From assembly GCF_007988885.1 (NCBI RefSeq), contig NZ_BJUZ01000001.1:496001-560000 (forward strand): a stretch of 64,000 nucleotides of DNA. Reading direction: 5' to 3'. Both the position numbers and the translations under genes were made by a program. Position 1 is the stretch's first letter, and every line of letters starts with the position of its first letter. Below, piece by piece: positions 1 to 64,000 of the stretch. Below the pieces are notes generated by a model. That model was not told the origin of the DNA and ran no database searches. It saw nothing but the letters and a program-made list of their open reading frames with translations. This stretch comes from Gluconobacter wancherniae NBRC 103581. GTDB lineage: Bacteria > Pseudomonadota > Alphaproteobacteria > Acetobacterales > Acetobacteraceae.

Positions 1-422
1 GCAAGCTTGCCGGTCTTGTCCAGCACCAGCCATGCCCAGCCTGAGCCGAACTGTGTCGTGGCAGCGGTCTTGAATGCCGTCTTGAAAGCATCGACGGAGC
101 CGAAATCTTCCGTGATCTTCTTTTCAAGGGAGGTCGGCAGCTTGCCACCGGTCGGAGACAGGTTCTTCCAGAACAGGATGTGGTTCCAATGCTGGCCAGC
201 ATTGTTGAACACAGGCGCCAGAGCCGCATTGCCATGTGAAAAAGCAATGATTTCTTCCAGAGACTTTCCGGCCAGCTCAGGCTTGCTTTCAACGAAGCCA
301 TTCAGAGCCGTGACATAAGCCTGATGATGCTTGCCGTGATGCAGTTCCAGGGTTTCCTGGCACATACCTTCGCCAGCGAGGGCGTTTGCAGCGTATGGAA
401 GGGAAGGCAGTTCGAAGGCCAT
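1..422 (-). CDS. sodB: Superoxide dismutase, Fe type (3' end outside the window)
   Basis: The reading frame starts at the ATG at 422 and runs off the window start, so only about 140 N-terminal residues are visible. The product dismutates superoxide to peroxide and oxygen in the cytoplasm. The N-terminus MAFELPSLPYA is typical of Fe superoxide dismutase. Metal-ligand histidines are visible at about H28 in ELHHGKHH and H81 in QHWNHILFW. The glutamine in NNAGQ before WNH is the position that favours the iron over the manganese subfamily. A GSGWAWL motif comes near the cut end. An AAGGAG ribosome site lies about 9 bases before the start. The aspartate and histidine ligands of the C-terminal half lie outside the window. 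Confidence 0.95.
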   Translation of the reverse strand, partial: MAFELPSLPYAANALAGEGMCQETLELHHGKHHQAYVTALNGFVESKPELAGKSLEEIIAFSHGNAALAPVFNNAGQHWNHILFWKNLSPTGGKLPTSLEKKITEDFGSVDAFKTAFKTAATTQFGSGWAWLVLDKTGKL

Positions 423-500
423 GATGTCACTCCTTGGCAAAATAAGGCGAAAGGGCCGTCCTGTGAGCTATGAACGGCGACCACTTCCGTCAACCTGTTC

Positions 501-1373
501 TCATTTATGAGGCACATTGGCAACGCTGCGTTCCATCGCGCCAATCAGTGCAGAGTAATCTTCGTGTGCATGCAGCCGGTTTGAGAGTGAAAGCGCCTGA
601 TCGGCGACGGCCATCGCGGGCATGAAAGCCCCGACTTTCCGCCCCGCATCAAGCAGCAGCCCCATGTCCTTGGACATCAGGCGCGTGGGGAACTGGGAGG
701 GAAAATCCCGGTCCTGGGCCATCTTCAGCTTGCGTTTATGGTGCGGACTCACCACTGCAACCTGCTGCAATGTCTCGAACACGATATCGCGATCAATACC
801 TGCCGCCAGTCCGTAGGATACGCCTTCAGCAATAACGTTGAGCGTGGCACCCATGACGCCGTTGACCACAAGCTTGAGGCGTGCGGCAGCCCCTGCAGGG
901 CCAGCGTGGATCGTGAGTTTTCCAATGACGTCCAGTACCGGAGCAGCGCGCTCTACGGTTGCATCGTCTCCCCCTACGAGCATGACCAGATCACCTGTCT
1001 CGGCTTCCGGGGTGCTGCCGGACATGGGGGCATCCAGAAGTGCGAAACCATGCTCTCTGGAGAGGCCTGCAAGCATATCAGCCTGACCCGGCGATACGGT
1101 GGAGGTGTCGAGTACGAGTTTATCTTTGGAGATTCCTGCCAGCATTCCGTCATCCCCGTGAAGGGACTGGTTTTCGGCGGCATCGTTGGGGACGCAGAGA
1201 ATGATGATGTCTGCGGCCTCAGCGATGGCGCGGGGAGAAGGCAGCATTTCCGTCTCGTCTTTGCCACCTGAAGGAGCAAAGGCCACAACCGGATAACCTG
1301 CCTTGCGCAGGTTCGAGCCCATTCGCATGGCCATCGCACCGTATCCGATAAAACCGATTTTGCTTTTTGACAT
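501..1373 (-). CDS. NAD(P)-dependent beta-hydroxyacid dehydrogenase (3-hydroxyisobutyrate dehydrogenase family)
   Basis: This 290-residue protein belongs to the 6-phosphogluconate/3-hydroxyisobutyrate dehydrogenase superfamily. An N-terminal Rossmann domain starts with GFIGYGAMA. The substrate-binding loop DAPMSGS is at 114-120, and the catalytic lysine is about K167 in GAAARLKLVVN. The C-terminal half is the all-helical dimerisation domain. The length matches the family. The true substrate (3-hydroxyisobutyrate, tartronate semialdehyde, glyoxylate or another short hydroxy acid) cannot be read from the sequence. It lies upstream of sodB on the same strand with 78 bases between them, and is divergent from msrP. 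Confidence 0.85.
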   Translation of the reverse strand: MSKSKIGFIGYGAMAMRMGSNLRKAGYPVVAFAPSGGKDETEMLPSPRAIAEAADIIILCVPNDAAENQSLHGDDGMLAGISKDKLVLDTSTVSPGQADMLAGLSREHGFALLDAPMSGSTPEAETGDLVMLVGGDDATVERAAPVLDVIGKLTIHAGPAGAAARLKLVVNGVMGATLNVIAEGVSYGLAAGIDRDIVFETLQQVAVVSPHHKRKLKMAQDRDFPSQFPTRLMSKDMGLLLDAGRKVGAFMPAMAVADQALSLSNRLHAHEDYSALIGAMERSVANVPHK

Positions 1374-1451
1374 GGAAATCGCCTTCTACAACTGCGTTCT
1401 TCACCCTCACGCCTCAATGGCTCGAGAGTTGCGCGAACGGGAATACAGAAC

Positions 1452-2405
1452 ATGGCTCTTTTTCGATATCCGCAACCCCGTCCTTCGGAGATCACACCGA
1501 AAGACCTCTATTTTTCAAGGCGCAAGGTAATCGCTGGGCTGAGCGCCGGGCTCGGTGTCGCCGCACTTGGCACTGATCCTGCGCAAGCCGGAGAAAAGCT
1601 GCATACGCATCCAGGCCCATATTCCGCCACGCTTGAGCCAACGTCCCGCTCGGATGTGACGGGGTATAATAATTTCTACGAATTTGGCATGGACAAGTCA
1701 GATCCTGCCGCCTCTTCAGGAGATTTCAAGCCACTTCCATGGACGCTTGAGATCGGCGGTTTGGTGCGTAACCCTCAGCGTCTGGATGTCGGACAGATGC
1801 TACAGTCGTCCGATATGGAGGAGCGCATTTACCGCATGCGATGCGTTGAAGCCTGGTCCATGGTTATTCCATGGGACGGAATTCCGCTTGCAACATTACT
1901 GAAGGCCGCAGATCCAGATCCTAAAGCTAAATTTGTTGCGTTTGAAAGTGTTGAACGCCCGTCGGAAATGCCAGGACAACGCAACAATATTTCCGGGATA
2001 GAGTGGCCCTATGTCGAAGGCCTCCGCCTGGACGAGGCCATGAATCCGCTTACTCTTCTGGCAATGGGCATTTATGGGGAGACGCTTCCGAACCAGAACG
2101 GCGCCCCTGTGCGTCTTGTCGTGCCGTGGAAATATGGTTTCAAAGGCATCAAATCCATTCAGCGGATCAGGCTTGTCGAAGAAATGCCGCCGACAACATG
2201 GAACCGTCTGGCACCCAGCGAATATGGCTTTTATGCAAACGTAAATCCGGAAGTTGATCATCCACGCTGGAGTCAGGCTTCCGAGCGTGTCATCGGATCC
2301 AGAAGTCTTTTTGGTGAAAAACGTCAACCAACCCTGATGTTCAACGGATACGGCGAACAGGTGGCTGATCTGTATAAGCGGATGGATCTGCATGCCAGCT
2401 ACTGA
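1452..2405 (+). CDS. msrP: Protein-methionine-sulfoxide reductase catalytic subunit MsrP (YedY)
   Basis: MsrP is a periplasmic molybdopterin enzyme that reduces methionine sulfoxide in oxidised envelope proteins. The 317-residue protein carries a twin-arginine signal (SRRKVIAG, residues 22-29, followed by a hydrophobic stretch ending near AQA). The molybdenum-binding cysteine is C131 in YRMRCVEAW. The oxidoreductase molybdopterin-binding fold continues through WPYVEGLRLDEA and VPWKYGFKGIKSI. It overlaps msrQ by 14 bases, so the two are co-translated. The identification is firm from the signal, the cysteine motif and the partner gene. Confidence 0.95.
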   Translation: MALFRYPQPRPSEITPKDLYFSRRKVIAGLSAGLGVAALGTDPAQAGEKLHTHPGPYSATLEPTSRSDVTGYNNFYEFGMDKSDPAASSGDFKPLPWTLEIGGLVRNPQRLDVGQMLQSSDMEERIYRMRCVEAWSMVIPWDGIPLATLLKAADPDPKAKFVAFESVERPSEMPGQRNNISGIEWPYVEGLRLDEAMNPLTLLAMGIYGETLPNQNGAPVRLVVPWKYGFKGIKSIQRIRLVEEMPPTTWNRLAPSEYGFYANVNPEVDHPRWSQASERVIGSRSLFGEKRQPTLMFNGYGEQVADLYKRMDLHASY

Positions 2406-3024
2406 AAAGCGCGGTGGGTCTGGCAAGGCGTTCCGAAAATACTGGAGGATAATTTTCTATCCACTCGGGATGTTTCCTGCGATCTGGCTGCTCTGGCAGG
2501 GGCAGAACGGACAGTTGGGAGCTGATCCGATAAATGCATTTGAGCGTGCTCTGGGGCTGTGGGCATTCCGCTTTCTGATCGTCTGTCTCATGCTGGCACC
2601 GCTGCGCTGGCTTACAGGTTTGAATTTTTTGCGTTACAGACGCCTGACGGGATTGCTGGCCTTTTTTTATGCTGCACTCCATGTGCTGACATATGTCGGG
2701 CTTGACCACCGATTTGACTGGCGTGTCCTGTGGCGAGACATAACGCACAGGCCATTTGTCATTCTTGGGATGCTGGCCTTTATGATGCTTCTGCCTCTGG
2801 CATTGACATCAAACCTTGTCTCGCTGCGAAAACTCGGGCGTGGGTGGAAAAAATTGCATCTAGCGATATTTCCGGCTGCAGCTCTTGCCGGCGTGCATTT
2901 TTTTCTGGCCTTCAAGACGCTCAATGCTCTCTCGGCTTTTTATCTGTCTGTGATGGCGGTTGTTCTGGTGCTGCGCCTGCCGAAATGGTTTGGCAGGCGC
3001 AGAAGTGCTGCGATTACCCGTTAG
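2392..3024 (+). CDS. msrQ: Haem-binding membrane subunit MsrQ (YedZ)
   Basis: MsrQ is the integral membrane b-type cytochrome that passes electrons from the quinone pool or a flavin reductase to periplasmic MsrP. The 210-residue protein has about six hydrophobic segments. Histidines in membrane context (ALHVLTYVGLDH near residues 83-92 and AGVHFFLAF near 165) fit haem ligation in the ferric-reductase-like domain. The start overlaps the 3' end of msrP. It ends 11 bases inside the convergent gene on the other strand, which leaves no room for a separate terminator. Confidence 0.93.
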   Translation: MPATEKRGGSGKAFRKYWRIIFYPLGMFPAIWLLWQGQNGQLGADPINAFERALGLWAFRFLIVCLMLAPLRWLTGLNFLRYRRLTGLLAFFYAALHVLTYVGLDHRFDWRVLWRDITHRPFVILGMLAFMMLLPLALTSNLVSLRKLGRGWKKLHLAIFPAAALAGVHFFLAFKTLNALSAFYLSVMAVVLVLRLPKWFGRRRSAAITR

Positions 3025-3640
3025 GGCGCAGCGCGTTACGGACGTTTACAATAAGTGCGGCAAGAGCGGCGAGGCGCTCTTTGCCCAGCGTGTTCTCGAT
3101 GTTGGTGCTGGACAGGTGACTTCCGTCTGCAATGAGTAGTCCATCGGGTAGCCGGGTGATGTTGCCGGGACGGTAATCCATGCGTGTTAATGGAATCCCA
3201 CAAGCCTCCAGAACCGCAACGTGCGCGCTGACCCCCAGAACCAGAACAAGCTTGAGATTGTGCATGTTCCGGACTTCGGCACTGAGTTTCGTAGCGCGGA
3301 TTTCGAAGTCTTCAGGCAGGAGAATCGTGTCTGGGGCATCGGACGTCAGCGCATAAGTCAGGCGTGCGCTGATGAGAGCTTCGTCGGGAGCGGCATCGAA
3401 TGTGATGCCTGCGTCCTGGATTATATCCATTTCTGTAAAGTGCGTGGCAAAGGTGCTGTCGAGCCCCACCACGAGCAGCTCTGCAGAAAGAGGCCCTAGA
3501 GATTCAGTTACGACGGGCTCTGTGCCGAGCACAGGTATTTTTTTTTCTAAGACAGAACCGGGACTGATAAAACTGGCCTCCCCGTTTGCATCATCATCTG
3601 TCGTAACTATTGTTTCAGGCGGGGAGGCGAAAGTCATCAA
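3014..3640 (-). CDS. Degenerate uracil-DNA glycosylase superfamily protein
   Basis: The 208-residue protein keeps the skeleton of a family 4/5 uracil-DNA glycosylase but not its active site. The core strand ELLVVGL (54-60) is where active enzymes read like VGLAPG. Here GLDSTFATHF follows and the conserved Gly/Asn/Arg-rich motif is absent. The segment VLVLGVSAHVAVLEACG (132-148) matches the usual ALGxxAHxAVL helix. The HPS-type motif is replaced by GSHLSSTN (173-180). The N-terminal cysteine cluster of iron-sulfur family members is also missing. Its start overlaps the stop of the NYN-domain gene by 4 bases, so the pair is probably one operon. The homology is my reading of motif order, and catalytic loss is an inference. 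Confidence 0.6.
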   Translation of the reverse strand: MMTFASPPETIVTTDDDANGEASFISPGSVLEKKIPVLGTEPVVTESLGPLSAELLVVGLDSTFATHFTEMDIIQDAGITFDAAPDEALISARLTYALTSDAPDTILLPEDFEIRATKLSAEVRNMHNLKLVLVLGVSAHVAVLEACGIPLTRMDYRPGNITRLPDGLLIADGSHLSSTNIENTLGKERLAALAALIVNVRNALRPNG

Positions 3641-4242
3641 TCGTTCATTTCATCGCTGTTCAGGTCTGCTGGATGTCTGACCGGAGCCTGCTGCTGCCGT
3701 GGACGCGCTTCTGACGGGCGACGTGTAAATCTTGGCGCAATCTCGGACAGGTCAACGAACTGGTCTGCCTGACGGCGCAGGTCATCTCCGATCATTGGTG
3801 GCGTTGTCCGGATAGACGAGATCACGGTCACTCGTGTCCCGCGAGACTGTGCGGCTTCGACGGCACGTCGCAGGTCTGAGTCGCCGCTGATGATGACAGC
3901 GTGATCAAGACGGCCAGCCTGCTCCAGAAGATCCACGGTCAATTCGACATCCATGTTCCCCTTCATACGGCGTCTTCCTGAAGGATCCGTAAACTCGCGC
4001 GCACTTTTTATGACCAGATGGTAGCCATTATAGGCCAGCCAATCAGTCAGAGGCTTGAGGGGGGAGTAGTCGTCCGTTTCGGGCATGGCTGCGTAGTAGA
4101 ACGCCCGTTGGAAAAGGGTTTCGCGTTCAAAAAGTCCGCGCAGACTACGGAAATCGACCTCAAAACCGAGGTTTCGTGCCGCGTGATGAAGGCTGGCACC
4201 ATCAATGAAGAGAGCAGTACGTTCGTTGGGGCGAAGGAGCAT
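3637..4242 (-). CDS. NYN/LabA-like PIN-fold nuclease domain protein
   Basis: The 201-residue protein is a NYN (LabA/DUF88) domain protein, a predicted metal-dependent ribonuclease fold. The acidic metal-binding positions are present: D14 in LFIDGAS, D98 and D104 in MDVELTVD, and D121/D123 in ISGDSDL. These are the four hallmarks of an intact NYN active site. A basic, proline-rich tail (RRPSEARPRQQQ) follows the domain and could bind nucleic acid. It is divergent from rpoZ, and its stop overlaps the degenerate glycosylase gene. The actual RNA substrate is not known. Confidence 0.88.
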   Translation of the reverse strand: MLLRPNERTALFIDGASLHHAARNLGFEVDFRSLRGLFERETLFQRAFYYAAMPETDDYSPLKPLTDWLAYNGYHLVIKSAREFTDPSGRRRMKGNMDVELTVDLLEQAGRLDHAVIISGDSDLRRAVEAAQSRGTRVTVISSIRTTPPMIGDDLRRQADQFVDLSEIAPRFTRRPSEARPRQQQAPVRHPADLNSDEMND

Positions 4243-4446
4243 TATGTATCCTGGAAGGTGATAATATATCTTAATGGGTGTACAAAAACAGCCGTCACCG
4301 CCTTTTATGAAATGAGCTAGAGCTCAAATAGGGCAGGGGTATGACGGATATGGCACACAAGATTGCAATCACATAACCTGCATGGTAGTGGGAAGTTTCT
4401 CATTACCCGATCTTGTTATCGAATTTACCCGAAGGGGGCCAGTCGC
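4243..4446. other. Divergent intergenic region between the NYN gene and rpoZ
   Basis: This 204-base gap should hold promoters for both directions. I see a short inverted repeat, GAGCT-AG-AGCTC, at 4314-4325. I do not see a convincing -35/-10 pair for rpoZ. No small gene is supported here. Confidence 0.4.
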
Positions 4447-4842
4447 ATGGCGCGCGTAACCGTCGAAGATTGCATCCAGAAGGTTCCGAACCGTTTTGAA
4501 CTGGTTCTGCTTGCCGCACAGCGTGCTCGTGGCCTTTCGCGCGGTGAAGAGATGACCCTGGACCGCGATAACGACAAGAATCCAGTTGTTGCTCTGCGTG
4601 AGATTGCAGAAGACAAAATCAGCCTCAATGGCCTCCGCGACGGGATTGTTCGTTCTCTGGCCCGTGCTCCGGAACCAGAGCCCGTAGATGAGGAGGTTCT
4701 CGACCTCATCCCGACCGATCAGAACATCTTCGGTCTTCAGGATGTATCTGCTGAAGAAGAACATGCTCACATGGCGGATAACATGTCTGCCGATGATGCT
4801 GCAGCCATTGAAGCCGAGCTTGGCGGGCGTGGTCGTCGCTGA
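4447..4842 (+). CDS. rpoZ: RNA polymerase omega subunit
   Basis: RpoZ is the small assembly subunit of RNA polymerase and part of a ppGpp-binding site in proteobacteria. The start at 4447 gives 131 residues beginning MARVTVEDC, the invariant omega N-terminus. An upstream ATG at 4363 would add 28 unrelated residues and is rejected. The core ([18 protein letters not shown], then [11 protein letters not shown]) is canonical. An acidic tail from about residue 85 is longer than in E. coli, as is common in alphaproteobacteria. AAGGGGG at 4432-4438 is the ribosome site. spoT/rsh follows after 35 bases, a conserved pairing. Confidence 0.96.
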
Positions 4843-4877
4843 TTCACTGTTCTGATTTCTGACGGAGGGGGTGCGTC

Positions 4878-7172
4878 ATGTCCGAAGCACGTCCCGCCGT
4901 CGTTAAGCAGCAAGAGGCTGCAACGGGGGACTTCAAGCCTCCCATCAGCGGCCTCTTACGTCGGATTTCGAGCTATGATCCGACTGCTGACCTCGCCCGT
5001 GTCGAGGCAGCATATGACGTTGCCGCAAACGCGCATAACGGTCAGCGTCGCGATAATGGCGATGCTTACATCACCCACCCTATAGCTGTTGCCAACATCC
5101 TTGCGGGAATGCGCATGGATGTTACGTCCATCATGGTCGGGCTTTTGCATGACACTGTGGAAGACACGGGTGTTTCCTGTGGTGCTCTCAAGACAGATTT
5201 CGGTGAGGACGTTGCCTCTCTCGTTGATGGTGTAACCAAGCTTACACGGCTTGAGCTACAGTCTGACCGTACTAAGCAGGCAGAAAATTTTCGTAAGCTT
5301 GTTCTGGCGATGTCTCGCGATATTCGTGTGCTCATCGTCAAGTTGGCAGACCGTTTGCACAATATGCGGACGCTACATTACGTTCAGCGCCTCGATCGTC
5401 GCCAGCGTATCGCGCGCGAGACGATGGATATCTATGCCCCGCTTGCTGAGCGTATTGGTATGGATCGGGTCAAGACCGAGCTGCAGAATCTGTCATTCGA
5501 ACAGCTTGAGCCCGAAGCAGATGCGACGATCCGTGCGCGGCTAAATTTTCTTCGCGGACAGGGCGCTGATGTTATTGAGCATATTCGCAAGGAGTTGATT
5601 GCTCTTTGTGGAGAGGCTGGCCTTGAGACCGTCGAAGTTACGGGGCGTGAAAAATCCCCATTCTCCATCTGGGAGAAAATGCAGCGGCGCAATGTTGCGT
5701 TCGAGCAGCTTTCCGATCTGATGGCATTCCGTCTCATCGTTCCGAGCCGTGATGCCTGTTATATGGCGCTGGGTGCGATCCATGGCGCGTATCCAATGAT
5801 CGCCGGGCGTTTCAAGGATTACATTTCCACCCCAAAGGCCAATGGTTATCAGAGCCTGCATACGGGTGTGACTCTCCGGCATCCCAGAAACCAGAAGATC
5901 GAAGTGCAGATCCGTACAGCGGGAATGCATGACCTTGCGGAAAACGGCGTAGCCTCGCACTGGGCATATAAGGAAGATGCCACGCCTACAGAGCGCGAGA
6001 CTGCGGCGCTGTCTTCCGCGTTTGGTGCCCAGACGCGGAAATTGCGCTGGGTTCAGGATCTTCTGGAAATTCTGGAAGACAGTCAGGCGCCAGATGAGTT
6101 TCTGGAAAATACGAAACTCGAGCTCTATCAGGATCAGGTTTTCTGCTTCACGCCAAAGGGGCAGCTGATATCGCTGCCGCGTGGTGCGACGCCTGTTGAT
6201 TTTGCATATGCTGTGCACAGTCAGGTAGGCGACACTTGTGTGGGCGCCAAAGTAAATGGTCGGCTGATGCCTCTGCGGCACGAGCTTCAGAATGGCGATC
6301 AGGTAGAGATCATGACCGCGCGTGGCGGTACGCCGTCTCCGTCCTGGGAGCGGTTTGTTGCAACCGGCAAGGCACGTGCCCGCATTCGCCGTTTCATGGC
6401 CGCCCAGCAGCGTCAGGTGAATATCGACAATGGTCGTGCCAGCATTGCCAAGGCGTTCCGTCAGGAAGGTGTGGACGGTTCCGAAAAGGTGCTGGACGGC
6501 GTTCTCAAGGAATTGCGGCAGGCTTCCGTCGAAGATTTGTATGTCGCTGTGGGCAATGGCCAGATCGGCCCGAAAGATGTCGTCAACACTGCGTACCCGG
6601 ATTTGCGACAGACAGTCCGTGCGCCGCGAATGGTTCCTGGCCTGTCGCCGAGAATGGGCCAGTCGCTCAGTTTGGGTATGCCTGCTGGGCGCGCGAATAC
6701 CGATAATTCGGGTGCCATTCTCAAAGGTGTCGGTAGCGGAATAGCCACACATTTTGCTGGATGCTGTCGTCCGCTGCCGGGTGATCCGATTGTTGGGATT
6801 ATCGCGCAAGGGAAGGGGGTAACCATTCACCGCCGTGGCTGTCAGAATCTGTCGAGCTTTGCAGATACGCCTGAGCGTTTCCTTGAAATAGACTGGGATT
6901 ATGAGGCGCTGGGCCGTTCACGTGAGGCTACGCCATATACTGCGCGCCTTTCTGTTGTGGCGGCGAACGAACCCACGGTTCTCGCGACCCTTACAAATGT
7001 GGCATCCAAGCATAATGGCAGTGTCATCAACCTGAAGATCGTGAACCGTCAGCTCGATTTCATGGAGGTTCTGGTTGATCTTGAGGTGCGGGATCTGCGT
7101 CATCTCTCGTCGTTGATTGCCGCGTTCCGGACAGCAGTTGGTGTAATGCAGGTAGAGCGAGCGAAGGGATGA
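4878..7172 (+). CDS. spoT: Bifunctional (p)ppGpp synthetase/hydrolase (RSH)
   Basis: This is the only long RelA/SpoT homologue in the window and would make and degrade (p)ppGpp in the stringent response. The 764 residues run in the standard order. The HD hydrolase domain has H91-D92 in GLLHDTVEDT, intact. The synthetase domain has the FKDYISTPKANGYQSLHT region at about 310-330. The TGS domain begins at FCFTPKGQLISLPRGATP. The zinc-finger-like HFAGCCRPLPGD is followed by a C-terminal ACT domain. Both catalytic halves look functional. An AGGGGG-type ribosome site precedes the ATG, and acpS begins 4 bases after the stop. Confidence 0.96.
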   Translation: MSEARPAVVKQQEAATGDFKPPISGLLRRISSYDPTADLARVEAAYDVAANAHNGQRRDNGDAYITHPIAVANILAGMRMDVTSIMVGLLHDTVEDTGVSCGALKTDFGEDVASLVDGVTKLTRLELQSDRTKQAENFRKLVLAMSRDIRVLIVKLADRLHNMRTLHYVQRLDRRQRIARETMDIYAPLAERIGMDRVKTELQNLSFEQLEPEADATIRARLNFLRGQGADVIEHIRKELIALCGEAGLETVEVTGREKSPFSIWEKMQRRNVAFEQLSDLMAFRLIVPSRDACYMALGAIHGAYPMIAGRFKDYISTPKANGYQSLHTGVTLRHPRNQKIEVQIRTAGMHDLAENGVASHWAYKEDATPTERETAALSSAFGAQTRKLRWVQDLLEILEDSQAPDEFLENTKLELYQDQVFCFTPKGQLISLPRGATPVDFAYAVHSQVGDTCVGAKVNGRLMPLRHELQNGDQVEIMTARGGTPSPSWERFVATGKARARIRRFMAAQQRQVNIDNGRASIAKAFRQEGVDGSEKVLDGVLKELRQASVEDLYVAVGNGQIGPKDVVNTAYPDLRQTVRAPRMVPGLSPRMGQSLSLGMPAGRANTDNSGAILKGVGSGIATHFAGCCRPLPGDPIVGIIAQGKGVTIHRRGCQNLSSFADTPERFLEIDWDYEALGRSREATPYTARLSVVAANEPTVLATLTNVASKHNGSVINLKIVNRQLDFMEVLVDLEVRDLRHLSSLIAAFRTAVGVMQVERAKG

Positions 7173-7176
7173 GCGT

Positions 7177-7581
7177 TTGATTCTCGGCATGGGCACGGAT
7201 CTGTGCATGATCCCCCGTATTGAGAGCAGCATCGAGCGCTTCGGGGACCGTTTTCTTGACCGTGTTTTCACGGCTGCTGAACGTGAGCATGCCGACCGCC
7301 TGTCGGGTGCAGCACGTATGGGAAGCTATGCTAAGCGATGGGCCGCCAAGGAGGCCTGTGCCAAGGCTTTGGGAACCGGCTTTGCCAACGGCGTCCAGCT
7401 TCAGGATGTGGGTGTCATCAACAGTGAAAGTGGCGCGCCTGTGCTTATTTTGTCTGGTCGGGCCAAGGATGTGTGCGACAGTCTGGCTCCGGCGGGACAT
7501 CGTGCGGAAGTGCTTGTTAGTCTGACGGATGATCCTCCATTTGCACTGGCGCAGGTGATCATTCAGGCTGTGGCAGCGTGA
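7177..7581 (+). CDS. acpS: Holo-[acyl-carrier-protein] synthase AcpS
   Basis: AcpS transfers 4'-phosphopantetheine from coenzyme A to apo-ACP. The 134-residue protein starts at a TTG at 7177, giving MILGMGTDL, the expected N-terminus of the family. The next ATG (7189) would remove conserved residues. The magnesium ligands D8 (GTDL) and E59 (KRWAAKEACAKALGTG) are present. It lies 4 bases after spoT with a GAAGGGA ribosome site inside the spoT end, so it is probably translated with it. Confidence 0.94.
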   Translation: MILGMGTDLCMIPRIESSIERFGDRFLDRVFTAAEREHADRLSGAARMGSYAKRWAAKEACAKALGTGFANGVQLQDVGVINSESGAPVLILSGRAKDVCDSLAPAGHRAEVLVSLTDDPPFALAQVIIQAVAA

Positions 7582-7620
7582 AGTCTCGCCAATAACAGGA
7601 AGCTGGGTTAAGAGCGTCCC

Positions 7621-8433
7621 ATGATTCAGGAAAATAGTCCCGGACAGTCTCCGGAAAACGGATCACGCCCAGCAAAGCGTGAAGAAACGTGGGGCGAGAG
7701 CCTCCGCTTTTTCATTCTGCTTGTTCTGGCTGTTTTTGCCGTGCGCTCGCTGGTTGTGGAGCCGTTCAATATCCCGTCTGGCTCCATGATCCCGACGCTG
7801 CAGATTGGCGACTTCGTACTGGTCTCAAAGTCCAGCTATGGCTATTCGCGCTTTTCGTTCCCGTTCTCGCTCAATCTGTTTCAGGGGCGTATTTTTGGTT
7901 CCGAGCCGCATCGTGGAGATGTGGCTGTGTTCCGCTTTACCCGCGATACGTCGATTGATTATATCAAGCGTATTGTGGGGCTTCCGGGAGATCATATTCA
8001 GGTCACGGGTGGTAAGCTCTTCATCAATGGCATCGAGCTTCAGCGTGACCCGTTGGGTCATTATGAGATATTGGACGAGAGCAATCGCCTGTTAAGTGGC
8101 CAGCTCTATCGTGAAACGCTTCCGGGTAGTGGCGGTCGAGCACCCGTGGTGCACGATATTCTGAAGCTGACTGATGATGGCTTTGCTAACGACACGCCCG
8201 AATATGTTGTGCCAGAAGGGCATTTCTTTGCGATGGGTGATGACCGCGACGACAGTGCAGACAGCCGTTTTCAGGGTGATGGACCGGATGATCTTGGGTT
8301 CGTGCCAATGCAAAATCTTGTTGGGCGCGCTCCTATTGTTCTGTTTTCCATCGATGAGCGTCATCCGATCTGGCAGTTCTGGTACTGGCCTGTGGAAGTG
8401 CGCTGGAACCGTTTTCTGCATATCGTCAAATGA
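7621..8433 (+). CDS. lepB: Signal peptidase I
   Basis: LepB cleaves signal peptides from exported preproteins at the outer face of the inner membrane. The 270-residue protein has one hydrophobic anchor (about residues 28-46). The catalytic serine is S55 in PSGSMIPTL and the catalytic lysine is K116 in DYIKRIVGLPGD. The box E motif reads GDDRDDSADSR, where most family members have GDNRDNSxDSR, so two asparagines are replaced by aspartates. The dyad itself is intact. The stop overlaps the rnc start in ATGA. Confidence 0.96.
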   Translation: MIQENSPGQSPENGSRPAKREETWGESLRFFILLVLAVFAVRSLVVEPFNIPSGSMIPTLQIGDFVLVSKSSYGYSRFSFPFSLNLFQGRIFGSEPHRGDVAVFRFTRDTSIDYIKRIVGLPGDHIQVTGGKLFINGIELQRDPLGHYEILDESNRLLSGQLYRETLPGSGGRAPVVHDILKLTDDGFANDTPEYVVPEGHFFAMGDDRDDSADSRFQGDGPDDLGFVPMQNLVGRAPIVLFSIDERHPIWQFWYWPVEVRWNRFLHIVK

Positions 8434-9164
8434 AGCTTTCTCCTGAAGATGCCCTGGCCACCATGCAGGATCTGCTGGGGCACGTTTTTTCGAAGCCTGA
8501 ACTGTTACAGGAAGCTTTGACGCACCGTTCTGCCGTATCAGGGCGGGACCCTCGAAAGGCCAAGCGTAATCTGCCTCCCAAGGGAAGCGGCTCCAATGAA
8601 CGTCTGGAGTTCATTGGTGATCGTGTGCTGGGCCTGTTGATGGCGGAATGGTTGCTGGAGCGTTATCCGCAGGAACAGGAGGGTGCTCTCGGCCCGCGCC
8701 ATGCGCATCTGGTGTCGCGCACTGTTCTGGCAGACATCGCTGATGGCATTGGTCTGTCAAGCGCTCTTCAGATTTCGCCTCATGAGGAAGCCGCTGGCAT
8801 CCGGAAACTGACAAGTATCCGCGCTGATGCGATGGAAGCATTGCTTGGTGCGCTTTATCTGGATGCAGGGCTGGAGCCGGCGCGTCAGGTTGTACGGCGG
8901 CAGTGGGGCTCGCGCATCGACAGCCATGCACGCCCTCACAAAGAGCCCAAGACGCTCTTGCAGGAGTTTCTGCTGTCCAAAGGGCAGACGCTTCCGAAAT
9001 ATGAACTTCTCTCAACCGAAGGCCCGTCACACGCTCCGGTGTTCCGGGTCTCGGTCAGTGCCCGCGGAATGACGGGAAATGGGGAGGCAGGCAGCAAACG
9101 GCTTGCAGAAAGTGCTGCTGCCACAGACCTTCTTAATAAACTCGGGCAGGGAGGCGATTCGTGA
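8430..9164 (+). CDS. rnc: Ribonuclease III
   Basis: RNase III cleaves double-stranded RNA and matures rRNA. The 244-residue protein has the signature NERLEFIGDRVLG near residues 52-64, and the second acidic cluster ADAMEALLGALYLDAG. A C-terminal double-stranded RNA-binding domain begins about residue 165 (KTLLQEFLLSKG). A basic insertion (GRDPRKAKRNLPPKG) sits just before the signature and lengthens the N-terminal domain slightly. It overlaps lepB upstream and era downstream, a lepB-rnc-era order that is widely conserved. Confidence 0.96.
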   Translation: MKLSPEDALATMQDLLGHVFSKPELLQEALTHRSAVSGRDPRKAKRNLPPKGSGSNERLEFIGDRVLGLLMAEWLLERYPQEQEGALGPRHAHLVSRTVLADIADGIGLSSALQISPHEEAAGIRKLTSIRADAMEALLGALYLDAGLEPARQVVRRQWGSRIDSHARPHKEPKTLLQEFLLSKGQTLPKYELLSTEGPSHAPVFRVSVSARGMTGNGEAGSKRLAESAAATDLLNKLGQGGDS

Positions 9165-10096
9165 ATATTCCTGCCGTTTCCGCCGGGAACAAGGATCAGA
9201 ACATGACCACACGCTGTGGCTTCGTTGCTCTTGTGGGTGCGCCCAACGCGGGTAAATCGACGTTGCTTAACCGGGTTTCGGGAGCAAAGCTTTCGATCGT
9301 CAGTCCCAAGGCGCAGACTACCCGTTTTCGGACGCTTGGGATTGTCATGCGCGATCAGGCGCAGATGATCTTCGTTGATCTCCCGGGCATTTTCAAGCCG
9401 CGTCGCCGTCTGGATCGTGCGATGGTCAATGCGGCATGGAACGGTTCCCAGGACGCTGATCTCACGCTTCTTATGATTGATGCCAAGGCAGGTCTACGCG
9501 ATGATGTTCGCGAGATTGTCGAGAAGCTTTCTCAGAGCAGCAAGAAGGTCTGGCTTGTACTGAACAAAACCGATCTTGTTGGGCCAGCGCGCCTTCTTCC
9601 GTTGACGCAGGAAATCAGCGGACTGATCAAGGTTGAGCACGTATTCATGGTAAGTGCCCGGTCTGGTGACGGTGTTGAGGATCTGATGGATCATGTTGCC
9701 GGTGCGCTTGAGGAGGGTCCGTTCCTCTACCCGGAAGACGATCTGACAGATCTGCCTGATCGTCTTCTTGCGGCTGAACTGGTGCGTGAACAGATTTTCA
9801 TGCAGACGCATGAGGAGATTCCATATCAGGCAACTGTGGAAACGGAGAGCTTCAAGGAGCGCCCGGATGGATCTGTGCGTATCGAAGTGACGATTTACGT
9901 TTCCCGCCCCGGACACAAGGCGATCCTGATCGGTGAGGGTGGCCAAAAGATCAAGTCCATCGGTGCCCGTGCCCGCGCTGAACTTCAGGATCTGCTTGAC
10001 CGGCCCTGTCATCTCTTCCTGAACGTCAAGGAGCGTGCAGGGTGGGATGAGGAAAAGGCCCGGCTGCGTGCAATCGGACTGGACGACAACACCTGA
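9161..10096 (+). CDS. era: GTPase Era
   Basis: Era is a GTPase that binds the 3' end of 16S rRNA and assists 30S assembly. The GTG start at 9161 overlaps the rnc stop and has a GGGAGG ribosome site 8 bases upstream. An internal ATG at residue 15 is a possible shorter start. G motifs are GAPNAGKST (G1), DLPGIF (G3) and NKTD (G4). The C-terminal KH domain contains GHKAILIGEGGQKIKSIG. The 311-residue length is normal. Confidence 0.96.
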   Translation: MNIPAVSAGNKDQNMTTRCGFVALVGAPNAGKSTLLNRVSGAKLSIVSPKAQTTRFRTLGIVMRDQAQMIFVDLPGIFKPRRRLDRAMVNAAWNGSQDADLTLLMIDAKAGLRDDVREIVEKLSQSSKKVWLVLNKTDLVGPARLLPLTQEISGLIKVEHVFMVSARSGDGVEDLMDHVAGALEEGPFLYPEDDLTDLPDRLLAAELVREQIFMQTHEEIPYQATVETESFKERPDGSVRIEVTIYVSRPGHKAILIGEGGQKIKSIGARARAELQDLLDRPCHLFLNVKERAGWDEEKARLRAIGLDDNT

Positions 10097-10207
10097 TCCG
10101 CAGACCAGTGCAGCGAAGACAGTTCTTTCATACTGCCTCGCTTGTTCCTTACCCCTTGCCTCTGTATGACAGGCGCACGTTCCACAATCCAATCAGAGAC
10201 GGGCACT

Positions 10208-10945
10208 ATGACCGAAAATCGAGAACAGAGCCTTTCGTATAAGCGCGTCCTGCTTAAAGTGTCAGGCGAAGCGCTGATGGGTAGCGGTCCTTCTGGGATC
10301 GACCCGGAAATGGTGGATGCCGTTGCCGCCGATATTTCGGCCGTCGCTGCGACTGGCGTGCAGGTTTGTCTTGTCGTGGGAGGTGGCAACATCTTCCGTG
10401 GAATTGCAGCCGCAGCCAAAGGTATGGATCGTGCTCAGGGCGACTATGCCGGCATGCTGGCCACGGTCATCAATGCACTGATGCTCCAGAATGCGCTTGA
10501 GCGTCGCAGCGTTGAGACCCGTGTCATGACGGCGATACAGATGGCATCGATTGCCGAGCCATATATTCGTCGTCGTGCGGTGCGTCATATGGAGAAAGGT
10601 CGCGTTGTCATCTTCGCGGCTGGTACTGGCAACCCGTTCTTCACGACGGATACTGCAGCGGCGCTGCGGGCCAACGAGATGGAGTGTGATGCTCTACTCA
10701 AGGGAACGCAGGTTGACGGTGTGTATTCCGCTGATCCACGTCGTAATCCGGATGCAGAGCGCTACTCGCAGCTGACCTATCTCGAAGTGCTTGCTCGTGA
10801 CCTGAATGTCATGGACGCCGCTGCGATCAGTCTTGCCCGCGAAAACAAGCTTCCGATTGTGGTCTTCAACATTCATGCTCCTGGCGCGTTTAGTGCTGTC
10901 ATGCGTGGCGAGGGCCTCTTCACACGTATCGTTGAGGCTTCCTGA
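10208..10945 (+). CDS. pyrH: Uridylate kinase (UMP kinase)
   Basis: PyrH phosphorylates UMP to UDP. The start at 10208 gives 245 residues beginning MTENREQSL; an upstream ATG in frame at 10142 would add 22 unconserved residues. Motifs of the amino-acid-kinase fold are clear: [19 protein letters not shown], and [13 protein letters not shown]. The downstream order pyrH-frr-uppS-cdsA-dxr-rseP-bamA is the standard proteobacterial cluster. The 111-base gap after era could hold a promoter, but I do not see a strong one. Confidence 0.96.
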
Positions 10946-11016
10946 GTCTCAATATCATCTGAATTTCAGGAACCCTCCTGATCCTGACGTCAAAGTCGAA
11001 CTGAAAGGAACAGCTC

Positions 11017-11583
11017 ATGTCCGCTGACCTGAATGCCCTGGTAGACGATCTCACGCGCCGTATGGACGGTGCAATGGAAAGTCTGCGTCGTGATCTGTCT
11101 GGTCTGCGCTCCGGTCGCGCCAGCCCGAACCTGCTTGAGCCGGTTCGCGTCGAAGCATACGGATCCGAGGTGCCTCTTTCCCAGGTTGGCTCCATTGCTG
11201 TTCCAGAAGCACGCATGCTGACGGTTTCCGTATGGGATCGCACTGTTGTCGGTGCCGTTGAACGGGCAATTCGTGATAGTGGCCTGGGCCTGAATCCGTC
11301 TTCTGACGGGCAGACTATTCGCGTTCCGATCCCCGCTTTGACGGAAGAGCGTCGTATCGAGCTTGCGAAAGCGGCAGGTCGTTATGCGGAAAATGCCAAA
11401 ATTGCTGTTCGTGGCGTCCGTCGTGACGGTATGGATCAGTCAAAGGGCTTTGAGAAAAAAGGCGAGATCAGCCAGGATGATCTCAAGGTCTGGAGCGAAG
11501 CGATCCAGAAGCTGACAGACAGTTACATCAAGCGCATTGACGATACGCTCGCTGAGAAAGAGCGCGAAATCAAGCAGGTCTGA
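11017..11583 (+). CDS. frr: Ribosome recycling factor
   Basis: Frr separates ribosomal subunits with EF-G after termination. The 188-residue length and motifs ([50 protein letters not shown]) are characteristic. A GAAAGGA ribosome site precedes the ATG. The uppS reading frame follows in the same frame, 6 bases after the stop. Confidence 0.97.
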
Positions 11584-11589
11584 TTTTCA

Positions 11590-12360
11590 TTGTCTGCTGG
11601 CCCCCTTTCAAGCCGCTTTTCCCATATACCCTTGCCTCAAAAGGAGGGGGGGGGGAATTCGGTTCCGTGCCATGTGGCTCTCATCATGGATGGGAATGGC
11701 CGGTGGGCGCGCGCGCGCGGACTGCCCGTTGCTGCCGGTCATCGTCAGGGCGCGGAGGCTGTGCAGCAATGCGTTCGTTCGGCGGTCCAGCATGGCGTTC
11801 GGTATCTGACGCTTTATGCTTTTTCCTCTGAGAACTGGCGGCGTTCTTCCGAGGAAATCGGGGATCTGACATCCCTTTTACGCTTTTATTTGCGCCATAA
11901 GCTCAACGAGTTACATGAGCAGGGTGTTCGCCTGCGTGTCATAGGTGAACCTGAGCGCTTTGATAGTGCATTGCGAGATGAACTCACGCGTGCGGAAGCC
12001 AAGACCCTTAACAACACGACGCTGACATTGACGCTCGCACTGTCCTATGGGGGGCGTGCTGATATCGTGCAGGCTGCCCGAAAACTTGCTGTGCGTGTGG
12101 CGAATGGCGACATATCGACATCCAGCATCGATGAAGCAATGATCGATGATGTACTCCAGACTGCGGACATCCCTGATCCGGATCTGGTCGTGCGGACGAG
12201 TGGTGAGTGTCGGCTTTCAAATTTCCTGCTCTGGCAATCGGCGTATGCTGAACTTGTGTTTCTGGATGTTCTGTGGCCCGATTTCGGTGAGGCAGAATTC
12301 GGTGATGTGATGGCGCGTTATGCTGTTCGCAAGCGCCGTTTTGGTGGGCGTCCCCAATGA
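11590..12360 (+). CDS. uppS: Undecaprenyl pyrophosphate synthase
   Basis: UppS condenses eight isopentenyl units onto farnesyl diphosphate to make the lipid carrier for peptidoglycan and O-antigen. The catalytic aspartate is in LIMDGNGRWA (D34 with the start used here). The C-terminal RTSGECRLSNFLLWQ is the usual ligand-binding motif. The start is uncertain. TTG 11590 (256 residues), TTG 11632 and GTG 11674 are all in frame, and no ATG occurs before the conserved region except the internal one at 11686. A run of ten G at 11646-11655, directly behind AAAAGGA, lies in this 5' part and encodes Glu-Gly-Gly-Gly if translated. The stop overlaps the cdsA ATG. Confidence 0.93.
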   Translation: MSAGPLSSRFSHIPLPQKEGGGNSVPCHVALIMDGNGRWARARGLPVAAGHRQGAEAVQQCVRSAVQHGVRYLTLYAFSSENWRRSSEEIGDLTSLLRFYLRHKLNELHEQGVRLRVIGEPERFDSALRDELTRAEAKTLNNTTLTLTLALSYGGRADIVQAARKLAVRVANGDISTSSIDEAMIDDVLQTADIPDPDLVVRTSGECRLSNFLLWQSAYAELVFLDVLWPDFGEAEFGDVMARYAVRKRRFGGRPQ

Positions 12361-13211
12361 GCGTCACCACATCTTCACGCTGGTCTGACCTCGGTTTGCG
12401 CTTGGCGTCTGCAGCTGTAATCGTTCCTGTCGCAGGCGTGTGCATCTGGCTCGGCGGGCCGGTTTATGACGTGCTCATCCTGTTGGCGATGTTTGGGCTG
12501 GCTTGGGAAGGTGAGACGCTTGCCGGCCAAAATCTCAGGACATGGCGCGGGGCGTTGTTACTGCTGTGGCCAGTGATTTCCGGTATCGCTGCGTTGAAGG
12601 GGGAATGGACTGCCGCCTTGGGCATGGCTGTCATGGCAATTGTTTTCGGTGCTCGTTTCTGTGTGCCCGTCGCTGTTGCGATTGTTGGCGGCCTATCGTT
12701 GCTCTGGCTGCGTCATCTTCCGTCTGGTGCGGCGTCTGTCATGTTTGTCATTGCTGTCGTGGTCGCGAGCGATAGCATGGCATATGTTGCGGGGCGCATT
12801 TTTGGCGGCCCCAAGCTTGCACCGTCCATCTCCCCTGGAAAAACCCGTTCGGGCGCTCTGGGCGGGCTGGTAGGAGCGTCCGTTGCCGGTGGGCTGGTCG
12901 CATTTTTTTCAGGCTACGGAGCCGTGGGGTCTGCGTTTGTCTGGGGTGCGGTTCTTGGGGTCTGTTCGCAGAGCGGTGATCTTCTGGAAAGCGCTGTGAA
13001 ACGACGCCTTGGTGTCAAGGATTCAGGCCGGTTGATCCCCGGTCATGGCGGTCTTCTGGATCGTTTCGATGGGCTGCTCGCTGCGGCCCCTGTGGCGGCG
13101 CTGATCTCGCTCGCCGTTCTGGGGCAGCCATTCTGGTCTGCAACACCTGATGCTCTGGTCGCAGGCGCTGTGGCTCAGGGTTTTTCACACGGGAGTATCC
13201 CTCATGGCTGA
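12357..13211 (+). CDS. cdsA: Phosphatidate cytidylyltransferase
   Basis: CdsA makes CDP-diacylglycerol, the precursor of all phospholipids. The 284-residue integral membrane protein has about seven to eight hydrophobic segments. The family signature near the C-terminus is intact (KRRLGVKDSGRLIPGHGGLLD followed by RFDG, roughly residues 213-238). It overlaps uppS by 4 bases and dxr by 8 bases. Confidence 0.96.
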   Translation: MSVTTSSRWSDLGLRLASAAVIVPVAGVCIWLGGPVYDVLILLAMFGLAWEGETLAGQNLRTWRGALLLLWPVISGIAALKGEWTAALGMAVMAIVFGARFCVPVAVAIVGGLSLLWLRHLPSGAASVMFVIAVVVASDSMAYVAGRIFGGPKLAPSISPGKTRSGALGGLVGASVAGGLVAFFSGYGAVGSAFVWGAVLGVCSQSGDLLESAVKRRLGVKDSGRLIPGHGGLLDRFDGLLAAAPVAALISLAVLGQPFWSATPDALVAGAVAQGFSHGSIPHG

Positions 13212-14427
13212 CTGTTCTGATGGCATGAAGCGGCGTCGTATCAGCGTTCTGGGCAGCACGGGCAGCATCGGAACCTCCACTGTTGATCTTCTTCGTCAAA
13301 TCACTGACCAGATTGAGGTGCGGGCACTTGTTGGTGGCCGTAACGTGCAGCTTTTGGCTGAACAGGCGAGAGAACTTCGGGCGGAAGTCGCGGTTATCCA
13401 CGATGAGCGCCTCTACGGTGAACTAAAATCCCTTCTTGCGGATACAGGTATCCGTGTTGCCGCTGGTCGGCAGGCGGTCATTGAGGCGGGGGGGCTTGAG
13501 GCGGACTGGACGATGGCGGCCATTACGGGTGCCGCGGGGCTTGAGCCTACGCTTGCCGCGGCTAGAAATGGCCATGCGATTGCCCTGGCAAACAAGGAAG
13601 CTCTTGTTTGTGCAGGTGACGTCATGCTCAAAACTGTTGCCGCTGCTGGAGCAACTCTGCTTCCAGTGGATTCCGAGCATAATGCGATTGCGCAGGCTCT
13701 CGGCGGTTGCGACATGTCCACTGTCGAGAAGATCGTGCTGACGGCATCTGGCGGTCCGTTTCGCTGTTCAAGCCTGGAAGAGATGCGGATCGCGACACCA
13801 GAAAAGGCGCTCAAGCATCCTACATGGACAATGGGTGCGAAGATCACGATTGATTCCGCTTCCATGGCGAACAAGGGATTGGAAGTGATTGAGGCCGCGC
13901 GCCTCTTTGGTCTGACCGAGGACCGCATCGACGTACTCGTTCATCCGCAGTCAGTGGTGCATGGGCTTGTGCAGTTCCGGGATGGAAGTCTGGTGGCGCA
14001 GATGGGATCGGCAGATATGCGCATCCCCATAGCGCACACACTTGCATGGCCGACACGGATGGATACATCCTGCGGCAGGCTGGATCTGGCGGCATTCGGG
14101 CGGCTGGATTTTGAAAAGCCTGATGAGGCGCGCTTTGTTCCGCTGCGTCTTGCGCGTCAGGTTCTGCGGGCAGGGGGAGCTGCTCCGGCAGTATTCTCGG
14201 CAGCAAATGAAGTGGCTGTCGACGCATTTCTTAACAAGCGTATCGGCTTTCTCGGGATTGGCGATACGATTGACAGTGCTCTGCAGGGTATGAAGTCAAA
14301 TCCTGAACTGCAAAGCATTGACGAGGTTCTGCACTGGGATGCGGAAGGCAGAAGGCTGGCAGAGACTTATATTGCCAACGCATCGTCCCCGATTGATGGA
14401 ATAACCGAGGCTGCTCTGCATGCATGA
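13204..14427 (+). CDS. dxr: 1-deoxy-D-xylulose 5-phosphate reductoisomerase
   Basis: Dxr performs the second step of the MEP isoprenoid pathway, upstream of the farnesyl diphosphate used by UppS. The start at 13204 (MADCSDGMKRRR) gives 407 residues and overlaps cdsA by 8 bases. A longer frame from 13150 adds only unconserved residues, and ATG 13228 is an alternative. Motifs are the NADPH loop LGSTGSIGTST, ALANKEALV, LPVDSEHNAIAQAL and MGAKITIDSASMANKGLE. Confidence 0.96.
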   Translation: MADCSDGMKRRRISVLGSTGSIGTSTVDLLRQITDQIEVRALVGGRNVQLLAEQARELRAEVAVIHDERLYGELKSLLADTGIRVAAGRQAVIEAGGLEADWTMAAITGAAGLEPTLAAARNGHAIALANKEALVCAGDVMLKTVAAAGATLLPVDSEHNAIAQALGGCDMSTVEKIVLTASGGPFRCSSLEEMRIATPEKALKHPTWTMGAKITIDSASMANKGLEVIEAARLFGLTEDRIDVLVHPQSVVHGLVQFRDGSLVAQMGSADMRIPIAHTLAWPTRMDTSCGRLDLAAFGRLDFEKPDEARFVPLRLARQVLRAGGAAPAVFSAANEVAVDAFLNKRIGFLGIGDTIDSALQGMKSNPELQSIDEVLHWDAEGRRLAETYIANASSPIDGITEAALHA

Positions 14428-15520
14428 TTTGATCCGCACGGTTGTTGCCTATGTGCTGATTCTGGGTGTTCTCGTGTTCATCCACGAACTTGGTCATTAT
14501 CTGGCAGCACGCTGGCGTGGCGTTAAGGTTGAGACGTTTTCGATCGGTTTCGGTCCGGCCATCCGGAGTTGGTATGATCGTTCGGGCACTGAATGGCGCC
14601 TGAGTGCTATCCCGCTCGGGGGGTTTGTGAAGCCTCACGGTTTTGAGGGGCCGGACGATGCCACCGACGAGCAGAAGGCCGCCTGGATCCCTGGTAAGAC
14701 TTTTCATGACAAGTCTGTGGGGTCGCGGGCTATCGTCATTATCATGGGGCCGGTTTTCAATTTTATTTTTGCCATTCTCGCTTTCACCATTCTCTTCGCA
14801 GTGGTTGGTAAGCCTGAGGTAAAGCCCGAAATCAGCGTCGTTGTCAGCAACAGTGCGGCTGAGCATGCAGGTGTAAAGACCGGCGACATCATAACGCGTA
14901 TCGGTGATCTCAAGGTCATGAGCGCAGAAGACATTCAGTCCAATGTCGCTGCGCACCCCGGTGAGAATACAATTCTCGCAATTCGCCGTGCAGGGCAGGA
15001 CCTATCGCTTCCCGTGACGTTTGACACGTTCAAACAGGGCAACAAAGTGTTTGGTCGTCTGGGTATCGGCTTCTCTGCCGTGCCGGGCAAGCGTATGCCG
15101 ATACCCACAGCCTTTGTCTCCGGTGTCGAGGCAACCTGGTCCATGTGCGGTCAGGTTCTTGAGGGCGTCTGGCAGATTGTCAGCGGACAAAGAAGTGCAC
15201 GCGAACTGGGTGGTACCATCCGAATCGCGCAGATGTCCGGGCAGGTGGCCCAGTACGGAATTGCCAGTGTCGTATCGTTCATGGCGCTGCTGTCGATTAA
15301 TCTTGGCCTGATAAACCTCTTTCCAATCCCGGTTCTGGATGGTGGAAGACTGTTGTTCTACGCTATCGAGGCTATCAAGGGGCGCCCTGTTTCAAGGCGT
15401 GTTCAGGAAGTGAGTATGCAGGTGGGAATGGCGCTCATTGGCGCTCTATTCCTTTTTTCGACCCTGAACGACCTTACGAATATCGGTCTCTTTCACTGGC
15501 TTGCACATATGGGTGGCTAA
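14420..15520 (+). CDS. rseP: Site-2 intramembrane zinc protease RseP (MmpA)
   Basis: RseP cuts membrane anti-sigma factors and remnant signal peptides. The 366-residue protein has the zinc motif HELGH at 22-26 in the first transmembrane helix. One PDZ domain follows (about 125-200), and the second metal motif NLFPIPVLDGG lies in a late transmembrane segment. The start overlaps the dxr stop by 8 bases. Many gammaproteobacterial members have two PDZ domains; I can see only one here, as is usual for alphaproteobacterial MmpA-type enzymes. Confidence 0.95.
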   Translation: MHDLIRTVVAYVLILGVLVFIHELGHYLAARWRGVKVETFSIGFGPAIRSWYDRSGTEWRLSAIPLGGFVKPHGFEGPDDATDEQKAAWIPGKTFHDKSVGSRAIVIIMGPVFNFIFAILAFTILFAVVGKPEVKPEISVVVSNSAAEHAGVKTGDIITRIGDLKVMSAEDIQSNVAAHPGENTILAIRRAGQDLSLPVTFDTFKQGNKVFGRLGIGFSAVPGKRMPIPTAFVSGVEATWSMCGQVLEGVWQIVSGQRSARELGGTIRIAQMSGQVAQYGIASVVSFMALLSINLGLINLFPIPVLDGGRLLFYAIEAIKGRPVSRRVQEVSMQVGMALIGALFLFSTLNDLTNIGLFHWLAHMGG

Positions 15521-15711
15521 GTGACCTGAGCGTGGCTTAAAAAGAACAAAGATACCGCTGATAATCATCCGTTACGCAGGGACGTCTTGCATGGCAGGGG
15601 GCTTTTCGGATACCTCCGCCAATGACATGGCGCGAAGAGCGTCTGCGGAAATCTGTTACAAGGAACACCGGTTTGTCAGGATCACGCTCAAGAGGTTTCC
15701 GGCCTTCGAAC

Positions 15712-18171
15712 ATGCGTCTGATGTTGCTCGCATCAGCGTGTCTGCTGCCGACAGCCTTGGGAGTGGCCGAGGCTCGCGGCACAGGCCATCATCCTGTCGT
15801 GCGTGCGGCTTCGAGTGGTAATGTGATCCAGGCCATCACGGTGTCTGGAAACAGTCGCATCGAGACCAGCACAGTCCTGTCGTACATGGTTGCCCAGCCT
15901 GGTGACACGTTCAATCAGGATGATCTGGATCGTTCGCTCAAGACCCTTTATGCGACGGGCCTGTTCAAGGACGTGACGCTGCACCGCGATGGTGGCACGC
16001 TTCAGGTTGACCTTGTCGAAAATCCAATCGTGAACCGTATTTCCTTCGAGGGAAATCACGCATTGAAGGACGAGGATCTCCGCAAGGAAATCAGCTTGCG
16101 TCCCCGGGCCGTTTTTTCCGCGCAGACGACAGCTTCCGATCGACAGAAGATTCTTAACCAGTACGCCAGCAAGGCTCGCTTTGGCGCTACGGTGACGCCA
16201 CAGATCGTGAAACTGTCCCACAATCGGGTGGACGTCGTTTTCAAGATCAACGAAGCGCAGCAGACTCTCATTAACAAGATTGTCTTTGTTGGTAATCACG
16301 CATTCAGCGAAGCGCGTCTTGCGCAAGTTGTGTCATCCAAGGAGACGACCTGGTATCGCTTCTTTTCGTCGTCGGATGAATATAACCCTGAGCGCGTAAA
16401 GTATGACGCCGAGCTACTGCGTCGTTTCTATCTCCATAACGGTTTCGTCGATTTCCGTATGATCGATGCGACGGGCGAACTGTCTCCTGACCACAAGACA
16501 TTTTACATTACGTTCACACTGAACGAGGGTGAACGTTACCGTCTGGGCAAGACCGAAGTCCGTTCTAACGTCCGTCATGTGACGCCGGAGATGATGCATA
16601 GCCATATCGAGCTATTCAAGCATCAGTGGTATGATGGTACCGCCATTCAGCATAACTCCACAAACATGCAGGAGTGGTTGCAGGCAACGGGTCATCCGTT
16701 TGCAATGGTGCGGTCCGAGATTGCGAGAAATCCAGAAAAGCACGTTGTTGATCTGCTGTTTGATATCACAGAAGGTCCGCATGTTTACGTCGATCGTATT
16801 GACATCAACGGCAATACGATCACCCGGGACAGTGTGATCCGCCGCAATCTTCCGATGGCTGAGGGTGACCCGTACACCCCGTTTGACCGCAAATATACCA
16901 AGCTTGCCCTTCAGGACCTTGGCTATTTCAGCACCGTTTCCGTTGATCAGACGCAGGGTTCTGCGCCTGATCGGGTGAACGTGTCTGCGAATGTTGTAGA
17001 GAAGCCAACGGGCGAATTTTCGCTGGGTGGCGGTTATTCTACTGATGTTGGTATTCTGGGTAACGCTTCTATCAAGCAGCACAACCTTCTGGGCACGGGT
17101 ATTGATGCAGGCGTTTCGGGTACGGTTGCGTACTATGAAAAGCAGGCCAATATCTCGATTACGGACCCATACTTCCTAAACCGTAATCTTGTTGCGGGTG
17201 CTGACTTCTATTTCATTCAGAACAATTACCAGACGTATCAGAGCTATCGTGAAGCGCAGTACGGTATGACGCTGCGTATGGGTTATTCTTATAACCGATA
17301 TCTTTCGCAGTCGTTCAGCTACACGCTCGTTGATCGTGACGTCGGTAATTTCTTCTCTGGCGATGCCGATGAGTTGGCAGCATATGGTTATGCTTACGTC
17401 CCGTCCCAGTATGTTCAGGATTCAGGTGGCTGGTCCTTGCTGTCGCAGCTGAGCACAGCGCTGACATATGATCGCCGTGACAATCGGATGAAGCCTCATA
17501 GCGGCTACATGCTGAAAATTGCCGGTGATTTCGCGGGCCTCGGTGGTAACGTGAAATACGGACGCGCTAAAATTGACGGCGCATACTATATCCCTCTTGA
17601 TGATCTGACCGGCAACCATGACTGGACCGTTCAGTTTAAGGGTGGTGCTGGTTACATGGGAGACTGGAGTTCCAACAGCAACAAGAACATCATTGATAAC
17701 TTCTATCTTGGTGGTCAAAACCTGCGTGGCTTCCTCCAGGGTGGTGCTGGACCGCGTTCCGGTCATATCTGCCTAAGCTACGATTCTGACGGTAAGTGCT
17801 CGAATTATCGCCCGCTGGCTGGTCAAGAAGATCTTCTTGGTGGCCGTCTGATGTATACGGCGTCTGCGCAGGTCAATTTCCCACTGCCCATGGGAGACGA
17901 TCTGGGTATTTCCGGTCGTTATTTTGTTGATGCCGGTGGTCTCGCTGGTGTGCGCGTGAAACATCGTTATGACAATTATCAGAAATATGGAAACACGTCG
18001 CTCTACACGCCCATTACTGGTGATACTCTGATTCCGCGTGTTTCAACGGGTATCGGTATTTCGTGGAAGAGCCCGTTCGGCCTCGTCAATATCGATGGCG
18101 CGATCCCCATTCGTAAAGAACATGGTGACCGCCTCTACCCGATCCGTTTTGGTTTTGGTCAGCAGTTCTAA
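15712..18171 (+). CDS. bamA: Outer membrane protein assembly factor BamA
   Basis: BamA is the essential beta-barrel insertase. The start at 15712 gives 819 residues with a signal peptide (MRLMLLASACLLPTALGVAEA); earlier in-frame ATGs give an N-terminus without signal character. Five POTRA repeats follow (about 45-440), beginning ITVSGNSRIETSTV. The C-terminal barrel includes NLRGFLQGGAGPRSG and ends in a phenylalanine-rich strand (PIRFGFGQQF). It sits between rseP and a Skp-like gene, the standard order. Confidence 0.96.
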   Translation: MRLMLLASACLLPTALGVAEARGTGHHPVVRAASSGNVIQAITVSGNSRIETSTVLSYMVAQPGDTFNQDDLDRSLKTLYATGLFKDVTLHRDGGTLQVDLVENPIVNRISFEGNHALKDEDLRKEISLRPRAVFSAQTTASDRQKILNQYASKARFGATVTPQIVKLSHNRVDVVFKINEAQQTLINKIVFVGNHAFSEARLAQVVSSKETTWYRFFSSSDEYNPERVKYDAELLRRFYLHNGFVDFRMIDATGELSPDHKTFYITFTLNEGERYRLGKTEVRSNVRHVTPEMMHSHIELFKHQWYDGTAIQHNSTNMQEWLQATGHPFAMVRSEIARNPEKHVVDLLFDITEGPHVYVDRIDINGNTITRDSVIRRNLPMAEGDPYTPFDRKYTKLALQDLGYFSTVSVDQTQGSAPDRVNVSANVVEKPTGEFSLGGGYSTDVGILGNASIKQHNLLGTGIDAGVSGTVAYYEKQANISITDPYFLNRNLVAGADFYFIQNNYQTYQSYREAQYGMTLRMGYSYNRYLSQSFSYTLVDRDVGNFFSGDADELAAYGYAYVPSQYVQDSGGWSLLSQLSTALTYDRRDNRMKPHSGYMLKIAGDFAGLGGNVKYGRAKIDGAYYIPLDDLTGNHDWTVQFKGGAGYMGDWSSNSNKNIIDNFYLGGQNLRGFLQGGAGPRSGHICLSYDSDGKCSNYRPLAGQEDLLGGRLMYTASAQVNFPLPMGDDLGISGRYFVDAGGLAGVRVKHRYDNYQKYGNTSLYTPITGDTLIPRVSTGIGISWKSPFGLVNIDGAIPIRKEHGDRLYPIRFGFGQQF

Positions 18172-18223
18172 CAGGATTGCTGTTCCGACCTTTTTTTCTC
18201 CAGCCCCTTTTCAAGAGGTTGTC

Positions 18224-19150
18224 ATGTTTCTGACGTCCCTGTCGCGCGCGACATCTGTCTGTGCGCTGATGGCCGCAACGACGCTTGCTCTTGCCCCTGT
18301 TGCTCATGCCCAGTCCGCTGGGAATGGTGGCTGGTTTGTGCCCAAGACGGCACATCCTGATGTTTCGGCTCCGGCGCACCCTGTTACGCGTCGCGTGCCG
18401 GTCGAGGCTCCTGCTGATGAGCAGGGTGGTGACGATCAGGCACAGCCTACGCAGCCACAGACCCCTCCTGTTCTGCCGCTGCCCCCCATTCCAACACCTC
18501 CGTCTATCCCGAAAGCTGCCCCACCGCCGGCTGCTGTTATTGGTATTATCAACGTGCAGGGGGTTATGCAGCTCTCCTCGGCCAATCAGGAGATCCAGCA
18601 GACCCTCGGTGCGCGCCGTGACCGGCTTGCTCAGGCAGTTCAGCGGGAAGAAGCTGCATGGAGGGGGGAGCAGCAGAAGCTTCAGGCGCAGGCCCGCACT
18701 CTCACATCGGACCAGATTCAGCTTCGGGAGCGTCATCTGCAGGAGCGTCGCGCAAAAGACCAGCGCGATTTCGGCAATCAGGCCCGTATCATTCAGGAAG
18801 CCGCGCAGGTTGCATTCCACCAGATCGAGCGCGAGCTTGAAGAGGGGAATGGAATTATTGCTCAGGTCGCAGCGTCTCATAGCATGAATCTCATCATGCA
18901 TGGTGAGCAGGTTGTTCTGCATGTCGGTGGTCAGGACATCACTGAAGAAGTGGCGATGCGTCTGAACAAGGTTCTGCCGCATGTGTTCATTCCCGATGAC
19001 GGGGTTGATCCGGAGCAACTTGCCAAGTCTGGAAAGATGCCCACGACCGCAGATGAAGAGCGCCTGATGCATCAAGCGCCTGCTCCACAGGAAGCTGCAG
19101 CTTCGCAGCCTTCTGCTCAGCCGGATTCAGTTCTGCGCCAACATCCCTGA
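18224..19150 (+). CDS. OmpH/Skp-family periplasmic chaperone with long proline-rich insertion
   Basis: The start at 18224, with an AGAGG ribosome site, gives 308 residues and a signal peptide ending near VAHA (about residue 28). Residues 30-100 are proline-rich and disordered in character (QPQTPPVLPLPPIPTPP). The Skp core begins at VIGIINVQGVMQ and continues with a charged coiled coil (about 120-215, rich in Gln, Arg and Glu). A further acidic, alanine/proline-rich tail follows from about 265. Typical Skp proteins are 160-200 residues, so this one is half as long again. Its position between bamA and lpxD supports the assignment as the holdase for outer-membrane protein precursors. Confidence 0.85.
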   Translation: MFLTSLSRATSVCALMAATTLALAPVAHAQSAGNGGWFVPKTAHPDVSAPAHPVTRRVPVEAPADEQGGDDQAQPTQPQTPPVLPLPPIPTPPSIPKAAPPPAAVIGIINVQGVMQLSSANQEIQQTLGARRDRLAQAVQREEAAWRGEQQKLQAQARTLTSDQIQLRERHLQERRAKDQRDFGNQARIIQEAAQVAFHQIERELEEGNGIIAQVAASHSMNLIMHGEQVVLHVGGQDITEEVAMRLNKVLPHVFIPDDGVDPEQLAKSGKMPTTADEERLMHQAPAPQEAAASQPSAQPDSVLRQHP

Positions 19151-19162
19151 GGTCAGCGATCC

Positions 19163-20224
19163 ATGGCAGTTTCTTCCACTCTCCCGGATAGTCTTCCGGG
19201 AGACCGCCGCTTCTTTCATAGGGTTGGGCCTTTTAGTCTTGCTGACCTTGCAGCGGTCTCAGGTGCCGATATCAGGGAGGCGGCAGACGGAAGGCACGGG
19301 CAGGTGTTCACCGGGGTTGCGCCGCTGCACGTGGCAAGCCCTGATGAAGTCAGCTTTCTGGATAATCGTCGTTATCTGCCTCTCCTTGAGGAGACGAAGG
19401 CAGGCGCGGTAATCCTTGGGCCAGCCTTCTCCGAAAAACTTCCAGCTCACACAGCAGGGCTGATCAGTAAGGCGCCTTATCTGGCATGGGCTCGTGTGGC
19501 CTCGCATTTCCACCCCGTTCCGTCTTCCCGCAGCGTGCGGCATCCTTCTGCCATTGTCGGTGACAACGTACAGATCGGTGAGAATGTCGAAATCGGTCCT
19601 CTGGCGGTTATCGGAGATGGCGCGCGGATTGGCGCCGGGAGCGTTATTTCAGCGCATGCTGTTATTGGCGAGAATGTCCAGATCGGAGAAAATTGCCGCA
19701 TCGGGGCGCATGTTGCTGTGTCGCATTCGCTGATTGGCAATCGCGTGACGCTGTATCCCGGGGTGCGTATCGGGCAGGATGGCTTCGGCTTTGCTGTGGG
19801 GCCTGCTGGCTTTGAAACTGTTCCGCAGCTTGGTCTCGTTATCATTGAAGATGACGTTGAGGTTGGAGCCAATTCTACAATCGATCGCGGTTCGATGAAG
19901 GATACGCTGATCGGGGCTGGAACGCGCATCGATAACCTTGTGCAGATTGGTCATAATGCCCGACTGGGGCGTTGCTGCATTGTGGTGTCTCAAGCGGGTA
20001 TTTCGGGCTCTACCGAGCTGGGTGATTTTGTCACCATCGCAGCTCAGGCAGGTCTTATTGGGCACATAAAGATTGGCGACAAGGCGCGCGTCGGCGCGCA
20101 GTGTGGTGTTATGTCTGATGTGGATGCAGGCGCTGATGTGATTGGCAGCCCGGCAATGCCCTTCCGTGAGTTTTTCCGAAACGTCGCGACCCTGCGCAAG
20201 ATGTCGAAAAAAGACGCCTCCTGA
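19163..20224 (+). CDS. lpxD: UDP-3-O-(3-hydroxyacyl)glucosamine N-acyltransferase
   Basis: LpxD adds the second hydroxyacyl chain in lipid A synthesis. The 353-residue protein has an N-terminal uridine-binding domain (to about 110). A long left-handed beta helix of hexapeptide repeats follows ([20 protein letters not shown] and others) with the catalytic histidine in [10 protein letters not shown]. The C-terminal helix contains [16 protein letters not shown]. It starts 12 bases after the Skp-like gene. Confidence 0.96.
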
Positions 20225-20335
20225 GCTCTGTTTCGGCAGTGGATAGCGTCTTGAAGGCAGCTTTGTTAGAAGGACGCTTTCCGTTGCCCCGGTTGCAACG
20301 ACTGAATAACGGCCACTAAAGGGTATGGTAAGAAG

Positions 20336-20815
20336 ATGGATCAAGTAGAGGCCCCGGCAGAGCAGGCGCATCAGGTTCCCGAGAGCATTGATGTCCTCCA
20401 GATTATGCAGGCCATTCCGCATCGCTACCCGTTCCTCCTGATCGACAAAATGGTTGAGATCAAGGCCGGGGAGTCTGCGATCGGCGTCAAAAATGTCACG
20501 GTTAACGAGCCTTTTTTCCAAGGGCATTTTCCGGCCCGTCCTGTCATGCCGGGTGTTCTGATCGTTGAAGCAATGGCGCAGACGGCGGCTACGCTGGTTG
20601 TTCTGACGCTTGGAAAGGCATTTGAAGGCAAGCTCGTCTATTTCATGACGATCGAAGGTGCGAAGTTTCGTCGCCCCGTTGGGCCTGGCGATCAGCTGCG
20701 CATTCATGTTGTCAAGGAACGCTCACGGGCGAATGTCTGGCGCTTCAAGGGTATTGCCAAGGTTGATGACGTTTCCGTGGCTGAAGCCACCTTCAGCGCT
20801 ATGATTATGGGTTGA
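20336..20815 (+). CDS. fabZ: 3-hydroxyacyl-[ACP] dehydratase FabZ
   Basis: FabZ dehydrates 3-hydroxyacyl-ACP, competing with LpxA and LpxD for the same substrate. The 159-residue hot-dog protein has the catalytic pair H64 (FFQGHFPARPVMPGVL) and E78 (IVEAMAQ), and HRYPFLLIDK at about 29-38. A 111-base gap separates it from lpxD and contains a small inverted repeat (CGTTGC-N7-GCAACG, 20282-20300) without a T run. lpxA starts 3 bases after its stop. Confidence 0.96.
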   Translation: MDQVEAPAEQAHQVPESIDVLQIMQAIPHRYPFLLIDKMVEIKAGESAIGVKNVTVNEPFFQGHFPARPVMPGVLIVEAMAQTAATLVVLTLGKAFEGKLVYFMTIEGAKFRRPVGPGDQLRIHVVKERSRANVWRFKGIAKVDDVSVAEATFSAMIMG

Positions 20816-20818
20816 TAG

Positions 20819-21676
20819 ATGCAGACGCCGGTAAAAAGGCCTGAGACCGCAGATATCCATTCGTCTGCAATCGTTGATGAACGTGCGCGTATCGGAGAAA
20901 ATGTCCGTATTGGCCCATGGTGTATGGTGGGGCCGCATGTCACGCTTGCTGATGGGGTTCACCTGCATGCATCTGTAATCGTTGACGGACATACGACTCT
21001 TCGCGAAGGCGTCGAGGTTTATCCTTTCGTGACGATCGGTCTGGCACCTCAGGACCTGAAATATGCTGGCGAGCCGACTTTCTGCGAAATTGGTGCCGGG
21101 ACTGTCCTTCGTGAGAACGTGACGATCCATCGTGGCACCGCTCAGGGAGAGGCGCTGACTCGTGTTGGCTCGAACTGTCTGGTGATGGCGAATGCTCACA
21201 TCGCGCATGACTGCCTGATTGGGGACCGTGTCATTATCGTCAACAATGTCGTCATGGGCGGTCATGTTGAGATTGCCGACGATGCAAAGGTCATGGGGTC
21301 AGCGGCTTTGCACCAGTTTGTTCGTGTCGGACGTGGTGCGGTTGTCGGTGGGGTCTGCGGGGTGGAGATGGATGTCATTCCTTATGGAAGCGTCCTGGGA
21401 AACCGTGCTCGCCTCGTTGGACTAAACTGGATTGGCCTCAAGCGCTCCGGTGTCGCTCCAGACGAGATGCAGGCAATGCGACGTGCTTTTCGTGAGCTAT
21501 ACCCGCGTCATGGCGGCAGCGAGACGGTTCTGGAGGCCCGGATTGCAGCCGTGCGTACAGAATACGGTCATCTTCCACGTATTGCGGAGATGCTTGATTT
21601 TATGGAAGCTCCCAGTCATCGCGGCCTGACACGCGTTGCGCGCGGTGAAGGTTCTGCCGACACCGAAGGCGCATGA
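20819..21676 (+). CDS. lpxA: UDP-N-acetylglucosamine acyltransferase
   Basis: LpxA performs the first committed step of lipid A synthesis. The 285-residue protein is a trimeric hexapeptide-repeat acyltransferase. Signature segments are IHSSAIVDERARIGENVRIG, the catalytic region NAHIAHDCLIGD, and NLIGLKR-like NWIGLKRSGVA at the start of the C-terminal helical domain. It overlaps lpxI by 4 bases. Confidence 0.96.
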   Translation: MQTPVKRPETADIHSSAIVDERARIGENVRIGPWCMVGPHVTLADGVHLHASVIVDGHTTLREGVEVYPFVTIGLAPQDLKYAGEPTFCEIGAGTVLRENVTIHRGTAQGEALTRVGSNCLVMANAHIAHDCLIGDRVIIVNNVVMGGHVEIADDAKVMGSAALHQFVRVGRGAVVGGVCGVEMDVIPYGSVLGNRARLVGLNWIGLKRSGVAPDEMQAMRRAFRELYPRHGGSETVLEARIAAVRTEYGHLPRIAEMLDFMEAPSHRGLTRVARGEGSADTEGA

Positions 21677-22527
21677 TTGTCGCTGCGGAGGGCGTTGTTG
21701 GCATTCTCGCCGGTGGTGGCCCTCTACCTTCTCAGGTCGCCGAGCGTGTGCTGGCAGAGGGGCGGCAGGTTTTTATTGTTGGCTTTCAGGGGTTCGCTGA
21801 TCCTGAGCTTCTGGCCCCATATCCGCATAAAATAATTCGTCTTGCTGCCGCGGGAGATATTCTCGGCACTCTGCATCTTCATGGGTGCACGGAGCTGGTC
21901 CTGATTGGGCCAGTTCGCAGGCCTGCATGGCGTGATATTCGTCCGGATGCAGAGGGCGCCCGTATTCTCGCAAAGCTGGGGCGCGCGATATTTTCCGGCG
22001 ACGATGGTCTGCTTGGAGCGATTGTTCGTGTGCTGGAGAATGAAGGTTTTCGTGTGCGTGGTGCGCATGAATTCCTGAAGCAGCAAACCCGGCTTGAAGG
22101 AGCTTTGGGGAAAAAAGTGCCGGATGAAACAGGCTTCTCCGACATTCGGCGTGGCCTGAAAATTTTGTCGGTGATGAGTTGTCTGGATATCGGGCAAGGA
22201 TGTGTTGTCCAGAACGGACTGGTTCTTGCGGTAGAAGCTCTCGAGGGAACTGATGTCATGCTTGAGCGCTGTGCTCAACTGAAGCAGGTGGATTCCGTCG
22301 GGGGCGTTCTGGTCAAGATGCCAAAGACCGGTCAGGAGCTTCGCGCTGACATGCCGACAATAGGTCCGGTAACGATCACTAATGCAGCGAGAAGCGGGCT
22401 AAGGGGGGTGGCGTTTCAGGCTGATGGAACAATCCTTACAGATCCTGCCGCCTGTATTATGGAGGCAGATCGTTTAGGTCTGTTTCTGTACGGCCTGAGC
22501 GAAAAAGAAATGAAGGAAATATCATGA
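21673..22527 (+). CDS. lpxI: UDP-2,3-diacylglucosamine pyrophosphatase LpxI
   Basis: LpxI (DUF1009 family) hydrolyses UDP-2,3-diacylglucosamine to lipid X and UMP. It replaces LpxH in alphaproteobacteria. The 284-residue protein starts with GILAGGGPLPSQVAE, contains LIGPVRRPAWRDIRPD in the middle and ends with IGPVTI and a region AACIMEADRLGLFLYGL. Its position directly behind lpxA, with an ATGA overlap, supports the role. Confidence 0.95.
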   Translation: MIVAAEGVVGILAGGGPLPSQVAERVLAEGRQVFIVGFQGFADPELLAPYPHKIIRLAAAGDILGTLHLHGCTELVLIGPVRRPAWRDIRPDAEGARILAKLGRAIFSGDDGLLGAIVRVLENEGFRVRGAHEFLKQQTRLEGALGKKVPDETGFSDIRRGLKILSVMSCLDIGQGCVVQNGLVLAVEALEGTDVMLERCAQLKQVDSVGGVLVKMPKTGQELRADMPTIGPVTITNAARSGLRGVAFQADGTILTDPAACIMEADRLGLFLYGLSEKEMKEIS

Positions 22528-22913
22528 GCACATTTCTGCATACCATGGTGCGTATTCGCGACATTGATCGCAGTCTGGCCTTTTACAAGCTGCTTGGGAT
22601 GCATGAACTGCGTCGTAAGGAAGTGCGCGAAGGACGCTATACGCTTGTCTTTATCGGATTCGCTGATAACGATCATGGGCAGGCTGAAATCGAACTGACC
22701 CATAATTGGGATCAGGACGAGAATTATGAAGTTGGCACTGGGTTTGGTCATTTCGCTATTGGTGTTCCGGACGTCGCTGCCACGGTGGAGCTGGTCCGTC
22801 AGGGTGGCGGTAAGGTCACGCGCGAGGCAGGGCCGCTAAAGTTCGGCACCACCATCATTGCGTTTGTGGAAGACCCTGACGGCTACAAGACAGAGCTTAT
22901 TGAGAAGAAGTAG
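22524..22913 (+). CDS. gloA: Lactoylglutathione lyase (glyoxalase I)
   Basis: GloA isomerises the methylglyoxal-glutathione hemithioacetal to lactoylglutathione. The 129-residue vicinal-oxygen-chelate protein has metal ligands expected at H6 (LHTMVRIRDIDRSL), the glutamate in AEIELTHNW, the histidine in GFGHFAIGV and the glutamate in KTELIEKK. It overlaps lpxI by 4 bases, and its last 17 bases overlap the end of the convergent small gene. A glutathione synthetase gene (gshB) also lies in this window. Confidence 0.94.
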   Translation: MSTFLHTMVRIRDIDRSLAFYKLLGMHELRRKEVREGRYTLVFIGFADNDHGQAEIELTHNWDQDENYEVGTGFGHFAIGVPDVAATVELVRQGGGKVTREAGPLKFGTTIIAFVEDPDGYKTELIEKK

Positions 22914-23118
22914 TTTTTTTTAGAATTTTTAGGACACTGTCCAGTGAGTTCAGGATGGTGTCCGCGCGCTGGCGGATCTGCGGGTCCGGATGGGATGAGA
23001 GAAGATCTGCAGTCATCATGGCCGGGGCCAGTGCATTTCGCAGGTCGTGACGCAGACTACGCAGGATTTCCTGATCGCCTGATGGGTGAACTGGTTGTGG
23101 ATGGCCAGATTCCGGCAT
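22897..23118 (-). CDS. Small orphan histidine-kinase phosphoacceptor (DHp)-like protein
   Basis: With the ATG at 23118 (AAGGA ribosome site 8 bases upstream) the product has 73 residues. Residues 18-68 resemble the dimerisation/phosphoacceptor helix pair of sensor kinases. An H-box-like SLRHDLRNALAPAM has H24 followed by D and N in the usual spacing, and then a second helix IRQRADTILNSLDSVLKIL. There is no ATPase domain and no transmembrane segment. A longer frame from 23232 would add 38 residues that cross the rpmH promoter and is less likely. The function is unknown; a phosphotransfer or kinase-inhibitor role is only an inference. Confidence 0.6.
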   Translation of the reverse strand: MPESGHPQPVHPSGDQEILRSLRHDLRNALAPAMMTADLLSSHPDPQIRQRADTILNSLDSVLKILKKTTSSQ

Positions 23119-23137
23119 TGGATGTTCCTTAACAGCA

Positions 23138-23166
23138 TTGACATGCAAGAACGTGGTGCTTAAAAG
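23138..23166 (+). promoter_or_regulatory. Sigma70-type promoter for rpmH-rnpA-yidD-yidC
   Basis: A perfect -35 TTGACA (23138-23143) is followed by a 17-base spacer and a -10-like TAAAAG (23161-23166). The leader of roughly 80 bases before rpmH contains two GC-rich inverted repeats (CCCG...CGGG and GGGCG...CGCCC), which could fold. It is the best sigma70-type match I noticed in the window. Confidence 0.65.
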
Positions 23167-23252
23167 CCCGGTTCTCATCAACGGGCGTTTCGTGCGCCCG
23201 ATCGACGCACGTGTCCAGTGGGGCGGGTGCATGGATTTTAAGGATCGATGTC

Positions 23253-23387
23253 ATGAAGCGCACGTATCAACCATCTAAGCTGGTCCGTAAGCGTCGTCAC
23301 GGTTTCCGTACGCGTTCTGCGACGGTCGGTGGACGTCGCGTGCTGGCTAACCGCCGCACCAAGGGCCGTAAGAAGCTTTCCGCCTGA
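23253..23387 (+). CDS. rpmH: 50S ribosomal protein L34
   Basis: The 44-residue protein begins [19 protein letters not shown], the invariant L34 N-terminus, and ends GRKKLSA. It is a small basic protein of the large subunit. An AAGGA ribosome site lies at 23240-23244. The stop codon overlaps the apparent CTG start of rnpA (CTGA). Confidence 0.98.
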
Positions 23388-23731
23388 ACCCGCACTACAC
23401 ACCAGGTCGCCTGAAAAAGCGGCCGCAGTTTCTGCGTGTTGCTGGGAAGGGGCGCAAGGTCGCTACTCCAGGTATGGTTACGCAGGTTCTGCAGGAAGAT
23501 GGAGCCAACGAAGCTCGCGTCGGGTTTACCGTCACGAAAAAAGTTGGAAATTCTGTCATCCGCAATCGCACAAGGCGTCGTCTTCGGGAGGCGCTCCGTC
23601 TTGTTGCGCGTGAAGATGGTCTTCCCTCCGGCGATTTCGTCCTCATCGGACGTGACGGGACCCGCAAGCGGAAATTTCCGCTTCTGGTGGAAGATCTTCG
23701 AAAGGCTCTTCGAAAGGGCACCGAAAAATGA
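23384..23731 (+). CDS. rnpA: Ribonuclease P protein component (apparent CTG start)
   Basis: RnpA is the protein cofactor of RNase P, which matures tRNA 5' ends. The conserved body is clear: [16 protein letters not shown] near the N-terminus, [19 protein letters not shown], and the RNA-binding RNR motif in [13 protein letters not shown]. The frame is open from 23372, after a TAA at 23369. It contains no ATG, GTG or TTG before the ATG at 23474, which would delete about 30 residues of the body. The CTG at 23384 overlaps the rpmH stop and gives 115 residues, a normal length. CTG 23411 is a second option. The 3' end overlaps yidD by 4 bases. Confidence 0.9.
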
Positions 23732-23976
23732 TGCGTCTGGCTGGGAAAGGGATTTCTTTTCTGCTGCTGACGCTCATTGACGTTTATCGGCTGTTCATTA
23801 GCCCGCTTCTCGGAAAAAACTGTCGTTTTGATCCCGTGTGCAGCGTTTATGCATCACAGGTCATCCGAACCCATGGTCCGATAGTGGGAGCGTGGCTTAC
23901 GGCGCGTCGATTGTTGCGATGTCACCCCTTTTCCAAGGGGGGGATCGATCATCCTCCTGTGCGCCATCGGTACTAA
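23728..23976 (+). CDS. yidD: Membrane protein insertion efficiency factor YidD
   Basis: YidD is a small amphipathic protein that aids membrane insertion together with YidC. The 82-residue product has the family signature [20 protein letters not shown], the pattern [10 protein letters not shown], and [11 protein letters not shown] with its conserved cysteines. It overlaps rnpA in ATGA and precedes yidC, the classical rpmH-rnpA-yidD-yidC order. Confidence 0.95.
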
Positions 23977-24063
23977 AACGCATACTGCCTATTGTTTTAG
24001 TCGCGCTTTTCGGCCAACTGAGCACAGCACTTCCCAGTGAGACGAAAGACCGGCATACGCCCG

Positions 24064-25776
24064 ATGGACATCAAGCGCATTATTGCGGCCACAATTCTCT
24101 CGGCCCTTATCCTTATCGGTTTCGACTATTTCATGCCGAAGCCCCATGAGGATGCTCATCCAGACGCCACCAAGATCTCTGCGCCTGCGCAGCTATCATC
24201 GTCTGCGCCTTCTGTATCAGGAGAGGAGCCGGTATCCGCTCCGGAGGCTCGGCGTATTCCTGTTCAGGGAACTGACGTCGAAGGCTCGATCAATCTTCGT
24301 GGCGCCTTGCTCGATGATCTGGTTCTGACGAAGTATCGCGAGACGCTTGCGAAAGACAGTCCGCTGGTTCGTCTGCTAGACCATGATGGCAGTTCTCAGC
24401 CGAATTTTGTTGTCATTGGTTGGAATAATGCTGCCGGTTCCAACGCACGCGTTCCCGATGTGAATACGGTATGGGAAAGCAGTGACCAGAAGCTTACCCC
24501 CGATCATCCAGTGACACTGCACTGGGATAACGGTGCAGGATTACTTTTCACTATCCATGTTGCCCTTGATCAGCACTATATGTTCTCGGTTAAGCAGGAA
24601 GTCGCCAACAGTTCTGGTCAGCCTGTTGCGTTGCTGCCATTCCAGCGCGTTGAGCGAAATTACCTTCCGTCCGAGACTGGTTCCTTCACGGCTCATGAAG
24701 GACCGATTGCGGTCATGAATGGCCGCCTGCAGGATGAAAGTTACAAGAACCTGCATAAGGGGGGAGACCATCCCGATCACACCTACTGGGCGCAGTCTGG
24801 TAATGGTGGCTGGGGTGGTATCAGCGATAAGTACTGGCTGACGGCTATTGCTGCGGACCCTGATGCGCCGGTAACGGCTACATTTGGATATGTTCCCGGC
24901 GAGAAGGGATCTTATCGCATCGGTTTCGTGTCGCAGAACTCCCAGCAGATTATGCCTGGTGCTTCGCTGGCGCAGGCCAGCCATGTTTTTGCTGGTGCGA
25001 AAGTCGACAGCCTGCTTGAAGGATATGCGCATACGCTGCGTATTCCTGACTTTGACAAGGCAATTGATTTCGGCTGGTTCAGCTTCCTGACGCGCCCGAT
25101 GCTGCATCTGCTTCACTGGCTTTATTCCTATCTCGGGAATTTCGGCCTCGCGCTGATGGCATTGACGCTAATTGTAAAGATTATTCTGTTTCCGCTCGCT
25201 TCTAAGGCTGCTGCATCTTCCGCAAGAATGCGTCTGCTCTCTCCGAAGGTTCAGGAGATCCGGGAGAAGGGCAAGGATGATCCTCTGGCAATGAACCAGA
25301 AGATTATGGCGCTATATCGTCAGGAGGGTGTGAACCCCGCTGGCGGCTGCCTTCCGATCCTGATTCAGGCTCCGATCATCTTCTGTCTCTACAAAATTCT
25401 GAATATCAGCATTGATGAGCGTCATGCACCGTTCTTTGGCTGGATCCGTGATCTTTCTGTTCCTGATCCAACAAATCTGCTGAATCTGTTTGGTCTGCTG
25501 CCTTTTGATCCGACCAGTATTGCACCCTATTTGCACATCAGTATCTGGGGCACGGCGCTGGGTATTACTTTCTGGCTGCTCCAGCGCCAGACGATGGTGA
25601 CGATGGATCCGGCGCAGGCCAAGATCATGCAGTTTATGCCATTGGTGTATGTGTTCTTCATGTCCAGTTTTCCGTCGGGCCTGCTCGTTTATTACACTTG
25701 GAACAATCTGCTGACGTTCGCCCAGCAGAGCTATATCCAGCGTCGTACGAAGCTTCCTGTTCCGGTCACCCGTTGA
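24064..25776 (+). CDS. yidC: Membrane protein insertase YidC
   Basis: YidC inserts and folds inner-membrane proteins, alone or with Sec. The start at 24064 gives 570 residues beginning MDIKRIIAATILSALILIG, the first transmembrane anchor; an ATG at 24037 is a weaker alternative. A large periplasmic domain (about 30-350) is followed by the conserved five-helix core. This includes NFGLALMALTLIVKIILFPL, the cytoplasmic hairpin with MRLLSPKVQEIREK, and AGGCLPILIQAPIIFCLYK. engB begins 11 bases after the stop. Confidence 0.96.
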   Translation: MDIKRIIAATILSALILIGFDYFMPKPHEDAHPDATKISAPAQLSSSAPSVSGEEPVSAPEARRIPVQGTDVEGSINLRGALLDDLVLTKYRETLAKDSPLVRLLDHDGSSQPNFVVIGWNNAAGSNARVPDVNTVWESSDQKLTPDHPVTLHWDNGAGLLFTIHVALDQHYMFSVKQEVANSSGQPVALLPFQRVERNYLPSETGSFTAHEGPIAVMNGRLQDESYKNLHKGGDHPDHTYWAQSGNGGWGGISDKYWLTAIAADPDAPVTATFGYVPGEKGSYRIGFVSQNSQQIMPGASLAQASHVFAGAKVDSLLEGYAHTLRIPDFDKAIDFGWFSFLTRPMLHLLHWLYSYLGNFGLALMALTLIVKIILFPLASKAAASSARMRLLSPKVQEIREKGKDDPLAMNQKIMALYRQEGVNPAGGCLPILIQAPIIFCLYKILNISIDERHAPFFGWIRDLSVPDPTNLLNLFGLLPFDPTSIAPYLHISIWGTALGITFWLLQRQTMVTMDPAQAKIMQFMPLVYVFFMSSFPSGLLVYYTWNNLLTFAQQSYIQRRTKLPVPVTR

Positions 25777-25787
25777 AGGATAGTTTC

Positions 25788-26450
25788 ATGAAAGAGGTTC
25801 CAAGTCCTCCGACCGAAGAGCAGATTGAAGAAGGACGCATCCTGTTTGCAGGTGAATGTGACTTTTTCTTCGGGTCTCAAAAAATCGAGCAGCTCCCTGA
25901 TGCTGGGAGGCCTGAAATTGCTTTTGCAGGGCGTTCGAATGTCGGGAAATCGAGCATCATCAATGCTCTGACCGGTCGTAAGGCCCTGGCTCGAGCTTCT
26001 TCTGAGCCGGGCCGGACAAAGCAGCTCAATTTCTTCGCACTGGCAGAACGTTTGACGCTTGTGGATATGCCTGGCTACGGATTTGCGAAGGCATCGAAGG
26101 CCGTAAAGGAAGACTGGCAGAACACAATGTTCGCCTATCTCCGTGGGCGCACTACGTTGGCCCGGGTTATTTTGTTGCTAGATGCCCGTATCGAGATCAA
26201 GTCGTCTGATCTCGATGTGATAAAGCTTCTGGATCGTGCGGCAGTGGTTTTCCAGATTGTTCTGACAAAATGCGATCAGGTCCGCCCTAAGGCGCTTACT
26301 GCTAAAATTGCCGAGGTTGAGGCGCTTGCTGCCAAGCATGCGGCAGCTTTTCCCCGCATTATCCCAACAAGCAGCGAGACAGGTGAGGGTATCCCTGATC
26401 TGCGTGCAGAAATTGCCAAGTTTGCGGAACCTGCTCCGCTCCGCGCATAA
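25788..26450 (+). CDS. engB: Ribosome biogenesis GTP-binding protein EngB (YihA/YsxC)
   Basis: EngB is a GTPase needed for 50S subunit assembly and cell division. The start at 25788 with an AAGGA site gives 220 residues; the longer frame from 25698 lies inside yidC and is rejected. G motifs are GRSNVGKSSIINAL (G1), DMPGYG (G3), LTKCDQV (G4) and TSSETGEG near the end. It is commonly linked to yidC and argB in alphaproteobacteria. Confidence 0.95.
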   Translation: MKEVPSPPTEEQIEEGRILFAGECDFFFGSQKIEQLPDAGRPEIAFAGRSNVGKSSIINALTGRKALARASSEPGRTKQLNFFALAERLTLVDMPGYGFAKASKAVKEDWQNTMFAYLRGRTTLARVILLLDARIEIKSSDLDVIKLLDRAAVVFQIVLTKCDQVRPKALTAKIAEVEALAAKHAAAFPRIIPTSSETGEGIPDLRAEIAKFAEPAPLRA

Positions 26451-26464
26451 GGACTGTTCTGTCG

Positions 26465-27409
26465 ATGACCAAGACCATTCATGGCACTCAGCCCCGCAAT
26501 GCCGGTGAGCCTCCAATAGCTGCAGACATGACGGATGCGCAGCAGCAGGCTGCCATCCTTGCCGGGGCGCTTCCCTATCTTCGCCGATATGCTGGTGACA
26601 CCATCGTTGTGAAATATGGCGGTCATGCCATGGGTGAGGGGCGTCTTGCAGATGCTTTCGGGCATGACATTGCGCTTCTGAAGCTGGTGGGTGTCAATCC
26701 GATTGTTGTGCATGGTGGTGGTCCACAGATCAGCTCCATGCTTGAGCGACTGAAGTTGCGCTCGGAATTCATTGATGGATTGCGCGTCACTGATCAGTCC
26801 ATGGTTGATGTTATCGAGATGGTCCTGTCAGGTAGCGTCAACAAGCAGGTCGCGGAACTCATCAACCGTGCTGGTGCTCTGGCTGTTGGTATTTCTGGTA
26901 AGGATGGGGGCCTGATCATGGCTCGCAAACTTGTACGGACGCGCCGGGACCCGGATAGCGAGATCGAGAAAGTGATCGATCTTGGGTTTGTTGGTGAGCC
27001 TGAGAAAATCGACCCGCGTGTTCTATATGCCTTGCTCGGCTCTGGACTGATTCCTGTGATTGCTCCTGTAGGTGTTGGTGCCGACGGCGAGACCTATAAC
27101 ATCAATGCGGATACTGCTGCCGGTGCCATAGCTGGTGCGGTGCATGCTACGCGCCTGCTAATGCTTACGGATGTCCCTGGCGTTCTCGATGAGCATGGAC
27201 AGGTCATTGAGGAACTTACCGCCGAGGAGGCGTATCGTTTGATACGTGAGGGACAGATCACTGGCGGTATGATCCCGAAAGTTGAGACGTGCCTTCAGGC
27301 GGTACGTGCAGGGGCCAAGGCTGCCGTTATTCTCGACGGTCGTGTGCCGCATACCTGTCTGCTGGAACTCTTCACCCGGGCAGGACCCGGAACCCTGATT
27401 ACAGCTTGA
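26465..27409 (+). CDS. argB: Acetylglutamate kinase
   Basis: ArgB phosphorylates N-acetylglutamate in arginine synthesis. The 314-residue protein has the amino-acid-kinase motifs VVKYGGHAM, VVHGGGPQIS, YNINADTAAGAIAGA and GGMIPKVETCLQA. The extended N-terminal helix before the kinase domain is the feature of arginine-sensitive hexameric enzymes, so feedback inhibition is likely. It ends next to a 13-bp inverted repeat shared with the convergent gene. Confidence 0.96.
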   Translation: MTKTIHGTQPRNAGEPPIAADMTDAQQQAAILAGALPYLRRYAGDTIVVKYGGHAMGEGRLADAFGHDIALLKLVGVNPIVVHGGGPQISSMLERLKLRSEFIDGLRVTDQSMVDVIEMVLSGSVNKQVAELINRAGALAVGISGKDGGLIMARKLVRTRRDPDSEIEKVIDLGFVGEPEKIDPRVLYALLGSGLIPVIAPVGVGADGETYNINADTAAGAIAGAVHATRLLMLTDVPGVLDEHGQVIEELTAEEAYRLIREGQITGGMIPKVETCLQAVRAGAKAAVILDGRVPHTCLLELFTRAGPGTLITA

Positions 27410-27416
27410 TGTGATA

Positions 27417-27448
27417 ATTATGGTGCTTCATGAGAGAAGCACCATAAT
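27417..27448. terminator. 13-bp inverted repeat between convergent genes, probable bidirectional terminator
   Basis: ATTATGGTGCTTC (27417-27429) pairs with GAAGCACCATAAT (27436-27448) around a 6-base loop. The repeat overlaps the last ten codons and the stop codon of the minus-strand gene. No long T run follows on either side, so it may act as an imperfect terminator or an RNA-stabilising hairpin. Confidence 0.6.
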
Positions 27449-28842
27449 CTATCCTGTCCCGGAACGTCGTTAAGAGCCTGAAGCGCCCGCTCGAGGAACA
27501 TCTCCGGTGTGTCTGTCATTCCGGGCTCCCGGCAGACCAACCCGATATGCGCTGCAAGATGGATCGGCGGGTCGACGATTATGGGCACGCCGTGTGCAGT
27601 AATTCTTTCAGCTCGTTCAGCCGCAGCAAAACGGTCTCCGCCATCTAGCCAGAATACGAAAACGTTGCTGCTTAACCGTGCCATGACATCGGACGGACGA
27701 ACGGCATTGCTCAAAAGGGCTACAGATTGCGAGAGGGCTTCTTCTTCAATCTCAAATCCGCGGGTCTCCGAAATGCTTGAGAGACCCTCAACACGCACAA
27801 CCATCATGGTTGCTGCGAGATGCTCCCGATCGAGGCGGGGCATGCGTCGTACAACGCTTTCTGTAAAGCCTTGCCAGGTCAGCAGGCCGGTCGTAACGTC
27901 GAACGGAGAGGTCTGGAGCAGGTGTCGATGGACGCCGTCAAGTTCCACGTAGGCCGCAAACATCTTGCAGATTGTTGTCGCCGCCTGTGCGTCTGCTGTG
28001 GTCCAGGGGCGCGTGCGCCAGAGCATGAGAGCAATGCGCCCACGGCTTCGGATGTTTTCGCGGGTCAGCAGGATATCATACGGTTTCCGCAGAATGCGTG
28101 CTGTTCCGGTTTCTCCAGAAGGGCCGTCGCTTTCCAGTAAGGTTGAGATTTCTCGGGGAAAGGCTGCCGGACCATGGAGCACTTTGAGCCTTTCGACTGC
28201 CGTGGGAACCATAACATTTTGAAGGTCCAGATCGCCGAGGAGCGCACCTTCACAGTCAAGCAGTTCGAAAAGGTTTGTTGCGGCTGAAACCAGAGCAATA
28301 TGCGGCAGAATCGTCTGCCTCAGAGCATCGATGACACTGTCCAGAAAGTGTGTTTCGCCCGGTAAAAGGGGAGGGTGCCATGCATCTGTGGCGGCCTCTT
28401 CCGATGTGGACGGCAAGACGCCATCGGGAATGATGACAAGCGTTCCAAGGGTGCCACTGAATTGCCCCTGCGCGTTCCAGTTGGGCTCACAGGATAGGAG
28501 TGCCTGAAAAACATCACCCGATGCGGCCTCTGTCTGGACGACATGGCGGGTATAGGAGGATGCGCATTGGAAGCGCCAGTTGTTATCCCACAGAGCGGTA
28601 ATATGCTGTCCGACCAGATCAGATGTGTTGTGATCAAGCCAGCTTTTGGGTTCCAGCATCACAATGTGACCGGAACTGTCTGTCTCAAAGATCAGATCAA
28701 CAGCCTGCCGTGCGAGATTTCTCCATCGGGCTCGGCTTTGTAATGTTGAGGAAAGAACTGCCATGGGATCGCTGCTATTCGGCAGTCCGGGCTTTGAGGG
28801 GATATTTTTAGGAGACGGAAACAGCTGAAAGGCTTCGGTCAT
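27418..28842 (-). CDS. PAS-like sensor protein with degenerate GGDEF domain
   Basis: The 474-residue soluble protein has a PAS-like N-terminal segment (about 40-150, DLIFETDSSGHIVMLEP). A middle domain of unclear type follows (about 165-310). The C-terminal domain (from 314) has the layout of a diguanylate cyclase, FDVTTGLLTWQGF at its start. The catalytic motif is lost. RLSSNVF (389-395) stands where RxGGDEF is expected, and the metal-binding aspartates of the first strand are replaced (VVRVEGL). It cannot be expected to make c-di-GMP; a signalling or scaffold role is an inference. It is transcribed towards argB and divergent from dapD. Confidence 0.7.
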   Translation of the reverse strand: MTEAFQLFPSPKNIPSKPGLPNSSDPMAVLSSTLQSRARWRNLARQAVDLIFETDSSGHIVMLEPKSWLDHNTSDLVGQHITALWDNNWRFQCASSYTRHVVQTEAASGDVFQALLSCEPNWNAQGQFSGTLGTLVIIPDGVLPSTSEEAATDAWHPPLLPGETHFLDSVIDALRQTILPHIALVSAATNLFELLDCEGALLGDLDLQNVMVPTAVERLKVLHGPAAFPREISTLLESDGPSGETGTARILRKPYDILLTRENIRSRGRIALMLWRTRPWTTADAQAATTICKMFAAYVELDGVHRHLLQTSPFDVTTGLLTWQGFTESVVRRMPRLDREHLAATMMVVRVEGLSSISETRGFEIEEEALSQSVALLSNAVRPSDVMARLSSNVFVFWLDGGDRFAAAERAERITAHGVPIIVDPPIHLAAHIGLVCREPGMTDTPEMFLERALQALNDVPGQDRLWCFSHEAP

Positions 28843-29024
28843 GCTGTACTGTACCCCGCAAGATAACTGGCGAAACGATAGATTGGCAGCTTTATATCGG
28901 GGTTATGGTAAACGATTGGTTAAATATGTCTGTGTTGCAGAGGTGGCAGAACAACCGTTGACACGCAGAGCCGTGATCCGCATGGTCCGGCAGTTTTCTG
29001 CTTCTTTTTCCGGATAACCCGCCG

Positions 29025-29855
29025 ATGCCGCATGATGCTCTCCGTTCGACTGTCGAAGCCCTCTGGGAACGTCGTGATACACTAAGTTCACAAACCGAAG
29101 GGGCTGATCGCGAAGCCATTGAGACGGTCCTGAAAGGACTGGATTCCGGCACGCTTCGCGTTGCAGAGCCCGGTGCTGATGGATGGATCGTGCATGAGTG
29201 GCTGAAGAAAGCGGTTCTGCTGTCCTTCCGTCTTCACGACAGCCGTGTGATGGAGCGTGGTTGTGGTGGTGAGGCAGCCTTTGATAAGGTTCCCTTGAAG
29301 TTCAGTGGCTGGGACCAGTTCCGCTTTGCCGAAGCAGGTTTCAGAGCGGTTCCGGGCGCAATCGTTCGACGCTCTGCCTATATTGCTCCGGGCGTCGTTC
29401 TGATGCCGAGCTTTGTGAATGTTGGTGCACGCGTTGATAGCGGCACAATGGTCGATACGTGGGCCACGGTGGGCTCCTGTGCCCAGATCGGAAAGAACTG
29501 CCATATCAGTGGTGGCGCCGGTATTGGCGGCGTGCTTGAACCCTTGCAGGCCGCGCCGGTGATCATTGAGGATAACTGTTTCATCGGCGCGCGCTCCGAA
29601 GTGGCAGAGGGCGTGATCGTTGAACGTGGATCGGTTCTGTCTATGGGTGTCTTTATCAGCGCTTCCACGAAAATCGTAGACCGAGTGACGGGCGAGATTT
29701 TCATGGGACGTGTGCCTGCCTATTCGGTGGTCGTGCCTGGTACACTTCCGCCCAAGGCCCCGGGCCTGCCGTCACTTGCCTGTGCCGTAATCGTCAAGCG
29801 TGTGGATGAGCGGACACGCTCCAAGACATCAATCAACGACCTGCTGCGCGACTGA
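29025..29855 (+). CDS. dapD: 2,3,4,5-tetrahydropyridine-2,6-dicarboxylate N-succinyltransferase
   Basis: DapD succinylates tetrahydrodipicolinate in the lysine/diaminopimelate pathway. The 276-residue protein has an N-terminal helical domain, then hexapeptide repeats containing [20 protein letters not shown] and [20 protein letters not shown]. It closes with the C-terminal segment VVPGTLPPK. dapE follows after 4 bases. Confidence 0.97.
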
Positions 29856-29859
29856 CATC

Positions 29860-31005
29860 ATGACTACTTCATCTTTTCCGGTGGATCCTGTGACGTTGTC
29901 TCAGGATCTGCTGCGCTGTTGCTCCGTAACACCTGCTGATGATGGTGCGCAGGCGCTGATAGCTGGCATGCTGGAAAAGATGGGATTCGAAATTTTTTCT
30001 CTGCCCTTCGGTCCCGAGGATGCACCGACACCAAACCTGTTCGCAAGGATCGGCTCGGGCTCACCATCGCTATGCTTTGCCGGACATACGGACGTTGTGC
30101 CACCCGGAGAAGGGTGGTCACATGCTCCATTTTCCGCAGAGATCTCGGACGGTCTTTTGTTCGGGCGTGGCATTGCAGACATGAAAGGTGGCGTCGCGTG
30201 CTTTATCGCAGCGGTCGCCAGAATTCTGCAGGAACGGCCTTTGAAAGGCTCCGTTTCACTCCTGATTACAGGCGACGAAGAAGGGCCTGGCCATTTTGGG
30301 ACCCGGCCTGTCATTGAGTGGCTTTCCCAGCGCAATGAGTTGCCGGATTTCTGTCTGGTGGGGGAGCCAACCAACCCTGCTGTTTTGGGTGAGACGATAA
30401 AGATCGGCCGTCGGGGTAGCATGAACGCCGAAATTGTCGTGACCGGCGTGCAGGGGCATGTCGCATATCCTCATCTGGCCGATAACCCGGTCCATCGTCT
30501 GCTTGCGTTACTGGCTGAGCTCACAAACAGAACTCTGGACACAGGAACAGAGTGGTTTGCAGCATCTTCTCTTCAGGTGACGAGTGTTGATGTTGGGAAT
30601 GCAGCCACCAATGTCATTCCGGGCACAGCTTCTGCCAGGCTCAATATCCGGTTCAACGATTTACATACCGGCGCTGTATTGTCCGACTGGTTGCGTGAGG
30701 TGACGGCACGTCATGCTCCGGGTGCCGAAGTGAAGATTGCCATCAGTGGTGAAGCTTTTCTGACGGAGCCGGGCACAGCGGTGCAGCATCTTTCTGCGGC
30801 TATTACAGCTGTCACCGGGCGGGAGCCGTGCCTTGATACTGGCGGTGGTACGTCTGACGCGCGTTTCATTTCGCGTTATTGCCCCGTTGCTGAATTTGGT
30901 CTTGTGGGTGCGACGATGCATAAGCGTGATGAGCATGTTGAAGTTTCGACCCTGGAAGACCTGACACAGATTTATATGACATTTATGGAGAATTTTGGCT
31001 TGTGA
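29860..31005 (+). CDS. dapE: Succinyl-diaminopimelate desuccinylase
   Basis: DapE is a dinuclear zinc amidohydrolase (M20 family) that releases diaminopimelate from its succinyl form. The start at 29860 gives 381 residues. Zinc and catalytic motifs are [31 protein letters not shown] and the late [10 protein letters not shown]. The reaction lies downstream of DapD; no dapC is seen here. The stop overlaps the GTG start of the next gene. Confidence 0.96.
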
Positions 31006-31625
31006 GACCTGGAACCCCGGACGTCAGGCCACCTTCTGCCGGCATGAGCATTCCTTTGGGAGTCTGGCTCCTTGGTCGCGGTCGCGGGCAAGGCATGAAC
31101 TGTTTCGGGACAGGCTCTCAGGCAGTCCTGTCGGCCTTGGCACCTACTCTCGCGGTGTCCCTGATTGGTCTCATCATGGCTTTCCTGCTGCCTTCAGGGC
31201 AGCACAAGATGGGCTTTACGCGTGCGCTCGTTCCCTTGGTGTGCACTTTGATACAACTGGTTGTGTCGGAGGTTTATGCCCAGCATCTGGGGCGTCAGGG
31301 CTTATGGACGCGCTATGCCACGGCGTCACTCTGGTGTGGCTGGTTGCCTCTCATGCTGATGATCGTGGTGCAGGGCGTGCTGAAGCTGGTCTTTCCGGGG
31401 CTGGCAGACAGCGCTGCGTCCCTCTCCGGGGTTGCTCTGGGTATTCAGTGCTACAGCCTGTGGCTGACCTGGTATGTGACTCGCGTCGGGCTTGCAGTGA
31501 CGTCCCTGCAGGCTGTGATCATGACCGTATTGCAGACTGTGGTGGCGTCTGGCGTGTTGGTCCTGCTCTGGATACTGCCGCCACATTACAACGCGCTCGT
31601 GGATATGTTCGGTCCCGGCTTTTGA
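31002..31625 (+). CDS. Unknown integral membrane protein downstream of dapE
   Basis: The GTG start at 31002 overlaps the dapE stop (GTGA) and has a GGAGAA site upstream, so the frame is probably real and co-translated. The 207-residue product has five likely transmembrane segments, at about 43-63, 76-93, 110-130, 138-158 and 168-191. The N-terminal 40 residues are basic and Gly/Pro-rich. I do not recognise a family, and no catalytic motif is evident. The layout resembles Yip1-like membrane proteins, but that is only an impression. Confidence 0.6.
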
Positions 31626-31647
31626 TCGGGCGGCCCCGACAGGACAT

Positions 31648-32427
31648 TTACTCCTTCCGGAATGGGTCTTCCGGGTAGCCAACTTCCATCAAACATAGAC
31701 CATCAGGTGGTGCGGTGGGCCCTGCCGCACGGCGATCGCGAGCGGCAAGTGCCTCTGCCATGCGCTCGTGATGCCATTGTTTCGTCCCTACAAGTGCCAG
31801 TGACCCAACCATGTTGCGGACCTGATGATGCAGGAACGAGCGGGCCTGTGTATCTATGATAACGAGTTCACCCTCACGCCGGATACTCAGAAGCTCAAGG
31901 GTGCGTACAGGGCTCTTGGCCTGACATGCGGTCGCGCGGAATGATGTGAAATCGTGTCGTCCAAGCAGGTGATCAGCGCCCCGTTGCATGATCTCAATGT
32001 CAATCGGGCGCTTTACATGCCACGCCTGATTTATCTGAAGCACGGGGCGGCTTGCCCTGTTGATGATGGTGTAGCGATACCGCCGCCAGACTGCTGAGAA
32101 ACGTGCGCTCCACTCCAGATCGACAGGAGCCGCTTCCAGAACAACGACACGATGCGGCTTGAGGAAGTAGCTCATACCGTCACGGATCTGGCGAATATCC
32201 AGTCGTGCATCTGCCGGGAAATCGAGGTGCACGACAATACCTGCGGCATGAACGCCCGTGTCTGTCCGGCCTGCTGTGACGGAAGCGACAGGGCGATCCC
32301 CAACGATACGCGCTGCTGCAGCTTCAATGACGCTCTGGACGGACAGGCCCTCTGTCTGTTTCTGCCATCCGATGAAACCTGAACCATCATATTCAACACG
32401 AATGGCCCAACGTGCGATATCAGCCAA
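31648..32427 (-). CDS. truA: tRNA pseudouridine(38-40) synthase
   Basis: TruA isomerises uridines at positions 38-40 of the tRNA anticodon arm. I place the start at TTG 32427, giving MADIARWAIRVEYDGSGF, the usual N-terminus; it overlaps the fmt stop by 8 bases. The ATG at 32475 would add 16 odd residues. The catalytic aspartate is in AGRTDTGVHAAG, and SFLHHQVRNMVG near the end is also typical. 259 residues is a normal length. It is the third gene of def-fmt-truA. Confidence 0.94.
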   Translation of the reverse strand: MADIARWAIRVEYDGSGFIGWQKQTEGLSVQSVIEAAAARIVGDRPVASVTAGRTDTGVHAAGIVVHLDFPADARLDIRQIRDGMSYFLKPHRVVVLEAAPVDLEWSARFSAVWRRYRYTIINRASRPVLQINQAWHVKRPIDIEIMQRGADHLLGRHDFTSFRATACQAKSPVRTLELLSIRREGELVIIDTQARSFLHHQVRNMVGSLALVGTKQWHHERMAEALAARDRRAAGPTAPPDGLCLMEVGYPEDPFRKE

Positions 32428-33328
32428 GTGTCGTGCCTTTCGGCAGTGGTTGACCACGTAGAAACTCAGCCGCACTCATCATGCTGCGACCAGGCTTCTG
32501 GAGCCGCTCGATGCGCAGTGCGCCGGTTCCGCAGGCAACAGTCAGGCTGTCGTCGATCGTCTGCCCTGGCGTCCCGGAAAGACCATGAACTGGAGTAGCG
32601 GCGCCAATTTTCAGGACAGTGCCATTGAGTGATGTAAAAGCGCCGGGCCACGGGGTGAAGCCGCGTATCTGGCAATCAATCTCAGTGCTCGTGCGTGTCC
32701 ATTCGATGCGCCCGTGATCACGGGTGAGGCGCTCGGCATAGGTTACGCCATCGGCTGGTTGTGGAACCGGGGTGGGTTGCTCGGCAAGGGCGCGTACGAT
32801 CAGGCGACCACCGATTTCGGACAGTCTGTCGTGCAGAGTGCTGCCTGTGTCGGTGTCGGTAATCTCGGTAGCTTCTTCAAGCAGGACCGCACCTGTATCA
32901 AGGCCTTCGTCCATCTGCATGATGGATACGCCGCTCTTGCGGTCACCCGCGACAATGGCTGACTGTATGGGGGAGGCACCACGCCAGCGCGGCAGAAGGC
33001 TTGCATGAATGTTCAGGCAACCAAGTCTTGGGGCGTCCAGCATTTCTTTGGGCAGGATCAGGCCATAGGCTGCGACGACCGCAGCGTCGGCATTGAGCGC
33101 TGCGAAGGCTGCATGTTCTGCCTTGTCGCGGCGGACGCGCGCCGGAGTTCGGACTTCGATGCCCAGCGTTTCGGCGGCTTCGTGCACGGGCTGGCGACGC
33201 ATCGCTTTGCCTCGACCTGCGGGGCGAGGGGGTTGCGTATAGACTGCCACGATTTCATGGCCCGCGTTGATAAGGGCGTGGAGTGCCGGAACGGAAAAAT
33301 CCGGCGAGCCCATGAAAATCAGCCGCAT
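32420..33328 (-). CDS. fmt: Methionyl-tRNA formyltransferase
   Basis: Fmt formylates initiator Met-tRNA. The 302-residue protein has MRLIFMGSPDFSVPALHAL at the N-terminus and the catalytic region LNIHASLLPRWRGASPIQ. It also has DEGLDTGAVL and the C-terminal tRNA-binding domain (IRGFTPWPGAFT). It lies 7 bases after def, the gene for the enzyme that later removes the formyl group. Confidence 0.97.
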   Translation of the reverse strand: MRLIFMGSPDFSVPALHALINAGHEIVAVYTQPPRPAGRGKAMRRQPVHEAAETLGIEVRTPARVRRDKAEHAAFAALNADAAVVAAYGLILPKEMLDAPRLGCLNIHASLLPRWRGASPIQSAIVAGDRKSGVSIMQMDEGLDTGAVLLEEATEITDTDTGSTLHDRLSEIGGRLIVRALAEQPTPVPQPADGVTYAERLTRDHGRIEWTRTSTEIDCQIRGFTPWPGAFTSLNGTVLKIGAATPVHGLSGTPGQTIDDSLTVACGTGALRIERLQKPGRSMMSAAEFLRGQPLPKGTTLG

Positions 33329-33335
33329 CGTGTGA

Positions 33336-33884
33336 TCAGCGCCTTTTCTGCTCTTTGGCCAGTCGGCGCATGATCATGTTGCGCTTGATTGCGGAGAGAT
33401 GGTCAACGAACAGAATGCCATCCAGATGGTCCATCTCGTGCTGGATGCAGGTTGCCAGAAGATCCGAAACCTCACGTTCGCAGGTATCACCGAGAAGGTT
33501 TCGGTAGCGCACGCGCACAGATTCGGGCCGGACGACTTCGGCGTACTGGTTCGGGAGGGACAAGCATCCCTCTTCACGGGCGGCTAACTGCTCCGATTCC
33601 TCGATGATCTCCGGATTGATGAGAACCATTGGAGCGCGCTCCTTGTCCTCATCGGTAACGTCCACGAGCGCGAAACGCAGTCCGAGGCCCACCTGAGGCG
33701 CAGCCAGACCGATGCCGGGTGCTTTATACATTGCAGAGAACATGCCAGGCAGCTGGTCACGCAGGAGGGCCATGTCCTCAGGGCGCACTTCACGGGCCAC
33801 CTGACGCAGGACGGGCTGGGGGGCGATCAGGATCGGGGTGGGTGCCACCTCGTCGATGCCGTTCAGGAAATCGAATTCGCTCAT
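33336..33884 (-). CDS. def: Peptide deformylase
   Basis: Def removes the formyl group from nascent N-termini. The 182-residue protein has all three motifs: GIGLAAPQVG, EGCLSLP with its metal cysteine, and QHEMDHLDG with the HExxH-type metal site. It is the first gene of def-fmt-truA and is divergent from the hsp20 gene. Confidence 0.97.
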   Translation of the reverse strand: MSEFDFLNGIDEVAPTPILIAPQPVLRQVAREVRPEDMALLRDQLPGMFSAMYKAPGIGLAAPQVGLGLRFALVDVTDEDKERAPMVLINPEIIEESEQLAAREEGCLSLPNQYAEVVRPESVRVRYRNLLGDTCEREVSDLLATCIQHEMDHLDGILFVDHLSAIKRNMIMRRLAKEQKRR

Positions 33885-33947
33885 GCTCTGCGATGTAGCG
33901 AGCGCGAGCGTTAAACGCCAGTCTGTGAGGCGTTTTCGTTGGGAAAA

Positions 33948-33975
33948 CTTGCATAAGAGGGCGTGTGCCCCATAT
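33948..33975 (+). promoter_or_regulatory. RpoH (sigma32)-type heat-shock promoter before hsp20
   Basis: CTTGCA at 33948-33953 and CCCCATAT at 33968-33975, 14 bases apart, match the sigma32 consensus CTTGAA...CCCCATnT at nearly every position. It lies about 75 bases before the small heat-shock gene. The leader holds a strong GGAGGAGG ribosome site and could contain a thermosensitive hairpin, which I did not resolve. Confidence 0.75.
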
Positions 33976-34047
33976 CTTGTTGTTCAATCGGATGCCCATA
34001 TGCGGGTCCGGAATTCAATGTCTCGCTCACGGAGGAGGCTCGCGCCC

Positions 34048-34554
34048 ATGTCTGGACGACTGTTTACGTCACCAATGTTCCTTGGTTTTGACCATCTCGA
34101 ACAGATGCTTGAACGCGCATCGAAGTCGACTTCTGATGGTTACCCTCCCTATAATATTGAACAGCTCAGCCAGACGGCACTACGCATTACTCTCGCTGTG
34201 GCTGGCTTTGTGATGGACGACCTGCAGATCACGCAGGAGGACAACCAGCTTGTCATTCGTGGTCGCCAGACGGATGACAGCCAGGGACGCGTATTTTTGC
34301 ATCGTGGTATAGCTGCCCGGCAGTTCCACAAGGCGTTTGTGCTTGCTGAGGGTATCGAGATTGGCGGGGCATGGCTTGATAATGGTCTGCTGCACATAGA
34401 CCTTCTGCGCCCTGAGCCTGAAGTGCGCGTGAAGCGGATTGCGATTTCGCAAGGTCGTCGTACACCGCAGCGTCAGCCTGTTGAGCATGAGGTTGTGCCA
34501 CCTGCTCCCAAGCCGCGACGGCCCAGGGCCGTAAGAGATCTGGACGACGAATAG
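34048..34554 (+). CDS. Small heat-shock protein, Hsp20/IbpA family
   Basis: The start at 34048, 9 bases after GGAGGAGG, gives 168 residues. The alpha-crystallin domain spans about 30-125: LRITLAVAGFVMDDLQI, NQLVIRGRQ, and the conserved GxL-type LDNGLLHIDLLRPEP. The N-terminal arm (SPMFLGFDHLEQMLERAS) matches IbpA-class proteins. The tail is basic and proline-rich. It acts as an ATP-independent holdase. Regulation by RpoH is strongly suggested by the promoter upstream, and a DUF1150 gene follows. Confidence 0.94.
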   Translation: MSGRLFTSPMFLGFDHLEQMLERASKSTSDGYPPYNIEQLSQTALRITLAVAGFVMDDLQITQEDNQLVIRGRQTDDSQGRVFLHRGIAARQFHKAFVLAEGIEIGGAWLDNGLLHIDLLRPEPEVRVKRIAISQGRRTPQRQPVEHEVVPPAPKPRRPRAVRDLDDE

Positions 34555-34615
34555 GTTTTTGTTGTCCTCCCTGAAAATACTGTGGCCCGGGCAGGGCCAG
34601 AAAAAGGTATCTGCA

Positions 34616-34867
34616 ATGAAAAATCCGTTTGAAAACGGGAGCGGGTCAGCCGAGGTGGTTCCGGTCGATATTCGCCGGATCACGGGGGCTGAGTTCCTCG
34701 CTCTCGGCATGTCTCAGATCGCCTACATGAAGTCGGTGATGCATGACGGTGAGCAGCTTGTGGCCATTCATGCCGCAGACGGCACGCCCATGGCTGTTGC
34801 TGATGACGAGGAAAGTGCGCTTGATGCGATCCTCGAACACGAAATGATTCCAACGCTTCTTCAGTAA
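34616..34867 (+). CDS. DUF1150 family protein
   Basis: The start at 34616 (AAAAAGG ribosome site) gives 83 residues. The protein matches the DUF1150 pattern: an internal GAEFLALGMSQIAYMK and a following HAADGTPMAVADDEESA. Members of this family commonly sit directly behind hsp20 genes in alphaproteobacteria, as here (61 bases apart), so it is probably heat-inducible. The function is unknown. Confidence 0.8.
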   Translation: MKNPFENGSGSAEVVPVDIRRITGAEFLALGMSQIAYMKSVMHDGEQLVAIHAADGTPMAVADDEESALDAILEHEMIPTLLQ

Positions 34868-34877
34868 GGCAGTAATT

Positions 34878-35240
34878 GTGAGCACACATTCCGATATTGG
34901 ACGGCATCTGGAAGAGCAGCGCCTGAGTGGTGTCGTAACCCATGGGGGGCTGGCCTATCTTGCGGGCCAGGTTGCGGATGATGCGACGCTCGATGTTGAA
35001 GGGCAGACGGCCGATATTCTGGCTCAGATTGATGCTCTGCTGGCTTCTCTGGGCACGGACAAGACACGGATTCTGTCAGTCCAGATATTCCTGACGGACA
35101 TTAATGATATCGGTGCGATGAACCGTGCCTGGGATGTCTGGCTGGACCCTGCGCACAAGCCTGCACGCGCTACAGTCGAAGCACAACTTGCCAATCCTGA
35201 CTGGCGTGTTGAAATCACGGCGATTGCCGCACTGCGCTAA
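34878..35240 (+). CDS. RidA (YjgF/YER057c/UK114) family protein
   Basis: The GTG start at 34878 gives 120 residues. The fold of RidA-family proteins is evident from VVTHGGLAYLAGQVADDA, the trimer segment TRILSVQIFLTDINDIGAMN, and the C-terminal ARATVEAQLANPDW. Canonical RidA hydrolyses reactive enamines/imines; the arginine position here differs from canonical RidA, so it may be another Rid subfamily. Its last 4 bases overlap the end of the convergent rpoN. Confidence 0.88.
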   Translation: MSTHSDIGRHLEEQRLSGVVTHGGLAYLAGQVADDATLDVEGQTADILAQIDALLASLGTDKTRILSVQIFLTDINDIGAMNRAWDVWLDPAHKPARATVEAQLANPDWRVEITAIAALR

Positions 35241-36556
35241 TCCGTTCGCCCAAGGCGGCGTCGGCGGCTTGAGTTGGGAATGCCAAGCGCCTCACGATAT
35301 TTCGCGACCGTGCGGCGTTGAATGGCAGTTCCTTCGGCCTGAAGCATTGCGGTCAGCGCATCGTCGGACAGGATGTTCTCGCCCTCGTTCGCAATAAAGT
35401 GGCGGATGCGCTGTTGGATTGCGGTTGCACTCAGGCTGTTATCATCTGTTTGTGAGAGCGCAGATGGAAAAAACAGCCGCAAGGGAAAAACACCTCTAGG
35501 CGTGTCCATGTATTTGGCATTTACGATGCGGCTGACGGTGCTTTCATGTAGCCCTGTAATGCTCGCGAGTTCACGGAGCGTGAACGGGCGCATCGCTGAC
35601 AGGCCCTGCTCCAGAAACCCATGCTGCCTTTCGACAATGCCCGTGGCTATCTTCAGCAGGGACTGCTTGCGGCTTTCAAGTGCGCGCAGGAGGAAGGATG
35701 CCTCTGCTCCATAACGCGTCGCAGCATGTTTGGAATCCTGTGTTCTGGAGAAATGTTCCTGAAGGCCTGTATCAAGCTTCACTTTGGGGAGAAGGCGCGT
35801 ATTTACGGAGATGCGGTAGCCACTCCCGTTTCTGCGAACGATAACGTCAGGTTCAATGGCAACCCGACGTGTTTCAGGCTCAAATCCGGGTTTAGGGTCG
35901 AGTGCGCGGATCTCGGCGAGCATATCCAGAAGATCATCCTGCTCCAGGCAGCATAATTCCCTGAGCTTTCGCCACTCCCTGGCCGCAAGAAGATCCAGGT
36001 TCCGAAGGAGTATGGCCATGGCGGGATCTAGTCTGTTGCGAACCCGTAACTGCGCTGAGAGGCATTCTTCCAGAGAAACCGCAAATAAACCTGCAGGGTC
36101 AAAATGCATGAGCTTCTGACGGATTGTCTCTAGAGTATCTGTCTGGATACCTAATGTTTTTGCAAGAAAATCCGGCGCTTCGGTCAGTCTTCCGGTTTCA
36201 TCGAGATTTTGCAGCAGAAATAGTCCGATAGTCTGCTCAGTGGGGTCTGGGAAGGAGAGTCTGATCTGCTGAGCGATTTCTTCGCGAAGATTGGGGCCGT
36301 CAGCAGCAGCTTCCGGCTTCTCAGCGTCAGAAGTGAAATAGCCCGGGTCATCGTCATCAAACGGCTCGGCTGGTGGTTGGTCTGGTGCAGAGCTTTCCCG
36401 TTCCTCAAGTATGAGGAGTGGGTTTTGCTCCGCCTGCTGGCGTAGGTATTGTGCCAGATCCTGCTGGGTATATTGCAGCATTTCGATCGCCTGACGCAGC
36501 TGAGGCGTCATGGCGATGGACTGCGTTTGTCTCTGTATCAGCCCGGGTGAAAGCAT
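35237..36556 (-). CDS. rpoN: RNA polymerase sigma-54 factor
   Basis: RpoN directs transcription from -24/-12 promoters with enhancer-binding ATPases. The 439-residue protein has the glutamine-rich activator region I (QRQTQSIAMTPQLRQAIEML and onwards). An acidic region II follows, then the core-binding and helix-turn-helix domains (LRELASITGLHESTVSRIVN). The RpoN box QRRTVAKYRE is at 413-422, one residue off the canonical ARRTVAKYRE. It is downstream of lptB in kdsD-lptC-lptA-lptB-rpoN. The hpf and ptsN genes that often follow rpoN are absent. Confidence 0.96.
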   Translation of the reverse strand: MLSPGLIQRQTQSIAMTPQLRQAIEMLQYTQQDLAQYLRQQAEQNPLLILEERESSAPDQPPAEPFDDDDPGYFTSDAEKPEAAADGPNLREEIAQQIRLSFPDPTEQTIGLFLLQNLDETGRLTEAPDFLAKTLGIQTDTLETIRQKLMHFDPAGLFAVSLEECLSAQLRVRNRLDPAMAILLRNLDLLAAREWRKLRELCCLEQDDLLDMLAEIRALDPKPGFEPETRRVAIEPDVIVRRNGSGYRISVNTRLLPKVKLDTGLQEHFSRTQDSKHAATRYGAEASFLLRALESRKQSLLKIATGIVERQHGFLEQGLSAMRPFTLRELASITGLHESTVSRIVNAKYMDTPRGVFPLRLFFPSALSQTDDNSLSATAIQQRIRHFIANEGENILSDDALTAMLQAEGTAIQRRTVAKYREALGIPNSSRRRRLGRTD

Positions 36557-36565
36557 TCCGGAAGA

Positions 36566-37321
36566 TTACAGTGAGAAATTCTCTCCAAGATAGACCCTGC
36601 GAACATCTTCGTTCGCAACGATCGCCTCTGGTGTGCCTTCCATTAGCACCTGACCGCTATGCATGATGTAGGCTCGGTCAATCACTTCAAGCGTTTCACG
36701 GACATTATGATCCGTGATCAGAACGCCAATGCCTCGATCCTTGAGGTGGGAGACCAGATCGCGAATTTCACCTACGGCAATGGGGTCAATACCGGCTAGT
36801 GGTTCATCGAGAAGAATGTAGTTTGGCTGGCTTGCCAGCGCGCGCGCGATTTCGAGACGGCGGCGTTCACCACCCGAAAGTGCGAGGGACGGAGAGCGTC
36901 TCAGATGGGTGATGCCGAATTCAGCCAGAAGGCCATTCAGCATCGTGTCGCGCTTGTCGGGATCGGATTCGATCACTTCAAGGGCTGCCATAATGTTTTG
37001 CTCGACATTGAGGCCGCGGAAAATGCTGGCCTCCTGCGGAAGATATCCCACCCCCAGACGGGCGCGACGATACATCGGCAGTTGCGTGATATCCGCACCA
37101 TCCAGTGTGATGGAACCCGTATCGGGCTGCACCAGGCCAACGATCATGTAGAAGCTGGTGGTTTTTCCCGCACCGTTGGGTCCCAGGAGGCCAACTGCTT
37201 CTCCGCGTTGAACTTGAAGCGAGACGTTTTTGACAACTGCGCGCTTCTTGTAGGTTTTGCCGATGCCATGGGCAATCAGGCCGGGGCCCGGCGTAAAATT
37301 GGGGTTCGAGGTTTCACTCAC
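36566..37321 (-). CDS. lptB: LPS export ABC transporter ATP-binding protein
   Basis: LptB powers lipopolysaccharide extraction from the inner membrane with LptF, LptG and LptC. The 251-residue ATPase has Walker A GPNGAGKTTSF, the signature LSGGERRRLEIARAL, Walker B YILLDEPLAGIDP and the switch histidine in VLITDHNVRETLE. The stop-start overlap with lptA and the gene order confirm the role. Confidence 0.97.
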   Translation of the reverse strand: MSETSNPNFTPGPGLIAHGIGKTYKKRAVVKNVSLQVQRGEAVGLLGPNGAGKTTSFYMIVGLVQPDTGSITLDGADITQLPMYRRARLGVGYLPQEASIFRGLNVEQNIMAALEVIESDPDKRDTMLNGLLAEFGITHLRRSPSLALSGGERRRLEIARALASQPNYILLDEPLAGIDPIAVGEIRDLVSHLKDRGIGVLITDHNVRETLEVIDRAYIMHSGQVLMEGTPEAIVANEDVRRVYLGENFSL

Positions 37322-38241
37322 TTTTTGGGCGCCTGGCTAGGGGAGGCTTCATTCGGTACGACAAGGCCCTGAATAGGGGAGTCCGAACCCGGCAGCATTG
37401 TGGCGATACCGGTTTTCATGTTCACGATGGCCTGCGATCCGTTGTTTTGGTTCTGGCCCTGCGTGACATGAACATGACCGATCAGGCGGGCAATCTGTGT
37501 GGCGAAAACATACACGCCCCGATCGCCGGTAGCGGTCTGTGTTGGCGTTCGCAGAACGACATGTCCCCAGCCATAAGCACGATCCAGTTTCGAAGATCCG
37601 CCCATTGGGGAACCGTCGCCTGAGGGTGGCTTCGCATTCGTGCCTGCAGGAGCGGGATCGGCGGGGGCGCTGAAGGACACCAGGACGTCTGCCTTGATGC
37701 GTTTGCCGTCATTTGTCGTGACGGTTGCGTCACCGCGGCCAACGGACATGCGTGTCTGGGAATGGTACTCCATGACATCGCGTGCTGTCAGGACGTCCTG
37801 TGGTGTTGTGAGCTTCAGTGCATGACCCGTCATGACCATGACGGCCTGATCCATGTCATAGATGGCATGATCACCCCAGCCCTGATCGGTCTGGTTGTAA
37901 ATGTGGACGTTCCCTCGCGCCTCGATCCGATATAGCTCAAGCGAACCACTCATGGGGTCACCGTTGGCGCCATCAGTCTTGGGAGGAGGCGTTTGTCCGG
38001 CAGGAACGGCCTTTTTGCGCAGATAGCCGATCAACTCATCCGCATCGACCGTCACATCGCCACGGATCGCCCGCGCGCCGCCGGTCAGGGTGACTGTCTG
38101 AGCATTGCGGTCATAGATTTCCTCCTGCTTCCAGAACAAACGGACGGCCTCGCCGTGCGACATGTCCAGACCGTCCGCATGTGCGGCGAGCGGCAGCAAG
38201 AGGGGAATAACGGCAGGAAGCAGGGCGAGGCGGCTTGTCAT
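37318..38241 (-). CDS. lptA: Lipopolysaccharide transport periplasmic protein LptA
   Basis: LptA forms the periplasmic bridge that carries LPS to the outer membrane. The ATG at 38241 gives 307 residues and a signal peptide (MTSRLALLPAVIPLLLPLAAHADG). The OstA/LptA-like beta-jellyroll follows, with AVRLFWKQEEIYDRNAQTVT and GDVTVDADELIGYL. It is much longer than the E. coli protein (185 residues). Extra segments include a proline-rich loop (PAGQTPPPKTDG) and a C-terminal extension. It overlaps lptB by 4 bases and starts 7 bases after lptC ends. Confidence 0.9.
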   Translation of the reverse strand: MTSRLALLPAVIPLLLPLAAHADGLDMSHGEAVRLFWKQEEIYDRNAQTVTLTGGARAIRGDVTVDADELIGYLRKKAVPAGQTPPPKTDGANGDPMSGSLELYRIEARGNVHIYNQTDQGWGDHAIYDMDQAVMVMTGHALKLTTPQDVLTARDVMEYHSQTRMSVGRGDATVTTNDGKRIKADVLVSFSAPADPAPAGTNAKPPSGDGSPMGGSSKLDRAYGWGHVVLRTPTQTATGDRGVYVFATQIARLIGHVHVTQGQNQNNGSQAIVNMKTGIATMLPGSDSPIQGLVVPNEASPSQAPKK

Positions 38242-38248
38242 GTGTCTG

Positions 38249-39004
38249 TTATGGCCTTTTCTGCGCTGCCACAGAAGAGGCAGCCGGACCGAAATCGTCA
38301 TTGCGGACGGTCTGACCCGGTCCGGTGAATTCGAGCAGGCCTGCATGCTGATCCATAAAGTAGCCCTGCGCATCCTCGGTGCCGAATGGACCTTCCGCGT
38401 GGACCCAGTCACGTGAGGCGACGACACCCTGCTTCAGATCAAGATCGGCGGACGGACCATTCATCAGTGTTCCATCGTCACGGTACAGAACAACGTGGTC
38501 ATCGAGATCAAGCGTCTGTTCGTGCTGCATGTAAACACCACGATCTGCCTTGATGTGCGCCCAGGAGTTTCCGGAAAGCTGAATATCGGCCACTGGATCT
38601 ACCAGATTGACCCGGTCCGGACCCTCCTGGTGAGTGGTGCGTGCCGTGATCATGTAAAGATGATTATGGGCATCAAGGCCGCGATAGACGGCGTTTTCCA
38701 TGTTGCCGCTTTCCACCCGGAGACGCGCCATTTCGCGCAGGGCAGCTCGGTTCTGATTGATCAGGTGGGAGATTTCAGGCCATGCGGCGATCGACGCGAG
38801 CAGCACAAGCGCCAGAGAGGGAAGCGCCCATTTGGCAAGTGCAAGCAGCGAGCGCCGACGTGCGATCAGTTCGGCGCTGGGGGCAACACGTTTTTTCTGA
38901 AAAGCAAGGCGGCGCAGGGAGTCGAGTTTTGCAAGGCTCTCGGAGCGGTTGCTGGCGAAATCTTCTCTGCGAGGCTTCGGGTCATTTGACGGGGAATCGG
39001 TCAT
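38249..39004 (-). CDS. lptC: LPS export protein LptC
   Basis: LptC is the single-pass membrane protein that hands LPS from LptBFG to LptA. The 251-residue protein has a charged cytoplasmic N-terminus, one transmembrane segment (about 53-70, WALPSLALVLLASIAAWPE) and a periplasmic jellyroll with NLVDPVADIQLSG and repeated strands. Its start overlaps the kdsD stop, and lptA follows. Confidence 0.92.
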   Translation of the reverse strand: MTDSPSNDPKPRREDFASNRSESLAKLDSLRRLAFQKKRVAPSAELIARRRSLLALAKWALPSLALVLLASIAAWPEISHLINQNRAALREMARLRVESGNMENAVYRGLDAHNHLYMITARTTHQEGPDRVNLVDPVADIQLSGNSWAHIKADRGVYMQHEQTLDLDDHVVLYRDDGTLMNGPSADLDLKQGVVASRDWVHAEGPFGTEDAQGYFMDQHAGLLEFTGPGQTVRNDDFGPAASSVAAQKRP

Positions 39005-39987
39005 ACAATTCCAGCCCTCAGCAGGTCATGAAGATGAATGATGCCAAGGGGGCGATGATCGTCATCCAGCACAAAAAGGCTTGTGATGGGCTTGGGGCGC
39101 TCGTTCATGAGCACGAGTGCATCCTGTGCAAGCGTATGGGCAGAAGTCGTGATCGGAGCAGTATTCATGACTTCTGCAGCTTTCGTATTATCGAGGTCCC
39201 TGTCGAGTACACGACGAAGGTCACCGTCGGCAATCAAGCCCTTTAGAACGCCTTCCGAATCAACTACGCCCATGCATCCGAATGTTTTGCGAGTCATCTC
39301 CAGAATGACTGCTCGCAACGGAAGGTCCATGGTGCCTAAAGGAACGGCGTCACCGGTATGCATAAGGTCGTGCACAGGGCGTAATCTTGCACCTAGACGT
39401 CCGCCGGGATGAAAAACGCTGAAATCATTTGCAGTGAAATTACGCCGTTCCAGAAGGGCAAGCGCTAAAGCATCTCCCAAGGCGAGTTGAAGAAGTGTGG
39501 AGGTGGTGGGAGCGAGCCCCATCGGACACGCTTCTTTGGCGGACGGCAGAGCAAGGACGATCTCCGCGGCTTTGGCCAAGGCGGAAGAGGGGGCTGCCGT
39601 CATTGCTATCACGCACAGTTTCTGGCGGGATGCATGGCTTAGGACGGCAGCAAGTTCTGCAGTTTCGCCAGAGTTTGAAAGTGCCAGAATGATATCTTCC
39701 GGCCCCACCATCCCAAGGTCCCCGTGTGCTGCCTCCGCAGGGTGCATAAACAGCGAAGGGGTGCCAGTTGAGGCGAGTGTGGACTGGATTTTGCGGCCAA
39801 TATGTCCGGATTTCCCCATGCCCGTAACGACGACGCGGCCAGGGGAGATAAAAATACGCTCTACGGCCCGGCTGAATGTTTCGCCAAGGCAACCACCCAT
39901 CTCGGCTTCAAGTGTCTGAAGTCCCACCCGTTCCGTGGCGAGGGTGGAAAGTGCCGAACTCAGGGGAGAACGCAGCATCTGTGTCAT
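39001..39987 (-). CDS. kdsD: Arabinose-5-phosphate isomerase (KpsF/GutQ family)
   Basis: KdsD converts ribulose 5-phosphate to arabinose 5-phosphate for Kdo synthesis. The 328-residue protein has an N-terminal SIS sugar-isomerase domain (VVVTGMGKSGHIGRKIQSTL, and FMHPAEAAHGDLGM with its catalytic histidine). Two CBS domains follow (from about 205). It opens the lptCAB-rpoN cluster. Confidence 0.95.
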   Translation of the reverse strand: MTQMLRSPLSSALSTLATERVGLQTLEAEMGGCLGETFSRAVERIFISPGRVVVTGMGKSGHIGRKIQSTLASTGTPSLFMHPAEAAHGDLGMVGPEDIILALSNSGETAELAAVLSHASRQKLCVIAMTAAPSSALAKAAEIVLALPSAKEACPMGLAPTTSTLLQLALGDALALALLERRNFTANDFSVFHPGGRLGARLRPVHDLMHTGDAVPLGTMDLPLRAVILEMTRKTFGCMGVVDSEGVLKGLIADGDLRRVLDRDLDNTKAAEVMNTAPITTSAHTLAQDALVLMNERPKPITSLFVLDDDHRPLGIIHLHDLLRAGIV

Positions 39988-40004
39988 GGGAATCAGCTAT
40001 AGCT

Positions 40005-40649
40005 TCAGGCGCGGTGAGAAAAAATGTCCGGCTCTTCGTAGCCGAGTAGATCCAGGCGTGCTCTCGCCGGGAGGAAATCGTAACATGCCTGGGCAAGCTC
40101 GCGCCGGTTCTCACGAATGAGCATGGCTTCCAGCTTTTCCCAGAGCGCATGCAGATGCAGTACATCTGATGCGGCATATTTGCATTGCTCAGGCGTTAGT
40201 GTGTCAGCGCCCCAGTCAGAGCTTTGCTGGTGTTTTGGTAAATCGACACCCAGAAGATCTCGGCACAAGTAAGCCAAGCCGTGTCGATCCGTGAATGTAT
40301 AGACGAGGCGCGCGGCGATTTTCGTGCAGATTACGGAGCTGACTGTCACGTCAAGTGCCCGTTGTAGGACGGCTACGTCAAAGCGCGCAAAATGCATCAG
40401 CTTTGTTATGCTGTCATCAGCCATAAAGGCGCGCAAATTGGGGCAATCATATCCGCGCCCACCCATGGAGACGGGTTTGATCTGAACAAGATGTGCCTCG
40501 CCGTCACCGCTTGAAAGCTGGACAAGGCAAAGGCGATCTCGGTGGGGGTTGAGACCCATGGTCTCTGTATCAACGGCGACAAGCGGACCAATATCGAAAT
40601 CGTCTGGCAGATCGCCGTCATAAAAATGGATGGCGTTCTGCTGGCTCAT
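40005..40649 (-). CDS. rnd: Ribonuclease D (short, exonuclease domain only)
   Basis: This 214-residue protein has only the DEDDy 3'-5' exonuclease domain. Exo I has D27 and E29 in AVDTETMGL, exo II is in MHFARFDVAVL, and exo III is YAASDVLHL with the catalytic tyrosine. The HRDC domains of E. coli RNase D (375 residues) are absent, as is usual for the short alphaproteobacterial type. The likely role is trimming tRNA and other small RNA 3' ends. It lies just downstream of a tRNA gene. Confidence 0.92.
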   Translation of the reverse strand: MSQQNAIHFYDGDLPDDFDIGPLVAVDTETMGLNPHRDRLCLVQLSSGDGEAHLVQIKPVSMGGRGYDCPNLRAFMADDSITKLMHFARFDVAVLQRALDVTVSSVICTKIAARLVYTFTDRHGLAYLCRDLLGVDLPKHQQSSDWGADTLTPEQCKYAASDVLHLHALWEKLEAMLIRENRRELAQACYDFLPARARLDLLGYEEPDIFSHRA

Positions 40650-40675
40650 TTTTTGTCACCGAATTTTTCAGAGGG

Positions 40676-40693
40676 AAAAGGCAGGGAATGCCT
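40676..40693 (-). terminator. Intrinsic terminator after tRNA-Leu
   Basis: On the minus strand AGGCA-TTCCC-TGCCT forms a short hairpin followed by TTTT, 9 bases after the tRNA CCA end. The stem is only 5 bp, so strength is uncertain. Confidence 0.5.
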
Positions 40694-40701
40694 GAACCGA
40701 C

Positions 40702-40788
40702 TGGTGCCCAGAAGAAGACTCGAACTTCCACGTCCTTTCGGACACAGGTACCTGAAACCTGCGCGTCTACCAATTCCGCCATCTGGGC
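40702..40788 (-). tRNA. tRNA-Leu (anticodon CAG)
   Basis: Read on the minus strand, the sequence folds as a class II tRNA. The acceptor stem pairs GCCCAGA with TCTGGGC. The D-arm has GGAATTGGTAGACGC. The anticodon stem CAGGT/ACCTG encloses the loop TTCAGGT with anticodon CAG. A long variable arm (TGTCCGAAAGGACG) and the T-arm loop TTCGAGT follow. The CCA end is encoded. The long variable arm and the anticodon both identify leucine. Confidence 0.95.
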
Positions 40789-40857
40789 TCAGAAGCTCCC
40801 GGGAAAGTTCAGTTGCCTGAGGCATCCCGAGTTGGTGAGGAGCGTTTAGCCTGAGGC

Positions 40858-41856
40858 ATGATACCCGTCAACATACAAACGGAAGAAATGAGAAAAAATA
40901 TGAATGCACCAGAAAGGGAGAACTCCGGGCGTGTTGTGACGGTGATTGGTGGGGGCGGTTTTATAGGTCGGGCGCTGGTCGCACGGCTTGTCGCTGCTGG
41001 ACATGTGGTTCGGGTGGCGGTCAGAAACCCGGCGAAACTTGAAGCCCTGACCCGCGCGCCCGGAGAGGGGCGCGTTGAACTGATCAAGGCATCTGTTGTT
41101 GAGGGGAATTCTCTTGCAGCAGCATTTGATCGTGCGGATGCCGTCGTTAATCTGGTTTCGATCATGGACCCGGATGTCCAGAAAATGCGCGAGATCAATG
41201 TTTACGGTGCGCAGCGTGCGGCGCGGGTCGCCCATGAGTGTGGAGTGGCGCGATATATTCACGTCTCGGCCATCGGCGCGTCCCTCAATTCGCCGAGTGC
41301 CTACGGGAGGAGTAAGGGTGAGGCAGAACGCGTTGTGCGTACTGCGTTTCCGGGTGCCTCGCTGATTCGCCCTTCCGTTGTGTTCGGTCCGCGCGACAGC
41401 TTCATGAATATGTTTGCGCTGATTGCAAAACTCTCCCCCATTCTTCCGGTTTTTGCATCAAAGACACGCTTTCAGCCTGTGTATGTTGGGGATGTAGCGG
41501 AAGCGATCGTGAGGTTGCTTGGAGCTTCTGAGGGTGCGCGAACCGTAGAGGCGGGTGGCCCGGATGTTTTTACGATGCGTGAGCTGATGGAATTCGTGCT
41601 CGACGCAACGAACAGGAAGCGGCTGCTTATTTCGGTTCCGGGTTTCGTGGCGCGGTTAGAAGGAAAAATATTCGAGAAATTGCCCGGTCATATCCTAACA
41701 AGTGATCAGGTTGCGATGATGGGTGTCGATAACGTGGTTCACTCGGGTGTGGATACGCTGGCAAGTCTTGGGATTGATCCTGTCTCGCTGAAACTGGTGG
41801 GGCCATCATATCTTGGGGGGAGTGTATTCAAGAGCTGGCGACGCTTTTTCTCATGA
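40858..41856 (+). CDS. NAD(P)-binding reductase, NDUFA9-like atypical SDR family
   Basis: The 332-residue protein begins with an NAD(P)-binding Rossmann motif, VVTVIGGGGFIGRALVARL (about 26-44). It continues as an atypical short-chain dehydrogenase: YIHVSAIGASLNSPSAYGRS, RPSVVFGPRD and FQPVYVGDVAEA. This pattern matches the complex-I NDUFA9-like family found in alphaproteobacteria. Whether it works with complex I is not shown by context. The start is uncertain: ATGs at 40858, 40888 and 40900 are all in frame. It is followed by a strong terminator. Confidence 0.82.
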   Translation: MIPVNIQTEEMRKNMNAPERENSGRVVTVIGGGGFIGRALVARLVAAGHVVRVAVRNPAKLEALTRAPGEGRVELIKASVVEGNSLAAAFDRADAVVNLVSIMDPDVQKMREINVYGAQRAARVAHECGVARYIHVSAIGASLNSPSAYGRSKGEAERVVRTAFPGASLIRPSVVFGPRDSFMNMFALIAKLSPILPVFASKTRFQPVYVGDVAEAIVRLLGASEGARTVEAGGPDVFTMRELMEFVLDATNRKRLLISVPGFVARLEGKIFEKLPGHILTSDQVAMMGVDNVVHSGVDTLASLGIDPVSLKLVGPSYLGGSVFKSWRRFFS

Positions 41857-41858
41857 AT

Positions 41859-41880
41859 GGTCCGAAACGGACCCTTTTTA
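41859..41880 (+). terminator. Intrinsic terminator after the NDUFA9-like gene
   Basis: GGTCCG-AAA-CGGACC followed by CTTTTTA is a compact hairpin with a T run, placed 3 bases after the stop codon. Confidence 0.8.
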
Positions 41881-41947
41881 TTGGGTAAAATTTCAGTTTT
41901 GCATTAAATGCATGGCTATCAATTTCATATTGGTCAGCAATGCTGAC
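41881..41947 (+). promoter_or_regulatory. Candidate promoter and palindromic operator sites before gltD
   Basis: A -35-like TTGGGT (41881-41886) and a -10-like TTAAAT are 17 bases apart. The -10 lies inside a palindrome GCATT-A-AATGC (41901-41911). A second palindrome, GTCAGC-AAT-GCTGAC, is at 41933-41947. These could bind a nitrogen or amino-acid-responsive regulator of gltDB; none is identified here. Confidence 0.45.
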
Positions 41948-42028
41948 TATTATCCGTTTGAATGACGGAATAGCTGGGGTTCACAGGATTTTTGCGCTTT
42001 TTGCGCGTCTTTCAGGAGAACCCCACGA

Positions 42029-43462
42029 ATGGCCGAACGGATGTTGCAGTTCGTTACCCAACCACAGGTGCAACCCGAGAAGCGCGGGGCTGACGAACGA
42101 CGTCACGATTTCGGTGAGATTTACAAGGGGTTCGTCCGGACGCGGGCTGAAGAGCAGGCATCACGCTGCTCACAGTGCGGCATTCCGTTCTGCTCGGTCC
42201 ATTGTCCGCTTGGGAATAATATCCCGGACTGGCTGAAGCTCACGGCAGAAGACCGTTTGCAGGAAGCCTATGAAATGTCTTCTGCGACCAACACCTTCCC
42301 CGAAATCTGTGGGCGTATCTGCCCTCAGGACCGTCTGTGTGAAGGCAATTGCGTCATCGAGAAGGGCTTTGAAAGCGTTACGATTGGTGCGGTTGAACGC
42401 TTTATTACTGAGAACGCATTCGAACAGGGTTGGGTGAAGCCCTCAATGCCAGAGCGTGAGCTTGGGCGCAGTGTGGGTATTGTGGGCGCCGGGCCTGCGG
42501 GGCTCGCCTGTGCGGAACGGCTGCGCGCGCTTGGCTATGAAGTTCATGTTTATGACCGTCATGATCGCGTTGGCGGCCTTATGGTTTACGGAATTCCAAG
42601 CTTCAAGCTTGAGAAGACCGTCATTGCCCGGCGTCATGCCCTTCTTGAGCAGCAGGGAATTGTTTTTCATCTTTCAACGCCGATTGGTGCGGCTGATGGC
42701 GAAACATCGCTCGATGAACTGCGCAATCGCCATGAAGCAGTCTTTCTGGGAACCGGCGTCTATCGCTCGCGCGAAGTACAGGTGCCCGGAGCAGGGTTGA
42801 ATGGTGTGGTCGATGCAATCGACTTCCTCACAGCGTCCAACCGTCGGGGTTATGATGAAGATCCCGGCGAGGATCTCGCGCTTCACGCGAAGGGGCGCCG
42901 GGTTGTGGTGATTGGCGGTGGTGACACTGCGATGGACTGCGTTCGCACGTCCATCCGGCAGGGAGCAGAAAATGTGGTCTGCGTTTACCGACGTGATCGC
43001 GAGAATATGCCCGGATCGCGCCAGGAGGTTGGAAACGCTGAGGAAGAAGGCGTGAAATTTGAGTGGCTCGCCGCACCTGAAGCCTTCGTGGGAGATCAGA
43101 AAGTCGGCGGCGTACGTGTCCAGAAGATGCGTCTTGGTGCTCCGGATGCAACGGGCCGTCGTTCAATTGAAGCTACGGGCCAGCATTCGGTTGTTGAGGG
43201 TGATCTTGTCATCCGTGCACTCGGGTTTGACCCTGAAGACCTGCCCGCTCTCTGGCAGCAGCCGGATCTCGCGGTGACGCGTTGGGGTACGCTGAAGGTT
43301 GCACCAGGTGGTTTTGAGACCAGCCTAGAAGGCGTTTTTGCCGGTGGCGATATTGTTCGTGGCGCAAGTCTCGTCGTCTGGGCGATCCGGGATGGCCGGG
43401 ATGCCGCCGAATCAATCCATCATTACATGACACAAACGGCAGCAGCGGAGGCCGCGGAATGA
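42029..43462 (+). CDS. gltD: Glutamate synthase (NADPH) small subunit
   Basis: GltD oxidises NADPH and passes electrons to GltB for glutamate synthesis from glutamine and 2-oxoglutarate. The 477-residue protein has the cysteine clusters CSQCGIPFCSVHCP and CGRICPQDRLCEGNC for iron-sulfur centres. It also has the FAD-binding GAGPAGLACAERL and the NADPH-binding GGGDTAMDCVRT. A CAGGAGA ribosome site precedes the ATG. It comes before gltB here and overlaps it by 4 bases. Confidence 0.96.
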   Translation: MAERMLQFVTQPQVQPEKRGADERRHDFGEIYKGFVRTRAEEQASRCSQCGIPFCSVHCPLGNNIPDWLKLTAEDRLQEAYEMSSATNTFPEICGRICPQDRLCEGNCVIEKGFESVTIGAVERFITENAFEQGWVKPSMPERELGRSVGIVGAGPAGLACAERLRALGYEVHVYDRHDRVGGLMVYGIPSFKLEKTVIARRHALLEQQGIVFHLSTPIGAADGETSLDELRNRHEAVFLGTGVYRSREVQVPGAGLNGVVDAIDFLTASNRRGYDEDPGEDLALHAKGRRVVVIGGGDTAMDCVRTSIRQGAENVVCVYRRDRENMPGSRQEVGNAEEEGVKFEWLAAPEAFVGDQKVGGVRVQKMRLGAPDATGRRSIEATGQHSVVEGDLVIRALGFDPEDLPALWQQPDLAVTRWGTLKVAPGGFETSLEGVFAGGDIVRGASLVVWAIRDGRDAAESIHHYMTQTAAAEAAE

Positions 43463-46400
43463 CCCAGCAAAATGACTTCATCCGCGAGTACGCAGAGAAC
43501 GTCGAGCGCCTCAAGGGCCTTTATGATTCTTCTCAGGAACGCGATTCCTGCGGCGTAGGTCTCGTTGCGTCTCTTGATGGCAAGGCGAGCCGTGATGTTG
43601 TGCGTGCCGGTATCGAGGCATTGGGAAACATCTGGCACCGTGGCGCTGTTGATGCCGACGGTAAGACAGGCGATGGCGCTGGAATTCATGTTGAGATTCC
43701 GCAGGATTTCTTTGCGGACGCCATCCATAGCGCAGGCGACGACGAAATCGACGGTCGCATCGCTGTTGGCATGGTGTTCCTGCCAAAGACAGACCTCGCA
43801 TCGCAGGAGCGTGGCCGCCAGATCATCGAAACCGAGATCCTGAATTTTGGTTACGGCATCTATGGCTGGCGTCAGGTGCCGATCGATACGGCCTGCATCG
43901 GTGAAAAGGCAAACCAGACGCGCCCTGAGATCGAACAGATCATGATCCGCAACCGCCTTGGGCGGAGTGAGGATGATTTCGAGCGTGATCTGTATGTGCT
44001 GCGTCGTCGTATCGAAAAGGCTTCGGATGCGGCGCATGTCGATCTGTATGTCTGTTCGATGTCGTGCCGCTCCGTCATCTACAAGGGCATGTTCCTTGCC
44101 GAGAACCTGACAGATTTTTATCCGGATCTGCTGGACGAGCGCTTTGTTTCGCGTTTTGCGATCTATCATCAGCGCTATTCGACGAACACGTTCCCGACAT
44201 GGAAGTTGGCCCAGCCTTTCCGCAAGGTCGCCCATAACGGCGAAATCAACACGATTTCCGGCAACACGAACTGGATGCGTTCCCATGAGACGCGCCTGTC
44301 GCACCCGGCGCTTAACCAATACATGGAAGACATCAAGCCGGTTGTGCAGGCTGCTGGCTCCGATACGGCCGCTCTCGATAACGTCTTTGAACTGCTGACC
44401 TTTGCCGGTCGCGATGCGCCTATGGCGAAGACGCTGCTTGTCCCGGCATCAGCAGGTGCGAACTCGACGATGTCGGACGCGGCAAGGGCATTGTTCAGCT
44501 ACTGCAATGCCGTAATGGAGCCATGGGATGGCCCCGCGGCTCTTTGTGCCACCGATGGTCGATGGATTGTTGCGGGTCTGGACCGTGCAGGTCTTCGCCC
44601 GCTGCGTTACACGATCACGCAGGACGGTCTTCTGATCGTCGGGTCCGAAACGGGTATGGTGCGGGTGCCGGATGCGCGCATCCTCAGCCGCGGGCGCCTC
44701 GGGCCGGGGCAGACCCTGGCCCTCGACCTCAAGGAGGGGCGCCTCTACCAGTCTGATGAGCTTCTGGAAATGCTAGCTTCCCGGCGGGATTTCAAAAGCT
44801 GGACAAAGCATATCCGCAATATCGAGCCGATCGTGCGCGATGTGACGGAACCGGATGCGATCGATGCGGAAAACCTGCGCCGTCGCCAGCTTGCTGTCAG
44901 CCTGACCTACGAGGAGCTGGAGACGATTCTGCATCCGATGGTCGAGACCGGCGCCGAAGCGCTGGGGTCGATGGGGGATGATACGCCGCTTCAGGTGTTG
45001 TCCACGAACTATCGTGGTCTGGCCCATTATTTCCGGCAGGGTTTCAGTCAGGTTACCAACCCGCCGATCGACAGTCTGCGTGAAACTCGGGCGATGAGCC
45101 TGATCACGCGTCTTGGCAATCTGGGCAACATCCTCGATCAGTCCGCTGAACAGTGCGATCTGCTCCAGCTTCCAAGCCCCGTACTGACCAGTGGCGAATT
45201 TGACGCACTGCGTAAGGTCTGCGGAGAGAGTGCAGGCGTGATCGACTGCACGTTTGTGGCCGAAGGCGGGGAAGAGGCGCTTCGTGCGGCTATTGTCTCG
45301 ATCCGCACGCAGGCTGAGGATTTCGTTCGTGGCGGATGCACCCATCTGTTCCTAACGGACGAACACAGCAATGCCGAGCGTGCCGCGATCCCCATGATCC
45401 TGGCTACCGCTGCGGTGCACGTCCATCTGGTGCGTAATTCCCTGCGAACATTTACGTCTCTGAATGTCCGGACATCGGGCGCCATTGATGTGCACGCCAT
45501 CGCTGTGACCATCGGCGTGGGCGCCACCACGGTAAATCCGTTCCTTGCGCAGCATTGCATCGCTGATCGCCTGCGTCGTGGGTTGTTCAGCAACATGACA
45601 TTGCGTGAAGCGGTGGAGCGTTATCGTAAGGCCGTGGATAAGGGGCTGCTGAAGATCATGTCCAAATCGGGCATTTCGATCATTTCGGCGTATCGTGGCG
45701 GGTATAATTTCGAAGCGATCGGCTTGTCGCGCGCGCTCGTAGCGGAGTTCTTTCCGGGGATGCCGTCGCGCATTTCGGGGATCGGCCTGCCTGGTATCGC
45801 GCGCAATATTCTGGGCGCACACGCCGCAGCCTGGAACAGTAACGTCGAAGCACTGCCGATTGGCGGGCGTTACAAGCTTCGGCGCACCGGCGAAACGCAT
45901 GCGTTCTCCGGGCAGCTTGTGCACATGCTTCAGACGGCCGTCACCTCCAACAGCTTTACGCTCTATCGCCGTTATGCCGACGCCGTGCGCCGTATGCCTC
46001 CCGTGGCGCTGCGCGATCTGCTGGATTTCCGGCCTGTATCTCAGCCGATTGCGGTGGATGAAGTCGAGAGCATCACGCAGATCCGTCGTCGTCTGGTGGC
46101 TCCGGGCATTTCGCTTGGTGCGTTGAGCCCGGAGGCGCATGAGACGCTGGCAATCGCCATGAACCGTATCGGCGCAAAGTCTGATTCCGGTGAAGGTGGT
46201 GAGGATGCCGAGCGTTCAAAGCCCCGTCCGAATGGTGATAATGCATCATCCGCAATCAAGCAGGTTGCGTCCGGCAGGTTTGGCGTAACGGCGCAGTATC
46301 TGAATGATTGCCGCGAAATTGAAATCAAGATGGCGCAGGGTGCAAAGCCCGGTGAGGGTGGTCAGCTACCGGGCTTCAAGGTCACGGAACTGATCGGCCG

Positions 46401-47973
46401 CCTGAGGCATGCGACGCCGGGCGTGACGCTGATTTCGCCACCGCCTCATCATGATATCTATTCCATCGAGGATCTGGCTCAGCTCATCTATGACCTGAAA
46501 CAGATCAATCCGACGGCTACCGTCACGGTTAAGCTTGTGGCCCGCACTGGTATCGGCACGATTGCGGCAGGTGTCGCCAAGGCCAAGGCAGATGCGATCC
46601 TGATTTCCGGCCATTCGGGTGGAACCGGGGCAAGTCCGCAATCCTCCATTCATTACGCTGGCCTGCCTTGGGAAATGGGGCTGAGCGAGGCGCATCAGGT
46701 ACTGATGCTCAACCGTCTGCGTCATCGCCTGACGCTGCGGACAGATGGTGGCATCAAGACCGGGCGTGATGTCGTGATGGCTGCGATGCTGGGTGCCGAG
46801 GAGTTCGGTATCGGAACCGCTGCTCTGGTTGCGATGGGCTGCATCATGGTGCGCCAGTGCCATTCCAACACATGTCCGGTGGGTGTGTGTGTGCAGGATG
46901 AGAAACTGCGCGAGAAGTTTGAGGGGACGCCGGAAAAGGTCATCAATCTTTTCACGCTGATCGCTGAAGACGTTCGCAACATTCTCGCAGAGCTTGGCGT
47001 GAAGTCGCTGGCTGAAGTGATTGGCCGGACGGATATGCTCCGTCAGGTATCGCGCGGTGCGGATTATCTGGACGATCTGGATCTCAATTCCCTGCTGGTT
47101 CAGGCCGATCCGGGCGAACATGCGCGTTACTGCACCCGCGAGGGACGCAACGAAGTCCCTGAAACACTTGATGCGCAGATCATTGCAGACGCCAATCCGT
47201 TGTTTGAGCGCCGCGAAAAGCTGCACCTGCATTACACGGTCCAGAACACACATCGTGCGATCGGTACGCGCGTGTCGTCGCTCATCACGCGCAAATTCGG
47301 TATGCACGAATTGCCGGAAGGCCATCTGACGCTCTCTCTGCGCGGGTCTGCGGGCCAGTCTCTGGGCGCGTTTGCTGTGCAGGGCGTGAAGCTGGAAGTG
47401 GTGGGCGACGCTAACGATTACGTCGGTAAGGGCCTTTCAGGGGCGACGATCGTCGTGCGTAAGGCGCCTTCTGCACAATGGGCCTCTGAGACGAACGCGA
47501 TTATCGGAAACACGGTTCTGTATGGTGCGACGTCCGGCAAGCTGTTTGCCGCCGGGCAGGCGGGGGAGCGTTTCGCCGTCCGAAATTCAGGTGCTACGGC
47601 TGTGATCGAGGGATGTGGTTCGAACGCATGCGAGTACATGACGGGTGGTACCGTCGTGATACTCGGTGAGACAGGCGACAACTTCGGCGCAGGGTTCACG
47701 GGCGGTACGGCTTATGTGCTGGATCTGGACGGGCGGTTCGAAGCGCGCGTCAACAAGGATACGGTCATGATGAGCCGTGTTCCGGCAGGGCAGTGGGGTG
47801 ATGAGCTTCGTGCCCTTGTGGAGCAACACGTAGCGGAAACGGGCAGCACGTATGCGGAAGAGCTGCTCCATCGCTGGGAGCGGACGCTGGGACAGTTCTG
47901 GCATGTCGTCCCCAAGGATTATGCCCGGATCATCGGTTATGCGTATGAGGATCTGTCGCAGCTTTCTGCTTAA
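43459..47973 (+). CDS. gltB: Glutamate synthase (NADPH) large subunit
   Basis: The 1504-residue protein has a short propeptide. The catalytic N-terminal cysteine is expected to be C31 in RDSCGVGLVAS, followed by the class II glutamine amidotransferase domain. A central domain and the FMN-binding synthase domain follow; the latter has ISGHSGGTGASPQSS at about residue 1050 and the 3Fe-4S cysteines in VRQCHSNTCPVGVC. The C-terminal domain contains many glycine-rich repeats. It is the longest gene in the window. Confidence 0.97.
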   Translation: MTQQNDFIREYAENVERLKGLYDSSQERDSCGVGLVASLDGKASRDVVRAGIEALGNIWHRGAVDADGKTGDGAGIHVEIPQDFFADAIHSAGDDEIDGRIAVGMVFLPKTDLASQERGRQIIETEILNFGYGIYGWRQVPIDTACIGEKANQTRPEIEQIMIRNRLGRSEDDFERDLYVLRRRIEKASDAAHVDLYVCSMSCRSVIYKGMFLAENLTDFYPDLLDERFVSRFAIYHQRYSTNTFPTWKLAQPFRKVAHNGEINTISGNTNWMRSHETRLSHPALNQYMEDIKPVVQAAGSDTAALDNVFELLTFAGRDAPMAKTLLVPASAGANSTMSDAARALFSYCNAVMEPWDGPAALCATDGRWIVAGLDRAGLRPLRYTITQDGLLIVGSETGMVRVPDARILSRGRLGPGQTLALDLKEGRLYQSDELLEMLASRRDFKSWTKHIRNIEPIVRDVTEPDAIDAENLRRRQLAVSLTYEELETILHPMVETGAEALGSMGDDTPLQVLSTNYRGLAHYFRQGFSQVTNPPIDSLRETRAMSLITRLGNLGNILDQSAEQCDLLQLPSPVLTSGEFDALRKVCGESAGVIDCTFVAEGGEEALRAAIVSIRTQAEDFVRGGCTHLFLTDEHSNAERAAIPMILATAAVHVHLVRNSLRTFTSLNVRTSGAIDVHAIAVTIGVGATTVNPFLAQHCIADRLRRGLFSNMTLREAVERYRKAVDKGLLKIMSKSGISIISAYRGGYNFEAIGLSRALVAEFFPGMPSRISGIGLPGIARNILGAHAAAWNSNVEALPIGGRYKLRRTGETHAFSGQLVHMLQTAVTSNSFTLYRRYADAVRRMPPVALRDLLDFRPVSQPIAVDEVESITQIRRRLVAPGISLGALSPEAHETLAIAMNRIGAKSDSGEGGEDAERSKPRPNGDNASSAIKQVASGRFGVTAQYLNDCREIEIKMAQGAKPGEGGQLPGFKVTELIGRLRHATPGVTLISPPPHHDIYSIEDLAQLIYDLKQINPTATVTVKLVARTGIGTIAAGVAKAKADAILISGHSGGTGASPQSSIHYAGLPWEMGLSEAHQVLMLNRLRHRLTLRTDGGIKTGRDVVMAAMLGAEEFGIGTAALVAMGCIMVRQCHSNTCPVGVCVQDEKLREKFEGTPEKVINLFTLIAEDVRNILAELGVKSLAEVIGRTDMLRQVSRGADYLDDLDLNSLLVQADPGEHARYCTREGRNEVPETLDAQIIADANPLFERREKLHLHYTVQNTHRAIGTRVSSLITRKFGMHELPEGHLTLSLRGSAGQSLGAFAVQGVKLEVVGDANDYVGKGLSGATIVVRKAPSAQWASETNAIIGNTVLYGATSGKLFAAGQAGERFAVRNSGATAVIEGCGSNACEYMTGGTVVILGETGDNFGAGFTGGTAYVLDLDGRFEARVNKDTVMMSRVPAGQWGDELRALVEQHVAETGSTYAEELLHRWERTLGQFWHVVPKDYARIIGYAYEDLSQLSA

Positions 47974-47985
47974 GAAATGTGAAGG

Positions 47986-48003
47986 TTCCGTAAGACTACG
48001 GAA
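47986..48003 (+). terminator. Hairpin after gltB
   Basis: TTCCGTA-AGAC-TACGGAA is a perfect 7-bp stem 12 bases after the gltB stop. Only a weak T-rich stretch follows (TTGTCATC), so it may be an imperfect or factor-assisted terminator. Confidence 0.5.
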
Positions 48004-48056
48004 TTGTCATCAACATCAGGTTTGAACCGGGGCGGTGTCGTTCTAATCTTGAAGGC

Positions 48057-49883
48057 ATGAACAGCATGCCTTCTCCCGCCTCCATCCGCTTCAATCCTGA
48101 TACTGCAGGTTCCAGTGCTGCAACGAAACCGCCGCGCTGGGACCTGTCGGATCTCTATGCCTCTGTCAGCGATCCGGCCGTCCAGGCGGATTTTGCGGCG
48201 CTTGAAGGTCAATCCAAGGCATTTTGCGAGAAATGGAAGGGCAGGCTTGCAAGCCTGTCACCTGCTGAACTCGCTGGTGTGTTTGATGAATATGAAAGCA
48301 TTGAACAGGGACTTGGGAGGATCGGATCCTTCTCCCAGCTTCTTTTCGCAGCGCACACCACAGATGCGGAATGTGGTCGTTTTGCACAGAGTGTGCAGGA
48401 ACGCCTGACCGATATTTCCGCCTACCTGCTGTTTTTCTCGCTTGAGATCAATCGCATCGAAGACCAGACGCTTGATGCTTTGACCGCAGATCCGGCCATG
48501 GAAAAGTGGCGGCCATACCTACGCGACCTGCGGGTCTTCCGGCCCTATCAGCTTTCAGATGAGGTCGAGCAGGTGCTGATGGAGAAATCCGTCACGTCTC
48601 GCAATGCATGGAACCGCCTTTTCGACGAGACCATGGCCTCTTTGACCGTCACGCTTGATGGAGAAATCAAGCCGCTGGGGGATGCTTTCAACCGCCTGAC
48701 GGACGCGGATCGCACCAGGCGTGAAGAAGCAGCGAAACAGGTCAGTGCCGTGCTGGCGGAAAATTCGCGTCTTCTGGTGATGATCACGAATACCCTCGCC
48801 AAGGATAAATCCATCTCCGACGGCCTGCGTGGCTATCCACGTCCCGCCAGCAGCCGGAACCGGGCGAACATGGTTGAGGACGAGGTTGTTGATGCGCTGG
48901 TGAGTGCAGTCGATGAGGCATATCCGCGTCTGTCTCATCGGTATTACGCCATGAAGGCAAAGTGGCTCGGGTTGGAAAAGCTTGAGCACTGGGACCGGAA
49001 TGCACCGCTATCCGGTGTTCCTGATGCGCTCATCAGTTGGGAAGATGGCAAGGAAATCGTTCGCAAGGCTTATGCGGATTTTGATCCCGAACTTGGTGCG
49101 CTGGTGCAGCGGTTCATGGTTAATCCGTGGATCGACGCGGCGGCGGTTCCGGGAAAATCCTCGGGTGCCTTTGCGCACCCCACGGTTCCTGACGTCCATC
49201 CGTATATTCTCATGAATTACCATGGTCGCCCGAGGGATGTGATGACGCTGGCCCATGAGCTGGGTCATGGCGCTCATCAGATTCTCGCTGGGCAGAAGCA
49301 GGGATATCTCAATTCAGGCACGCCGTTGACGCTGGCGGAAACAGCATCAGTGTTTGGGGAAATGCTGACCTTCCAGTCTCTTCTGGATGCTGAGACGGAC
49401 CCAAAACGCCGTCGTCACATGCTGGCTGCCAAAGTTGAGGATATGCTGAACACGGTGGTGCGTCAGGTTGCGTTCTACCAGTTTGAGGTGCGTCTGCATG
49501 ATGAGCGCCGTAATGGCGAAGTTTCAGCAGAGCGCATTGGTGAAATCTGGCGTGAAGTGCAGGTTCACAGTTTGGGGCCGGCATTCAGCTTTAGCCCGGA
49601 TTATGATGCTTACTGGTCCTATATTCCGCATTTTGTGCATTCGCCATTCTATGTTTACGCATATGCCTTTGGGGATTGTCTGGTGAATGCGCTTTACGGC
49701 GTTTATCAGGAGGAACCGGAAGGTTTTGCGGACAGATACCGCGCAATGCTTGAGGCGGGCGGTACGCTCCGTCATCAGGAGCTTCTCGCGCCATTCGGCC
49801 TTGATGCGACGGATCCGGGTTTCTGGCGTAAAGGACTGGATGTTATCTCGGGTCTGATTGATCAGCTCGAGCAGGAGGGCTGA
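48057..49883 (+). CDS. pepF: Oligoendopeptidase F (M3 family)
   Basis: PepF is a cytoplasmic zinc peptidase that degrades short peptides. The 608-residue protein has the zinc motif HELGH in MTLAHELGHGAHQ (about residue 400). The downstream glutamate lies in LAETASVFGEML, as in the M3B subfamily. The helical N-terminal domain (WDLSDLYASVSDP) is typical. There is no signal peptide. The ABC1-kinase gene follows after 7 bases. Confidence 0.95.
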   Translation: MNSMPSPASIRFNPDTAGSSAATKPPRWDLSDLYASVSDPAVQADFAALEGQSKAFCEKWKGRLASLSPAELAGVFDEYESIEQGLGRIGSFSQLLFAAHTTDAECGRFAQSVQERLTDISAYLLFFSLEINRIEDQTLDALTADPAMEKWRPYLRDLRVFRPYQLSDEVEQVLMEKSVTSRNAWNRLFDETMASLTVTLDGEIKPLGDAFNRLTDADRTRREEAAKQVSAVLAENSRLLVMITNTLAKDKSISDGLRGYPRPASSRNRANMVEDEVVDALVSAVDEAYPRLSHRYYAMKAKWLGLEKLEHWDRNAPLSGVPDALISWEDGKEIVRKAYADFDPELGALVQRFMVNPWIDAAAVPGKSSGAFAHPTVPDVHPYILMNYHGRPRDVMTLAHELGHGAHQILAGQKQGYLNSGTPLTLAETASVFGEMLTFQSLLDAETDPKRRRHMLAAKVEDMLNTVVRQVAFYQFEVRLHDERRNGEVSAERIGEIWREVQVHSLGPAFSFSPDYDAYWSYIPHFVHSPFYVYAYAFGDCLVNALYGVYQEEPEGFADRYRAMLEAGGTLRHQELLAPFGLDATDPGFWRKGLDVISGLIDQLEQEG

Positions 49884-49890
49884 GAACGTC

Positions 49891-51252
49891 ATGGCGCGGG
49901 ACATCGACAACACGGGTTTCATGGGCGAGCTAAAGCGGATGGCTCGCACCTCCGGGGCTGTGGGCGGCATTGCTGCCCGGCTGGCGGGGAACCGTATCGG
50001 GATCAAGACGGACAAGGTTATCCATGCCGAAGGTCTGAAATCTGCGCTGGGCAATCTCAAAGGACCACTCATGAAGGGGGCCCAGCTCCTGTCCACCATT
50101 CCGGGTGCGCTCCCCGATGAGTATGCCGAGGAGCTGGCGCATCTTCAGTCCAACGCGCCTGCCATGGGGTGGAGCTTCGTGCGGCGCCGCATGACGGCTG
50201 AGCTGGGGAGTGGCTGGGAAAAGCATTTTCGTTCATTCAGCCATGAGGCTGTAGCTGCCGCATCGCTCGGGCAGGTTCACCGTGCACGGTTGGTTGATGG
50301 GCGTGAGGTGGCCTGCAAGTTGCAATATCCTGACATGCAGGGCGCTGTGGAGTCGGATCTGAGGCAGTTCCGGGCGGCACTCGGCCTCTACAAGCATTTC
50401 GAAACGGCCATCCGTCAGGATGACGTTTATACCGAGCTTGCAGAACGCCTGCGGGAGGAACTGGATTATCGTCGCGAGGCCACGCATCTGCGGCTTTACG
50501 GAGATATCCTGTCCAACACGCCTGACGTCACGATCCCTGCGCCAATAGAGGAAGTCTCGACAGGGCGCCTGTTGACGATGGACTGGGTTTCGGGTCGGGG
50601 CATGAAGAGCGTTCTGGCGGAAAATCCGTCACAGGAAGAGCGCAATGCCATGGCACGGGCGCTGTTTCGTGCATGGTATACGCCGGTCTATCAGTACGGC
50701 GTTATCCATGGTGATCCGCATATGGGCAATTTCACGGTCCGCCCTGATTTTGGCCTGAACGTGCTGGATTTTGGTGCTATTCGCGTCTTTACGCCCCGGT
50801 TTGTACAGGGTGTGATCGACTTATTCACGGCATTGCGTGAAAACAACGAAGAGCTCGCATTTCATGCCTATAGCTCTTGGGGCTTCACCGATGTTTCGCG
50901 TGAGACGGCTCAGATCCTTAATGAATGGGCGCGGTTCTTCTATCGCCCCCTCATGACGGATCGTGAATGCACGATGCAGGAGAGCAATGATCCGGCAGAA
51001 GCACGCGAAGTTCTGGACCGTGTCTACACAGGCCTCAAACGGACGGGAGGCATCAAGCTGCCGCGTGAGTTCGTGCTGATGGACCGCTCGGCGATTGGTC
51101 TGGGAAGTGCGTTCCTGCGTCTGGGTGCGCGCCTGAACTGGCATCGCATGTTCGAGGAACTGATTGACGGGTTCGATGTGGATGTTCTGGCGCAACGGCA
51201 GAAAGATGCCCTGACCCGCGCCAAAGTGCCGCCACCGCTTTCTACGCTGTGA
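49891..51252 (+). CDS. ABC1/UbiB-family atypical protein kinase
   Basis: The start at 49891 gives 453 residues. ABC1/ADCK-type kinase motifs are present: the alanine-rich loop AVAAASLGQVHRARLVDG, the lysine in VACKLQYPD, the catalytic IHGDPHMGNFTV and the DFG-like VLDFGAIR. Family members support ubiquinone synthesis or lipid homeostasis. The protein has no C-terminal transmembrane pair, unlike E. coli UbiB, and so is closer to the soluble ADCK group. The ribosome site AGGAGGG is rather far (about 13 bases). Confidence 0.9.
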   Translation: MARDIDNTGFMGELKRMARTSGAVGGIAARLAGNRIGIKTDKVIHAEGLKSALGNLKGPLMKGAQLLSTIPGALPDEYAEELAHLQSNAPAMGWSFVRRRMTAELGSGWEKHFRSFSHEAVAAASLGQVHRARLVDGREVACKLQYPDMQGAVESDLRQFRAALGLYKHFETAIRQDDVYTELAERLREELDYRREATHLRLYGDILSNTPDVTIPAPIEEVSTGRLLTMDWVSGRGMKSVLAENPSQEERNAMARALFRAWYTPVYQYGVIHGDPHMGNFTVRPDFGLNVLDFGAIRVFTPRFVQGVIDLFTALRENNEELAFHAYSSWGFTDVSRETAQILNEWARFFYRPLMTDRECTMQESNDPAEAREVLDRVYTGLKRTGGIKLPREFVLMDRSAIGLGSAFLRLGARLNWHRMFEELIDGFDVDVLAQRQKDALTRAKVPPPLSTL

Positions 51253-51253
51253 C

Positions 51254-51291
51254 GAAAAGAGGAGGGGCGCTTCGTGATGGAGCGCCCCTCC
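51254..51291 (-). terminator. Strong hairpin terminator between convergent genes
   Basis: GGAGGGGCGCT (51261-51271) pairs with AGCGCCCCTCC (51281-51291) around a 9-base loop. On the minus strand it is followed by TCTTTTC, so it mainly serves the small gene at 51298, and it may also stop transcription from the kinase gene. Confidence 0.75.
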
Positions 51292-51297
51292 CGGAAA

Positions 51298-51714
51298 TCA
51301 GAAGATTTCCTTGATGAGGTCGTCGCCAATACCGAAGCCCGCACCTGCTGCGACTGAGTGCGCGAAGCCGGAATTCAGGACGCTTGAGAGAAAGCCGCCG
51401 CTGGAAGACTGAACCTGAACCGGCGGAGGCGCTTCCTGCACGTAATTCTGCTGGGGAGCGTAGTTCTGCTGCTGGCCCTGATCGGCGTTCATCATGGCAC
51501 CGTGAATCTGCTGAAGCAGCGTTGCGACCTGCTGCTGTTCAGCCTGAATGGCGAGTGCCAGCTCCCTGAGATCCAATGACCATTCACGAGCCTGCATATC
51601 TCCGCTCTGGGCTGCGTTCTGCATTTTGGAGCCAAGCGCCTGCAAAGCCTGAGCTGTCTGCTGGGACTGGCTCTGAAGCTGGTTGTAAGTCTGTTCGATT
51701 GTTTGGATATCCAT
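51298..51714 (-). CDS. Small glutamine-rich coiled-coil protein of unknown function
   Basis: The ATG at 51714 gives 138 residues (an upstream extension to 52020 overlaps uvrB and is rejected). Residues 1-80 are predicted helical and rich in Gln and Ala (TYNQLQSQSQQTAQALQALG). A Gln/Pro linker (QQNYAPQQNYVQEAPPP) follows. The C-terminal patch is Gly/Ser-rich, ending GAGFGIGDDLIKEIF. The layout resembles DUF2076-like periplasmic proteins, but no signal peptide is visible. Divergent from uvrB and followed by a strong terminator, it is probably an independent transcript. Confidence 0.65.
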   Translation of the reverse strand: MDIQTIEQTYNQLQSQSQQTAQALQALGSKMQNAAQSGDMQAREWSLDLRELALAIQAEQQQVATLLQQIHGAMMNADQGQQQNYAPQQNYVQEAPPPVQVQSSSGGFLSSVLNSGFAHSVAAGAGFGIGDDLIKEIF

Positions 51715-51948
51715 GGATCTGGTGTTCCTGTGATGACGGATGCAGGTCATTTTATCGTGCTGGGCAAACTCCTGACAGATGTTATGGAAACACACTGTCT
51801 CAAAATAGACACACAAAGACACCATGTCAGCATAAGCTGTTCTGACACGGGAACATGATGTGTCTTGCTTTACCCAGCCGCGACACCCCGGATTTTCCAC
51901 TGCGAAAATGCCTTGCGTCAGGTGCCGGGACGTCCCACCTGATAGGGC
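51715..51948. promoter_or_regulatory. Divergent promoter region with nested inverted repeats (small Gln-rich gene / uvrB)
   Basis: This 234-base region carries several inverted repeats: TGTCT-N6-AGACA (51796-51811), TGTCAG-N11-CTGACA (51825-51847), GTTC-N8-GAAC (51839-51854), and flanking GACAC/GTGTC (51818-51822 and 51860-51864). They may form an operator. None equals the alphaproteobacterial LexA direct repeat GTTC-N7-GTTC. No small gene is supported. Confidence 0.45.
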
Positions 51949-54159
51949 ATGGCCAACGCACGCTCGACCCTTGAGAATATCCCTGAAACCCGCCTCACAG
52001 GCTTTCAGCCGGAGCGGCAACCTGCAAAGGCAAAGACGCGCAAATTCGTCGTCAAATCCGATTATGAGCCAGCGGGAGATCAGCCTAACGCGATCAGAGA
52101 GCTGGTGCAGGGGATAGATGCAGAAGAGCGCGATCAGGTTCTGCTGGGCGTAACCGGCTCAGGTAAAACATTCACGATGGCAAAAGTCATCGAGCAGACC
52201 CAGAAGCCAACGCTCATTCTGGCACCAAACAAGACGCTTGCAGCGCAGCTTTACGGTGAGATGAAGCAGTTTTTTCCTGATAATGCGGTCGAGTATTTTG
52301 TTTCGTACTATGATTATTATCAGCCGGAGGCATATGTTGCCCGATCTGACACGTATATCGAAAAAGATAGCCAGATAAACGAACAGATCGACCGGATGCG
52401 CCATGCTGCCACGCAGGCACTTCTGGAACGCAACGATGTCATTATCGTGGCCTCGGTCTCATGCATCTACGGTATCGGTTCGGTTGAGACGTATTCCCGG
52501 ATGGTGGTCCGACTCGAGACGGGCGGGAGTATTGATCGAGACATGCTGATAAAGGCGCTCGTCGAACTCCAGTATCGCCGTAACGACGCCGCCTTCGAGC
52601 GCGGTACGTTTCGAGTGCGTGGTGAGCAGATTGATATTTTCCCGGTCCAGAATGAGGACCGTGCCTGGCGCGTGTCTCTCTTTGGCGACGAAATTGACCA
52701 GATTACCGAGTTTGATCCGCTGACGGGCAACAAGACGGCGGATCTGGCCGAGATCAGCGTCTACGCAAACTCCCACTATGTGACGCCGCGCCCAACGCTT
52801 AATCAGGCGATGATCAGCATTAAGGATGAGCTTCGCAAACGACTGGCGCAGTTTACTGAAGAAGGGAAACTGCTGGAGGCAGAGCGACTTCAGCAGCGCA
52901 CGACGTTTGATCTGGAAATGATCGAGACGACTGGCGCGTGCAAGGGCATCGAAAACTATTCCCGCTATCTCTCAGGGCGCGGGCCGGGCGATCCGCCACC
53001 AACGCTATTTGAATATCTTCCCGAAGATGCGCTGCTGATTGTGGATGAGAGCCACGTAACCGTGCCGCAGATTGGGGGCATGGAGCGTGGAGACAGGGCA
53101 CGGAAAAACGTCCTTTCGGAATATGGTTTCCGTTTGCCTTCATGCCTCGATAACCGCCCGCTCTCGTTTGACGAGTGGGAGGCATTCCGACCGCAGAGCG
53201 TGTTTGTGTCTGCCACGCCGGGAAAATGGGAAATGGAACGCACGGGTGGTGTGTTCGCGGAACAGATCATCCGCCCGACTGGCCTGATTGATCCGATTAC
53301 GATTGTTCGTCCGGTCGAAGGGCAGGTTGATGATCTTCTTCATGAGTGCCGGGACACGATCGGAAAGGGCGGGCGCGTTCTTGTTACGACACTCACAAAG
53401 CGCATGTCCGAGGATTTAACAGACTATCTCGGCGAGGCGGGGATCAAGGTGCGCTATCTGCATTCTGACGTGGATACGCTTGAGCGCATCGAAATTATTC
53501 GGGATCTCCGCCTTGGAGCGTTTGATGTTCTTGTGGGCATCAACTTGCTTCGGGAAGGACTGGATATTCCGGAGTGTGCTCTTGTCGCGATTCTGGATGC
53601 GGATAAGGAAGGCTTTCTGCGTTCGCGTACGTCTTTGATTCAGACAATCGGCAGAGCCGCCCGAAATGTAGACGGGCATGTTCTGCTCTACGCAGACAAA
53701 ATGACGGACAGTCTGCAGTTCGCGATTGATGAAACGGCACGTCGCCGCGCACTTCAGACACAATGGAACGAAGCGCATGGCATTACGCCGACCACAGTCC
53801 GCACCAAGATCGGCGATGCGCTCTCTTCCGTATTTGAGCAGGATTATGTGACTGTCACGCCCGATTCCGGTGGAGATACGCAGGAATTCGTCGGGAAATC
53901 GCTTGGTGCTTCCATTCAGGAGCTTGAAAAGCGGATGCGCGAGGCTGCGGCTAATCTGGACTTCGAGCAGGCAGCGCGCCTGCGTGATGAAGTGCGCAGA
54001 CTTGAGGCGATCGATATGGGCCTTGAGCCACCGCCTGTTGCAACCTCGACGGCAGGTCGCGCTGGTGGTGGAAAGAAACCCAAAGGCCCGGTGCCTCTTG
54101 GTCCAGGCGGTGGTGGTTATGACCCTGCCAGGAAGAAGGGGCGTGGAAGAGCGCGCTGA
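51949..54159 (+). CDS. uvrB: Excinuclease ABC subunit B
   Basis: UvrB is the damage-verifying helicase-like subunit of nucleotide excision repair. The 736-residue protein has Walker [14 protein letters not shown] and the beta-hairpin region [11 protein letters not shown]. DExx-box-like [13 protein letters not shown], helicase motif [11 protein letters not shown] and a C-terminal UVR domain ([20 protein letters not shown]) are also present. A glycine/lysine-rich tail of about 35 residues extends past the UVR domain. Confidence 0.97.
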
Positions 54160-54212
54160 TCTGGTTCATATGAGCCCCATCTGATCTGCCCCGAGCGAGG
54201 AATTCCGCTGCC

Positions 54213-55100
54213 ATGATTGAACTTATCCGAGGCAAGAACCGGCTGACGCTGCTGCCCCAGACCGGCGCTTCTATTGGAAGCTGGCAGCATGACGGCAAGG
54301 ACGTCTTCCTGCCCGTTTCCAATCCTTCACTGCGTGCACAGAACGGGGTGGCTGTGGCGGCTTATCCGCTGATTCCCTATTCGAATCGGATTGCAGACGG
54401 TCGTTTTTCGTTTGAGGGGCAGGAGTATCAACTCGCTGATAATCTGACCGGTGAGCCTCATGCGATTCATGGCAATGCGTGGGAGCATGAGTGGACTGTC
54501 GCGCATCAGGGGCCGGACTACGCGATCCTGACATTCGACCACACACCTGTTGAGAATGACCGTGAATGGCCGTTCGCCTATCGTGCGGTGATCTCGTACG
54601 TGTTGCGCAATGACGTGCTGGAAGTTCAGATCGCGGTTGAGAACCGTGATCAGTGCGATCAGCCGGTCGGGTTTGGTTTCCATCCCTTTTTGGCTGCTTC
54701 GGGAGAAGCGACGCTTGCTTTTGATGCCTCCAGTGTATGGCGTACGACGCCTGATAACCTGCCTCTTCGCAGGGAGCCGTGCGAAGGAGAGTGGGCGTTT
54801 GAAAAGCCTGTGGATGCCCATGCGCGCGTCATTGATAACTGCTTTGCAGGTTTTGCAGGGAGCGTCGCTTTTCGCCATGTAGCGGCGGGCTTGGGTATTG
54901 ATATCGACGCCGACAGGATTTTCCAGCATGTGGTGGTCTATACGGCGCCTGGAGAGCAGTTTGTTGCTGTTGAGCCTGTGACCAACATGACGGATGCCAT
55001 CAATCATCCCGAAATCGCAGATCGCGGACTTCACATTCTGAAGCCCGGAACGCGCATTGGTGGTGGAATGCGGTTCAGGGTTTCCAGCCTCAATGGTTGA
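54213..55100 (+). CDS. Aldose 1-epimerase (galactose mutarotase family)
   Basis: The 295-residue protein interconverts alpha and beta anomers of an aldose. Family features are NGVAVAAYPLIPYSNRIADG, the substrate histidine in PHAIHGNAWEHEW, the catalytic histidine in VGFGFHPFLAAS and the glutamate in FVAVEPVTNMTDA. Sugar specificity is not evident. It overlaps greB by 8 bases. Confidence 0.92.
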   Translation: MIELIRGKNRLTLLPQTGASIGSWQHDGKDVFLPVSNPSLRAQNGVAVAAYPLIPYSNRIADGRFSFEGQEYQLADNLTGEPHAIHGNAWEHEWTVAHQGPDYAILTFDHTPVENDREWPFAYRAVISYVLRNDVLEVQIAVENRDQCDQPVGFGFHPFLAASGEATLAFDASSVWRTTPDNLPLRREPCEGEWAFEKPVDAHARVIDNCFAGFAGSVAFRHVAAGLGIDIDADRIFQHVVVYTAPGEQFVAVEPVTNMTDAINHPEIADRGLHILKPGTRIGGGMRFRVSSLNG

Positions 55101-55593
55101 TACGCCCCTCTCGCATTACCTCTCTCCGCGCGGTGCAGCTGTGATGCGCGCCGAACTGCTTGAACTGGCCCAGAAAGAGCGCCCCAAGATTGTGGAAATT
55201 GTTTCCTGGGCTGCAAGTAATGGCGATCGTTCGGAAAACGCGGATTACCAGTATGGTAAGCGACGGCTTCGGGAAATCGACCGCCGCATGCGTTTTCTGG
55301 GGAAGCGGCTGGAGAATGCAATCATTGTGGACCCCAGCCGCCAGACCGTCCGTGATCGCGTATTTTTCGGAGCGACCGTCAGTTATCTGGATGAGCATGA
55401 CGATGAGCAGACCGTTACGATCCTCGGTGTAGACGAGTCCGATCTGATTCGCGGCGAAGTCAGTCTGGTGTCACCAATTGCCCGTGCGCTCATGCGAACA
55501 CGGGTGGGAGATGAAGTAATTCTTCAGACACCCGGTGGTCCGGTAGAGATCGAGATCACTAAGATCACCTACCCACCAGAAGAAGCGCCGTAA
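55093..55593 (+). CDS. greB: Transcription elongation factor GreB
   Basis: Gre factors stimulate RNA cleavage by stalled RNA polymerase. The start at 55093 gives 166 residues. The N-terminal coiled coil carries the acidic tip in ASNGDRSENADYQYGKRRL (about 48-66). The C-terminal FKBP-like domain includes SPIARALMRTRVGDEV. The long basic segment RRLREIDRRMRFLGKRLENA favours GreB over GreA. It overlaps the epimerase gene by 8 bases. Confidence 0.92.
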   Translation: MVDTPLSHYLSPRGAAVMRAELLELAQKERPKIVEIVSWAASNGDRSENADYQYGKRRLREIDRRMRFLGKRLENAIIVDPSRQTVRDRVFFGATVSYLDEHDDEQTVTILGVDESDLIRGEVSLVSPIARALMRTRVGDEVILQTPGGPVEIEITKITYPPEEAP

Positions 55594-55878
55594 CAGTCGG
55601 AGGTCGTTCCTTTGGCTGGCTCTTTGAGGTCAAACCCGCCAGTAACCTGCGTCTCTCCGCCGCAAAAATGCTTATTCGATTGTGTCGGCCTTCCTGCAGA
55701 AGGGAAGAAGAAAAATCTGGAATAGCGAGCGTGGCATGGTTTTTCGCTGCCCAGCAGAACAAATTTCTCTTCGGACTTACACCCCTCGATGAACCCCGAT
55801 GGGGCATGGCTTTGAAATCCTGCGTGTCACGGCTACAGAAGTTGTTCTCTTTTCTCCTCCCCAGCCGGAGCCCTCGCC
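55594..55878. other. 285-base intergenic region upstream of gshB
   Basis: This is the longest gap in the window. It contains two short inverted repeats (CCTTC-CTGCA-GAAGG near 55690 and CCCC-GAT-GGGG near 55795). I see no convincing promoter, riboswitch or small gene. Confidence 0.4.
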
Positions 55879-56856
55879 ATGTCACGCCCACTTCGGATCG
55901 CCGTTCAGATGGACCCTCTGGAACGGGTCAACATAGACGCCGATTCGACGTTTGCCATGATGCTCGAAGCCCAAAGCCGTGGGTACGAGTTGTGGGTATA
56001 TCCCGTAACCGCCCTGAGCCTCGTCGAGGGTGATGGCATTTCGGGGCGTGTTCGCGCCCGTGCGCGGCCTGTGACGGTGCGCCGTCAGAAGAATGACCAC
56101 GCTGAATTCGGAGACGAACAGATCATTGATCTGGGTGAAACGGACGTCATTCTGATGCGTCAGGATCCGCCTTTCGATATGGGCTACATCACCGCGACAC
56201 ATATGCTTGAGCATATCCACGGCGTGGGTGAGGGGCGCTCTCTGGTCGTCAATGACCCGGTGGCAGTGCGGAACGCGCCGGAGAAGCTGCTTGTCACGCA
56301 TTTCCCGCAGCTAATGCCGCCGACACTGATCACGTGGGATATCGAGGCGATTGCGGCTTTTCGTAAAAAGCATCAGGACATCATTCTCAAGCCGCTTTAC
56401 GGCAACGGCGGCGCGGGTATTTTTCGCGTAAAGGCCGATGATGAAAATCTGGCTTCTTTGCTTGAGATGCATTTCTCAAGGTCCAGAGAGCCATTGATGA
56501 TTCAGCGCTATGAGCCTGCTGTACGCAAGGGTGACAAACGGATCATTCTTGTTGACGGAAAGCCGATCGGTGCAATCAACCGTGTCCCGGCAACGGGAGA
56601 AGCACGCTCTAACATGCATGTCGGTGGTCGGGCGGAAAGTGTTGAACTGACGTCGCGCGATAAGGAGATCTGCGAGGCTATCGGCCCGTACCTTCAGGAA
56701 AATGGCCTGATTTTCACCGGAATCGACGTGATCGGAGACTGGTTGACGGAAATAAACGTAACCTCTCCAACTGGCCTTCAGGAACTTGACCGTTTTGATG
56801 GGATCAACAGTGCAGGTCTGATCTGGGATTCAATCGAGAAACGCCTGAAATCCTGA
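55879..56856 (+). CDS. gshB: Glutathione synthetase
   Basis: GshB ligates glycine to gamma-glutamylcysteine. The 325-residue ATP-grasp enzyme has [20 protein letters not shown] at the N-terminus and [19 protein letters not shown]. The ATP-grasp loop is [16 protein letters not shown] and the metal-binding end is [20 protein letters not shown]. The glyoxalase gene in this window uses its product. Confidence 0.97.
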
Positions 56857-56861
56857 AAGGA

Positions 56862-57065
56862 TCAGGTTTCCGGTGTCTTCTCTTCTTCCTTGGGTGGGTC
56901 ATAGGAGAAGGGAAGGGGCGCGCCCGGTACACTTTTATGTGATAAGGGCATTGAATCACGGCCGAAACGGTTCATGAACCATCTGTTTATGGCCTCTTGG
57001 TAGTGCAGATAAAAAATGCTTGGCCATATGATGATGACCAAAAGAATCAGAAACAAATTCAGCAA
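56862..57065 (-). CDS. Small single-pass membrane protein, unknown function
   Basis: The frame starts at a TTG (57065) with AGGAG 8 bases upstream and encodes 67 residues. Residues 2-21 form one hydrophobic segment (LNLFLILLVIIIWPSIFYL). A soluble tail with a basic patch and an acidic C-terminus (PPKEEEKTPET) follows. I do not recognise a family. It is convergent with gshB, and an imperfect hairpin lies at the junction. The good ribosome site and clean membrane topology make it plausible, not certain. Confidence 0.5.
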   Translation of the reverse strand: MLNLFLILLVIIIWPSIFYLHYQEAINRWFMNRFGRDSMPLSHKSVPGAPLPFSYDPPKEEEKTPET

Positions 57066-57221
57066 GAAAACTCTCCTGACGACAAGATTGAGCGCCCATT
57101 AACACTCAGTCTGCATGCAGTGTCTTGCCAGAAGCGGTTCCGGGAGGGCAAGAAGGACCCAACTGAACGAAGTTTCGCAAAGGCCCTCTGACTGGGTCGG
57201 ATGCAGAAGGTCGCATATACT

Positions 57222-57902
57222 ATGTCCTCCACCCTCTCGCCCCGCTCGGCTCTAGACGCTGACGCCGTCAAGGCTGCATACCGCCGATGGGCCCGCGTTT
57301 ATGATACCGTTTTTGGCGGCATCTCCGGTTATGGTCGAAAACGGGCTGTTGCCGCTGTCAACGCGCTGCCAGGCGAGCGCGTACTGGAAGTTGGTGTTGG
57401 AACAGGTCTGGCCCTGCCAGCCTACACAACGCAGAAGCGGATTACCGGGATCGATCTCTCCGAGGACATGCTGGAACGCGCCCGTCAGCGCGTGCTGCAA
57501 GAGCGCCTCACGAATGTCGATGATCTTCTTGAAATGGATGCTGAAGCGACAACTTTCGAAGACAATAGCTTCGATATTGCTGTTGCGATGTTTGTTGCGT
57601 CTGTGGTGCCGCATCCTGATCGGCTTTTGGCCGAACTCAAGCGCGTTGTGCGCCCAGGTGGACACATTCTCTTCGTGAACCATTTTCTGGCTACGGGTGG
57701 TGTGCGCCTGACAGTGGAGCGCGGAATGGCACGTGCATCCCGTTCACTGGGATGGCATCCCGATTTTGCTATCGAGTCGCTACTCCCTCCTGAAGATCTG
57801 TGCCGCGCATCACTGACACCAGTTCCTCCCGCAGGGCTTTTTACACTGGTGACATTACCGCAATGCGAGAGTAAGGATGAGGAAGCAGCCCTGGTCGCCT
57901 GA
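57222..57902 (+). CDS. pmtA: Phosphatidylethanolamine N-methyltransferase PmtA-type
   Basis: The start at 57222 gives 226 residues of a class I SAM methyltransferase. The N-terminal AYRRWARVYDTVFGGISGYGR is the PmtA-type lead-in. Motif I is VLEVGVGTGLALPAY and LTGIDLS-like ITGIDLSEDMLERA follows. VVRPGGHILFVNHF is the post-motif. PmtA makes phosphatidylcholine by stepwise methylation, known in acetic acid bacteria and other alphaproteobacteria. A different small-molecule or UbiE-like methyltransferase is the alternative. Confidence 0.82.
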   Translation: MSSTLSPRSALDADAVKAAYRRWARVYDTVFGGISGYGRKRAVAAVNALPGERVLEVGVGTGLALPAYTTQKRITGIDLSEDMLERARQRVLQERLTNVDDLLEMDAEATTFEDNSFDIAVAMFVASVVPHPDRLLAELKRVVRPGGHILFVNHFLATGGVRLTVERGMARASRSLGWHPDFAIESLLPPEDLCRASLTPVPPAGLFTLVTLPQCESKDEEAALVA

Positions 57903-57984
57903 TCGGCGTATGGTTCCGGTTTGACCGGCGCCGAGTATTCCGACGCTCGCTGCGGTAATCCTCAACGGACCCGACATAGCGATC

Positions 57985-59160
57985 ATGACTTTTCAGGCTT
58001 TCGATACTTTCCCCAATACGACCAGTCGGCGTCTTGGAACTTCGTTCATTCTTCTGGCACTTTTCGCCGGGGTTCTGGGCGGATCGATGGCCCTTCCAGT
58101 CTTTCACATCCACCCGACGGCAGGGCAGTCGCTCTGCCACGGTGTGTTGATGACCTTCTTTGTAATTTGTCCGGCAGCGCTTGGCGGTTTTGGACAGTGG
58201 CTTTTACCTAAGGCACTGGGAACCAATAAGACCTCTTTGCCTGCCGCATCGCTTGCGGGCTTTGGCTTCCTTGCTTGCGGAGTCGTGCTGCTGCCCATCT
58301 TCCCGGCCGTAGGGCTTTTGATGTGGGCGTTGGGCGTGCTCTCGGTTGCAGTTGATATCGTTGCAACCATCCTCGAAGAGCGCCGAATTTCCTTCCGTGA
58401 TGCTTCCCCTTTGGTATGGTCGTTCCTTGCAACTGCATCTGGTGCAGTCGTTACCGCAGCCGTTCTGGCGGCTCTGGTGACGAAGGGCTTGTATCGGGAT
58501 GATGTGGTTGGCCTGAATGACCGTCTGGTGACGCTGCTGCATCTCCCGGAAACGGCGTTGATGCTCACCCCAGCTTTGGGGCTCGTCGCGGCTATTCTCC
58601 TCCGCCGTCCTGTCGCAGGGAGCTTGACCTGGCGGGTAGCACCCTATGTTTTTGGGACGATTGGTCTTGTTGGGCCACTTTTTTGGGCAGATAGCCTTTT
58701 TGGTGGGACCCCCAATTCCATGCTCCCCGCGATTGCCCTGCTGAGCCAGGCCCTGCCATGTGCCATGCTTCTTGCGGCGCTCTGCCGGGATATGTGGGTG
58801 GAGCGCGTTGAGCTTGATGGCGTTACGCCCTGGGCCTTTGGTGCTCTCGCGCTTTTTGCCTCGGGTTGGGCCTCAATGCTGTTTCCAGGGCAGGATATCG
58901 CTCACTCAGCCGCTGCCTTTGGAAGCATCATGGCGCTCTGTGGAGGCTTCTATGCCTGGCTTTCTTATCAATTGCCGAGCGTGTCGTTGCCTCGTGTTGG
59001 GAAGCTTCATGCGCTTCTGACGCTGGCTGGAAGCATCTGCTCTGTAGTGCCAGCACTCGCTGAAGTCGGCGGCCTTATCATGGGTCTGAGCCTGATCGGT
59101 TTCGCTGTACTCGGCGTGACGTTGATGAAAGAAGCTGGCCGCGTGCGGGTGTCGTCATGA
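57985..59160 (+). CDS. Vestigial cytochrome c oxidase subunit I-like protein
   Basis: The 391-residue membrane protein aligns along haem-copper oxidase subunit I but is shorter (usually 520-560) and lacks the binuclear centre. CHGVLMTFF and ALGGFGQWLLP (51-75) match the second helix, with low-spin haem ligand H52. The segment HLPETALMLTPALGL (186-200) replaces HPEVY, so the CuB histidine is L187 and the cross-linked tyrosine is A191. FWADSLF (233-239) replaces WAHHM, so the two other CuB histidines are D236 and S237. In DIAHSAAAFG the haem a3 histidine position is I305, while H307 keeps the low-spin haem a ligand. It overlaps ctaB in ATGA. Confidence 0.8.
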   Translation: MTFQAFDTFPNTTSRRLGTSFILLALFAGVLGGSMALPVFHIHPTAGQSLCHGVLMTFFVICPAALGGFGQWLLPKALGTNKTSLPAASLAGFGFLACGVVLLPIFPAVGLLMWALGVLSVAVDIVATILEERRISFRDASPLVWSFLATASGAVVTAAVLAALVTKGLYRDDVVGLNDRLVTLLHLPETALMLTPALGLVAAILLRRPVAGSLTWRVAPYVFGTIGLVGPLFWADSLFGGTPNSMLPAIALLSQALPCAMLLAALCRDMWVERVELDGVTPWAFGALALFASGWASMLFPGQDIAHSAAAFGSIMALCGGFYAWLSYQLPSVSLPRVGKLHALLTLAGSICSVVPALAEVGGLIMGLSLIGFAVLGVTLMKEAGRVRVSS

Positions 59161-60104
59161 GCGATACAGCTCCTCTGTCTCCTACGGGTATCTTCTCCAT
59201 TGAAGGGCAGAATGGAGATGCTGGCATCAAAGATTGGCTGTCGCTGCTGAAGCCTCGGGTTATTTCGCTGGTCGTGTTTACGGGCGCTGCCGGGATGGCC
59301 GTGGCTCCGCGCTGGCCATCAATTCCCGTTGGTCTGGTAACGATCCTCTGCATCTGTTTTGGTGCGGGCGCCGCCGGTGCGATCAACATGTGGTATGACC
59401 GCGATATCGACGCGATCATGCGACGTACTAGTATTCGTCCCATTCCAGATGGGCGCATTCGCGAGCAGGGAGTGCTGGTATACGGCGTCGTGCTCTCGGT
59501 GCTGTCCGTTATTGTGCTGTGGCTGGCAACTAACGTTCTCGCTGCCGGGATTCTGGCGTTTTCAATTTTCTTCTACAGCGTCATCTACACGATGTGGCTC
59601 AAGCGCAGCACGCCGCAGAACATCGTGATTGGTGGTGCTGCGGGCGCATTTCCGCCAATGATTGGCTGGGCTGCATCCATGAATTCCCTCAGTGTGCTGC
59701 CGATTGCCATGTTCGCAATCGTCTTTTTGTGGACGCCTCCACATTTCTGGTCCTTGTCGCTGTATGCCTGCAAGGACTACGGAAAAGCAGGCATTCCGAT
59801 GCTTCCGGTGGTGAAAGGTGCACGGCATACACGCTGGCAGATCCTGATCTATACTTTTATTCTGACGGCGGTTTCCCTGCTTCCGAGCTTCATGAAAGAG
59901 TGTGGCTGGACTTATACGGTCGTTACCAGCCTTCTCGATCTGGGCTTCATTCTGTGTGCTGTGCGTGTTCTGATGGACAAGCAGGATGAGGGGGGCGTGA
60001 GCCTTACAGCAGACAAGCCCGCGCGTTTCGCATTCCGCTATTCGCTGGCTTATCTCTTCTTACTGTTCTGTGGACTTCTTGTAGACCGGGTGCTGCTCGC
60101 ATGA
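59157..60104 (+). CDS. ctaB: Protoheme IX farnesyltransferase (haem O synthase)
   Basis: CtaB makes haem O from protohaem and farnesyl diphosphate, needed for bo3-type ubiquinol oxidases even where cytochrome c oxidase is lost. The 315-residue UbiA-family membrane protein has NMWYDRDIDAIMRRTSIRP with the aspartate motif. It also has the second motif DYGKAGIPMLPVVKG and about nine transmembrane segments. It lies between the oxidase relic and coxF in a shrunken cta operon. Confidence 0.96.
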   Translation: MSDTAPLSPTGIFSIEGQNGDAGIKDWLSLLKPRVISLVVFTGAAGMAVAPRWPSIPVGLVTILCICFGAGAAGAINMWYDRDIDAIMRRTSIRPIPDGRIREQGVLVYGVVLSVLSVIVLWLATNVLAAGILAFSIFFYSVIYTMWLKRSTPQNIVIGGAAGAFPPMIGWAASMNSLSVLPIAMFAIVFLWTPPHFWSLSLYACKDYGKAGIPMLPVVKGARHTRWQILIYTFILTAVSLLPSFMKECGWTYTVVTSLLDLGFILCAVRVLMDKQDEGGVSLTADKPARFAFRYSLAYLFLLFCGLLVDRVLLA

Positions 60105-60214
60105 CCGACATTGATCTGACTGCACGTCGGCGGCAGAGCCGTCTGGTTGGAATTGCAGGAGGGGTCATAGCCCTCACTGCAATTCTTTATGTTGTTGCTT
60201 TGTACAGGCTTTAA
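60101..60214 (+). CDS. CoxF-like small membrane protein
   Basis: This 37-residue frame (ATG 60101, overlapping the ctaB stop) encodes a basic start (TARRRQSRLVG) and one transmembrane segment ending VVALYRL. Small proteins of this shape, called CoxF, sit between ctaB and ctaG in alphaproteobacterial oxidase operons. No ctaG or subunit III gene follows here; a convergent Tim44-domain gene comes next, overlapping by 4 bases. Confidence 0.65.
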   Translation: MTDIDLTARRRQSRLVGIAGGVIALTAILYVVALYRL

Positions 60215-61119
60215 CCGCCCTGCTGGATTGCTGAAAGCACCCAGTTACCGCGCCCGTCAGCCTTCAGGAAGGTCCAGAGCTCCGTGACTGTGGTGCGCTC
60301 TGTGGTGCTGCCGTCGATAACCTGACCCATCATGTCGGTTGTGACGTCAAACATCGAATAACGCATCGCGACGGTTGCATAGGTGAACGATCCTTCACGC
60401 CATGCTTCCGAGAGATCACCGCCCATGAATTGAACGCCCGAGACAACATTGCGGGCGCCTCGGCTGGCCAGATCCGAAAGCTGTTCATTGAAATAGCCAG
60501 CCATTTCTGGCGTTGCCATGTTTGACAGCGCACGCATGTCACGTGCGCTCCATGCCGCCTGAACATTCTGGAGGAGCATTTCGAACTCCTTGTAGTCCTG
60601 CGTGGTGAGCGAGACTGGACCTGCTCCAGCCCGTGCAAAGCCACTTCCCACTGGCCCACCCGCGTTGCCACGTCTGCCAAAGGCACGGATCAGGAATACG
60701 ATCAGACCGCCGATGATGAGCACCTGGAACAGGAAGCCCAGAAACGATGTTCCCCCGCTCATGCCACCGAACATTCCATGTCCGCTCAGAATACCAAACA
60801 ATCCGGCACCCAGCATGCCGCCCATAAAGCCCGTCATGAACGGATGTCGGCTCGGGAATGATGTGCCGTAGCGTGAGGCAGGGCGCCCATACATTGGGGG
60901 TACTGCAGGCCTGGGCTGTGCTGCGCCGAAGCCAGTATTGGGTGTTGCCGTGCGGTCCATTGGTCTCGCCCAGCTTGGCGTCATGGACGTCCGGGGAGGG
61001 GCGCTCCATGTGTGGGAGCCACGGCTACCCATGGACATTCCCTGACCCGGGCGCGCGTCAGCTGTGCCCAGAGTGCACAGAATGGCCAGAGCCAGAGGGA
61101 AAAAGCGGGTTTTGCGCAT
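60211..61119 (-). CDS. Tim44-like domain membrane protein
   Basis: The 302-residue protein begins with a signal-like segment (FFPLALAILCTLGTADA) and a Gly/Ser/Pro/Met-rich low-complexity region (about 25-95). A transmembrane segment follows (LGFLFQVLIIGGLIVFLIRA, about 126-145), and then a C-terminal Tim44-like domain (YKEFEMLLQNVQAAWSARDM to the end). The bacterial members are not import motors; they are proposed to bind membranes or ribosomes. Role unknown. Its start overlaps the end of pmbA. Confidence 0.85.
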   Translation of the reverse strand: MRKTRFFPLALAILCTLGTADARPGQGMSMGSRGSHTWSAPPRTSMTPSWARPMDRTATPNTGFGAAQPRPAVPPMYGRPASRYGTSFPSRHPFMTGFMGGMLGAGLFGILSGHGMFGGMSGGTSFLGFLFQVLIIGGLIVFLIRAFGRRGNAGGPVGSGFARAGAGPVSLTTQDYKEFEMLLQNVQAAWSARDMRALSNMATPEMAGYFNEQLSDLASRGARNVVSGVQFMGGDLSEAWREGSFTYATVAMRYSMFDVTTDMMGQVIDGSTTERTTVTELWTFLKADGRGNWVLSAIQQGG

Positions 61120-62453
61120 CAGATTCCTGCAATGCTCATGTCGTCAATGCGAACGCTCGGCGCGTTAACGCCCTGACAAAACTCAAGATCATTTCCCGCA
61201 ATCATCCGCGCGAACATGTCCTTGAGGTTTCCAGCGATCGTCAGTTCAGCGACCGGTTCGGCAATCTGGCCGTCTCGGATCATGAAGCCCGATGCGCCCC
61301 GGCTGTAATCGCCTGTCAGCATGTTGACGGATGAGCCCATAAGTTCAGTAACAAGGATACCTTCACGGATATCGGAACGCAGATCATCCGGTGCAAGAGA
61401 GCCGGGAGCCAGGTGAAGGTTTGTAATACCGGGCGAAGGTGGAGACGAAACGCCACGGGAAGCCCGTCCGTTCGAGCGCATGCCGAGCTGGCGCGCACTG
61501 CGCGAGTCCAGAAGCCATGTCTGCAGGACGCCCTCTTCGATGAGGTTCATCCTGAGCGCGCTGCCCCCTTCAGCGTCGAAAGGGCGGGACCCTGTTCCAC
61601 GAAGCCGACGAGGATCATCGATAACGTTGATTTCGCTCGAAAAAATTTTGTCCCCGAGCGAATCTTTCAGAAAGGATGTGCCCCGTGCGATTGCTGCACC
61701 GCTGATCGCTGAGGTCAGATGCCCTAGAAGGGAGGTCGAAACCCGTGGATCAAATATTACGGGATACGTACCGGTCCGGGGCTTCACCGGGTTCAGACGC
61801 CTGAGCGCACGCGTTGCCGCTTCACGCCCAATCTCGGCCGGACTGATGAGATCGCTCAGGAAAACCGTGCTGCGACCTGCATAGTCGCGCTGCATGTTTG
61901 CGCCTTCACCGGCCAGTACGCTGACGGCATTCGAATAGCTCGTGCGTGCATAACTTCCCAGAAAGCCGGCTGATGTGCCGAGCGCGATAACTGTTCGGCC
62001 AAACCCGGCAGAAGCGCCACTGCTGTTTGTAATGCCGTCAAAACCAAGAGCCGTTTCTTCGGCTTCACGAGCACGTGCCAGAAGCGCATCCATGTTCGGG
62101 GCCTGAGTGTCTTCAAGCTCCAGACCTGAAGCATCAAACACCCCGGACTGGGCATCGGGAGAAAGGCCGCCGAAGCGGTCTTCGGGCACAACCTGCGCCA
62201 TGGCACATGCCTGTTCGGCCAAGCGGTCGAACTCACGTTCATCCATGACGCTGGTCGAAACAGTGGCGGCCCTTAGCCCACGAAAAACTCTCAAACCCAG
62301 AGCGACGCTCTCTGAGCGTTCGATTCCTTCTGGAACACCCTGCCGCACAAGAGCGGATTCTGATTCGTTGCGAACCAGAATAGCGTCAGCATGATCCGCA
62401 CCATGGCGGCGTGCTGCTGCCAAAAGAGCTTCAACGTGGGCTGTTACAGTCAT
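61119..62453 (-). CDS. pmbA: TldD/PmbA family metalloprotease (PmbA/TldE)
   Basis: PmbA (TldE) partners with TldD in a zinc protease that processes short peptides such as microcin B17 and the CcdA antitoxin. The 444-residue protein has the N-terminal VEALLAAARRHGADHADAIL region. A conserved middle contains GFGRTVIALGTSAGF, and the C-terminal GRASRGVSSPP...TNLHLAPG block follows. TldE lacks the catalytic HExxxH of TldD, as seen here, so it is the non-catalytic subunit. No tldD is in this window. Confidence 0.92.
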   Translation of the reverse strand: MTVTAHVEALLAAARRHGADHADAILVRNESESALVRQGVPEGIERSESVALGLRVFRGLRAATVSTSVMDEREFDRLAEQACAMAQVVPEDRFGGLSPDAQSGVFDASGLELEDTQAPNMDALLARAREAEETALGFDGITNSSGASAGFGRTVIALGTSAGFLGSYARTSYSNAVSVLAGEGANMQRDYAGRSTVFLSDLISPAEIGREAATRALRRLNPVKPRTGTYPVIFDPRVSTSLLGHLTSAISGAAIARGTSFLKDSLGDKIFSSEINVIDDPRRLRGTGSRPFDAEGGSALRMNLIEEGVLQTWLLDSRSARQLGMRSNGRASRGVSSPPSPGITNLHLAPGSLAPDDLRSDIREGILVTELMGSSVNMLTGDYSRGASGFMIRDGQIAEPVAELTIAGNLKDMFARMIAGNDLEFCQGVNAPSVRIDDMSIAGI

Positions 62454-63715
62454 GCGGCAAGCCTTGCTGTGATGTCCTCTATGGATGGTAGGTTCTCGAC
62501 AGGGCCAATCGCCGTGAATGTTGGGGTGCCGGAAAAGATGTCACGTGCAACGCGCAGGATGTCTGCTTCGGTAACGGCGTCGATGCGAGCCACTGTTTCC
62601 GCCGTCGGAATCGGACGCCCATGAACCTGAATCTGGCGAGAGAGCTGCTCGCAACGGCTGCCTGTGCTTTCCATCGACATCAGCAGAGAAGATTTTAGCT
62701 GAGCACGGGCACGAGCCATCTCTTCAGACGTGAGGCCATCTTGCAAGCGACGAAGCTCGTCGATCATAGCGGGAACAAGCTCTGCCGTCTGTTCGCCTCC
62801 AGTGCCCGCATACAGGCCGAACACACCACTGTCTCCAAAGGGGGAGGCAAACGAATAGACGCTATAGACCAGCCCGCGGCGTTCACGGATTTCCTGGAAA
62901 AGACGTGAAGACATTCCGCCGCCAAGAAGGGTCGAAAGGACCATGACGGGATAATGATCCGCAGAGCGGTAGCTTGCGGACGGAAAGCCCATGACGACAT
63001 GCGCCTGATCCAGCTCTCGGGTGATGCGCAGATCTCCGCCTGAGTATACCGCTTCACGTGTGCGGGGTGTGTCATGTGTGGGGAGGTCTGCGAAGTGCTC
63101 TTTGACCAGTGCGACAACCGTTGCGTGGTCCAGATTTCCTGCCGCAGCAATAACGATGTTGCGCGTTGTATAGTGCTCACGCATGTAATTCATGAGCGTG
63201 TCACGCGTCATGCCCGAGACTAATGCTTCGGTCCCGAGTGTCGGGCGTCCCATGGGCTGATCGGGGTATGCCCGTTCCTGAAAATGATCGAAGATGATAT
63301 CGTCTGGCGTGTCATTCGCCTGACCGATTTCCTGTAGGATCACGCCGCGTTCGCGCTCGATTTCTGCATCAAGAAACGTGCTGTGCGTCAGGATGTCGCC
63401 AATGATATCAACGCCAAGCGCAAGATCTTCCTTGAGAAGCTTGACGTAATATGCGGTCGTTTCGCGTGCCGTATAGGCGTTGATATAGCCGCCTACATTC
63501 TCGATTTCTTCAGCAATACGGGCGGCTGACCGGCGTGCCGTCCCTTTGAACGCCATGTGCTCCAGAAAGTGGGAGACGCCGTTGTCTTCTGCACGTTCAT
63601 CGCGTGTGCCTGTCGAGACATAGGCACCGAATGATACAGTCTCCACGCGCTCCATGCGTTCGGTCACGATGGTGAGCCCGTTTTCGAGCTTGGTGAGTTC
63701 GATGGTTTCGGTCAT
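62450..63715 (-). CDS. M16 family zinc peptidase (processing-peptidase-like)
   Basis: The 421-residue protein has the inverted zinc motif HFLEH in VSHFLEHMAFKGT (about 48-60). The distal glutamate is in ERGVILQEIGQANDTPDD. The two-domain M16B layout is closest to the mitochondrial processing peptidase beta subunit and to bacterial PqqL-like enzymes. There is no signal peptide. It overlaps pmbA by 4 bases and follows thrC. Confidence 0.94.
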   Translation of the reverse strand: MTETIELTKLENGLTIVTERMERVETVSFGAYVSTGTRDERAEDNGVSHFLEHMAFKGTARRSAARIAEEIENVGGYINAYTARETTAYYVKLLKEDLALGVDIIGDILTHSTFLDAEIERERGVILQEIGQANDTPDDIIFDHFQERAYPDQPMGRPTLGTEALVSGMTRDTLMNYMREHYTTRNIVIAAAGNLDHATVVALVKEHFADLPTHDTPRTREAVYSGGDLRITRELDQAHVVMGFPSASYRSADHYPVMVLSTLLGGGMSSRLFQEIRERRGLVYSVYSFASPFGDSGVFGLYAGTGGEQTAELVPAMIDELRRLQDGLTSEEMARARAQLKSSLLMSMESTGSRCEQLSRQIQVHGRPIPTAETVARIDAVTEADILRVARDIFSGTPTFTAIGPVENLPSIEDITARLAA

Positions 63716-63734
63716 GGGATCCCGTATGGTCGAG

Positions 63735-63767
63735 AAAAGTCAGGCCCCTTGAGATTGGGGGCCTGAC
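63735..63767 (-). terminator. Intrinsic terminator after thrC
   Basis: On the minus strand, a 10-bp GC-rich stem (GTCAGGCCCC with GGGGCCTGAC, 63739-63767) is followed by TTTTCTCG. It lies 15 bases after the thrC stop codon and separates it from the peptidase gene. Confidence 0.85.
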
Positions 63768-63782
63768 ACAGAACGCAAGTTT

Positions 63783-64000
63783 TTAGTTGCGTCGGATGTG
63801 AGCGCGGACTGCAGCCTGAAGGCCGGAAATTTCGCTGCTCATTGTGGTATAACGCTCTTCGCGCTCGAAAAGATCAGCAAGATGCGGAGGAAGTTCCGCA
63901 CGAATCCCGGTCGCAGCGAAAACCGCATCCGGGAATTTGGCCGGATGTGCGGTCGCGGCAGCGACCATGGGTATACCCGCTTCCTTGAAACGCTTCCCTG
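63783..64000 (-). CDS. thrC: Threonine synthase, C-terminal fragment (continues beyond the window)
   Basis: The frame enters from the right edge and ends at 63783, showing about 72 C-terminal residues. The end FKEAGIPMVAAATAHPAKFP, then HLADLFEREERYT, matches the C-terminus of threonine synthase (class TSH1), where ATAHPAKFPD is a conserved segment. The PLP lysine and substrate sites lie outside. The ATG inside this frame at 63968 is internal. Confidence 0.9.
   Translation of the reverse strand, partial: GKRFKEAGIPMVAAATAHPAKFPDAVFAATGIRAELPPHLADLFEREERYTTMSSEISGLQAAVRAHIRRN

Follow-up and report, generated by a model that had tools for sequence, protein, structure and literature searches.

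A former oxidase subunit I beside ctaB in acetic acid bacteria retains its low-spin haem histidines and may act as a haem-holding partner of heme O synthase

The gene immediately upstream of ctaB in Gluconobacter wancherniae NBRC 103581 descends, judged from its sequence, from ctaD, the gene for subunit I of cytochrome c oxidase. The encoded protein, termed the relic here, has lost the CuB/haem a3 site and keeps both histidines at the axial ligand positions of the low-spin haem, and relics with these histidines adjoin ctaB at nearly all Acetobacteraceae loci inspected. This suggests that the relic has taken on a new role, that of a haem-holding helper, and is not on its way to being lost. The best explanation, to which we assign a probability of about 0.5, is that it holds haem as a partner of CtaB. 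The window, meaning the whole stretch of 64,000 nucleotides that was analysed (contig NZ_BJUZ01000001.1, positions 496,001 to 560,000), contains the following features.

57201..57902, + strand: SAM methyltransferase, PmtA-like but below the cut-off of that family; the conserved upstream neighbour
57985..59160, + strand: the relic, a non-catalytic, CtaD-derived subunit I of 391 aa with about 12 transmembrane helices
58138..58140, + strand: codon of H52, low-spin haem axial ligand position, helix II
58543..58557, + strand: LPETA in place of the HPEVY of active oxidases; a CuB histidine and the tyrosine are gone
58684..58695, + strand: WADS in place of the WAHH of active oxidases; two CuB histidines are gone
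58897..58899, + strand: codon of I305, the site of the high-spin haem histidine in active oxidases
58903..58905, + strand: codon of H307, low-spin haem axial ligand position, helix X
59157..60104, + strand: ctaB, heme O synthase
60101..60214, + strand: 37-aa one-helix ORF after ctaB, resembling the small ORF downstream of ctaB in genuine ctaD operons

The relic belongs to the COX1 sequence family (PF00115), and both its sequence and its predicted fold bear out the original assignment to subunit I. H52 and H307 occupy the positions of the axial histidine pair of the low-spin haem. In the protein of the window the three CuB histidines are replaced by L187, D236 and S237, the high-spin haem histidine by I305, and the active-site tyrosine and K-channel lysine by A191 and L262, which confirms the originally noted loss of the CuB/haem a3 site with retention of the low-spin ligands. 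The relic scored 40.8 bits against the CtaD equivalog TIGR02891, as compared to a curated score of 670.75, and therefore falls outside it.

A family-wide search, in which matches were listed down to about E 3e-8 and 24 genomes without a match were not itemised, matched the relic in 353 of 397 Acetobacteraceae genomes. Among the matches listed, about 100 were full-length; many others spanned only residues 11–110 or so, as genuine oxidases do. Further diverged relics may exist beyond E 3e-8, as genome G056 showed. In total, 103 loci were inspected (L003–L102, L180, L197 and L198). Alignment counts of 100 or 101 exclude L197 (G247) and L198 (G009, truncated by the contig end), and the frameshifted L067 was omitted from trees and some counts. 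H52 was present at 102 of the 103 loci, the sole exception being L067, where the histidine was found in another frame, and H307 at 102/102 (L198 ends with its contig). A second set, drawn from named genomes, comprised 35 loci, of which 34 are relics (from Gluconobacter, Neokomagataea, Saccharibacter, Bombella and unclassified Acetobacteraceae), L139 having been excluded as a weak, short match from an Acidobacteria assembly. Both histidines were found in 34/34 of these relics, and ctaB lay within the fetched stretch in 34/34; the two sets probably overlap in species. Random loss of the histidines was thus not seen in either set, and frameshifts were rare: one was found among the 103 loci, with no break in the other 102. 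The frameshifted copy, L067 (G327, 3516–4870, + strand), comes from an 85%-complete assembly, and its frameshift may be a sequencing error or a first step of loss.

To assess which parts of the active site were retained, 101 relics were aligned with 16 genuine CtaD of the family, four CtaD-type proteins from relic-bearing genomes and three CyoB. The 23 active oxidases were the reference for invariance and share 98 invariant columns; all three CyoB score above the cut-off of TIGR02843, as does the single CtaD-type protein that was checked above that of TIGR02891. Of the 98 columns, relics preserve four best: W145, W234 and H307 (101/101 each) and H52 (100/101). They are followed by G32 (99/101) and by P75 and W325 (98/101 each), after which retention declines. 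At the CuB positions, His187 was found in 0/101 relics, His236 in 46 and His237 in 10. Tyr191 and Lys262 occur in no relic (0/101 each) and the high-spin (a3) His305 in two of the 101. The arginine pair and loop tryptophan, which presumably sit at the haem propionates in active oxidases, are deleted in 101/101 relics, so the haem pocket has been altered; the tyrosine close to the arginine pair is a gap in 100 relics and a histidine in one. The distance from H52 to H307 is 250–279 residues in 100 relics as compared to 316–317 in the 16 CtaD, and some of the missing loops lie, we assume, on the electron-entry side. A new tryptophan, W114, is present in 94 of 100 relics and in 0/23 active oxidases. 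Position 236 (58690–58692), a former CuB ligand, is polar or charged in 98/100 relics, mostly H, D, K or R, and 27/100 have a His236-Asp237-Asp305 set; this pattern is a further conserved trait of what was once the active site.

A tree was built from 100 relics (without L067) and the 23 active oxidases, and in it the relics formed a single clade (support 0.969) whose sister group is the family's 16 CtaD. The subtree of the relics amounts to 44.9 substitutions per site as compared to 1.7 for the CtaD clade. Site rates (IQ-TREE), in a relic tree of 46.6 substitutions per site, ranked H52 and H307 second and third from slowest among 388 sites; the former ligand positions ranked 272 (position 187), 277 (237), 291 (305) and 160 (236). 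The methyltransferase was used as the control gene for divergence and dN/dS. Among 43 close pairs from 40 loci, with dS between 0.05 and 0.5 for both relic and ctaB, the relic had a median dN/dS of 0.116, as compared to 0.051 (ctaB) and 0.042 (methyltransferase). A wider comparison (1198 of 4950 pairs, dS 0.05–1.5) gave a median of 0.63 for the relic, which at face value opposes strong purifying selection; this value was set aside because synonymous sites are near saturation. Mean pairwise amino acid identity over the 4950 pairs of 100 loci was 0.32 for the relic, 0.70 for ctaB and 0.75 for the methyltransferase. Together, the dN/dS values, site rates and identities indicate that the relic evolves fast yet under constraint. 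Its divergence tracked that of ctaB given the methyltransferase (partial r 0.55) more closely than that of the methyltransferase given ctaB (partial r 0.11), although the pairs are non-independent and neither coefficient carries a valid p-value. The CtaB linked to relics (n=101) likewise form one clade (support 0.73), to which the CtaB of locus L170 is nearest (support 0.61).

ctaB adjoins the relic at 102/102 loci showing that side, and methyltransferase, relic and ctaB are co-directional in 100/100 loci (L003–L102), with the same order in L180 and L197. The open frame of the methyltransferase lies at most 202 bases from that of the relic (100 loci), a gap too small for ctaC, which is gone from the relic locus. 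In the window, the first possible ctaB start overlaps the relic stop by 4 bases (ATGA), and this ctaB is the only match above the TIGR01473 cut-off in its genome. The nearest ctaB start shows the same 4-base overlap in 59 of 100 loci and is no more than 60 bases off in 100/100; these starts were picked by nearness to the relic stop, which favours a coupling reading. A small one-helix ORF lies 3' of ctaB in 99/100 relic loci and in 15/15 genuine ctaD-ctaB loci, counts made without a shuffled control. We take the 37-aa ORF of the window to be CtaF/CoxF-like by name; it matched no Pfam family at E 0.01. The intact relative L170 has the order methyltransferase, ctaC, ctaD, ctaB, small ORF, ctaE, which is likely ancestral.

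The genome of the window has one other COX1-family gene, CyoB, and one COX2-family gene, adjoining CyoB; a search of this genome for CtaA found none. A search for CtaD and CtaA covered 80 of the 99 other genomes with a relic, and each of these 80 has at least one oxidase match above 500 bits. CtaA was found in 42 of the 80 and was absent from 38. Haem A was considered as the ligand of the relic and is unlikely where tested, because CtaA is absent from the genome of the window and from those 38. A CtaD-model match of at least 640 bits was obtained in 15/80 genomes, three of them above the cut-off. These second, full-length CtaD-type matches lie elsewhere in the genome (genera g43, g56, g60 and g73), so that retention of the relic extends to genomes in which a c-type oxidase may be present.

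Twenty genomes without a match were checked, and 11 have a clear ctaB. One of these, G056, carries a diverged relic with both histidines. Of the nine others, G002 and G116 have weak ctaB matches only, and G029, G034, G066, G070, G076, G081 and G155 have none. The search for oxidases covered G029, G116, G066, G070, G034, G056, G031, G001, G053, G077 and G007. Four small genomes without a clear ctaB (G029, G066, G070 and G116) have no COX1-family gene or one divergent gene (139–145 bits); that of G029 has a NorB-type domain and is therefore not a bo3 oxidase. These four relic-less genomes thus lack a bo3-like oxidase as well as a clear ctaB. In G001 (L183) and G053 (L184) the methyltransferase adjoins ctaB, with no relic found between them, and both genomes hold other oxidases; these lineages lend themselves to comparison of CtaB function with and without a relic. 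Fragments next to ctaB were seen at contig ends in G004, G064, G110 and G145. When 385 genomes from the class were searched with a threshold of E 1e-11, which misses diverged relics like the one in G056 and so makes the search non-exhaustive, the lone match outside the family was a near-normal CtaD (L196 of G440, 3869–5299, + strand) from another alphaproteobacterial family. This CtaD has WGQH for WAHH, one CuB histidine having become glutamine, and, judged by eye, is missing the usual arginine-pair motif.

Work by Matsutani in 2014 is said to have found ctaD function absent through accumulated mutations, and A. pasteurianus CtaB and CtaA reportedly worked on expression in E. coli. Other papers describe A. 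pasteurianus CtaB and CtaA as functional (PMC6915089, citing Matsutani 2014), ctaD beside ctaB as conserved in A. pasteurianus (PMC5158111), and acetic acid bacteria as being without an aa3 oxidase (PMC4007555). An Acetobacter 'deranged COX1-like protein' clustered with ctaB, said to lack every conserved metal-cofactor-binding residue, is proposed to be a structural stabiliser of CtaB by Degli Esposti 2023 (PMC10715153). The relic shares the COX1-like character and the position by ctaB of that cluster; the loss of all ligands described in that paper does not apply to it. No report of its retained low-spin ligands was found in the open-access literature searched. In yeast, multimerisation of Cox10 (heme O synthase) appears to rely on freshly synthesised Cox1 (PMC7140478). 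Assembly intermediates point to an order in which the low-spin haem enters subunit I before a3, and CuB comes last (PMC9145763).

A scenario consistent with these data can be proposed. In an ancestor of the acetic acid bacteria, other oxidase genes would have been lost from the locus while ctaD stayed by ctaB. The gene may then have become a dedicated non-oxidase, losing several loops along with the O2-reducing centre and the K-channel lysine and retaining the 12-helix scaffold with the bis-His low-spin haem site. This site would hold haem B or haem O, with the relic as a partner of CtaB. The relic could feed haem B to CtaB, take up haem O before its transfer to the bo3 ubiquinol oxidase, or give CtaB the 'new subunit I' signal with which it evolved. 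A subunit I cut back to the first assembly step, adjacent to ctaB and diverging with it, fits a haem feeder, receiver or signal for CtaB. Four relic-less genomes that also lack a clear ctaB and a bo3-like oxidase count in favour of this reading. Haem binding by the relic is inferred with high probability, and, if it occurs, cooperation with CtaB is somewhat favoured. The fuller proposal, put forward tentatively, is that subunit I has turned clade-wide into a single-haem, non-catalytic 'haem dock' working with heme O synthase, a protein that may be frozen at the low-spin-haem stage of assembly and load or receive haem for bo3. However, the deletion of the arginine pair and loop tryptophan from the haem pocket counts against this reading. 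CtaB also exists without a relic (G001, G053 and the 11 of 20 no-match genomes with ctaB, although one of the 11, G056, does hold a diverged relic), and the functional A. pasteurianus CtaB and CtaA described in PMC6915089 imply that the relic may be dispensable for catalysis. The relic is also retained in the 15/80 genomes with a second CtaD-type match.

Could the relic simply be non-functional and decaying? Its fast divergence (mean identity 0.32 as compared to 0.70 for ctaB), the median dN/dS of 0.63 over the 1198 wider, nearly saturated pairs and the one frameshifted copy would agree with this. Decay does not, however, explain a close-pair dN/dS of about 0.12, unbroken frames at 102/103 loci, ligands that survive some 45 substitutions per site, or a W114 that was gained and then conserved in 94/100 relics. 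Pseudogene decay was rejected on the close-pair dN/dS, the open frames and the invariant sites; it is largely refuted for the family, where we give it next to no weight, and an individual lineage may yet be in decay. The original expectation of selection instead of simple decay was supported on four counts, namely histidine retention, rare frameshifts, dN/dS well below 1 in close pairs and the subunit I assignment. Retention of the gene only as a translated leader, coupling ribosomes to ctaB with no need for the protein product, would agree with the 4-base overlap in 59/100 loci, bearing in mind that the start was chosen by nearness. Coupling needs neither residue-specific conservation nor a whole fold, and the spacing differs at 41/100 loci; this reading is highly improbable.

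Two functional alternatives remain to be weighed. Bis-His low-spin haem sites carry electrons in oxidases, and the relic could be an electron-transfer cytochrome b unrelated to CtaB, its haem linking quinol or periplasmic donors to another partner and the adjacency of ctaB being merely inherited. The invariance of W145 and W234, the genomes with ctaB that are relic-less, and retention of the relic in the 15/80 genomes with a second CtaD-type match are all compatible with such a role. The shortened H52–H307 span and the missing loops, including those presumed to be on the electron-entry side, are less so, and a cytochrome unrelated to CtaB would not explain adjacency at 102/102 loci or divergence that parallels ctaB. 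We regard this alternative as unlikely. The relic could also be a haem-free, purely structural stabiliser of CtaB, as already proposed in print (PMC10715153), which agrees with the synteny, the short gap to ctaB and the correlated divergence. Invariant histidines at both low-spin ligand columns are not predicted by a haem-free protein, however, and the premise of a complete loss of metal ligands is contradicted, making a purely structural role rather improbable. A haem-holding partner of CtaB remains the best explanation of the relic.

Little is understood of the route by which haem arrives at heme O synthase, or of the way in which subunit I acquires its metal centres (PMC7140478, PMC9145763). 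A protein with only the first-filled haem site, beside CtaB, would separate the assembly role of subunit I from catalysis, and this separation would become testable in a tractable genus. The retained ligands also correct the statement of total metal-ligand loss in PMC10715153. More generally, 'deranged' respiratory genes may have been repurposed, and this serves as a warning.

Surf1 and Coa2, factors in oxidase haem delivery and assembly, are not known to derive from subunit I; their likeness to the relic lies in a proposed role near haem insertion or the activity of CtaB/Cox10. The 'deranged COX1-like protein' is evidently the same gene, being COX1-like and beside ctaB, but in contrast to its description in PMC10715153, the relic retains the low-spin ligands (H52 at 102/103 loci, H307 at 102/102). 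CyoB of the bo3 ubiquinol oxidase belongs to the same superfamily and probably uses the haem O that CtaB makes, but the three CyoB keep all active-site ligands, and the relics group with CtaD and not with CyoB. The closest comparison is to CtaD of the Acetobacteraceae aa3 oxidase, sister in the tree, with which the relic shares the fold, the helix order, the low-spin histidine pair and the operon place by ctaB and the small one-helix ORF. Unlike this CtaD, the relic has shorter loops and is without the CuB set, the high-spin haem histidine, the active-site tyrosine and the K-channel lysine, and, unlike the CtaD operon, its locus leaves no space for ctaC between methyltransferase and relic.
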